Source of the DNA: Bacteroidales bacterium
Lineage (GTDB): Bacteria; Bacteroidota; Bacteroidia; Bacteroidales; UBA1556
Length of the DNA stretch: 38,407 bases
Assembly (NCBI GenBank): GCA_015493685.1
Contig: WGCS01000035.1
Coordinates: 1-38,407, forward strand
Reading direction: 5' to 3'
The notes below the pieces were generated by a model that was not told the DNA's origin, made no database searches, and saw only the letters and a program-made list of their open reading frames with translations. Shown one piece after another: positions 1-38,407 of the stretch; positions within the stretch are counted from its first letter, which is position 1, and each line of letters starts with the position of its first letter. Made by a program: the position numbers and the translations under genes.

Positions 1-91
1 GATACAAATTAATATAAATACAAAACTCTGATTAGATTCTAAAAAAATAAAAAAATTGTCAGGTTTAAGGAAAACAGACTACTAATAAGAC

Positions 92-712
92 ATGAAAGGT
101 AAACAAATCATTTTATTAATTGTATTAACACTTGCCAGCATGAGCATAAAAAGTCAAACCAAACGAACAGCAAAAGAAGCCAAAGGATTGGCAATAGGCA
201 CTATAGCACCAATGTTTAAAGCCATTGATGCCAATCATAATCAATTCAGCCTTAAAAAAGCCTTGGAAAGTGGTCCTGTGGTAATTATATTTTACAGAGG
301 CTTTTGGTGCCCCTATTGCAATAAACATTTAAAAACTTTGCAAGACAGTTTACAACAAATCGAAGCAAATGGGAAAGTAAAAGTCATTGCAATTTCACCG
401 GAGAAACCGGAATATCTGGATAAAATGGCTCATAAAACCGGAGCTGAGTTTACGCTTCTTTATGACGAGGGTTATCATATTGCGACCGCTTATGATGTAA
501 TATTCAGCCCAAGTAAGATGCAACTATTTACTTATAATACTTTTGTTGCTGCTAAATTAAAACAAACTCATAGTGATAATTCTCAGCAGCTTCCCATTCC
601 CGCAACCTACATAATAGGTCAAGATGGTAAAATAAAATGGCGGCAATTCGACCCAAATTATAGAAACAGATCTACGGCAAAAGAAATTATTGAGGTATTA
701 AAAAGCCTTTAA
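92..712 (+). CDS. Exported peroxiredoxin-like (AhpC/TSA, thioredoxin-fold) protein
   Basis: This 206-residue protein starts with a hydrophobic signal peptide (residues 1-21, ending near IKSQ), so it is probably exported to the periplasm. The rest is a thioredoxin-fold redoxin domain of the AhpC/TSA type. It opens with a G-x-x-A-P-x-F segment (about 36-42), then a beta strand leading into YRGFWCPYC (68-76). The CxxC pair at C73/C76 sits where the peroxidatic cysteine of peroxiredoxin-like proteins or the redox pair of thioredoxins lies. A cis-proline-type segment (PIPATYII) and a DGKIKWR strand follow, both typical of the fold. It probably reduces peroxides or thiols, but the true substrate cannot be told. 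The stop lies 9 bases from the stop of the convergent zinc-ribbon gene, and a short inverted repeat (706-712/722-728) spans both stops. A thiol-disulfide oxidoreductase role is the main alternative. Confidence 0.85.
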   Translation: MKGKQIILLIVLTLASMSIKSQTKRTAKEAKGLAIGTIAPMFKAIDANHNQFSLKKALESGPVVIIFYRGFWCPYCNKHLKTLQDSLQQIEANGKVKVIAISPEKPEYLDKMAHKTGAEFTLLYDEGYHIATAYDVIFSPSKMQLFTYNTFVAAKLKQTHSDNSQQLPIPATYIIGQDGKIKWRQFDPNYRNRSTAKEIIEVLKSL

Positions 713-721
713 GCAATTCAT

Positions 722-1138
722 TTAAAGGTCTGCAGCATAATCACTAAATTCTTCGTGAAATTTACGAATGGCATCATTAATATTCTGAAAGGCGACATAA
801 TGTTTAGTACAACCATGACGACTACATAAGCTAACTCTACCTCCACTTTTAATACTAAAAGTAATCATTGGGGCTCCACAAGCCTCACATTTTACATCGG
901 TAGCAAGGGTATGCTTACAATGCGGACAATAAAAGTCAGCAATGGCCCCATAATCAATCTTAATATCACTTTCATAATCAAAACAGCCATAATTTGAGCA
1001 GAAATCCAATTTCCCTCTAACGCCATTATACTCCACATCCAATTCAATGGCCGGTTTAGCATTAAGTAATTTATTTTCATTCATTAATGAGGCCCTACAA
1101 TGGGGACATTTTACTGCAAAAGAGACATGGTTTTCCAT
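722..1138 (-). CDS. Zinc-ribbon protein with five Cys-pair motifs (hypothetical)
   Basis: This is a 138-residue soluble protein of unknown function. It carries ten cysteines in five pairs: C11/C14 (CPHC), C47/C52 (CSNYGC), C71/C74 (CPHC), C84/C87 (CEAC) and C105/C110 (CSRHGC). The order suggests two related treble-clef or zinc-ribbon units, each opening with CPHC and closing with Cx4C where the fourth spacer residue is Gly. They probably bind two structural zinc ions. I chose the ATG at 1138 (MENHVSF) rather than the in-frame ATG 27 bases upstream, because the added residues look like leader sequence and the first Cys pair follows quickly. A possible -7 box (TATCTTTG on the minus strand, 1357-1364) would give a leader of about 210 nt. 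Nucleic-acid or protein binding is possible, but no function can be assigned. Confidence 0.75.
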   Translation of the reverse strand: MENHVSFAVKCPHCRASLMNENKLLNAKPAIELDVEYNGVRGKLDFCSNYGCFDYESDIKIDYGAIADFYCPHCKHTLATDVKCEACGAPMITFSIKSGGRVSLCSRHGCTKHYVAFQNINDAIRKFHEEFSDYAADL

Positions 1139-1746
1139 AGTATTAAGAATTAAATTAAGTACCATAATTATAAATGAGTCTGGTCTAAAATAAGGTCTTC
1201 GTTACCAAATTCTGCGTTGTCAAAAATTTTCAAATTCTCATTAACAATTAGTCAACTCCGGTTAAAAAATTTCTTCCTTCTTTATTTTAACAAAAACCTA
1301 CCTTTTTAAACTGCGCTCATAAATTGAAACACTAAAGATACTTTAGGTTTAGAGAACAAAGATACATAAAATTCCCTATTGTTATTCAATTAACATTAAA
1401 TAATTATAAAAACTAACTATTTTATAAAATCAGTGTCCGATTAAAATAGGAAGATGTAAATTTTTATCAACTAACCTTGCCTCTGTCAGTCTTAGCCTTA
1501 TAATTTGATTGCCGGAAATTTACGTCCTTTAAAAGTGAGGGAAAATAAATTATTGAAATTAACCCAATAGGAAAATGCAACTATACTTAAACCTCTAATA
1601 CCGGTTCAAATAAACTATCAATCCAAACCCAAAAAAGTCCAACCATTATAAGCGCTTACCATTTATCGGGTTGCTTTTGCCTTACAATTGGTTTGAAAAA
1701 ATTTCTATCAAAATTTACTATTCTCAAACGTTTTGGACGCCATTGG
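1139..1746. other. Gene-free stretch with a degenerate repeat copy
   Basis: About 600 bases without a credible gene. It holds a candidate minus-strand -7 box (1357-1364), a small palindrome CTAAAG-ATA-CTTTAG (1332-1346), and the left copy of the repeat described at 1470-1736. The rest is AT-rich with stops in all frames. Confidence 0.6.
1470..1736 (-). repeat. Left, truncated copy of a diverged repeat (ORF fragment plus non-coding part)
   Basis: Two parts match sequence at 3120-3355 in the same orientation. Bases 1648-1736 match the start of the 66-codon ORF at 3007-3207. Read on the minus strand, both share the residues DRNFFK and then IV, but this copy hits a TAA stop after about 25 codons. 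Bases 1470-1610 match 3212-3340, sharing CTCTGTCAG, ATTGCC..AATTTAC, AAATTATTG and ATACTTAAAC at the same spacing. The order differs: here, going along the minus strand, the ORF part comes before the non-coding part, while in the right copy it comes after. The two copies bracket the T9SS gene at 1747-2940. Confidence 0.6.
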
Positions 1747-2940
1747 CTAATTTTTAATAATCATTTTCGTCCCTATGCCCTCTTTCGTTGTTATACGAAT
1801 CAAATAACTACCCGAAGAATAGGCTTTTAGTGATAGTTTAAACTGATTTCCTGAGGTTTTAATTTGATTTAGTAACTTACCTGACACATCAAAAATAGCA
1901 ATCGTTTCCATTTCCTTTGCCTTAAGAATAACCCAATCGTCTGTCGGATTGGGATATAACTGAAAATCAATCGTATTATTTATTTCTTCTATTCCTTCGG
2001 GGTCGAATACCAAGCCAATCAAAGGGACAAAATTAATAAGACGAAGGGTGTCGTTAATAATAGCAACAGCTTCAGCGGGAAAATTATGATAGCAGGATGT
2101 ATCAATTAGCAAAGGTAGATTAGCAGCCATGCCAGAATCAAGACGAATGCCAACCATATAACTACTATCAGGATATAGAAATAAGGAATTATTTCCAAGA
2201 AAACCCTCCGAATTATACCATCCATTGTAATAAATGGAGCTATTAGTATCAATGGGAAAGGGCTGGTCAAAAAGCAAATGTCCATTAATATAAATATTAG
2301 TGGATATAGAAGTACTACTATCAATTCCGGTTAACATTTTTATTTTCATATATACCATCATATGCCCCCACCATTGATTAGAATCTCTGGGGACTTTAAA
2401 CTTGAAACCAAGAAAATCACCGGTGGAAAAACCGGGTAACAACGAATCATCAAAAACAGCATTCTCGTGAGTACTTCTGGAAACTGATCCCCACATATCA
2501 ACCCAAAGAAACATATTCGGTATACTGTCGTGGTTGTCAGCGGGATTTTGATCTACCGAATCAGAATAGAGGTTAAAAACAAGGGGAATACTATAATTCC
2601 AATAGCTGTTGTTGTAATTCTTGAAGCCTGGAATTGTTAACGTATCGGTTTGTTGGGGGGCCAAAGTAATGGTATCGGAAAAAAAAGCATATATCGTTTG
2701 CCTATTAATTGAAGTCTTAAATCGAAGGAAAACCCCCGTAGCGGTATCATTTCCATTATTTTTTACAATGGCTCCACAGTAAAAAGAATCAACTAAATCG
2801 TATAACATTTCGCTGTAACAGCCACCGTCGGGAGTGTTGATATTGATGAGTGGTTTAACTATTTTAACATCGTTATTGTATTGTGCAAAAGACATCAGGC
2901 TCGTTAAAAGCAGGACCATCAGGAGTAAAGTATTTTTCAT
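1747..2940 (-). CDS. Secreted protein with T9SS type A C-terminal sorting domain
   Basis: A 397-residue protein. Residues 1-19 form a typical signal peptide (LLLMVLLLTSLMSFAQ). The last ~75 residues form a type A T9SS sorting domain: FQLYPNPTDDW, then IFDVSGKL, then SSGSYLIRI and the terminal KMIIKN, matching the usual YPNP...DxxGK...G.Y.v.i pattern. The body (about 20-310) is rich in beta strands, Asn, Asp and Tyr. Its first part (25-135, with GAIVKNNGNDTATGVFLRF) looks like a CARDB-type adhesion fold; the centre is not recognised. The protein should be exported by Sec, then carried across the outer membrane by T9SS and either released or anchored, with the sorting domain cleaved. It stands alone between two copies of a repeat. 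No catalytic motif is visible, so an adhesive or structural role is an inference only. Confidence 0.85.
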   Translation of the reverse strand: MKNTLLLMVLLLTSLMSFAQYNNDVKIVKPLININTPDGGCYSEMLYDLVDSFYCGAIVKNNGNDTATGVFLRFKTSINRQTIYAFFSDTITLAPQQTDTLTIPGFKNYNNSYWNYSIPLVFNLYSDSVDQNPADNHDSIPNMFLWVDMWGSVSRSTHENAVFDDSLLPGFSTGDFLGFKFKVPRDSNQWWGHMMVYMKIKMLTGIDSSTSISTNIYINGHLLFDQPFPIDTNSSIYYNGWYNSEGFLGNNSLFLYPDSSYMVGIRLDSGMAANLPLLIDTSCYHNFPAEAVAIINDTLRLINFVPLIGLVFDPEGIEEINNTIDFQLYPNPTDDWVILKAKEMETIAIFDVSGKLLNQIKTSGNQFKLSLKAYSSGSYLIRITTKEGIGTKMIIKN

Positions 2941-3006
2941 AATCGTAGTATTTATTACTTAAAACAGTTGGGCAACTAAATTTCAGAGCATAAATATACG
3001 ACATTT

Positions 3007-3207
3007 CTACCGGGTTTCCACCTCAAATTTATCAAAAAACCAAAAAAGAACTCTCTGACTTACATTTTGAGGAGGAATTTCTTCCAATTCAGCTAAGTAA
3101 TTAAACCAATATCCAAGTCTAAGTGTAATAAGCCGTTTAATGTCTATCGAATTGCTTTGTCCTACAATCCTTTTGAAAAAGTTTCTGTCAAGTTTTACTT
3201 TTTTCAA
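3007..3207 (-). pseudogene. 66-codon ORF without an ATG start, part of a repeat
   Basis: The ORF can start only at TTG (3205-3207); an in-frame stop lies three codons upstream and no ATG precedes it. The peptide is basic at its N-terminus (KKVKLDRNFFKRIVGQ) and rich in aromatic residues at its end (VLFWFFDKF). I do not recognise it. A truncated relative lies at 1648-1736, and several of the differences between the copies fall at third codon positions, which hints that the sequence was once translated. Because it lacks a normal start and sits in a repeat, I treat it as a remnant or a repeat-borne ORF rather than a sure gene. It could still be a small expressed protein. Confidence 0.35.
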
Positions 3208-3211
3208 GGCA

Positions 3212-3355
3212 TCTTACCTCTGTCAGCTATGGTTTGATAAATTGGTTGCCAATAATTTACATCTATTGGAGCCAATGAAAAAGAAATTATTGGCAATTAA
3301 TTATAAAATGGGAAGCTAATAATACTTAAACTTCTACTAGTCATTAATTATATAG
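3212..3355. repeat. Non-coding half of the right repeat copy, with a perfect inverted repeat
   Basis: This segment matches 1470-1610. It contains perfect 13-bp inverted arms TTGCCAATAATTT (3246-3258) and AAATTATTGGCAA (3284-3296) around a 25-base loop. The loop itself holds a smaller palindrome, ATTGG-AG-CCAAT (3265-3276). The arms are poorly kept in the left copy. It lies between the 66-codon ORF and the sucC promoter. Confidence 0.6.
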
Positions 3356-3427
3356 ATTTAAGCATAAATCAAGTTATTTTATCGGAAAACAATGAATAAA
3401 TATAAATAATCATAGCAAAAAATATAC

Positions 3428-3435
3428 TACCTTTG
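3428..3435 (+). promoter_or_regulatory. Candidate Bacteroidetes -7 box for sucC
   Basis: TACCTTTG fits the TAnnTTTG -7 consensus and lies 49 bases before the sucC ATG. No convincing TTTG -33 element is seen at the usual distance. Confidence 0.5.
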
Positions 3436-3484
3436 GGCTTTTAAAATTTTAAACATAAAACATTATTTTTAAAATACAAACCAC

Positions 3485-4675
3485 ATGAATTTACACGAAT
3501 ATCAAAGTAAGAAGATTTTAAAATCTTATGGAGTATCGGTACCAAAAGGGTATTTGGCATATTCTCCTGAGGAAGCTGTAGAAGCAGCAAAAAAACTAAC
3601 CGAAGAAACAGGGCATGAAGTATGGGCGGTAAAAGCGCAGGTACATGCTGGAGGCCGAGGCAAAGGTGGCGGAGTAAAAATTGCAAAAACATTAGATGAC
3701 GTTCGCACATATGCCGACAATATATTAGGGATGCATTTGGTTACCCCTCAAACCAAGGCAGAGGGCAAACTGGTCCGTAAGATTTATATTGAACAAAACA
3801 TCTTTTATGATGGCCCTTCTGAAATGGCAGAATATTATATGAGTGTAATGCTACATCGTGACAGTGGTAAAAACATGATTATGTATTCACCACGTGGCGG
3901 AATGAACATAGAGCAAGTTGCTGCAGAAACTCCTGAATATATCTTTACTGAAATTATTGATCCTAAGGTAGGTCTGCTTCCTTTTCAAGCCCGTAGAGTA
4001 GCTTTTAATTTGGGACTAAGCGGAAAAGCTTTTAAAGAAATGACTAAATTTGTATCTTCACTTTACAAAGCTTATGTTGGCTCCGATTCCTCCTTATTTG
4101 AAATTAACCCTGTAGCCAAAACAAAGGATGACCTAATCTATGCTGCTGATGCAAAAGTTGCCATTGACAACAACGCTTTATATCGCCACAAGGACATTGA
4201 GGAGATGCGTGATTTTGACGAAGAAGACCCAACGGAAGTTGAAGCCGGAAAATACGATTTAAATTATGTGAAACTTGATGGAAATGTTGGCTGTATGGTT
4301 AATGGCGCAGGATTGGCCATGGCAACAATGGATATCATTAAAATGAGTGGTGGAGATCCAGCCAATTTCCTTGATGTAGGAGGAACCGCCAGTGCTGAGC
4401 GTGTAGAACAAGCTTTCCGTATTATATTACAAGATACTAACGTAAAAGCAATATTGGTAAATATTTTTGGCGGCATTGTACGTTGTGACAGAGTTGCCAA
4501 TGGTATTGTACAAGCTTATAAAAATATTGGAGATATCAATGTACCAATTATTGTTCGTTTACAAGGCACTAACGCCGAAGAAGGCAAAGACATTATTGAT
4601 GCTAGCGGATTAAAGGTATTCTCTGCCATAACGCTTGATGATGCTGCTAATATGGTAACTAAGGTGATGGCCTAA
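3485..4675 (+). CDS. sucC: Succinate-CoA ligase (ADP-forming), beta subunit
   Basis: SucC pairs with SucD to interconvert succinyl-CoA and succinate with ADP or GDP phosphorylation, in the TCA cycle or in succinate/propionate metabolism in the cytoplasm. The 396-residue length is normal for the family. The N-terminus (MNLHEYQSKKILKSYGV) starts the ATP-grasp domain. The segment VKAQVHAGGRGKGGGVK (about 49-65) is the nucleotide-binding loop. The C-terminal CoA-ligase domain shows FLDVGGTAS and IFGGIVRCDRVA, the family signature. The start ATG matches the conserved N-terminus exactly. No sucD follows; instead a strong terminator comes 36 bases after the stop, so the alpha subunit must be encoded elsewhere. 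A -7 box lies upstream. Confidence 0.96.
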   Translation: MNLHEYQSKKILKSYGVSVPKGYLAYSPEEAVEAAKKLTEETGHEVWAVKAQVHAGGRGKGGGVKIAKTLDDVRTYADNILGMHLVTPQTKAEGKLVRKIYIEQNIFYDGPSEMAEYYMSVMLHRDSGKNMIMYSPRGGMNIEQVAAETPEYIFTEIIDPKVGLLPFQARRVAFNLGLSGKAFKEMTKFVSSLYKAYVGSDSSLFEINPVAKTKDDLIYAADAKVAIDNNALYRHKDIEEMRDFDEEDPTEVEAGKYDLNYVKLDGNVGCMVNGAGLAMATMDIIKMSGGDPANFLDVGGTASAERVEQAFRIILQDTNVKAILVNIFGGIVRCDRVANGIVQAYKNIGDINVPIIVRLQGTNAEEGKDIIDASGLKVFSAITLDDAANMVTKVMA

Positions 4676-4705
4676 ATGACCTAGAATCATTATAAAATCT
4701 ATTTC

Positions 4706-4741
4706 TAAAAAACTCTTTTCCAATGGAAAAGAGTTTTTTTT
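4706..4741 (+). terminator. Rho-independent terminator of sucC
   Basis: Perfect 11-bp arms AACTCTTTTCC (4711-4721) and GGAAAAGAGTT (4725-4735) with loop AAT are followed by a T run (4734-4741). The A tract on the left may make it work in both directions. Confidence 0.9.
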
Positions 4742-5145
4742 ATTTACAATTACATTCTTTGCCAATGAGAATATGGTTTTATAAAAGCGTATAAATACAA
4801 AATAAAATTACACCCAACTGTGACAAAGAAATTTCACCATTATCACTTTAACATCAATTGGCAAAATTCCTCACCTTTCTAGTTTCTAGTGCTATAGACT
4901 ACAATTTATATGGCAATATATACCTAATATTTTCCTTTAATAAGTACTATTACAGGATAGAATATAGTAAGACTTAAAGTGAATAGCAGCTATTAACTTT
5001 CATGGCATGTCTTAATGACATGCCATGAAAAGTAATTTTTACATTGCTGAGAGTAATAATAATTATAAAACCCCTCCCTTGATAAATAGTTTAATTCTAA
5101 TATTGAACTATCAATCGCAGCAGAATAAGCTTATTAACCCTACAA
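4742..5145. other. Convergent spacer between sucC and aspA
   Basis: About 400 AT-rich bases with no credible ORF. The notable item is the long hairpin at 4998-5030. A weaker 9-bp inverted repeat, TTTGCCAAT (4758-4766) and ATTGGCAAA (4857-4865), has arms about 90 bases apart. Nothing else is recognised. Confidence 0.5.
4998..5030. terminator. Long perfect hairpin, likely aspA terminator or bidirectional barrier
   Basis: Arms TTTCATGGCATGTC (4998-5011) and GACATGCCATGAAA (5017-5030) pair perfectly around the loop TTAAT. It lies about 115 bases downstream of the aspA stop on the minus strand. There is no strong T tract on that strand; the plus strand has a short one after 5035. The family role is uncertain: a terminator, or an RNA-stabilising hairpin. 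Confidence 0.5.
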
Positions 5146-6549
5146 TTATCTGATAAATTTAGGATTAATCAAATTTTGTAATTGGAATAATTCATCCCAT
5201 TTTTCTTGCGAAATTAATTTTCTCTCTTTAACCGCAATTTCATAGATAGATTTGTTTTCATCAAGCGCCTCCTTGGCAATAGAAGAAGATTCTTCATAAC
5301 CCAAAATAGGATTTAACAAAGTAACAATTCCAACACTATGCATCACCATTTCACGCGTATGGTCTGCATTTGCAGTAATACCATCAATGGCTTTAGTTCT
5401 TAAAGTATCGCAAGCTTTTGTAAGATATGAAATAGAGTTGAACAAGCTATAAGAGATAACAGGTTCCATAACATTAAGCTGCAATTGCCCGGCTTCTGCA
5501 GCCATAGTAACAGTCATATCAGCTCCGATAACATAGAATGCAACCTGATTTACAACCTCAGGAATAACAGGGTTAACTTTCCCCGGCATAATAGAAGAAC
5601 CAGGCTGTCTCTGAGGAAGATTTATTTCATTAAGTCCTGCTCTTGGTCCGGAAGAAAGAAGCCTCAGGTCATTGGCTATTTTGGACAATTTAACAGCAGT
5701 ACGCTTCATCACTCCCGACAATTGCACATAAGCTCCTGTATCGGAAGTTGCTTCAATTAAATCCTCAGCAAGAAAAAGTGGGCTACCTGTAATTTTAACT
5801 AGATATTTGGTTACTAGTTCCGGATATTCTTCCGGTGCATTTACACGAGTGCCAATAGCAGTGGCTCCCATATTAATTTCTCGAATTAAATTTTTAGCTC
5901 CATCCACTCGACTCAGCTCTTCGGCTATGGTATTGGCCCAACCAATAAACTCAGCCCCCAAACTCATAGGTACTGCATCTTGTAATTGAGTTCTACCCAT
6001 TTTCAATACATCCTTAAACTCTTCTCCCTTTCTTCTAAAAGAATCGCTCAATGCCTTAAGCGCTTCTTTATAGGTGTCTAATCTTTTCAACAAGGCTATT
6101 CTAAAAGCAGTAGGATAAGCATCGTTGGTCGATTGACTACAGTTAACATGATTATTGGGATGGCAATATTTATATTCTCCCTTTTTATGCCCCAGTTTCT
6201 CTAAAGCAATATTAGCTATTACCTCATTAGCATTCATATTAACCGAAGTCCCTGCCCCACCTTGAATAAGGTCAGTTACAAACTGGTCATGGTATTTGCC
6301 TTCCAATATTTCATCACAAGCAAAACAAATTGCATCGGCAATCTCTCTATCAAAAATACCTAAATCAGCATTAGCCATTGCGGCAGCTTTTTTTACATAA
6401 GCTAAGGCATTAACCATAAAAGGCTCTGTGGACAATTGAATTCCTGTAATATGGAAGTTATCCATTGCTCTATAGGTCTGAATTCCATAGTATTTATCAT
6501 TGGGAATCTCTAATTCACCAACAAAATCGTGTTCTTTTCGTGTTGCCAT
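5146..6549 (-). CDS. aspA: Aspartate ammonia-lyase (aspartase)
   Basis: Aspartase splits L-aspartate into fumarate and ammonia and supplies fumarate to anaerobic respiration or C4 metabolism. The 467-residue protein is full length for the class II fumarase/aspartase superfamily. Motifs in order: GGAGTSVNMNANEV (about 97-110), HPNNHVNCSQSTNDAYPT (about 129-146), RTQLQDAVPMSLG (about 187-199) and the superfamily signature GSSIMPGKVNPVIPEVVNQ (317-335), whose Ser-Ser loop holds the catalytic serine. TQLQDAVPM and the PEV after KVNP favour aspartase over fumarase. The Gly after MP occurs in fumarases and in some Gram-positive aspartases. A -7 box lies upstream at 6635-6642. Neither an asparaginase nor a dicarboxylate transporter gene adjoins it. 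Confidence 0.92.
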   Translation of the reverse strand: MATRKEHDFVGELEIPNDKYYGIQTYRAMDNFHITGIQLSTEPFMVNALAYVKKAAAMANADLGIFDREIADAICFACDEILEGKYHDQFVTDLIQGGAGTSVNMNANEVIANIALEKLGHKKGEYKYCHPNNHVNCSQSTNDAYPTAFRIALLKRLDTYKEALKALSDSFRRKGEEFKDVLKMGRTQLQDAVPMSLGAEFIGWANTIAEELSRVDGAKNLIREINMGATAIGTRVNAPEEYPELVTKYLVKITGSPLFLAEDLIEATSDTGAYVQLSGVMKRTAVKLSKIANDLRLLSSGPRAGLNEINLPQRQPGSSIMPGKVNPVIPEVVNQVAFYVIGADMTVTMAAEAGQLQLNVMEPVISYSLFNSISYLTKACDTLRTKAIDGITANADHTREMVMHSVGIVTLLNPILGYEESSSIAKEALDENKSIYEIAVKERKLISQEKWDELFQLQNLINPKFIR

Positions 6550-6634
6550 TGTCTATTAATTTTATAATAAGTACCTAATTAAGTTACCCTAAAAGTATCT
6601 CTATTCAATCTGTAAATAACGATTTACAATGGCA

Positions 6635-6642
6635 CAAAAGTA
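6635..6642 (-). promoter_or_regulatory. Candidate -7 box for aspA
   Basis: The minus strand reads TACTTTTG, a full TAnnTTTG match, 85 bases upstream of the aspA start. Confidence 0.5.
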
Positions 6643-6822
6643 AATAAATTAGTGAAGGTAACAGTTCTACTAACAACCTAAAAACATGAAAAATATATGA
6701 TATTTAACAAAAGTATAGAAACGGAATTGTTCAAAATAAGGATAGATTAACAACTTGTATGAATTAAATTTAAGTTGTTGAAAAGTTAGACATAAGAAAC
6801 CGGCATCATAATAACAAAGGCT

Positions 6823-6830
6823 TACTTTTG
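6823..6830 (+). promoter_or_regulatory. Candidate -7 box directly abutting the PgpH-type start codon
   Basis: TACTTTTG ends 5 bases before the ATG at 6836. With usual Bacteroidetes spacing, transcription would begin at or next to the start codon, giving a leaderless or nearly leaderless mRNA. Confidence 0.5.
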
Positions 6831-6835
6831 TAATT

Positions 6836-8908
6836 ATGAAGAAAATATTATCCGCCATAAGAAATAATTATTCAGAAATCTACAAAGGAAGTTTATTTTT
6901 AATTACCATGATTTTTCTTGTTTTGTTATTTCCCGGCAACAAGCAATTCAGGTATGAATTTAACGAAGGGAGACCATGGTTATATGAAGACCTTAATGCC
7001 AGTAAAGATTTTCCCATAAAAAAGACTAAGCAAGAAATTCAGAAAGAGATACAACAAATTAAGGCACATACCAAACTCTATTTCACCTATGATACCGAAC
7101 TTACACAACGAGAGCTAAACAATATAAATGCGAGATTTGACACTCTTTGGGTAAGACAATATGGCTTTGGAGAGAGAGACTATTATGCTAAAAATAAACG
7201 TTTATGCCTTGACATTAGCAATAAAATACTCAGCACCGGACTAATCAATATCCCCAAAGATATTACTAATAAGGGGAAAGATCAAATTGTATATATTATT
7301 AAAAACAAGGTAGCCAAAGAGGCGTTTCTGCATTATTTTTATACGCGAAAAACTGCTTATATTTATATTCAGCAAGAACTAAACAAGTATGACAATAGCA
7401 AGATTGAGAAATCCTTTATCAGTAATTTTTTATATGAATCGTTGCAGGCTAATGTAAAATTTGACAAAAGCAAAACAGAAACAGAGCAAAAGCAACAAAT
7501 ATTGCAACTCTCACCAAACAGAGGCATTATCCTCAAAGGTCAGCATATTATCTCAAAAGGACAAATTATTGACGCCAACACCTATAAGATTCTTCAATCC
7601 TTACGTCTTGACTTTGAGAGTGAATCGAAGAAGTCATATATTGGACTGGCCGCCGGAAAGATTATACTGGTAAGTATTCCGTTAATCACCTTTGGTCTAT
7701 TCCTTTTCTTCTTCCGCTACGAGGTCTTTGAAGACAATAAGAATCTACTTATGATATTCCTATTGATTCTTAGTATGGCTGCAATAACACGTATAACTGT
7801 AGAATATCGCAGCGCCTATGTATTGATGATTCCACTGATGATAAGTCCAATTATCATTCGTGCCTTTTACGATTCCCGTTTAGCCCTAATAGTACATATT
7901 ACTACTGTTATCCTTATTAGTTTTATGGTTCCCAGTAGTTTTCGATTTGTCTTTCTGCAATTAATGACCGGTATAATAACTATTGTAAGTGTAGTAAAAC
8001 TTCAAAAGAGATCTCAGTTTTTCTTTACAGCATTATATATTTTTGCCAGTTACAGCATCATATATATAGGTATTGAATTGATAACAGAAGCCAGCCTAAG
8101 CCATTTATCTTGGCGTCCATTCTTCTATTTTGCTGTTTCAGCGGGATTAAGTTTATTATCCTACCCTATCATTTATCTTTTTGAACGCATTTTTGGAATG
8201 GTTACTGATGTTTCCCTTCTGGAATATGCCGACACAAACAACTCACTAATACGGCAGTTGGCCACCAAAGCACCCGGCACATTTCACCACAGTATACAAG
8301 TATCGAATTTGGCTGAAGAAGCAGCTATGGAGATAGGCGCCAATGCATTATTAGTACGAGCCGGTGCAATGTATCATGATATAGGAAAAATGATTAATCC
8401 GATGTATTTCACTGAGAATCAAAGTGGAACCTACAGCCCACACGAAGAACTTAGTTATGAAGAAAGCGCCAATATAATTATAGGCCACGTCCTTGAGGGT
8501 ATTAAGCTTGCTAAAGAGAATATGATTCCTGAACAAATCATCGACTTTATCAGAACACACCATGGCACTAAAAGGGTAGAATATTTTTATCGAATGCATA
8601 AAAAGGAGATGCCTGATGAAGATATTAAATTAAGCAAATTCACTTACCACGGGCCCATTCCTTTCTCCAAGGAAACAAGTTTGCTTATGATGGCAGATGC
8701 TGTGGAAGCAGCTTCACGAAGTTTAAAAACACCCAATGCAAAATCCATCAGTGAGTTGGTAGATAAAATTATCAAAAGTCAGCTTGATCAGGGGCAATTT
8801 AATAATGCCAATATAAGTTTGCGTGAAATAAATATTGCCAAAAAAACCTTCAAAAAGAAACTTTTAAATATTTATCATCTACGAATAGAATATCCGGAAG
8901 AGAATTGA
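6836..8908 (+). CDS. pgpH: 7TM-HD family cyclic-di-AMP phosphodiesterase (PgpH/YqfF type)
   Basis: This 690-residue membrane protein has the PgpH layout. One N-terminal TM segment lies at about 18-37. An extracytoplasmic 7TMR-HDED domain (about 38-265) follows, containing GRPWLYEDLNASKDFP and the conserved RGIILKGQHIISKGQ. Then come about seven TM helices (265-460) and a cytoplasmic HD domain. The HD metal ligands are visible as FHHSI (H484/H485), YHDIGK (H514-D515), HVLEGI and RTHHGTK. In the known family this domain hydrolyses c-di-AMP to pApA and so affects cell wall and potassium homeostasis. The gene is monocistronic and converges on ptb. The start ATG matches the conserved length, and the nearest promoter-like box is very close to it. 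Confidence 0.9.
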   Translation: MKKILSAIRNNYSEIYKGSLFLITMIFLVLLFPGNKQFRYEFNEGRPWLYEDLNASKDFPIKKTKQEIQKEIQQIKAHTKLYFTYDTELTQRELNNINARFDTLWVRQYGFGERDYYAKNKRLCLDISNKILSTGLINIPKDITNKGKDQIVYIIKNKVAKEAFLHYFYTRKTAYIYIQQELNKYDNSKIEKSFISNFLYESLQANVKFDKSKTETEQKQQILQLSPNRGIILKGQHIISKGQIIDANTYKILQSLRLDFESESKKSYIGLAAGKIILVSIPLITFGLFLFFFRYEVFEDNKNLLMIFLLILSMAAITRITVEYRSAYVLMIPLMISPIIIRAFYDSRLALIVHITTVILISFMVPSSFRFVFLQLMTGIITIVSVVKLQKRSQFFFTALYIFASYSIIYIGIELITEASLSHLSWRPFFYFAVSAGLSLLSYPIIYLFERIFGMVTDVSLLEYADTNNSLIRQLATKAPGTFHHSIQVSNLAEEAAMEIGANALLVRAGAMYHDIGKMINPMYFTENQSGTYSPHEELSYEESANIIIGHVLEGIKLAKENMIPEQIIDFIRTHHGTKRVEYFYRMHKKEMPDEDIKLSKFTYHGPIPFSKETSLLMMADAVEAASRSLKTPNAKSISELVDKIIKSQLDQGQFNNANISLREINIAKKTFKKKLLNIYHLRIEYPEEN

Positions 8909-8996
8909 TAATATCATCAATAGTAATAGCGACTAGTGTAAATTATATTTTATATTGGAATTAACTAAAAGACACAATATTAGTTACAAGCTAATT

Positions 8997-9896
8997 TTAT
9001 TCCATGGCTGCGGCAAGAGCTATGGACATTAACTTACTTTGGTCAGTATCGCTACGACTTGTTAACACTACGGGAGCAGTAGCACCCATTATTACAGCGG
9101 CAGAGGTTGAGCCTCCCAAAAAGTTTAATGTTTTATACATAATATTTGCTGAATATATATCAGGGCATAATATTAAATCAGCTTCACCAGCAACGGGGCT
9201 ATCTATTCCTTTGTGGTGTGCGGCTTCCAATGAAATAGCATTATCAAGAGCAAGCGGGCCATCAACAATACAAGCTTTAATCTGATTTCTTTGATTCATC
9301 ATAGTCATCAAAGCCGCATCAACAGAAGGCTTCATTTTAGCATTAACAGTTTCCACAGCACCAATAACAGCCACTTTTGGAATGGCAATACCCAATTTAT
9401 GAAACGCTTCGACACCATTATTCAGGATAGCCACCTTCTCATTAAATTCAGGTTCCACATTAAGAGCTGCATCAGACAACCCAAGAAGCTTATGATAGAA
9501 TGGGGACTCAAAGAAAGCGACATGAGATAAAGTACCACTTTTACGCAGGCCCTTTTCCTTATCCAAAATTGCCTTAAGAAAAGCCCCTGAACTCACTAAA
9601 CCTTTCATTAAGATATCAGCCTCTCCATTGCGAACTTTAGCAACAGCGAGAACTGCCGCCTTGTTGGGATTTGCTTCTTTCACAATCTCTATACCTTCCA
9701 AATCCAAATCAATCTCTTTGGAAATAGCAATAATCTCTTCAATATTACCTACTAATATGGGAATCACAATATTTTGACGCATTGCTTCTTTTATTGCCAA
9801 CAATACCGGCTTGTCGGCAGCAGCAGCTACAGCAATACGCCGAGTAGATTTTATTTTGGCCGCTTCTAATATCTCAGATAGTTTAGTAAACATCAC
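8997..9896 (-). CDS. ptb: Phosphate butyryltransferase (PTA/PTB family)
   Basis: The 299-residue enzyme belongs to the phosphate acetyl/butyryltransferase family, which exchanges CoA of an acyl-CoA for phosphate and leads via an acyl kinase to ATP and a fatty acid. Its length is that of Ptb, shorter than most Pta. Recognisable segments are the N-terminal IAVAAAADKPVLLAI, LMKGLVSSGAFLKAIL (about 93-108), VAVIGAVETVNAKMK, IVDGPLALDNAIS (about 207-219), the CoA/phosphate site region SPVAGEADLILCPDI (about 230-244) and the C-terminal GATAPVVLTSRSDT. Two ATGs are adjacent and either may be used. No butyrate kinase gene lies beside it in this window, which is unusual because ptb and buk are commonly adjacent. 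The exact acyl chain cannot be decided from sequence. Confidence 0.88.
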   Translation of the reverse strand: MMFTKLSEILEAAKIKSTRRIAVAAAADKPVLLAIKEAMRQNIVIPILVGNIEEIIAISKEIDLDLEGIEIVKEANPNKAAVLAVAKVRNGEADILMKGLVSSGAFLKAILDKEKGLRKSGTLSHVAFFESPFYHKLLGLSDAALNVEPEFNEKVAILNNGVEAFHKLGIAIPKVAVIGAVETVNAKMKPSVDAALMTMMNQRNQIKACIVDGPLALDNAISLEAAHHKGIDSPVAGEADLILCPDIYSANIMYKTLNFLGGSTSAAVIMGATAPVVLTSRSDTDQSKLMSIALAAAME

Positions 9897-9928
9897 GCTT
9901 ATAAATTTTAGTTAGTTTTAGTTGGTGG

Positions 9929-9936
9929 CAAAAGTA
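9929..9936 (-). promoter_or_regulatory. Candidate -7 box for ptb
   Basis: The minus strand reads TACTTTTG followed by C, 32 bases upstream of the ptb start. Confidence 0.5.
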
Positions 9937-10086
9937 GTTACTCTAATGATATAAGTAAATAAAAAATATTGGCATATTTGCCACAATTGAATTGATAAAT
10001 TACAGCCGATAGTCATTTTCAATTTCGCTGGCAATAATAGTTTACACCCTTTGGCATAAAAACTTAAAAATTTACATAATAAGTTA

Positions 10087-11259
10087 TCATTCAGTCTTTT
10101 GCCACATTTGTTCCAATAAGTTAACAGCACTTTCCCAATCGTAATTACGCTTAACAAAATTATAGCCATTATCTGCTATTTGTTCGGCATAGTCTTCTTG
10201 CTGAAGGAGTTTAATAATTGCATTGGCATAATCAGGAGCTGAATCCTTGGGAGCTATTACTATTTCTTTACCATCGAGTGCCATTAGTGCTTTATTGGCC
10301 AAATCGGAAGAGACACAAGGAAGCCGCATTGCCATAGCTTCCAGGAGTTTATTTTGCAATCCTGTGCCTATCTGCATTGGCGCTATAAATATTCTAGACG
10401 ATGAATAAGCCTCCCTAATATCATCAAGCCAGCCACTTACTATCACTCGTGGAGTTTGTAATGCTTTAACACTGGCATGTGGCGAAGCGCCTGCAATAAG
10501 CAATCTGGCATTGGGAATAGTTTTCCAAACCATGGGCATTATATCGTTTGCAAGAAAATTTGCCGCCATAACATTGGGCGCATAACTCATATTTCCTGTA
10601 AACGCTAACTCATATTTCTTCTCTTGCACTTTAGCATTAAAAAAGTTGAAATCAACGCCATTGGGCACCACTTTAACTTTGGAACGAATAGAAAGTGGTA
10701 ACAGATTTTTATCTGCTTCGGTAATAATACTTAAGCCATCAAATTCTGACAAGGCGGTAGCTTCATAATCAAGCATCCGTCGGGCTTCAAAATTAAAGAG
10801 CCATTTCTTAAAGAAGCGTTCTTTGTCGGCCCGGCGCAATAAACCTGTCGAGAGAGCATCTTGCAAGTCCAACGATTTGTCAATAGAAAAAGAGGCTATA
10901 TAATCAGCCACCCTAACCAGTTGTCCATAAATATGATCCGGCTTAATTTTAAGAATATGAGACTCTATCTCTTTGGCTATGGAAGGATTATAAAAATAGC
11001 CAATCTGTAAGGGTTTATTTCTGAATAAAGCCCGAAAAAGTCCCACGGCTATCATTGGCTTGGTAAGTGGAAAAACATATACCTCTTCACAATATTTAAG
11101 AAGCTCTCTGCGAGAAGATTGATCTACTTTGCAATCAGTAAGCGAAAAAAGGTATATTTTATTAGTTTTGGAAAGGTATCGTATTTGATGATACATACGC
11201 AGCTTATCCCCCTTATCCAAGGGCCATGGAAATCGCGAACTAAGAATCATCAACTTCAT
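10087..11259 (-). CDS. Glycosyltransferase, GT4-like (sugar transferase, exopolysaccharide type)
   Basis: This 390-residue protein has the two Rossmann halves of GT-B enzymes. The N-terminal half begins MKLMILSSRFPWPLDKGDKLR; the PWPxDKGDK pattern is typical of the sugar transferases linked to exopolysaccharide loci. The linker has VVPNGVDFNFF (about 205-215), and the donor-binding half shows LAFTGNMSYAPN, ARLLIAGASPHA, VIVSGWLDDIREAYSSSRIFIAPMQIGTGLQNKLLEAMAM and the EAMAMRLPCVSS segment, the EX7E-like region for nucleotide sugar binding. I start it at the ATG at 11259, where the Rossmann strand begins; the in-frame ATG 45 bases upstream adds an unneeded leader. It is cytoplasmic or membrane-associated and probably extends a surface glycan. 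No other glycan gene lies beside it, so the product is unknown. Confidence 0.85.
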   Translation of the reverse strand: MKLMILSSRFPWPLDKGDKLRMYHQIRYLSKTNKIYLFSLTDCKVDQSSRRELLKYCEEVYVFPLTKPMIAVGLFRALFRNKPLQIGYFYNPSIAKEIESHILKIKPDHIYGQLVRVADYIASFSIDKSLDLQDALSTGLLRRADKERFFKKWLFNFEARRMLDYEATALSEFDGLSIITEADKNLLPLSIRSKVKVVPNGVDFNFFNAKVQEKKYELAFTGNMSYAPNVMAANFLANDIMPMVWKTIPNARLLIAGASPHASVKALQTPRVIVSGWLDDIREAYSSSRIFIAPMQIGTGLQNKLLEAMAMRLPCVSSDLANKALMALDGKEIVIAPKDSAPDYANAIIKLLQQEDYAEQIADNGYNFVKRNYDWESAVNLLEQMWQKTE

Positions 11260-11274
11260 AAAAAATGGTTTATT

Positions 11275-11282
11275 CAAATATA
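11275..11282 (-). promoter_or_regulatory. Candidate -7 box for the glycosyltransferase gene
   Basis: The minus strand reads TATATTTG, 15 bases before the chosen ATG at 11259. Its position supports the downstream start choice. Confidence 0.4.
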
Positions 11283-11303
11283 ATATCCAAACTAACAAGC
11301 TCA

Positions 11304-11333
11304 TTTAAGAATGTCTATTCCCTCATTCTTAAA
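11304..11333. promoter_or_regulatory. Inverted repeat upstream of the glycosyltransferase promoter
   Basis: Arms TTTAAGAATG (11304-11313) and CATTCTTAAA (11324-11333) pair perfectly around a 10-base spacer. They lie about 21 bases upstream of the -7 box, over the expected -33 region, so an operator is possible. No T tract follows, which argues against a terminator. Confidence 0.35.
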
Positions 11334-11537
11334 GAAATAATCTAAGGTAAAATCACCCTATAAGTGTTTACAAAGATAGAGATTTAGCCATGCAAAATTA
11401 CCCAAAATTTACAAGAAATAACTTTTTGGCGAATCTCCTTATATCCGCAATACTCTTTCTTCTATAATCTCGAAACTACCTTGTGGATATAAAAAATCTA
11501 TGGAATCTTCAAAAGCACAGATAAAACTAATTTTTAC

Positions 11538-11545
11538 TATCTTCG
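11538..11545 (+). promoter_or_regulatory. Candidate -7 box for the mltF-type gene
   Basis: TATCTTCG matches TAnnTTTG in seven of eight positions and lies 18 bases before the ATG at 11564. Confidence 0.4.
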
Positions 11546-11563
11546 CAACAACTAACATTCTAT

Positions 11564-13018
11564 TTGATGAAGCACAAAAGCATCGCAGGCAAAAAGCTTA
11601 TTCTAATTGTATCAATCGGCATTGCTCTACTTATTGCAATTTTAGTATTGGTACCTGAAGCTGCACTTATAGAAAAAAAGATACTAAAGAATAAGGCTGT
11701 ACATAATACTGATTATCATCATATTATAAAAACAAAATCGATTAGAATTATCACCCACAACAATTCCACAAGCTACTTTCTATATCGAGGTCAGCCAATG
11801 GGCTTTCATTATGATTTAGCCAAGGCTTTTGCTAAAGCGCATGGCTTTAAACTAAAGATAATTGTAGAAGATGATTTCCCCAAGGCAATTAAAATGCTAA
11901 AAGATAGAGAAGCTGACATTGTTGCGATGGACATCACCATCACCAAAGATCGAGAAAAGGACATTCAATTTACCTATCCCATTGGATCAAACAAACAAGT
12001 ACTGGTACAACGTAAACGCTATGGACGCCGACGCAACGATAGCGCTTTATATATTAAGACAGTAATGGATTTATCGGGCAAAAAAATTTATGTCCAAAGA
12101 GGTACAATATTCAAAGAAAATCTCGAACATTTAAAGAATATTAGTGCTACCAACTTTCAAATTGTTGAGGACAGCATTCATAGCATGGAAGAACTTATAA
12201 TGATGGTTGCCAACAATAAAATTGATTATACCGCCTGTGATGAACGCATCGCTAAAGCCAACGCTACTTACAATCCTACGATTGATTATCATCTGGCCCT
12301 AAGTATAGAACAGAAACTTGCTTGGGCAATACCTCAAAACGAAGATTCACTCCTGATTATGATTAATCAGTGGCTTAAAAAATACACCAGAAGTCGACAA
12401 TTTGCACTGTTGGAAAATAAATATTTTAAAACGAAAAAGAATAGTTTCTATACCGACAAGCAGTATATTCCACTGCGAGGAGGACAGCTGTCTCCTTATG
12501 ACCAAAGCATCAAAGAAAACGCAAAGAGTATAGGCTGGGATTGGCGGCTATTGGCGGCAGTAATTTACAACGAATCTCGATTTAATGCTATGGCAACCAG
12601 TTGGGCCGGAGCTAAGGGTCTGATGCAGTTGATGCCTGAGCCGGCAGTTAAATTTAATCTTGACAACCCTTATAACCCAAAGGAAAATATTAGAGCCGGC
12701 GCGAAGTATCTCCATTATCTCACAACAAAATTTACCAAACCTGCTATTGATTCCATAAGCCGTATAAAATTTGCATTAGCAGCATATAATATAGGGCTGG
12801 GACACGTAAGAGATGCTCAAAAACTTGCCAAGAAATATACCGGCAGTGATACTTCTTGGTCTCATGGAGTAGATACTTTTTTAGTACTTAAATCTAAGCC
12901 TAAATATTATAAGGATTCAGTGGTAAAATATGGCTATTGTCGAGGCAAGAGTGCATACAATTATGTGGAAAATATATTTACACTTTATGACAACTACAAA
13001 AATTTAGTTACAAAATAA
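11564..13018 (+). CDS. mltF: MltF-type membrane-bound lytic murein transglycosylase
   Basis: The 484-residue protein combines a periplasmic solute-binding-protein-3 domain with a C-terminal soluble lytic transglycosylase (SLT) domain, the MltF architecture. Residues 12-32 form a TM anchor or uncleaved signal (LILIVSIGIALLIAILVLV). The binding domain runs from about 55 to 285, with IRIITHNNSTSYFLYRGQPMGFHYDLAKAF-type opening and a DIVAMDITITKDREKDI stretch. The SLT domain (about 320-450) has the catalytic Glu E337 in YNESRF, then GAKGLMQLMP, and NIRAGAKYL, AAYNIGLGH in order. It cuts the glycan strands to 1,6-anhydro-muropeptides, and the binding domain may sense muropeptides or ligands. It converges on a glucosaminidase gene with only 3 bases between the stops. 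Confidence 0.92.
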   Translation: MMKHKSIAGKKLILIVSIGIALLIAILVLVPEAALIEKKILKNKAVHNTDYHHIIKTKSIRIITHNNSTSYFLYRGQPMGFHYDLAKAFAKAHGFKLKIIVEDDFPKAIKMLKDREADIVAMDITITKDREKDIQFTYPIGSNKQVLVQRKRYGRRRNDSALYIKTVMDLSGKKIYVQRGTIFKENLEHLKNISATNFQIVEDSIHSMEELIMMVANNKIDYTACDERIAKANATYNPTIDYHLALSIEQKLAWAIPQNEDSLLIMINQWLKKYTRSRQFALLENKYFKTKKNSFYTDKQYIPLRGGQLSPYDQSIKENAKSIGWDWRLLAAVIYNESRFNAMATSWAGAKGLMQLMPEPAVKFNLDNPYNPKENIRAGAKYLHYLTTKFTKPAIDSISRIKFALAAYNIGLGHVRDAQKLAKKYTGSDTSWSHGVDTFLVLKSKPKYYKDSVVKYGYCRGKSAYNYVENIFTLYDNYKNLVTK

Positions 13019-13021
13019 TGA

Positions 13022-13990
13022 CTAGTGATTAAACCGCCGGAGAAATAGTTTCTGACCTGCCTTTAGCTGTCTGATTTCTTTCAAATGGTTTCTCTTCATT
13101 AACCACCTAAGTTTAATGGCATGCATTTGACTAATTTCCCAAGCTGTTTCGCCGCGATTAACAATATGAAACTTAACATCTCCTTTTTTTCGTTTAGGCT
13201 GCAGATATATAATCATTCCTGATTTTAGCGGACTTCCCTTCGACAAATCATTATACCGATAGAGCGCTTTGGGACGAATATCAAAGAATCTAGCAATATC
13301 AACAATCGTTTCACCGGGATATACAATAATGTATTTCACTCTATTGCGGTACATTATATGATTTGGCTTGCCAACAGCAACTTTACTTACCACAGGAGCA
13401 ACCACCGGCTTATTTGAAGCCACGACCATATTCGTATCCTGACCATTTGCCTTCAACATCTTATCAAAATCGGCTCGACTAATCTTATCATATTTATCTA
13501 ATCCATATCGTTCTATAAGTCCAATCAGTCGTTTAGGATATTTGGGATTAGTAGCATATCCGGCTTTTTTTAGCCCTCTTGCCCAGGCCTTATAATCAGT
13601 AATAGGATAATGAAATAAAAACTCATATCTGGATTTTGAACTTAAAAAGTGAGCATGGTCAATATACGAATCTTCCGGCGTTTTATACACTCTAAAGCAT
13701 TCATCCTTAGCATCATCATCTTTATATACTCTTTTCCCTTTCCAGTTGCTATGACATTTTATTCCAAAATGATTATTAGCTTTACGCGCCAACATACTAT
13801 TCCCATTGCCGCTTTCTAAAAGCCCCTGAGCTAAAGTAATGGAAGCCGGAATATGAAAGTCGAATCGATCGCGAATGGCAATTAATTTATACCGATCTAT
13901 ATACTGCTGCGCTGTCATATCCTGACCACTAACTTCAAGAGTTAAAAGCCCCATAACGAAAACTAGAATAATGGCATTAAGATTCTTCAT
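13022..13990 (-). CDS. Exported glucosaminidase (GH73/FlgJ-like) with two LysM domains
   Basis: The 322-residue protein has a signal peptide (residues 1-22, ending VSGQ). A mannosyl-glycoprotein endo-beta-N-acetylglucosaminidase-like domain (about 25-175) follows, with the catalytic Glu E59 in AQGLLESGNG, then NNHFGIKCHSNWKG and GLKKAGYATNPKYPKRL, all typical of GH73. After a linker come two LysM domains: about 220-267 (IVYPGETIVDIARFF...) and about 274-319 (HIVNRGETAWEISQ...). LysM binds peptidoglycan, and the enzyme domain cleaves between GlcNAc and MurNAc. The stop is TAG, 3 bases from the mltF-type stop. A -7 box lies at 14059-14066, which implies a leader of about 65 nt. Confidence 0.93.
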   Translation of the reverse strand: MKNLNAIILVFVMGLLTLEVSGQDMTAQQYIDRYKLIAIRDRFDFHIPASITLAQGLLESGNGNSMLARKANNHFGIKCHSNWKGKRVYKDDDAKDECFRVYKTPEDSYIDHAHFLSSKSRYEFLFHYPITDYKAWARGLKKAGYATNPKYPKRLIGLIERYGLDKYDKISRADFDKMLKANGQDTNMVVASNKPVVAPVVSKVAVGKPNHIMYRNRVKYIIVYPGETIVDIARFFDIRPKALYRYNDLSKGSPLKSGMIIYLQPKRKKGDVKFHIVNRGETAWEISQMHAIKLRWLMKRNHLKEIRQLKAGQKLFLRRFNH

Positions 13991-14058
13991 ACTTAACTAA
14001 TTTATTATTTTATAAACAGTTGATAACACTTCATCAATTATCTGTAAATTTTACTTAC

Positions 14059-14066
14059 CAAAAGTA
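14059..14066 (-). promoter_or_regulatory. Candidate -7 box for the glucosaminidase gene
   Basis: The minus strand reads TACTTTTG, 68 bases upstream of the ATG at 13990. Confidence 0.45.
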
Positions 14067-14115
14067 AATTTAAAGTCCATAGAAATAGTATCATAAGAAA
14101 ATGTTTTTTCCACAT

Positions 14116-14154
14116 AAAAATGTTGGTTTTTTCCAGCCAATATCTTGACCAACA
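14116..14154 (-). terminator. Possible terminator downstream of the CDF transporter gene
   Basis: On the minus strand TGTTGGT and ACCAACA (14148-14154 and 14121-14127) pair and are followed by TTTTTATG. The loop is long (20 nt) and the stem short, so support is moderate. It lies about 68 bases after the CDF stop. Confidence 0.45.
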
Positions 14155-14221
14155 ACTTTAATTTTCTCTATTCCTAAATTAGGTATAAAAGAGGTAAAGA
14201 TACCAATACGCAAAAACAAAC

Positions 14222-15100
14222 TTACTCTGCATCAAGAAGAATAATAAGTTCTGTATTGGGAAATCTTTTTACTATTTTATCATTTAATATATCCCTTTGT
14301 CTTACCGCTTCACCAAGCATAACATCAGCCCTAGTAATTAACTGAAACTGAACGATAGAAAACACACCCGATTTACGTGTTTTAAGGTTGCAATAACGAT
14401 AGAAATCAGGTATTTCTTGTTTTATAAAGTCCGTATAACCTTCTACCTCCTTGTCAGACAATGCACTATCTAGCAATGGATTAAAAGCTTTACTAAGAAG
14501 CTTATAGGCCTCATAGATAATAAATGTTGCCACCAATAAGGCAATTACAGGATCAAGAAAATAGAAGCCTGTTAATCGAATAGCCAGCAAACCAAGGCCT
14601 ACTCCTACTGAAGTATAAATGTCGGTTTTAAGGTGAAGAGCATCTGCTTCCAAAGCCAGAGAGCCTGTTTCTTTTGAAACCTTATACAAACGTCGCGAAA
14701 CCAAGAAATTAATAAACCCTGATAGCAGCATTACAACAATACCAATATCAAGAGTCTTAACTTCAAGAAGATGATCTGAATTTAACAATTTACGCAAAGC
14801 CTCAATAATAATCCAAATAGCAGCAGCAAAAATCAATAAAGCTTCTATCACTCCTGAAACATTTTCGTATTTACCATGGCCAAAAGGATGATGTTTATCA
14901 GCAGGTTTATCAGAAATACGCACGGCGAAATATGCAATGACAGAAGCCACCAAATCCAAGGTTGAATGAATGGCCTCGGAAACAATACTCACCGAACCGC
15001 TATAAAGACCGGCCCCAATCTTCATCACGATGAGGGTTGTATTCGAGAGAATACTTAAGCGTGCTGTTTTCGCCTTTTTATTTATTTTCGTTTTACTCAT
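14222..15100 (-). CDS. Cation diffusion facilitator (CDF) family metal transporter
   Basis: The 292-residue inner-membrane protein has six predicted TM helices and a cytoplasmic C-terminal domain, as in FieF/ZitB-type exporters that swap Zn, Fe or other divalent ions for protons. The metal-site helix reads SVSIVSEAIHSTLDLVAS, with Glu, His and Asp at ligand positions. The conserved loop HHPFGHGKYENV follows, and the fifth-helix region has ALEADALHLKTD, the second D-x3-D/H-type site. The C-terminal domain (about 210-292) ends in LIILLDAE. Its ATG overlaps the end of the upstream gene by 8 bases, so the two are translationally coupled. The metal cannot be assigned. A weak terminator lies downstream. 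Confidence 0.92.
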   Translation of the reverse strand: MSKTKINKKAKTARLSILSNTTLIVMKIGAGLYSGSVSIVSEAIHSTLDLVASVIAYFAVRISDKPADKHHPFGHGKYENVSGVIEALLIFAAAIWIIIEALRKLLNSDHLLEVKTLDIGIVVMLLSGFINFLVSRRLYKVSKETGSLALEADALHLKTDIYTSVGVGLGLLAIRLTGFYFLDPVIALLVATFIIYEAYKLLSKAFNPLLDSALSDKEVEGYTDFIKQEIPDFYRYCNLKTRKSGVFSIVQFQLITRADVMLGEAVRQRDILNDKIVKRFPNTELIILLDAE

Positions 15101-15971
15101 TGCTGCTAAAGAAATCTGTTAAACTTAATCGAACAAAGATGCTAAATGCAGGTTTCATCAAATCATAACCTTCGAGTTTTATTCTTTGATAATAAAATCT
15201 TATACCCGGGTCAACACTTACCTTATTATTAAATCTCAAGCGAATGCCGGCGGCAATACTAGCACCCAAGCCCATTCCTCCTTGCTGAATATAATATTTA
15301 TTCGCCTGTACTCCGGGAGTATAACTATTATTTAAATATACATTAATCAAAGAATACTCAAGACTACCTACGCGAATTTTATTTTCTTTAACCCTTGTGC
15401 TACTGATGTTTAAGCCAGCCTCAAAAAATGGCATCAATAGAGGATTTCTCGTTTTAAAATAACGGGAAACAAGAATATCTATATTTACCCTTTCCTCCAC
15501 CCCCCAAATATCGAACAAACGTATATCAGGTAATGTAGCGATCTGATTGGGGTCCACTTCCACAGAATATTTATCAGCAGCCGTTAGTTTGGAATAATCA
15601 AATTGTAAAGAAATACCAAAATAATTATTGAAAGTTCTGCGGAAGTATAATCCTATTTGTATTGCCGGAGTATAACGCATATTCCGGGGTAACTCTTTCA
15701 CAAAAACCGTATCAGCAGCATTCAAGTTCCTTTTGATATCCTCATACCAATATTTATTACCAAATACATAGGAAATCTTATTTACATTGGAAGAAGAACC
15801 ATCGTAGAAATGCGCCCCATAAGCCGATGGCCAATACATTCCAAAATTCATTCCCAAATCCCAATATCCAAAATCATTGGTCGAAGTATATTCAGAAGAA
15901 TTATCATTATTAGACTGGGCCATTAAACCAATAGACAACACTAATAACATTCCACTAAAAAATATTTTCAT
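15093..15971 (-). CDS. Predicted outer-membrane beta-barrel protein
   Basis: The 292-residue protein begins with a signal peptide (MKIFFSGMLLVLSIGLMAQ), which is why I chose the ATG at 15971 over one 51 bases upstream. The mature part shows alternating aromatic and polar strands, for example DLGMNFGMYWPSAYG, AIQIGLYFRRTFNNYFGISLQFDYS, GMGLGASIAAGIRLRF and SVDPGIRFYYQRIKL, as in the porin-like/PorT-type beta-barrel families of Bacteroidetes. It ends with FSIFVRLSLTDFFSSNE. It precedes and overlaps the CDF transporter gene (15093-15100), so the pair may act on the same ion flux across both membranes, but that is an inference. The family is not certain; it could be any small OMP. Confidence 0.65.
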   Translation of the reverse strand: MKIFFSGMLLVLSIGLMAQSNNDNSSEYTSTNDFGYWDLGMNFGMYWPSAYGAHFYDGSSSNVNKISYVFGNKYWYEDIKRNLNAADTVFVKELPRNMRYTPAIQIGLYFRRTFNNYFGISLQFDYSKLTAADKYSVEVDPNQIATLPDIRLFDIWGVEERVNIDILVSRYFKTRNPLLMPFFEAGLNISSTRVKENKIRVGSLEYSLINVYLNNSYTPGVQANKYYIQQGGMGLGASIAAGIRLRFNNKVSVDPGIRFYYQRIKLEGYDLMKPAFSIFVRLSLTDFFSSNE

Positions 15972-16059
15972 CCCATTAGTGCTCCAATTACCAACTATTC
16001 TCATATCTCCAAAGTTTATCATAATACATAGGAATACTCTTTCCTCTTATTATTAAAAG

Positions 16060-16067
16060 CAAAATTA
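16060..16067 (-). promoter_or_regulatory. Candidate -7 box for the OMP-CDF operon
   Basis: The minus strand reads TAATTTTG, 88 bases upstream of the ATG at 15971. It sits in the divergent region shared with the lysine-ketoglutarate reductase-type gene. Confidence 0.45.
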
Positions 16068-16220
16068 CTAAAAAGAACACTTACTTATACTTAATATCTA
16101 ACAATGCGCACAAAGGATAATAGTTAGATAAAACTACACTGATTTATGGGAATAAAAGAGTACAATTTACCGATTATCAAACGCAAAAAAAGCATCCCCA
16201 ACAGAGAGAATACAGATTCT

Positions 16221-16259
16221 AAATAAGGCTAAAATAATTAATATTTTTTAGGCTTATTT
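16221..16259. promoter_or_regulatory. Imperfect palindrome upstream of the LKR-type gene, candidate operator
   Basis: Arms AAATAAGGCTAAAA (16221-16234) and TTTTAGGCTTATTT (16246-16259) pair at 13 of 14 positions around an 11-base AT spacer. The element ends 24 bases before the -7 box at 16284, so it covers the expected -33 region. A regulator binding site is plausible. Confidence 0.45.
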
Positions 16260-16283
16260 ACTTCCATATAACAATATATTATC

Positions 16284-16291
16284 TACCTTTG
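16284..16291 (+). promoter_or_regulatory. Candidate -7 box for the LKR-type gene
   Basis: TACCTTTG followed by C is a full TAnnTTTG match, 49 bases before the ATG at 16341. The same octamer lies at the same distance before sucC. Confidence 0.55.
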
Positions 16292-16340
16292 CCCCTCTCA
16301 TCAACTATTAGTATTAACTTAAACCAATTTTATAATAATT

Positions 16341-17654
16341 ATGACAAAAGTAGGTATCAGATTCGAGGATAAATACAAGATGGAAAAGCGGGTAGCTCTT
16401 GTACCCAAAGACGTTAAACGCCTTATAAAAAATGAGCATATAGAATTCCATGTTGAAGTATCTCCAAAACGAGTCTTTACCGAAAATGAATATAAAGAAG
16501 CGGGTGCTAAGATCGTTGACAAGCTCACCGAGCCCACTATTATTTTTGGAGTAAAAGAAATGCCCATTGATTTTTTCGAGGACAAAAAAACCTATTTATT
16601 TTTCTCTCATACCATCAAGGGGCAAAGCTATAATATGCCTCTATTAAAACGAATGATAGAGAAGAAGATAAATTTAATAGAGTATGAAAAAGTTACTGAT
16701 GATCAAGGTAACAGACTTATTTTCTTTGGTCGCTATGCGGGCTTGGCAGGAATGATTAATTCATTTTGGTCGTTGGGACAGCGTTGTTTAGCCTTAGGTG
16801 TTGAAACACCTTTTGCGCAGCTAAAACAGTCCCATCTATATTCCAGTCTTGAAGCAGCCAAACAAGCCCTTTCCGAAGTGGCAACAGAAATAGCCAAAAA
16901 CGGTATTCCTGAGCGTATTGCTCCACTAACAATTGGCATTACCGGCTACGGAAATGTATCCAAAGGTGCCCAAGAGATAATCTCCCTATTCAATCACAAA
17001 GAGATTAGTCCTGAGGAGCTTCTCAAGTTGAGAACAGAAGGTAATTACGACAATAAAACAATCTATCAGATAATCTTTAAAGAAGATCATATCTCCAAGG
17101 CTAAAGAACCTCAAGCCAAATTCGACTTACAACATTACTACAATCATCCCGAAGCTTATGAAAATAATATGGAACAATATATTCCTGAGCTTTCCATTCT
17201 GATGAATTGCATGTATTGGGGACCACAGTATCCTCGTATTATCACCAAAGACTTTTTAGCCAAGCTGTATAAAAATCCCAATAATAAACTTTGTGTTATC
17301 GGTGATGTAACTTGCGACCCTGATGGATCTATTGAAGCTACTCATACGGGAACATTTATTGAGGATCCTGTTTTTGTCTATAATCCTGATACTAGAAAAC
17401 CCACCATGGGTTTCGATGGCCATGGGGTATTAATAATGGCAGTAGATATACTACCCTCTGAATTACCTCGCGAAGCTTCCGAAGGCTTTAGCACAGCACT
17501 TAGTCCCTTTGTACCTAAATTGGTAAAAACAGATTTTGACCTTCCCTTTGAAGAGCTGGCATTACCGGCTCCTCTCAAAAGAGCCTTAATATTACATCAT
17601 GGTGAATTTACTCCCGATTTTAAATATATGGAAGAATATATTAAAGCACTTTAA
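16341..17654 (+). CDS. Lysine-ketoglutarate reductase-type enzyme (AASS N-terminal-like, AlaDH/PNT fold)
   Basis: The 437-residue protein resembles the N-terminal lysine-ketoglutarate reductase half of eukaryotic AASS (LKR/SDH). That enzyme condenses lysine and 2-oxoglutarate to saccharopine with NADPH. Shared segments are KRVALVPKDVKRL (AlaDH/PNT N-terminus), YLFFSHTIKGQSYNMPLL, LIEYEKVTDDQGNRLIFFGRYAGLAGMIN and GITGYGNVSKGAQEI (a Rossmann nucleotide loop, about 197-211), then LMNCMYWGPQYPRII, GDVTCDPDGSIE and GVLIMAVDILPSELPREAS. The saccharopine dehydrogenase half is absent, so this is a stand-alone form. It could instead act on another amino acid, since AlaDH and saccharopine-type enzymes share the fold. 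A promoter with a palindrome lies upstream and a strong terminator downstream. Confidence 0.8.
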   Translation: MTKVGIRFEDKYKMEKRVALVPKDVKRLIKNEHIEFHVEVSPKRVFTENEYKEAGAKIVDKLTEPTIIFGVKEMPIDFFEDKKTYLFFSHTIKGQSYNMPLLKRMIEKKINLIEYEKVTDDQGNRLIFFGRYAGLAGMINSFWSLGQRCLALGVETPFAQLKQSHLYSSLEAAKQALSEVATEIAKNGIPERIAPLTIGITGYGNVSKGAQEIISLFNHKEISPEELLKLRTEGNYDNKTIYQIIFKEDHISKAKEPQAKFDLQHYYNHPEAYENNMEQYIPELSILMNCMYWGPQYPRIITKDFLAKLYKNPNNKLCVIGDVTCDPDGSIEATHTGTFIEDPVFVYNPDTRKPTMGFDGHGVLIMAVDILPSELPREASEGFSTALSPFVPKLVKTDFDLPFEELALPAPLKRALILHHGEFTPDFKYMEEYIKAL

Positions 17655-17713
17655 TCTTTCTTAAGGTGAACTATTCTTTAGTCTTCATCGCCTAATTTTA
17701 CCAATTACCTTTA

Positions 17714-17760
17714 ATCCGCAAGTGATTTGCTTATTCATTAAATCACTTGCGGATTTTTAT
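17714..17760 (+). terminator. Rho-independent terminator of the LKR-type gene
   Basis: Perfect 15-bp arms ATCCGCAAGTGATTT (17714-17728) and AAATCACTTGCGGAT (17740-17754) with an 11-base loop are followed by TTTTTATT. Confidence 0.9.
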
Positions 17761-17806
17761 TAATATTCAATAATACCATTTTGATTATTTATGATAATTC
17801 AATAGA

Positions 17807-17847
17807 AAAAGAAAGCTTCTGTCTATTTTGGATGGGAGCTTTCTTTT
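17807..17847 (+). terminator. Second hairpin before the amylase operon
   Basis: Arms AAAAGAAAGCT (17807-17817) and AGCTTTCTTTT (17837-17847) pair perfectly around a 19-base loop. It follows the LKR terminator by about 50 bases and precedes a weak -7-like box (TATCTTTA, 17862-17869) of the amylase operon. It could be a backup terminator or a regulatory site. Confidence 0.4.
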
Positions 17848-17890
17848 AATAGTATTATTTCTATCTTTATAACTTCTTATTAAAACTATT

Positions 17891-19726
17891 ATGACAAAAC
17901 ATATATTACTGATAATCATACTTATAACTACTGTTATAAACATAAAAGCCCAACAAGTAGAGCCTCCCTTTTGGTGGACTGGGATGAAACAAAGTCAAAT
18001 ACAGTTGATGGTGCATAAAAAAATGATTGCGCAAACTATACCGCAAATAAAAAGTAAGTCCGTAACAATTCTTAGAATACACCATACTGACAACCCAAAT
18101 TATTTATTTATTGACCTTAATATAAATACCACAGCAAAAGCGGGAACTTTTACCATTAAATTTATTAAAGGGCACAAACAATTTTGGCAATATAAATACG
18201 AGCTTAAGAATAGAGCCCCAAAATCAGAGCAGCGAGAAGGTTTTAACAATAGTGATGTATTATATCTTATTATGCCTGACCGTTTTTCTAATGGCGACAC
18301 AAGCAATGATTCTAAATCTAGCATGCTGGAAAAAGCAAATCGTAAAAATCCCAATGGTCGTCATGGTGGAGATATTAAAGGAATTATTAATCACCTGGAT
18401 TATTTTAATACGTTAGGCGTTTCGGCATTATGGATAAATCCATTGTTGGAAAATAACATGAATGATTTTTCATATCATGGCTACGCCATCACCAATTATT
18501 ATAAAGTTGACCCACGTTTTGGAAGCAATCAAGACTATGTGAATCTAGTTGATTCAGCAAAAAACAGACACCTTAAGGTTATTATGGATATGGTTTTCAA
18601 CCACTGTGGCATCAATCATTGGTGGATGAAAGATTTACCCTCAAAGGACTGGATTCATCATTTCGAAAAATTCACCCAATCCAATTACCGTGCAGAAGCA
18701 TTGATGGATCCTCATGCTTCCAACTACGACAAAATGATTATGAGTAATGGTTGGTTTGACAAAACCATGCCTGATTTGAATCAGAAGAATCCATTTTTGG
18801 CCAATTATTTAATTCAAAATAGTATCTGGTGGATTGAATATGCCGGCCTCAGCGGTATCAGAATGGATACTTACCCCTATTCAGATCAAGAGTTTATGAA
18901 CCAATGGCTTAAAGCAGTCTATACTGAATACCCCAATTTTAATATTGTGGGGGAAACCTGGTTACAGACAGTTCCTCAGACTGCCTACTTTCAAACAAGA
19001 ACATTCCCTCTAACAAAAAAAACCACTGAGCTTGGCTCTTTAACGGATTTTCCTTTGTGCTATGCCATCAATAATTCACTTAACGAAAATGATGGATGGA
19101 CACAAGGACTAGCTAAACTATATATGACGTTAAGTCAAGATTTTACTTATTCAAATGCCGACAGTAATCTTATCTTTTTAGAAAACCATGATATAAATCG
19201 CTTTGCTACCAATATACATTCTGATATGGCTAAGTGGAAGATGGGAATGACTTTTTTACTAACAAGCCGTGGAATACCAATGTTATATTATGGCGGCGAA
19301 TTAATGACAACAGGAGACAAATCAAAAGGAGATGCTGACCTAAGGCGTGACTTTCCCGGCGGATGGAAGGGTGACTCTATTAATGCATTTAAGCAAACAA
19401 ACTTAGATTCAAACCAAAGAGAAGCACTTCGATTTACCAGGATGCTACTAAAACTTAGAAACGCAAATAAAGCATTGCAAAGTGGAAAACTCATTCAATA
19501 TATTCCAAACAACAACGCTTATGTGTATTTTAGAATAGGCCGCAACAAAGTATTTATGACTGTAATGCACAACGCAAAAGGCCCCTTACATCTAGACCTT
19601 AAAAAATATACTGAGATTATTGGTAAATTCTCAAAACTCAAACGAATTGGCAGTGCAAACTATCAACAAATACCACAAGCTATTGATATTAATGGGAAAA
19701 AAGCAGTTATTTTCCAATTTGAATAA
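17891..19726 (+). CDS. GH13 neopullulanase/cyclomaltodextrinase-type enzyme, exported (SusA-like)
   Basis: The 611-residue protein has a signal peptide (1-20, ending NIKAQ). A cyclomaltodextrinase-type N-terminal beta domain (about 22-110), the GH13 barrel and a C-terminal beta domain (about 530-611) follow. The barrel opens with LYLIMPDRFSNGD. The catalytic residues are the nucleophile D326 (GIRMDTY), the acid/base E355 (VGETW) and D434 (ENHDINR), with H433 before it; MDMVFNHCG is region I. The layout matches Bacteroides SusA-type enzymes that cut alpha-1,4 and some alpha-1,6 bonds of maltodextrins. It is the first gene of an operon, 43 bases ahead of a second GH13 gene. A weak -7-like box lies 21 bases before its ATG. 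Without a lipobox it is probably periplasmic. Confidence 0.93.
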   Translation: MTKHILLIIILITTVINIKAQQVEPPFWWTGMKQSQIQLMVHKKMIAQTIPQIKSKSVTILRIHHTDNPNYLFIDLNINTTAKAGTFTIKFIKGHKQFWQYKYELKNRAPKSEQREGFNNSDVLYLIMPDRFSNGDTSNDSKSSMLEKANRKNPNGRHGGDIKGIINHLDYFNTLGVSALWINPLLENNMNDFSYHGYAITNYYKVDPRFGSNQDYVNLVDSAKNRHLKVIMDMVFNHCGINHWWMKDLPSKDWIHHFEKFTQSNYRAEALMDPHASNYDKMIMSNGWFDKTMPDLNQKNPFLANYLIQNSIWWIEYAGLSGIRMDTYPYSDQEFMNQWLKAVYTEYPNFNIVGETWLQTVPQTAYFQTRTFPLTKKTTELGSLTDFPLCYAINNSLNENDGWTQGLAKLYMTLSQDFTYSNADSNLIFLENHDINRFATNIHSDMAKWKMGMTFLLTSRGIPMLYYGGELMTTGDKSKGDADLRRDFPGGWKGDSINAFKQTNLDSNQREALRFTRMLLKLRNANKALQSGKLIQYIPNNNAYVYFRIGRNKVFMTVMHNAKGPLHLDLKKYTEIIGKFSKLKRIGSANYQQIPQAIDINGKKAVIFQFE

Positions 19727-19769
19727 TTTATATTTACACTGTTTTATCTCTACTAAAAACTATTTATTA

Positions 19770-22139
19770 ATGAAAAAGCTGAGCAAATTATTTACATTTA
19801 TATTACTGATATTAAGCATGGTATCCTGTGTAAAAAAAACACAAAAAGCAGATAGAGTTGCCCTTATTATTATGCCCCAGAATTTAAAATATTCCACCAA
19901 TGTACTCTTTCTTCAAGATTATGTACAGCACATTAACACCATCGACTCAGTAACCATCGACCAAAAGAAGATCTCTTTTTACCAATCCAAACGACAGATA
20001 GAATTCTCGGCCTTAAATTATACTAAGCCCTTACTATTAATGCAACTATGGCAGCAAGGCAAATCCACCGATGTGATACTAAAGAAATCACCTAAACATC
20101 GTTATCTTTTTAGTTTTAATCCTCACGGAATAAAGTATGATTCGGTACAAATTGCCGGAGAGATAAATGCTTGGACACCCTCACGAACAAAACTACAATG
20201 GCATGACACCTCGTGGCAACAAATGCTTTTTCTACCGGATGGCCAGTACGCCTATCAACTAGTGGCCGATGCCAATTGGATGCTTGACCCCAATAATGAG
20301 CATAAAGTTCCCAATGGGAAGGGAGCCTTTAATTCAGTATTGACAGTAGGTAATACCAATGGCAGCAAAGCGCCTAAACTACTTAGTCTTTCGCATAAGG
20401 ATAAGCACCTTAAGCTATTACTATTAAATAAACCAACTCAGCTATTTGTATTATGGAACAATCAGCTTCTACCCATCGGCATCAGCGATATTAAGAACAA
20501 GAAATTGGAAATAAGAATACCTACTGCGGCAAATGGATATAAGCTATCCTATATACGGGTATTTTCAGCCAATAAATACGGTTTATCCAATGATATTCTT
20601 ATTCCTTTAGTAGAAGGAAATATTGCAGAAAACAGCAAAATACTTCCGCGAGAAGCTTGGCGCACCAATATTATTTACAATGTGTTTATTGATCGATTTT
20701 ATGATGCCGACAGCAGCAATAACAAGCCTCTACCCGATAGTATAGTGGTTTACAAGGCAAACTATCAAGGTGGTGATATTGCCGGTATTATTAATAAAAT
20801 CAAATCAGGATATTTTAAAAATTTGGGAGTAAATTCATTATGGCTATCACCTGTCATCAAGAACACTGAAGGAGCTTATGGCCATTGGCCTAATCCCAAG
20901 ACAAAGTTTTCGTCATATCATGGCTACTGGCCCGTTTCATTCACCAAGATGAATCCACACTTTGGCACTCCAAACGATTTACACTTACTAATAAAGCGTG
21001 CCCACGAACAAAACTGCAATATTCTTTTAGATATGGTAGCAAACCATGTACATCAAGAACATCCTTATTATAAAAAGCATCCTGAATGTGCCACAAAATT
21101 GGTATTGCCGGATGGAAGTTTAAATTTGGAACGATGGGACGACCATAGACTAACCACATGGTTTGATAAGTTTCTACCCACATTAAATCTAGAGCGACCT
21201 GAAGTAGCTAAAATGCTTGCCGATTCCATCACCTGGTGGGCTCAGACCTACCATGTGGATGGCTTTAGATATGATGCAGCAAAGCATATTCCCTTATCAT
21301 TTTGGCGCCGACTAACCAAAGAACTGAAAGACAGCATTATATATCCTCAAGACAAACCTCTATATCAATTGGGTGAAACTTATGGCAGCACTGAACTTAT
21401 CAACAGCTACATAGGCAATGGATTACTCAATGCCCAATTTGATTTTAATGTTTATGATGCCGCACTTTCTGCTTTTGCCGGCAATAATTCCTTGCAATTA
21501 TTAAAAGATCGACTTCAACAAAGTCTAAAAGAATACGGTTATCATAATACGATGGCTTACATTACAGGAAATCAAGACAAAGGGAGGTTTATATCGTATG
21601 CTGGTGGTGCTCTTCACTTTGACGAGAATGCTAAAAAAGCAGGCTGGACACGTGATGTAGAAGTGGGTGATACTGTGGCCTATAATAAATTACAAATGCT
21701 GATAGCATTTAATATGACCATTCCCGGTGTCCCAGTCATATACTATGGTGATGAATTCGGGATGCCAGGTGCCAATGACCCGGATTGTAGAAGAATGATG
21801 CGTTTTGGCAAGCAGCTCAATAGATTTGAGAAGAAGAATCTTGCTATCACAAAGAAACTAATAAAATTAAGAAAGTCAACTATGGCATTACTTTATGGAG
21901 ACATCTACTCCATAAAAGCCGATAGCATAACGATGCAATATGCCCGTCGTTACTTTGATAAGTATGCTTGGATAGGATTCAACAATTCATCCGAAAGCAA
22001 ACGCTTTAACATTCAACTTCCCCCAGATATAAATCCCATAAAGCTGGAATCAAACTTTGGAAATCAGCTAGTAAAAAAGGCTGACAGTGCTTATCTCATT
22101 ATTCCTCCTTATTCCTACGAAATATTAAATACAAAATAA
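19770..22139 (+). CDS. GH13 alpha-amylase family lipoprotein with N-terminal CBM48-like domain
   Basis: I start this at the ATG at 19770 (789 residues), because it opens a lipoprotein signal (KLSKLFTFILLILSMVSC, lipobox Cys about 20); a TTG-led upstream extension overlaps the previous gene. The layout is: an unassigned region to about 105, an E-set/CBM48-like domain (about 107-195, with GEINAWTPS, LPDGQYAYQLVAD, DPNNEHKVPNG), and a GH13 barrel from about 300. Catalytic residues: D502 (GFRYDAAKH), E536 (LGETYG) and D603. Region IV reads GNQDKGR, with Gln602 in place of the usual transition-state His of NHD. The insert YGHWPNPKTKFSSYHGYWPV sits near region I (DMVANHVH). It likely acts on alpha-glucan or maltodextrin at the membrane. 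Its stop overlaps the next start by one base. Confidence 0.9.
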   Translation: MKKLSKLFTFILLILSMVSCVKKTQKADRVALIIMPQNLKYSTNVLFLQDYVQHINTIDSVTIDQKKISFYQSKRQIEFSALNYTKPLLLMQLWQQGKSTDVILKKSPKHRYLFSFNPHGIKYDSVQIAGEINAWTPSRTKLQWHDTSWQQMLFLPDGQYAYQLVADANWMLDPNNEHKVPNGKGAFNSVLTVGNTNGSKAPKLLSLSHKDKHLKLLLLNKPTQLFVLWNNQLLPIGISDIKNKKLEIRIPTAANGYKLSYIRVFSANKYGLSNDILIPLVEGNIAENSKILPREAWRTNIIYNVFIDRFYDADSSNNKPLPDSIVVYKANYQGGDIAGIINKIKSGYFKNLGVNSLWLSPVIKNTEGAYGHWPNPKTKFSSYHGYWPVSFTKMNPHFGTPNDLHLLIKRAHEQNCNILLDMVANHVHQEHPYYKKHPECATKLVLPDGSLNLERWDDHRLTTWFDKFLPTLNLERPEVAKMLADSITWWAQTYHVDGFRYDAAKHIPLSFWRRLTKELKDSIIYPQDKPLYQLGETYGSTELINSYIGNGLLNAQFDFNVYDAALSAFAGNNSLQLLKDRLQQSLKEYGYHNTMAYITGNQDKGRFISYAGGALHFDENAKKAGWTRDVEVGDTVAYNKLQMLIAFNMTIPGVPVIYYGDEFGMPGANDPDCRRMMRFGKQLNRFEKKNLAITKKLIKLRKSTMALLYGDIYSIKADSITMQYARRYFDKYAWIGFNNSSESKRFNIQLPPDINPIKLESNFGNQLVKKADSAYLIIPPYSYEILNTK

Positions 22140-23509
22140 TGACAAACAAACTTTATTTCCTCTTATCTTTGCCTATCATAATTCTGATGGCCTGCAATAC
22201 AAATCTAGACTCCAAGATAATGACAAACAAGGGAAAAAATAGCCTCTTACAACATCCAAAATGGTCAAAGCATTCTAATATTTATGAAGTAAATATTAGG
22301 CAGTATACACCGGAAGGAACTTTTAATGCATTTGACAAACATTTATCGCGGCTCCATAGTATGGGTGTTGATATACTCTGGTTTATGCCCATTAATCCCA
22401 TAGGCGAAAAAAACAGAAAAGGCTCCTTAGGGTCCTATTATTCCATTAAGAATTATAGTGCTATTAATCCTGAATTTGGCACTTTACAAGATTTCAACAA
22501 TCTGGTAAAACACGCCCATTCATTGGGCATGCATGTGCTCATCGATTGGGTTGCCAACCATACTTCCTGGGATCACCCATGGGTAAAACAACATCCCGAA
22601 TGGTATAAAAAAGATTCCACAGGGAATATCACCTCTCCTTTTGACTGGACCGATGTTTTAGCGCTGGATTACGACAATCATCAGTTATGGAAAGCGATAA
22701 CCAATGAAATGAAATTCTGGCTTACCGAATCAAATATTGATGGTTTCAGATGCGATGTAGCCATGCTGGTAAGAACAGAATTTTGGGATAGTGCAAGAGC
22801 AGAACTCGATAAGGTAAAACCTGTATTTATGTTAGCAGAGGCTGAACTTCCGGAACATCATTTACATGCTTTTGATATGAGCTATGCGTGGAAAATCGAT
22901 CATAAGATGGAAGCTATTGCCAAGGGAAAAGAGCCTACATCAGCACTCGATACACAGATAAAAGCTGATTTAAAGAGTTTTGGAAAAAATGCCTACCGTA
23001 TGCAATTTACCAGCAATCACGATGAAAACACATGGAACGGCACTGAATATGAAAAATTTGGCGATGGAGCTAAAATCATGGCAGTATTAACTTACGTTAT
23101 TCCCGGAATGCCCTTGATATATAGTGGTCAGGAAGCCGCCAACAAAAAAAGGCTAAAGTTTTTTGATAAAGACAGCATCTCATGGGACTCCATTCCTTTG
23201 GAAGACTTTTACCACAATATGATTCAGCTTAAAAATGATAACATTGCCCTTTGGAATGGTGATTTTGGAGGCGACTATCATACTATTCCAAATACCAACA
23301 ATGACAAGATTATAAGTTTTGTGCGTTCTAAAGGCGACAATAGAGTACTCTTCATCGGAAATCTAAGCGATAAAACGGTAAAAACAAAAATCCATCTTGG
23401 CAAATACAAAGGTTTTTACCAAGATTGGTTTACCAAAGATAAAGTTGAATTTTCCGATACCAATAATTTTAAATTAAAACCCTGGCAGTATAATATCTTT
23501 ATCCGATAA
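22139..23509 (+). CDS. GH13 alpha-amylase family lipoprotein
   Basis: The 456-residue enzyme has a lipoprotein signal (about 1-19, LPIIILMAC lipobox) and a compact GH13 barrel. Key segments: NIYEVNIRQYTPEGTF, the region I-like DWVANHTSWDHPW, nucleophile D206 (GFRCDVAM), acid/base E234 (MLAEAEL) and D295 (SNHDENT). A second Glu follows at 236; the first aligns better with the usual GE position. All three acids are present, so it should be active, probably on maltodextrins. The ATG shares its A with the TAA of the previous gene, a sign of translational coupling. It lies 21 bases before the thioesterase gene. With the two upstream GH13 enzymes it gives three differently built amylases in one transcript. 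Confidence 0.93.
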   Translation: MTNKLYFLLSLPIIILMACNTNLDSKIMTNKGKNSLLQHPKWSKHSNIYEVNIRQYTPEGTFNAFDKHLSRLHSMGVDILWFMPINPIGEKNRKGSLGSYYSIKNYSAINPEFGTLQDFNNLVKHAHSLGMHVLIDWVANHTSWDHPWVKQHPEWYKKDSTGNITSPFDWTDVLALDYDNHQLWKAITNEMKFWLTESNIDGFRCDVAMLVRTEFWDSARAELDKVKPVFMLAEAELPEHHLHAFDMSYAWKIDHKMEAIAKGKEPTSALDTQIKADLKSFGKNAYRMQFTSNHDENTWNGTEYEKFGDGAKIMAVLTYVIPGMPLIYSGQEAANKKRLKFFDKDSISWDSIPLEDFYHNMIQLKNDNIALWNGDFGGDYHTIPNTNNDKIISFVRSKGDNRVLFIGNLSDKTVKTKIHLGKYKGFYQDWFTKDKVEFSDTNNFKLKPWQYNIFIR

Positions 23510-23530
23510 CTGCTCAACAAATATTGCATA

Positions 23531-24025
23531 ATGAAAAAACAAGAAATCAAAGCTCAATTGCAAGCTGACGAAGGATGGACTGAATTAGAACTTCCCAAAG
23601 AATATGGAATGGGACGTTCTTTTGTAGCCGGTGATCTCTCCGAAGATCGTTTGCAAGTAAAATATTATATCAGAAAAGAGGACAAACGTTTTTTTGCCAA
23701 AGTATTTTTTGGCATTCATGCCCAAGGGCCACCTTTTCATGCCCATGGCGGAAGTATGGCAGCTGTATTGGACGAGGCAATGGGGTTAAGTGCTTGGGCT
23801 TGGGCCGAGAGCAAAGCCTTAGTTGCAGCTAAAATTGAAATCGAATATATTAATATGTTGCCCTTAAATAAAGTGGTAATTGTGGAGGTCGCTCCCGGAA
23901 AAGTAGAAGGTCGAAAGGTTTGGATGAATGCTGAACTTAAAGACAGCAATGGCAAAATATATTCTAGAGGAAAAGGATTATATATCAAGGTATCGGAAGA
24001 TAAAATGCAGAAAGCAAGTTCCTAA
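23531..24025 (+). CDS. PaaI-type hotdog-fold thioesterase
   Basis: The 164-residue protein has a single hotdog domain of the 4HBT/PaaI type. The conserved helix segment reads FHAHGGSMAAVLDEAMGLSAW (about 72-92), with the HGG and the Asp/Glu typical of acyl-CoA thioesterases. The strands KIEIEYINMLPL and VIVEVAPGKVEGRKVWMNAEL follow. It probably hydrolyses an acyl-CoA in the cytoplasm, but the substrate is unknown. It lies 21 bases downstream of the GH13 gene and may be carried on the same transcript, although no functional link to glucan use is evident. It converges on aroE with 10 bases between the stops. Confidence 0.85.
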   Translation: MKKQEIKAQLQADEGWTELELPKEYGMGRSFVAGDLSEDRLQVKYYIRKEDKRFFAKVFFGIHAQGPPFHAHGGSMAAVLDEAMGLSAWAWAESKALVAAKIEIEYINMLPLNKVVIVEVAPGKVEGRKVWMNAELKDSNGKIYSRGKGLYIKVSEDKMQKASS

Positions 24026-24035
24026 AACTACTCCG

Positions 24036-24776
24036 TCAAATGGCCGGAGACCATATATTCCATGATGCCTCAGCCTGTTGTTCCAACATCTCAATACCAT
24101 TTTGTATTATAGCATCTTGTGCTTCTGCTTTCTGTAAAAAGATTGTTTTAGCAGGATTATAAACAAGGTCTATCACCAAATGAAACCGAGTAATTGCTTT
24201 ATAGGGAATAGGTGGAAATGAATTGACATCAGGATACATTCCCAATGGGGTAGCATTAACAATGATGTTATTATCTTCTATTGTTCCGGCACTTAGCGTA
24301 TCCCACAGAATTTCGTCCAAAGAATTAGGCTTTCTGGCAACCATAGTACTTTGTATCGACAATTCATCAAGTGCAGCTTTTACTGCTTTCGCTGCACCTC
24401 CATTTCCTAATATCAGTGCACTATGATGATACGTTTGGAATAATGGAATAAAGGACTTTAAGAAACCTTCGACATCGGTGTTATAACCATAAAGTTTATC
24501 ATTGATAATTTTCACACAATTGCATGCGCCAATTTCATCAACTACTTTATCTCTAAAATACAAATAGGGAAGAATCTGTTCTTTGTATGGAATAGTAACG
24601 TTAAAGCCCTCCAAATCAGGGTGTTCTTCGATAAGTCGGCTTAGAGATTCTATACTTTCCAATTCGAAAAGCTCATAACAATAATCAGTCATTCCTTCTC
24701 GCTGAAATTTACTGTTAAAATAATCAGCAGAGAAAGAATGCTTTAAGCTTTGCCCTATAAGTCCATACGTTCTCAT
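24036..24776 (-). CDS. aroE: Shikimate dehydrogenase
   Basis: AroE reduces 3-dehydroshikimate to shikimate with NADPH in chorismate and aromatic amino acid synthesis. The chosen start, ATG at 24776, gives MRTYGLIGQSLKHSFS, the conserved N-terminus with the SLKHSFS substrate-binding loop. It is 9 bases after the typA stop, so a TTG nine bases upstream is not needed. Further signatures are FNVTIPYKEQILPYL (catalytic Lys), GACNCVKI, GYNTDVEGF (substrate Asp) and the Rossmann loop LILGNGGAAKAV, then NATPLGMYPD. The 246-residue length is slightly short but normal for Bacteroidetes. It is the second gene of the typA-aroE unit. Confidence 0.95.
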   Translation of the reverse strand: MRTYGLIGQSLKHSFSADYFNSKFQREGMTDYCYELFELESIESLSRLIEEHPDLEGFNVTIPYKEQILPYLYFRDKVVDEIGACNCVKIINDKLYGYNTDVEGFLKSFIPLFQTYHHSALILGNGGAAKAVKAALDELSIQSTMVARKPNSLDEILWDTLSAGTIEDNNIIVNATPLGMYPDVNSFPPIPYKAITRFHLVIDLVYNPAKTIFLQKAEAQDAIIQNGIEMLEQQAEASWNIWSPAI

Positions 24777-24785
24777 TATTGGCAA

Positions 24786-26594
24786 TTAGCTCTGTGAGTT
24801 TCTAAGTCTTTTTCTATCAGTCTCTTTTAAAAGAATTTTTCTAAGTCTCAAATGCTTGGGCGTAACCTCAAGGTATTCATCTTGACGAATATATTCCATG
24901 GCTTCTTCAAGAGAGAATTTAATGGCAGGGACAATACGCACTTTATCATCAGAACCGGAAGCACGCATATTACTCAGTTTTTTTGTTTTAACAAGATTAA
25001 TCACTAAGTCCCCTTGGCGTACATGCTCCCCGATAACCATTCCTTCATAAATATCTTCTCCAGGATTGACAAAAAACTTACCTCTATCTTGTAGCTTATT
25101 GATAGAGAAAGGAATAGAAGTGCCAGTTTCCAAAGCAATAAGTGCACCATTACGTCGTATTCCCAAATCACCTTTTAAGGGCTCATAGCCTTTTAAACGG
25201 TGAGCGATAACAGCTTCCCCTTCAGTGGCAGTAAGCATCTGATTTCTTAAACCTATAATACCTCTCGATGGAATGAAGAATTCCAAATTACTACGCTCCC
25301 CTTTCATTTCAATATTGGCAATTTCTCCTTTACGTGCAGTAACAAATTCAATTACTTTTCCCGAAAACGATTCCGGCACTTGCACTGTAAGCACTTCTAT
25401 AGGTTCGCATTTTACGCCATCTATTTCTTTTATAATCACCTGAGGCTGACCAAGCTGCAATTCATATCCCTCACGACGCATAGTCTCTACCAAAATTGAT
25501 AAATGAAGTATTCCTCTTCCATATACTATAAATGAGTCGGCCGAATTAGTTTCTTCCACTTTAAGAGCCAAGTTCCTCTCTGTTTCTGCAAACAAACGGT
25601 CTCTAATTTGACGAGAAGTAACATATTTTCCATCTTGGCCATAGAATGGGGAATTATTGATGGTAAAAAGCATACTCATGGTAGGCTCATCTACCGTAAT
25701 GGGAGAAAGGGCTTCCGGATTGTCAAAATCAGTAACAGTATCACCAATATCGAACTGTTCAATACCAAAGATAGCACAAATTTCTCCACACTGAATCTCT
25801 TTCTTAGTCTTCCGTTTACCTAGTCCCTCAAAAGTGTAAGCCTCTTTAATAAAAGACTTTTGAACCTCCCCTTTACGATTTACTACCGAAATATTTTGCC
25901 CGGCCTTAAGACTTCCTTTAGTAATTTTACCAATGGCAATTCTTCCTGTATAACTTGAGTAATCGAGGCTGGTGATACGCATCTGTAATATTCCATCTTC
26001 TATTGTTGGGGCAGGAATATGCTCTATTATTTGATCCAATAAGAAAGTTACATCTTCTGTTGGCTCCTCCCAATTAGGACCCATCCAACCTGCCTTTGCA
26101 GATCCATATACTGTTGGAAAATCCAACTGATCTTCTGTTGCATCGAGGCTAAACATTAAATCAAAAACAGCTTCTTGAGTCTCATCAGGAGTACAGTTTG
26201 GCTTATCTACTTTATTTATTACTACTATGGGCTTAAGATTAAGTTCGATGGCTTTTTGTAGTACAAAGCGGGTTTGAGGCATAGGACCTTCAAAAGCATC
26301 CACTATAAGGAGTACTCCATCCGCCATATTTAAAACACGTTCTACTTCCCCGCCAAAATCAGAGTGACCGGGAGTATCTATAATATTAATTTTAACTCCC
26401 TTATAATGTACCGATACATTCTTTGAAAGTATGGTAATTCCTCGCTCTTTCTCTAAATCATTACTGTCGAGGATTAAATCTCCGACATCTTCATTATCTC
26501 TAAACATCTTTACCTGATGTAACAGTCTGTCAACAAGGGTTGTTTTGCCGTGGTCAACGTGGGCAATAATTGCAATATTTCTAATATCTTCCAT
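24786..26594 (-). CDS. typA: Translational GTPase TypA/BipA
   Basis: TypA (BipA) is an EF-G-like ribosome-associated GTPase involved in 50S assembly and stress or cold growth. I chose the ATG at 26594 (MEDIRNIAIIAHVDHGK...), which gives 602 residues; a TTG 21 bases upstream would add a leader outside the family consensus. Switches and G motifs are visible: AHVDHGKTT (G1), the RGITI switch region, DTPGHSDF (G3) and NKVDKPN (G4). Domains II, III and V and the BipA-specific C-terminal domain follow (FFIPSRGIIGLRNQ, GEAVIAHRLKGYEP, GMVIGEH). The length and start agree with the family. A -7 box (26613-26620) lies just before the gene. Confidence 0.97.
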   Translation of the reverse strand: MEDIRNIAIIAHVDHGKTTLVDRLLHQVKMFRDNEDVGDLILDSNDLEKERGITILSKNVSVHYKGVKINIIDTPGHSDFGGEVERVLNMADGVLLIVDAFEGPMPQTRFVLQKAIELNLKPIVVINKVDKPNCTPDETQEAVFDLMFSLDATEDQLDFPTVYGSAKAGWMGPNWEEPTEDVTFLLDQIIEHIPAPTIEDGILQMRITSLDYSSYTGRIAIGKITKGSLKAGQNISVVNRKGEVQKSFIKEAYTFEGLGKRKTKKEIQCGEICAIFGIEQFDIGDTVTDFDNPEALSPITVDEPTMSMLFTINNSPFYGQDGKYVTSRQIRDRLFAETERNLALKVEETNSADSFIVYGRGILHLSILVETMRREGYELQLGQPQVIIKEIDGVKCEPIEVLTVQVPESFSGKVIEFVTARKGEIANIEMKGERSNLEFFIPSRGIIGLRNQMLTATEGEAVIAHRLKGYEPLKGDLGIRRNGALIALETGTSIPFSINKLQDRGKFFVNPGEDIYEGMVIGEHVRQGDLVINLVKTKKLSNMRASGSDDKVRIVPAIKFSLEEAMEYIRQDEYLEVTPKHLRLRKILLKETDRKRLRNSQS

Positions 26595-26612
26595 AGTATA
26601 TAAATTGGGCGG

Positions 26613-26620
26613 CAAAGATA
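26613..26620 (-). promoter_or_regulatory. Candidate -7 box for typA-aroE
   Basis: The minus strand reads TATCTTTG, ending 18 bases before the typA ATG, a short leader that supports the start at 26594. Confidence 0.5.
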
Positions 26621-26811
26621 GTGAGATTTGTTTTGGAAAAAGTATTTTATTTTCAATGAGTTACATTTGTTAACCTATTGATAACAAAATAAATACAATA
26701 CCACATCTTAAACTCTTTTTATTTTCACCTACATTAATCCACTTAATGAAGTAAAAAAACATGTCTAAACAACATTCTCATTTATACTATTCTATACCTA
26801 TTCGGTATTAT

Positions 26812-26854
26812 ATAAAAAAAGAATCTCCTTTGAAAAAATTTCAAAGGAGATTCT
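26812..26854 (-). terminator. Strong rho-independent terminator on the minus strand
   Basis: Perfect 16-bp arms AGAATCTCCTTTGAAA (26820-26835) and TTTCAAAGGAGATTCT (26839-26854) with loop AAA are flanked on the minus-strand exit side by a T7 tract (26814-26820 as A on the plus strand). It stops transcription coming from the rubrerythrin/transglutaminase unit, about 320 bases after the rubrerythrin stop. Confidence 0.85.
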
Positions 26855-26898
26855 ACATCCGGTTATTGGATTTGTCCAAACTAAAACTCATTATTAAG

Positions 26899-27170
26899 TA
26901 GGGTCCGCTGAAAACCACATAAAATAGAAATTTACAGCTGATTGCAAATTTGCTACACATAATAAGTACATGGTTTTCGAGCATAATAGTGTAAGATCCG
27001 TGCAATTATTAAAGCTTGATAACGCAATTGTTTGTTACTCAGAAACACAGATCTTTTTTAACTTCTTCGTCTTGAAGTATTTCCATACATCTACACCTCA
27101 GAAATTAAAAAATATATACACGTTTTCGACAAGCTCAACGCATAGCTTCTGAGATTTTCAGCAAACCCTA
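26899..27170. mobile_element. MITE-like element or decayed insertion sequence (272 bp) with terminal inverted repeats
   Basis: Ends TAGGGTCCGCTGAAAACC (26899-26916) and, on the opposite strand, TAGGGTTTGCTGAAAATC (27153-27170) match in 15 of 18 positions. GGGTnnGCTGAAAA-type ends are common among DDE insertion sequences. No complete transposase is present. On the minus strand a short stop-free stretch (ending in FYFMWFSADPT at the left end) resembles the way many transposase ORFs run into their terminal repeat. It sits a few bases after the rubrerythrin stop. The target-site duplication is not clear. It also contains a TTCGACAAGCTCAACG segment (about 27125-27140), which resembles a short repeat I associate with many bacterial intergenic regions. 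Confidence 0.55.
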
Positions 27171-27174
27171 AGTA

Positions 27175-27747
27175 TTAATAATTGGTCTCTTTTATTTCAA
27201 AATAAGATTGTGGATGAAGACAAGCAGGACAAGTTTTGGGAGCATTTTTTCCTTCATGAATATAACCGCAATTACGGCATTTCCAATAAACTTTCTCTTC
27301 CCTTTCAAAGACCTTACCTGATTCTAAATTATTGTATAATGTTCTATACCTATTTTCATGGGATTTTTCCACTCTTGCTATCATTCGCCAGGCAGTAGCT
27401 ATTTCCTTAAAACCTTCTTCTTCGGCAATATCGGCAAAATGAGGATATAATTCTGACCACTCTTCATTTTCTCCTTCTGCAGAAGCTTTAAGATTTTCTA
27501 ATGTATGTCCAATTTTACCTGCCGGATAACTTGCTGTAATTTCTACCATTCCTCCTTCTAAGAATTTGAAAAAACGTTTTGCATGCTCTTTTTCATTGAG
27601 AGCGGTTTCTGCAAATATAGCAGCAATTTGTTCCAAGCCTTCTTTCTTAGCCTGCTTAGCAAAATAATCATAACGCATACGTGCTTGCGACTCTCCTGCA
27701 AATGATTTGAGGAGATTTTGTTCTGTTTTACTTCCTTTTAATTTCAT
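27175..27747 (-). CDS. rbr: Rubrerythrin
   Basis: Rubrerythrin reduces hydrogen peroxide with a diiron site, and protects anaerobes from oxidative stress in the cytoplasm. The 190-residue chain begins MKLKGSKTEQNLLKSFAGESQARMRYDYFA, the usual N-terminus; a further ATG 24 bases upstream exists but adds a non-conserved octamer. The ferritin-like bundle holds the ExxR/ExxH diiron ligands, e.g. FAGESQARMRY, TALNEKEHAKRF and IARVEKSHENRY. The C-terminal rubredoxin-like domain has CRNCGY and CPACLHP (two CxxC pairs). It lies 27 bases after the stop of the upstream transglutaminase-type gene, on the same strand, so the two probably share a transcript. A MITE-like element follows directly. Confidence 0.95.
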   Translation of the reverse strand: MKLKGSKTEQNLLKSFAGESQARMRYDYFAKQAKKEGLEQIAAIFAETALNEKEHAKRFFKFLEGGMVEITASYPAGKIGHTLENLKASAEGENEEWSELYPHFADIAEEEGFKEIATAWRMIARVEKSHENRYRTLYNNLESGKVFEREEKVYWKCRNCGYIHEGKNAPKTCPACLHPQSYFEIKETNY

Positions 27748-27774
27748 AAGTTTAATTGATTTTATATTCATAAA

Positions 27775-29385
27775 TTATTTTAACGGGCTCATCTCACCCC
27801 AATAGTCAATGGCTACATTAGTTTTAGGCTCGGTTTGGTAAGATTCATTACTATTATAATTCCATCCCAACGTATTAGAGCCTCCTCCCCCTTGAGTAGT
27901 GATAATAAAACGATTTGATAGATGACCAATATATCGTTCTTGGTCAGCAGGATATTTTTGATCTCCACCACTAGGGTCTATCGGTATCCATCCATAATTT
28001 GGAAGATAAACTTCTACCCAACGGTGAAACACATCATCAATAGAGCGCTTATCACCACGTTGAGCTACTGCACCAACATAGCGTGCCGGCAGCCCTGCGG
28101 CTCGACACATTGCTATAAATACAAAACTATATTCCGAGCAACTGCCATTTCCTCTGGCAAGCACAGTGGATGCTGTATTCCAACCTCCTACTCGTTTGTA
28201 GTATAAATGGCTGATAAGATAATTGAAGATATTACGCATCACCCAATATGAGTTCTTCTCGCTGCCTACTGCTTCGGTTACAGCCTTGGTTATCACCATA
28301 TTATGGATATCATACTTGGCATTATCACTAAGATACTTCTTGGAAATAGCTTCCGGGATTTCAGACAAATTACCACATTGATCAGGGTATAAGAACCATT
28401 GTACATCATAAGAGGTATAATCTAATTGCATAACCGATTCCCGATATTCTGATGGAGCTATATTTTTATAGGTAAACAAATAAGTCTTTTGTCCCCAATT
28501 ATCAGTTACCAGCTTAGCTTTGGGGCTACAACTTATGGTTGAATTGATTTCTTGATTCACTCTGTTTGTAGGAACAGCGATATTTACCTCAGCAGTGATT
28601 ATCTTTCCGGGACCATAGTTACGAATATTATGCATATATTTAAAATGACTTCTACTTGGATTTGATTTCTTATACTTAACACCATCTGCAATTACCAATT
28701 TATAAATCTGAGTATTTTGCAAGTCAACATTCCATAAATGGTTTCCATCCCATGCCAAATCACGGCTATATTTACCGGGAGAACTTATACTTAAAATTAC
28801 ATTACCATTTTTTGGATCTACCCTATATATTTTATCCCGAATACGGTCACTAACCCAAAGGTATTTACCATCAAAAGTAATTCCCTGTGGTGAACTTGCC
28901 GGAGATATAAACTCACGAATTGTGGTACCATCATTGGGGTCAAATTGAATCAACTTATGGGCAATATCATCAACACACCAAAGATAATTCCCATCCCAAG
29001 CAATAGAAATAGGAGAGGCTGACGGGGCATCGATTGTATGTAAGACATCTCCTGTTATGGGGTCAATTTTAAAAATTTTACCTCGATGATATTCATCACC
29101 TTGAGGAATAAGCCCTTTAATATCACTACACCATAAATATTTTCCATCCCATGCTAAGCCAGTTGGGTAGTAAGCCGGCGACTCTATCGTTTTAATAATA
29201 TCTCCATTCGTATTAAGTTGATATATTTTGTCATTTTTAAAATCACTAGTCCAAAGATATTTACCGTCAAAGGTAAGACCTGATGGATAAACTCCCGGGG
29301 TACGAAATGAAGTAATAACACCCCCTGCGACAGCACCCGCATACAGTGGATAAAGAAGAAATAGGATAAATAAATATCGTTTCAT
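27775..29385 (-). CDS. Secreted beta-propeller and transglutaminase-like protein
   Basis: The 536-residue protein has a signal peptide (1-18, LFILFLLYPLYAGAVA). Next come five tandem repeats of about 42-50 residues (about 24-235), each with a (T/A)(F/W)DG(K/N)xLW core, e.g. LTFDGKYLWTSD, LAWDGKYLWCSD, IAWDGNYLWCVD, ITFDGKYLWVSD and LAWDGNHLWNVD. This suggests a partial or small propeller-like domain. A linker of beta strands (240-350) precedes a transglutaminase-like core (about 365-475) with C416 (GNGSCSEYS), H454 (FHRWVEVYL) and D470 (PIDPSGG), the papain-like triad. The triad is complete, so it should be active, perhaps as a peptidase or crosslinker. It has no T9SS domain. A -7-like box TATATTTG (29408-29415) lies upstream, and rubrerythrin follows. 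Confidence 0.87.
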   Translation of the reverse strand: MKRYLFILFLLYPLYAGAVAGGVITSFRTPGVYPSGLTFDGKYLWTSDFKNDKIYQLNTNGDIIKTIESPAYYPTGLAWDGKYLWCSDIKGLIPQGDEYHRGKIFKIDPITGDVLHTIDAPSASPISIAWDGNYLWCVDDIAHKLIQFDPNDGTTIREFISPASSPQGITFDGKYLWVSDRIRDKIYRVDPKNGNVILSISSPGKYSRDLAWDGNHLWNVDLQNTQIYKLVIADGVKYKKSNPSRSHFKYMHNIRNYGPGKIITAEVNIAVPTNRVNQEINSTISCSPKAKLVTDNWGQKTYLFTYKNIAPSEYRESVMQLDYTSYDVQWFLYPDQCGNLSEIPEAISKKYLSDNAKYDIHNMVITKAVTEAVGSEKNSYWVMRNIFNYLISHLYYKRVGGWNTASTVLARGNGSCSEYSFVFIAMCRAAGLPARYVGAVAQRGDKRSIDDVFHRWVEVYLPNYGWIPIDPSGGDQKYPADQERYIGHLSNRFIITTQGGGGSNTLGWNYNSNESYQTEPKTNVAIDYWGEMSPLK

Positions 29386-29407
29386 GATGAGTACGTTAAT
29401 AAGACAT

Positions 29408-29415
29408 CAAATATA
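29408..29415 (-). promoter_or_regulatory. Candidate -7 box for the transglutaminase-rubrerythrin unit
   Basis: The minus strand reads TATATTTG, 22 bases before the ATG at 29385. It lies just past the hairpin ending the upstream giant gene. Confidence 0.4.
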
Positions 29416-29421
29416 AATAAA

Positions 29422-29490
29422 AAGAAAACGAAAGATACATAAATTATAAGTTAATTAATCAACTTATAATCTGCTTCTTTCGTTTTTCTT
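29422..29490 (-). terminator. Terminator-like long hairpin after the giant T9SS gene
   Basis: An inner perfect 10-bp stem ATTATAAGTT (29443-29452)/AACTTATAAT (29461-29470) is nested inside a second stem AAAACGAAAGA (29425-29435)/TCTTTCGTTTT (29476-29486). On the minus strand a T-rich tail follows. It separates the giant gene from the transglutaminase gene. Confidence 0.7.
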
Positions 29491-29527
29491 CTATAAATTG
29501 CTACAAATAAAAATAAAATACCATTAT

Positions 29528-32500
29528 TTACTGTACTATCAGTTTTTCAACCTGGTACAGCTGTTTTCCTTGCAAATGGAGATTGTACATTCCCTTGGAG
29601 AGGAAGCGTAAATCCAAAGTCTTAACAGTCTTCATTCCTCTAAATTCCATTGCCGATTGATACACCAATTTACCTTGATTATCAAAAATAAGGATATTAA
29701 TATCATCATCATGAGTACCTTCAATTTCCACATTTACTTTATCATGAAAGGGCACCGGATAAACATGTACTTGGTAATCGTTATCAATTTTCACTATTGA
29801 GTTACAATACACAATAGAAACTTCTATGGTATCACTACCGGTGCAGTTATCCTGATTAACAGTCTCCACCCAATAATTATACTGTCCTTGACCCAAATTT
29901 CCATCCACAAGGATAGTCTGAGCAGTATCTCCTGTACTCCATAGGTACGAAAGCATTGAGCCGGCATCCAAAATAAGCGTGCTCTGCTGACAAATACTTG
30001 TATCATTACCAAGCATATTTTTAGGAGAGGCTAATACTTCAATACGGGTAGAGTCGTCCACACTACAACCATTGGCATTGACAATATGAAGATAATAATT
30101 TGTATAAGCGTAAGGCAATGTATTTCCTTGAATAGTAATTATTTGTCCATCAAACCCATTGGACCATTGATAGCTGGCATATCCACCACCGGCATCAATA
30201 TCTACTGTAGCATTATCACAGAGTTTAACATCGCTTGGCAAGTTAGACGTTGGTATCTCATCAACAATAACAAAATTTCCTGCCGAAGCGGTATCATTAC
30301 CATCAATAACCTTTACAATAAAAGCTGTTGTTGCTGTGGGTGCCACTTTAGGACTGCGCAATGAGGAAGAGAAATAAGCAGGGCTAGAGGACCAACTATA
30401 AGTATAATTTCCTGTACCACCAGATCCTATGGCGGTAATAACAGTACTATCTCCTTTACAAATAGGGTTCTGATTTACCAGCATCATGGCGCTTAGATTT
30501 CCTCCCAATGTGGTAATGATTACCTGATCCGAATCAGCACAAAGAGTAGATTGGTCAATAACTTTTAACTGGTATATTACAGAAGCATTTAGGCTAACCG
30601 TTGTTGGATTTAAAATAGTTGACAAGCCACTAATCATATTTGCCGGAGTCCATTGGTAACTATACGTTCCCAAACCGCCCGAAGCACTTCCTTGTAAAGT
30701 AGCCGATGTTCCTGCATTCACTTGTTGATCAGCACCGGCATTAGCTATCGGTGCACCAACTACTACAACTGTAGTACTGTCAATATTGCTACAAAAATTT
30801 TGATCAGTATAGGAATATTTTACATAATGAGTTCCCAGCCCGGCAATAGAAGGGTCAAATTGATTACCCCCGACTACACCATTTCCGGAATATATTCCAC
30901 CGTAAGGAGCAGCTATATTTAAAGTTAAAATCGGACTGCTATTGCATAGCATTGGCAAATTAGTAAAGCTTATGCTTGGTAATGCAGTTACATTAATACT
31001 TAACGTTTTACTGTTAGTACAACCATTTGCATTGGTATAAGTATAACTTACCGGGAAGTTCCCTACCCCAGCCTGAGTTGGCACAAATGCATTTCCTATC
31101 ACTGCCGTTCCACTAAAAACACCTCCCGTTGGCTGTATCGAACTCATAAAAACGGTATCCGAGTTTTCGCACACCTGATTTGGCATTGCGAAACTTACTG
31201 CCGGCAGATTATTTACCACCACATAAACACTGTCAGTAACAATGCTATTTCCGTCGGTAACATTGGCGATGAACCAAGTATTCTGAGTAGGGCTAAAAGT
31301 TGGTGTAGCACCACTGGCAATAAATCCACTTGGATTCGATCTCCACGCATAATTTAAACTAGCTACTCCTCCACTTCCAAGAGCTGTCAGCTGAACCGTA
31401 TCACCAACACAAATACTATCGTCACTCGTCGATACGGTAAGTCCCAAAGGCCCCCCAGTAATACCCACAAAGACATGATCTGAATCAGAACAATTAGTGG
31501 TAACATCATTAACAATAAAAGTGTATTGTGTTGAAGTAAATAAAGCAATAGTAGCCGTAGTAGCATTAGTAGGACTTACCACTTTAGAGGCAGGAAGCCA
31601 TTGATAAGTAGCCGTAGAAACTAATCCTTGGGCAGAACCATGCAAATTAGCAGAATTTCCATAATTTATGATGGTATCATTACCGGCATATACTGTTGGC
31701 AATGCATAAACAGTAAGTGTATTTATTGCTGAATCAGTACAAGAATTCACATCAGTATAAGTGTATTTTACTCTTTGCAAACCCACCCCTGCCAAACTTG
31801 GATTAAATTGATTTTGCATAACTATTCCATTCCCACTAAAAACCCCTCCGGCAGGCGACCCGCTAATGACAACATTGGCATCACTAATGCACATCGTTGA
31901 TGGTAAGCCGGTGAAACTAACTGTTGGCGATGAATGCACCGTTATTGTATTCGTTGCTACTGAAGTACAACCGGTAGCATTAGTAAGTGTATAAGTAATA
32001 ATATGAGTCCCTACTCCTGCCACAGAAGGGGAAAACACACCATTTACAACTCCAGAACCGGAATAGGTTCCCCCTGCAGGACTTGCTTGATTGAGTGTTA
32101 AACTATTTCCACCGACACAAACATCAGCTAATGAAGCAAAATTAATTACCGGCTTGGCATTAACTTGTATTTCCTTATTATCTGTGGAAATACAACCATA
32201 AGCATTATTAACCGATAAAGTATAGGTTCCACTTTGAGACAGAGCTATATTAGTAATGACAGGATTTACCTGAGTAGAGAAAAAAGATGCAGGTCCTGAC
32301 CAACTATGCGGCAAGGTATCCACTGCTACAATTTCAATGCTATAATCTTCTGTTTCTCCATAGCCATAATTATTTTCACAACCTCCCAATATAGGAGCAT
32401 TATACTTTTGAATAATTCGCATCTTTGTTTTCCCCAAAGCAGCATTACTGGGGACAGGAACATAGGCAATAAAGTCATGATTGCCATTAAAAGTTGCTGA

Positions 32501-35500
32501 CCCCATAGAGATAGAAGGTTCATCAAACAGTCCATTTCTATTCCAATCGATAAAAGCATCTACATATTCCAACCAATTACCCACAGTATGTGCAGTAATA
32601 GTAAGTACATAATTAGAGTCTCTTATTAAAGGCACCAATACAGTTCCGGTATTATCTTCATATCCTGGACCATTATTAACAGAAGCATGAGACACTCCTG
32701 CAATAGCTACATTAGCAATATATTCCTGATTATCATTTATCGAAGCAGAAGAACAATAAGAGGGCAAACTACAATTAGTAGTACAACCTACAGTCCCCAT
32801 ATTATTTCCAGGGTTGAACACGGCATCTCCTCCTTCACACAAACTAATATCACTACCTGCATTTACCGATGGAGCGCTAGAAACGAAAACCGTTGAGCTG
32901 GTAGAGTCTGCGCTATTTGTCCCAATAGATTTGAGCTTAACGGTATAATTTCCTGCTTGTGTAAAAGTATGAGTATAGTTAGTACTCGTCGCCACCTGAT
33001 TTCCGTCAACAAACCATTGATATGAATTTGCATTTACTGAATTATTAGTAAAAGTAACCGAATTCCCCTCACACAACATCTGATTAGAGAAATCAAAAGC
33101 GGCAGAGACATACCCTTTCTGACTAACAATAACCCTTTTGGTGGGCAAACCATTGGCCAAACCTGTAATAATAGCTGTTCTTGCAGCTGTTGAGTTAGTA
33201 GAATAATTTAAGGTTAATGCTCCTGCACCAATACCACTAGTTGGGTTAACAGTAAGCCAAGAAGCACTACTGGCCACTGACCACGACACATTTGCCGAGG
33301 CATCCACATTAACTGTTGTACTTCCACCATTATAAGTCAATGCAACATTTTGCGGTGTCAAATTAAAATGAGGAGGCTCACTTACGCACAACTGAAATTG
33401 TCCTGTTCCACCACCATATTGCCAAAAACGAATAAACAAGGTATCACCCGGTGTTTGATTTTGCAATTCTATATGTGGCATAGTACCCGATCCTTGATAA
33501 TCGTCATTACAACCTACCAATATCAAAGAACTGCAACTTCCTTTATAAACAGCCATAGCACCATCGGCAAAGCTTCCTGCAATAGGTGCTGCGTCAATAA
33601 TAATGCTTCCTGAAGAAGGCACCACCGACTTAAACCACACATCTTCAATGATAGTACCACCACAATTAGGCACGGGAACACCTTGAGTATAAGTAGCATT
33701 CACATTAGTCTCAGTAGAATAAGTACACGTACTTCCCACGGCTAGGCTAATGGCTCCACATGGATCATCATTCGCAATAGTAACCATTTCATATAACTTA
33801 ACGTCATCAATGGCCACATCACTACGATAATCGCCGGGATGAATAACCCGAAAGCGCAATTTAATACTACTTCCAACATAAGCATCAAGATTTACTGTAG
33901 CCTTTAACCAAGCGCTGGAACTATTAGTTTGATGTGCTCCATTAAGAATCTTTACATTATTAATCCACTGACCATTATACAAAACATCGACTCTTAAAGC
34001 TGAAACATATGCCCCATACCTATAATACCAAAAACTAACTCTTGGAGCACTGGCATTAACAAGATTATAACAAGGCGATGTTAATACGGCAACATTGCCA
34101 TAGGACCCACCGGAAGCTTCAGCATAAAGATATTTTCCGGCTGTTGTACCAAAAGTATGGTCCACAGATGGGCCGGTATAGTTAGATGGCGTATTACCTG
34201 AATTGACATACCATGGAAAATTGCCAATACTATTAGTAGACCATCCGTCAGTAAACAATCCCGGCGTGCCCACAGTAAAAGTTTCAAAGGTTTCTGTATT
34301 TGGAATATTTACAGCCGGCACAACGGTAATATAATTTGTTTTCACCATGGTATCCGAACCATAAGAATTACTTGCTATCAAAGTAACAGTATAAGCCCCT
34401 GTTGATAAAAATTTTATAATGGGATTCTGAGAACTGGCAGTAGTATTACCAACGAAGCTAACAGTAGAAGGGCTCACACTCCACTGCCATGAATTTGGCA
34501 CATTGGTAGATAAGTCAGCAAATGGCAGTGCTCCAGCAGCACAAATACTTGTTTGTGAAGCAGAGAAATCAGCCACCGGTGCATTAAATATAGATTTTAT
34601 TTTCACATCATCAATAGCAACATCACCCATATAATCTGCACCCCTAATGACTCTAAATCTAAACTTTACGGTATTGCCCAAATAAGATGTCAAGGAGACA
34701 TTAGCTTTCTGCCATGAAGAATTTTGCGAATTTTGTTGCTGTCCTGTGAGGGTAAACAAATCGTTAATCCAAGCACCATTGGAAAAAATATCCACATGCA
34801 AACCAGTAATAGAAGATCCGTACATAAAATACCAAAAACTCAAATTGATATTACCTGATGCTGGTAATGATATACAAGGACTAATTAAATTAGCAACGTC
34901 ACCGGCTTGCGAAGGATTAGAAGCCTCGGTATATAAATATACTCCCGCATTAGTACCCAAGGTATGATCATATAAAGGGCCTGTATTTGCCGATGGAGTA
35001 TATCCTTTGTTTGCTCTCCAAATAAATCCACCGGTATTATTAAATGTCCAATTATGATTCCATGTTCCGGCTCCCCCATTATTATCAACAATAAAAGACT
35101 GAAAATTCTCTACTGAAGGAACGGTATAAGGAGCAGTGACCGAAATATAATTTGATTTAATGATAGTATCACTTCCATTAGCGTTGGTAACAATTAATGT
35201 TATGGTATAATTTCCCACAGCATTAAATTTGATATGAGGATTTTGCGTAGCCGCATTAGTTCCATTTACGAAACTAACTGTTGAAGGAGAAACACTCCAT
35301 TGCCAAGCTATAGGATTAGGAGCAGAAGCATCAATAAAATCAATTATACCCCCTGCACAAGTATGTGTATTCGCAGCATAAAAATCGGCAGTAGGCAACG
35401 AATTTGGGTTTGAATAAAGATCTGAAGACCAAACACCTCTACCAAAAGTTGCCGCCCTAAGTTTGCTTTGAGAAGCATTGGCACTATAATATATTTCAAG

Positions 35501-37717
35501 TTCTACAACTTCTGCAGCAGCCGGCATTCCCGAGGAAAAATTAATCCAATTACTCATTGACGCCTCCCGATAAAAAACGCCCACATCAGAGCCCACATAA
35601 AGTCCTCCGTTACTTGTCGTATCAATAACCAGGCAATTCATACTCACTGCGGGGAGATTTCCGGTAATACTTACCCATGAAGCCCCTTTATTCGTAGATT
35701 TATAAACTCCATTACCGGCTGTGGCATAAACAATATTTGTATTATCAGGGTCAGCCTCAATATCGGTAATAGTACCTCCGGGCGAAGATATTGAAACCCA
35801 AGAAGGGGCTGTAGCATTGGCATTATCCGTTCTAAAAAGAGAGCTTCCCCTACTCACAAAAAGCAATGCATTATCGGCAGGAGAACTTTCTACAACTTTT
35901 ATATTATTGCTATTACCAAATGTACTTATCTTAGCCCAACTAACGGATGACACACTTGCTGTTTTAATATTGGTAGAACGCCAAATATTTTTATAACCAA
36001 CAAACATGGTAGAAGGATTTCCTTCTTGCAAACAATAAGGTGTAACCCAGCCTCCACTTTCATTAATTCCATTAGTTCCATTATCGGCAATAGTACTGAA
36101 ATATGAACCATTTACCGAACGACGAATATCGCCATAATACAAGGCTCCATATTTATAATTCACATCACCTGGGTCAATGGCACATTCCATTCCATCACCA
36201 CCAATGATGGTAGTCCAATTTGTCCCATTGGATAGTATTGTTCCATTATCTTGCAAACCGGCTTCAAGCATATTAGCATTGCTGGCACTTTGTCCTATTT
36301 TATAGACCTGAGAGATTGCTAAGCCGGAGCTTATATCTGTCCAATTGGCACCACCATCACTAGTTTTATATAATCCTCCATCATTCCCATCAAAAAGAAC
36401 ATTCGAAGGGGAATATTTAAGTATATGATGATCTGCATGAACAGCAGGCGCACCACTACCTACCCAATGGGTATTCAACGACCATGAAGTTCCACCATTA
36501 GTACTCTTCCACACATTGATACCACCTACATAAAGCACATTAATATTGCTTGAAGAAACAGCAATAGCCAAATCATACCACGACTGGCTGGCATTATCAC
36601 TCCCAGAGCTATTTCTACCTAAAATATTAGGAGAGGTTGCCATAGTAGCAAAAGACACCCCCCCATTTATGGATTTATAAACGGCAACTAAACCTGAGGA
36701 ACCTCCTGTTACTAAATAAACCACATTATAATTTGCAGGGCTTACGCCAATAACCATACGATTACCCACAGAAGTAATTCCTGTTGCTATCTGGGACCAG
36801 GACTCACCTCCATCCATAGAACGATAAAAAGCCACAGAAGGATAAGTTGATGTGGCATAGAGCACTGTATTGCTATATGGCTGAAAACAAATATCCTTAA
36901 AATTTCTATTTCCACTTGTCTTTTTAATCCATGTTTGTCCCGAATTGGTACTCTTATAAATCCCGCCTCTTGTGGCGGCAAGTAATACCTGATGATTACT
37001 GGCTTTCATCACAATCTTACTTACCAATCTATTTCCCATACCAGTATTAGAGACAGCCCAAGTATTACCACCATCAATGGATTTAAATACTCCCATACCC
37101 GGGGCATCGCCAGCGTCACGATCACCAGTGCCAATATACATAATGTTTGTATTATTTGTATCAATTAGTATACAAGACACTCCCAATGTTGGCATATTAT
37201 CTGTTTTAATCGCCCATGAAGATCCACCATCAGAAGATTTCCACAAACCACCGGCAGGAGCTCCTACCCATATTGTATTTGCATTATGAGGATCAAAAGC
37301 GACTTCATTAACACGACCAATTCCATTGGGTTGACCACTGGTATTAGTTGGAGAACTTATGGGACCCATATTTGTCCATGTACCACTTGAGGAACTCAAT
37401 ATTCCACCGGCCATCATTTGCTGGTATTGATGCAATACATATCCGGGAGCAGGTTTTATCCCATCCGTACTTACCCTTGTATTCATAAATGCTTCCCATC
37501 GCTTAAAGACCTTCCATCCATCACTAGGCTTACGTATTCTATCTTTCCAATAAGTATCAAAAGCTGTTTGTGTTGTGAAGAAATTCGCATTTGGATCCTG
37601 CATCATTTCTATCCACAAAGGCTTATTTTTAAAATCTTTTACGTTATAAGTTTGTGCTTTTAATGAGTATAACCCGATAAAATAAACAACTAAAAGTAAT
37701 AGTATATTTTTATTCAT
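29528..37717 (-). CDS. Giant multidomain T9SS-secreted surface protein (2729 residues)
   Basis: One uninterrupted ORF. Domains: signal peptide (1-21, ending LKAQ), then an N-terminal region (25-110). Next is a sortilin/VPS10-like propeller region with at least eight Asp-box repeats (about 110-770, e.g. SSDGGSSW, SIDGGNTW, STNGGTSW). Two PKD+MAM-like units lie at 774-1045 and 1046-1313. A CUB/PPC-like domain (1314-1455), BACON (about 1451-1536), PKD (1536-1622) and a GEVED-type domain (1640-1796, FIDWNRNGLFDE, YGYGETEDYSIEI) follow. Then come Ig/PKD-like repeats to 2640, including a duplicated four-domain block, and a type A T9SS sorting domain (about 2650-2729, VYPVPFHDKV). It is exported by Sec and T9SS. 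Carbohydrate binding or adhesion is an inference; no catalytic site is visible. A -7 box lies at 37828-37835. Confidence 0.9.
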   Translation of the reverse strand: MNKNILLLLVVYFIGLYSLKAQTYNVKDFKNKPLWIEMMQDPNANFFTTQTAFDTYWKDRIRKPSDGWKVFKRWEAFMNTRVSTDGIKPAPGYVLHQYQQMMAGGILSSSSGTWTNMGPISSPTNTSGQPNGIGRVNEVAFDPHNANTIWVGAPAGGLWKSSDGGSSWAIKTDNMPTLGVSCILIDTNNTNIMYIGTGDRDAGDAPGMGVFKSIDGGNTWAVSNTGMGNRLVSKIVMKASNHQVLLAATRGGIYKSTNSGQTWIKKTSGNRNFKDICFQPYSNTVLYATSTYPSVAFYRSMDGGESWSQIATGITSVGNRMVIGVSPANYNVVYLVTGGSSGLVAVYKSINGGVSFATMATSPNILGRNSSGSDNASQSWYDLAIAVSSSNINVLYVGGINVWKSTNGGTSWSLNTHWVGSGAPAVHADHHILKYSPSNVLFDGNDGGLYKTSDGGANWTDISSGLAISQVYKIGQSASNANMLEAGLQDNGTILSNGTNWTTIIGGDGMECAIDPGDVNYKYGALYYGDIRRSVNGSYFSTIADNGTNGINESGGWVTPYCLQEGNPSTMFVGYKNIWRSTNIKTASVSSVSWAKISTFGNSNNIKVVESSPADNALLFVSRGSSLFRTDNANATAPSWVSISSPGGTITDIEADPDNTNIVYATAGNGVYKSTNKGASWVSITGNLPAVSMNCLVIDTTSNGGLYVGSDVGVFYREASMSNWINFSSGMPAAAEVVELEIYYSANASQSKLRAATFGRGVWSSDLYSNPNSLPTADFYAANTHTCAGGIIDFIDASAPNPIAWQWSVSPSTVSFVNGTNAATQNPHIKFNAVGNYTITLIVTNANGSDTIIKSNYISVTAPYTVPSVENFQSFIVDNNGGAGTWNHNWTFNNTGGFIWRANKGYTPSANTGPLYDHTLGTNAGVYLYTEASNPSQAGDVANLISPCISLPASGNINLSFWYFMYGSSITGLHVDIFSNGAWINDLFTLTGQQQNSQNSSWQKANVSLTSYLGNTVKFRFRVIRGADYMGDVAIDDVKIKSIFNAPVADFSASQTSICAAGALPFADLSTNVPNSWQWSVSPSTVSFVGNTTASSQNPIIKFLSTGAYTVTLIASNSYGSDTMVKTNYITVVPAVNIPNTETFETFTVGTPGLFTDGWSTNSIGNFPWYVNSGNTPSNYTGPSVDHTFGTTAGKYLYAEASGGSYGNVAVLTSPCYNLVNASAPRVSFWYYRYGAYVSALRVDVLYNGQWINNVKILNGAHQTNSSSAWLKATVNLDAYVGSSIKLRFRVIHPGDYRSDVAIDDVKLYEMVTIANDDPCGAISLAVGSTCTYSTETNVNATYTQGVPVPNCGGTIIEDVWFKSVVPSSGSIIIDAAPIAGSFADGAMAVYKGSCSSLILVGCNDDYQGSGTMPHIELQNQTPGDTLFIRFWQYGGGTGQFQLCVSEPPHFNLTPQNVALTYNGGSTTVNVDASANVSWSVASSASWLTVNPTSGIGAGALTLNYSTNSTAARTAIITGLANGLPTKRVIVSQKGYVSAAFDFSNQMLCEGNSVTFTNNSVNANSYQWFVDGNQVATSTNYTHTFTQAGNYTVKLKSIGTNSADSTSSTVFVSSAPSVNAGSDISLCEGGDAVFNPGNNMGTVGCTTNCSLPSYCSSASINDNQEYIANVAIAGVSHASVNNGPGYEDNTGTVLVPLIRDSNYVLTITAHTVGNWLEYVDAFIDWNRNGLFDEPSISMGSATFNGNHDFIAYVPVPSNAALGKTKMRIIQKYNAPILGGCENNYGYGETEDYSIEIVAVDTLPHSWSGPASFFSTQVNPVITNIALSQSGTYTLSVNNAYGCISTDNKEIQVNAKPVINFASLADVCVGGNSLTLNQASPAGGTYSGSGVVNGVFSPSVAGVGTHIITYTLTNATGCTSVATNTITVHSSPTVSFTGLPSTMCISDANVVISGSPAGGVFSGNGIVMQNQFNPSLAGVGLQRVKYTYTDVNSCTDSAINTLTVYALPTVYAGNDTIINYGNSANLHGSAQGLVSTATYQWLPASKVVSPTNATTATIALFTSTQYTFIVNDVTTNCSDSDHVFVGITGGPLGLTVSTSDDSICVGDTVQLTALGSGGVASLNYAWRSNPSGFIASGATPTFSPTQNTWFIANVTDGNSIVTDSVYVVVNNLPAVSFAMPNQVCENSDTVFMSSIQPTGGVFSGTAVIGNAFVPTQAGVGNFPVSYTYTNANGCTNSKTLSINVTALPSISFTNLPMLCNSSPILTLNIAAPYGGIYSGNGVVGGNQFDPSIAGLGTHYVKYSYTDQNFCSNIDSTTVVVVGAPIANAGADQQVNAGTSATLQGSASGGLGTYSYQWTPANMISGLSTILNPTTVSLNASVIYQLKVIDQSTLCADSDQVIITTLGGNLSAMMLVNQNPICKGDSTVITAIGSGGTGNYTYSWSSSPAYFSSSLRSPKVAPTATTAFIVKVIDGNDTASAGNFVIVDEIPTSNLPSDVKLCDNATVDIDAGGGYASYQWSNGFDGQIITIQGNTLPYAYTNYYLHIVNANGCSVDDSTRIEVLASPKNMLGNDTSICQQSTLILDAGSMLSYLWSTGDTAQTILVDGNLGQGQYNYWVETVNQDNCTGSDTIEVSIVYCNSIVKIDNDYQVHVYPVPFHDKVNVEIEGTHDDDINILIFDNQGKLVYQSAMEFRGMKTVKTLDLRFLSKGMYNLHLQGKQLYQVEKLIVQ
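30251..31198 (-). repeat. Second copy of a four-domain block in the giant protein (residues 2174-2489)
   Basis: Order: a (VSFAMPNQVCEN...), b (SISFTNLPMLCNSS...YSGNGVVGG), c (NAGADQQVNAGTSATLQGSA), d (NQNPICKGDSTVITAIGSGG). It matches block one position by position: for example GTSATLQGSA aligns with GNSANLHGSA, and DSDQVIITTLGG with DSDHVFVGITGG. Confidence 0.8.
31202..32149 (-). repeat. First copy of the four-domain block (residues 1857-2173)
   Basis: Order: a (VINFASLADVCVGG), b (TVSFTGLPSTMCISD...FSGNGIVM), c (VYAGNDTIINYGNSANLHGSA), d (STSDDSICVGDTVQLTALGSGG). The block length of 317 residues equals the second copy within one residue, which points to a tandem duplication. Confidence 0.8.
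33779..34582 (-). repeat. Second PKD-MAM unit of the giant protein (residues 1046-1313)
   Basis: A PKD domain (VADFSASQTSICAAG, then WQWSVSPSTVSFVG) is followed by a MAM-like domain (YVNSGNTPSNYTGPSVDHTFG, ending VAIDDVKLYE). The offset to the first unit is 272 residues. Confidence 0.8.
34583..35398 (-). repeat. First PKD-MAM unit of the giant protein (residues 774-1045)
   Basis: A PKD domain (TADFYAANTHTCAGG, WQWSVSPSTVSFVN) is followed by a MAM-like domain (RANKGYTPSANTGPLYDHTLG, ending VAIDDVKIKS). The two units share WQWSVSPSTVSFV exactly. Confidence 0.8.
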
Positions 37718-37827
37718 ATCTAATAAATTAAATTTTTGACTCCAATTAAGATTGTCCTTTCTATGTCACTGTCTGAACAATATATCAGACAACAAAATCA
37801 TGCTCTGACTCCTGTGTATATAAGCTT

Positions 37828-37835
37828 CAAAGTTA
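37828..37835 (-). promoter_or_regulatory. Candidate -7 box for the giant T9SS gene
   Basis: The minus strand reads TAACTTTG, 110 bases upstream of the ATG at 37717. CAAACAAA on the plus strand (TTTG on the minus) lies about 12-15 bases further upstream, closer than a usual -33 element. Confidence 0.4.
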
Positions 37836-38038
37836 ATATATTTTTTCAAACAAATAATTTATTAAATTTATGGGCAAATTGAATTCAATTTTCTCAATAA
37901 TTTTATTTAAAAACATTACTGTCCAATAAAAATACAGAATACAAATATCAATGTATTTAACGATAAAGCAGTGCATTAAATTTATTAGCTCATTAATAAT
38001 CAAATTAAGTCCCATAAAACAAAAAAGTAAAGAATTTA
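37836..38038. other. AT-rich gene-free stretch
   Basis: No credible gene. A 60-codon minus-strand ORF here (37833-38015) is AT-driven, mostly Ile, Leu and Asn, and has no family features. Nothing else is seen. Confidence 0.55.
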
Positions 38039-38126
38039 TCTCCCTTTATTTAAAGGGAGAACCAAAAGAGAGATTTTTTTGCCTAATCCCCATTTTAGTT
38101 CCCCATTTTAGCAAAAAGGGGGATTA
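38039..38126. repeat. Inverted and direct repeat cluster
   Basis: TCTCCCTTTA-TT-TAAAGGGAGA (38039-38060) is a perfect hairpin. It is followed by inverted arms TAATCCCC (38084-38091) and GGGGATTA (38119-38126). Between these arms TCCCCATTTTAG occurs twice in tandem (38087-38098, 38100-38111). The cluster looks like an intergenic repeat unit. Confidence 0.6.
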
Positions 38127-38172
38127 AACTCTCGATTGATATTCAGAGGATTATCTTATGTTTGTTTTACCC

Positions 38173-38237
38173 TCAAGCCGGGAAGGCTCTTCCTTTTTGT
38201 CTTGAAACAAAAAGGAAGCAAAAAATTCAAGGCTTGA
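38173..38237. repeat. Nested inverted repeat, REP-like
   Basis: An inner hairpin TTCCTTTTTGT (38190-38200)/ACAAAAAGGAA (38207-38217), loop CTTGAA, lies inside outer arms TCAAGCC (38173-38179)/GGCTTGA (38231-38237). From memory, similar TTTTTGTCTTGAAACAAAAA sequence is widespread between genes of Bacteroidetes; I cannot verify that here. Confidence 0.6.
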
Positions 38238-38314
38238 TATGGATTAAAGTCTTCCACTGATCAAAGACTAAGACGAGCGGGAGCAATATTGAAGATTTTA
38301 CCTATTAATTATTT

Positions 38315-38344
38315 CATACTTTTTCCAGCAGCTGAAAAAGTATG
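38315..38344. repeat. Perfect inverted repeat near the right edge
   Basis: CATACTTTTTC (38315-38325) and GAAAAAGTATG (38334-38344) pair around CAGCAGCT. It belongs to the same run of intergenic hairpins. It is followed by A-rich sequence, so a minus-strand terminator for a gene beyond the edge is possible. Confidence 0.5.
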
Positions 38345-38407
38345 CAAAAAAGCCGCCGCTAGGCAAGAATTACTAAAAATCAAGGAATATTTCTAAAACA
38401 TAAAAAC

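Follow-up and report, generated by a model that had tools for sequence, protein, structure and literature searches.

Truncated MITE copies and a separate direct repeat around an orphan T9SS gene in a Bacteroidales genome

How did an orphan T9SS gene upstream of sucC come to lie between two pairs of repeats whose order is swapped from one side to the other? The window that we analyzed, a stretch of 38,407 nucleotides, is contig C35 of a Bacteroidales genome of 3.4 Mb in 324 contigs. Around the gene are two direct-repeat pairs, X and NC (non-coding), which run NC-X on the left and X-NC on the right, with all copies direct. The X copies align with 73% identity over 94 columns and a score of 57, against a mean of 18.9 and a maximum of 30 in 500 shuffles (z 14). 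The NC copies (1462-1600 and 3199-3339) share 67% identity (z 11). An earlier note on this DNA had pointed out both pairs and their swapped order and had called the surroundings of the gene rearranged, and in this it was right. The same note combined the two parts into one small element. We find that the repeats are real but are two different things, copies of a MITE and a separate direct repeat, X. The features of the locus are as follows.

1431-1604, plus strand: MITE copy 1 (left), without its right end; the family profile matches 1433-1604 at model positions 6-183 of 234 (E 4e-28), and the genome copies agree
1431-1448, plus strand: left terminal inverted repeat of MITE copy 1, CAGTGTCCGATTAAAATA; weight matrix score 19.3, pattern match with 2 mismatches
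1635-1727, plus strand: X1, left direct-repeat copy (the left ORF copy of the earlier note); 73% identity to X2, z 14
1747-2940, minus strand: orphan gene, 397 aa, with a T9SS type A C-terminal sorting domain (PF18962, TIGR04183)
3007-3207, minus strand: 66-codon frame with a TTG start, unsupported as a gene by codon-position and shuffle tests and without a family match
3115-3207, plus strand: X2, right direct-repeat copy, from its alignment to X1; not detectably related to the MITE
3204-3394, plus strand: MITE copy 2 (right), without its left end; the profile matches 3204-3393 at model positions 40-233 of 234 (E 6e-28)
3374-3394, minus strand: right terminal inverted repeat of MITE copy 2; weight matrix score 18.2

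Searches of the host genome with either flank of the gene matched the NC part at dispersed sites but the X part nowhere else, and the flanks of the dispersed matches had common ends. One intact MITE used as a query gave 25 matches at E <= 0.001; the copies that we compared were gathered from such searches and from retrieved stretches, a set that may be incomplete, and some copies fall at the ends of contigs. Paired ends carry terminal inverted repeats (TIRs) of 21 bp, CAYTRYTGTCCGATAAAAATA. A scan with ATTGTCCGATAAAAATA, allowing up to 3 mismatches, found 150 matches, compared with 47 for the reversed control, and a tighter, near-exact pattern found 28 sites, compared with 0. When convergent ends were paired, most of the resulting elements measured 229-250 bp, the others being shorter or, in a few cases, longer derivatives; the family is short, multi-copy, and dispersed. 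The 9-mers flanking 24 elements (including the IS relic L099 described below) matched each other with a z of 7.6, whereas at 7, 8, 10, 11, and 12 bp the z was just 0.5 to 2.2. Flanks that agree this far beyond chance at 9 bp specifically are the hallmark of an element that transposed and duplicated 9 bp of its target. Two intact copies showed strong self-complementarity when folded (z -6.0 and -3.7) and had no apparent protein-coding frame, for which reason 'MITE' is the best name. We conclude that the NC part, judged by its sequence features, is a member of a dispersed, ORF-less MITE family, an ordinary kind of genome litter and not a new coding element.

Several related sites were seen along the way. 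A 1.1-kb stretch elsewhere in the host genome (L079 114-1237, contig C126) has the same TIRs, a 7/9 flank match, and no ORF of more than 63 codons inside, and could be either a longer non-coding relative or a dead IS. Near the contig end, at 37918-37934 of the window, is a TIR-like site, ACTGTCCAATAAAAATA, with 2 mismatches and no partner end in the window. A sibling genome, G006, has a related but much shorter TIR element of about 70 bp (L212, approximately 1497-1567) with the ends CAGTGTTGTCCGATAAAAAAA and CACTATTGTCCGTTAAGAATT. Its 35 TIR matches are almost all identical, TTGTCCGATAAAAAAA, a uniformity that suggests a recent burst in that species.

A MITE profile built from eight family members gave exactly two highly significant matches in the window, the two copies listed above. 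The non-coding part of about 140 bp in the earlier note is thereby confirmed, but the copies extend further, to TIRs at approximately 1431 and 3394. They are truncated members, with one end each and the inner, gene-facing end missing; the left TIR of copy 1 is also about 3 bases short of the consensus. The two copies are 69% identical to each other, compared with up to 77% and 75% to other members, and a recent local duplication of the MITE was rejected on these identities. The tree of MITE copies is star-like, and its longest end branches include those of the two window copies (0.23 and 0.22; median 0.10). Forcing them to be sisters cost 2.3 log-likelihood units, and the AU test did not reject this grouping (p 0.17). 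Because each window copy is closer to other members than to its counterpart, a local tandem duplication is unsupported, and from these comparisons we lean toward two independent, old MITE insertions.

The X part behaves differently from the NC part. It is 93-94 bp long, and X2 spans just 3115-3207 of the 66-codon frame at 3007-3207. As the earlier note had seen, the left frame is interrupted by a stop and TTG is the sole start of the right one. The many third-position changes from which it had argued for past translation did not survive a count: the 11 mismatches in the 52-bp ungapped part fall 3/3/5 by codon position (P = 0.25). The wider X alignment contains two single-base indels that break the frame, and 5.7% of dinucleotide-shuffled versions of the 544-bp intergenic stretch contained an ORF as long as 66 codons with an ATG, GTG, or TTG start. 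Together with the left stop, these results leave past translation without support. The note had also reckoned that many dispersed copies with a conserved 66-codon frame would mark an undescribed element. Copies of the non-coding part are indeed dispersed, as a MITE, but the 66-codon part occurs nowhere else in the genome and shows no evidence of having been translated, so that for the frame this expectation fails. A single two-part element is likewise unsupported, since no other MITE copy contains the ORF part.

Searches for relatives of X outside the locus gave little. No further copy was found anywhere in the host genome with either side as the query, and X1 had nothing convincing among 59 relatives. 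Searched against 295 order-level genomes, 3007-3207 had one match, of 50 bp and 84% identity, to window positions 3035-3084, outside the X repeat; a class-level search of 395 genomes added none. The matching DNA is intergenic, in a Bacteroidales MAG of another family (JALTEO010000064.1, L214/L215), and no ORF accounts for it. The viral contigs and plasmids searched contained nothing like X, and Rfam had no known RNA family in the window. Four identities for X were rejected: a degenerate end or internal stretch of the MITE (scores of the MITE against X1 and X2 at shuffle level, p 0.69 and 0.92, and a negative profile HMM), a fragment of the IS4-type IS or of the 1.1-kb element (p 0.45 and 0.13), a protein family (Pfam and NCBIfam both negative), and an attC-like folded site (folding no better than shuffles, z 0.3 and -0.1). 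On their alignment X1 and X2 are clearly homologous, and X is probably a scar left around the T9SS gene by a separate duplication or insertion.

The product of the gene itself ends in a Por_Secre_tail sorting domain (PF18962, 45.6 bits, cut-off 27; TIGR04183, 45.8 bits, cut-off 23). In 59 other genomes its matches were to the sorting domain only, and a peptide-pattern scan across GTDB species, a method limited to close relatives, returned none. The base composition of the gene resembles that of its neighbors. No match to the Bacteroidota promoter pattern was found upstream of it or of sucC.

In the nearest sibling, G003, whose sucC is 95% identical, a zinc-ribbon gene and sucC are direct neighbors 304 bp apart, and the interval contains no MITE, no X, and no T9SS gene. 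In the window the same two genes (zinc-ribbon gene at 722-1165, sucC at 3485) are 383 bp apart when 1431-3394 is left out. Homology with five siblings restarts at 3387-3408, beside the right TIR, and the left boundary is blurred, as 1166-1430 aligns weakly with the sibling. Because the nearest sibling lacks both the repeats and the gene between the same neighbors, the block was probably gained in the host lineage, with loss in the sibling formally possible. The end of the right TIR lies some 34 bp upstream of a TACCTTTG-like motif that precedes sucC (window 3394-3435), in a short stretch that is also conserved in siblings. By position, the insertion may touch the sucC promoter.

What could have moved such MITEs? 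The host genome has several IS4-type DDE_Tnp_1 matches. One of them belongs to an IS4-family IS relic (L099 981-2268, contig C221) with DUF4372 and DDE_Tnp_1, its transposase frame broken by an internal TAA, and it has CATTACTGTCCCATTAAAATC-type TIRs at its boundaries, together with an 8/9 direct repeat. Several subgroups of the IS4 family have ends that start with CA or CAT and direct repeats in the range of roughly 8-13 bp (PMC2266710). Because of the ends and direct repeat of L099 and these published ends and repeat lengths, the MITEs likely belong to the IS4-type group, an assignment that links them to an IS4 transposase through partial similarity of ends: those of L099 and of the MITEs are similar, not identical. 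No intact partner IS with exactly the MITE ends was found.

We propose that two old MITE insertions lie beside an orphan T9SS gene that sits between its own short direct repeats, and we consider this account probable. MITEs mobilized in trans by an IS4-family DDE transposase recognizing their TIRs would have inserted long ago, in the same orientation, one on each side of the gene, and their inner, gene-facing ends would then have decayed. The gene would have lain between its own 93-94 bp direct repeats as an X-gene-X unit, and the swapped repeat order would follow from two independent insertions beside that unit. Independent insertion does not by itself explain why both copies are equally old, point in the same direction, and lack the inner end, and two MITE insertions leave the origin of X unexplained. 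The MITEs at this locus have no demonstrated function.

Mobile insertion cassettes carry a cargo gene between transposon ends and no transposase, and the outer TIRs at 1431 and 3394 could be read as the two ends of one such element, 1.96 kb long and non-autonomous, with the T9SS gene as cargo. An IS4-type cassette of this sort, mobilized in trans, would have moved the orphan gene into the region upstream of sucC. The outer TIRs form an inverted pair that converges as the ends of a single element would, the inner ends are missing, and the T9SS gene lies alone inside, with no transposase. The absence of the block from the sibling and the five-sibling restart of homology beside the right TIR also fit. 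However, the outer 9-bp flanks match at 4/9 positions, compared with an average of 3.8 for re-paired flanks, so that no target duplication is evident; there is no second copy of the block in the host genome; and the two MITE copies share 144 positions of the model, in direct order, an overlap that a simple cassette would not need. On balance we regard a cassette as unlikely. If it were true, MITE-bounded cassettes would be a route by which lineage-specific surface proteins spread in Bacteroidales.

A further possibility concerns X only and is compatible with two MITE insertions: a circular or plasmid-borne X-gene unit could have recombined into a resident X, independently of the MITEs, leaving X-gene-X. 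There is a direct repeat at both edges of the 1.48-kb gene unit, in a region absent from the sibling, but X does not fold as a structured attC site would, the unit contains no recombinase gene, and a tandem duplication followed by loss of one gene copy would look identical. We give this event little chance. The tandem model of the earlier note, a local duplication of a two-part element, X plus the non-coding part, into whose array the T9SS gene was placed, seems slightly less probable still: the two repeat pairs show similar divergence (identities of 73% and 67%), both in direct orientation, and a common origin of the MITE copies was not rejected by the AU test, but no other MITE copy carries X, each window copy is closer to other members of the family than to its partner and the tree does not group the two, and the swapped order requires an additional step of loss or replacement.

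The analysis resolves a puzzling repeat into MITE litter and a local direct repeat, and it cleanly defines, by ends, target duplication, and copies, one MITE family within a Bacteroidales genus. Unless the cassette reading can be demonstrated, the broader interest is small. The family resembles bacterial MITEs of the IS4-family type in being short, ORF-less, TIR-bounded, and dispersed and in having target duplications roughly one helix turn in length; it differs in that both copies in the window are truncated and in that we found no intact partner IS whose ends are exactly these. The block as a whole resembles mobile insertion cassettes in having a cargo gene between transposon ends and no transposase, but differs in its lack of a target duplication and of a second copy and in its internal duplicated segment. 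One such cassette, MIC231 of Bacillus cereus, is cited in PMC6542083. MITEs have also been reported from another member of the Bacteroidetes, Porphyromonas gingivalis (PMC4596501).
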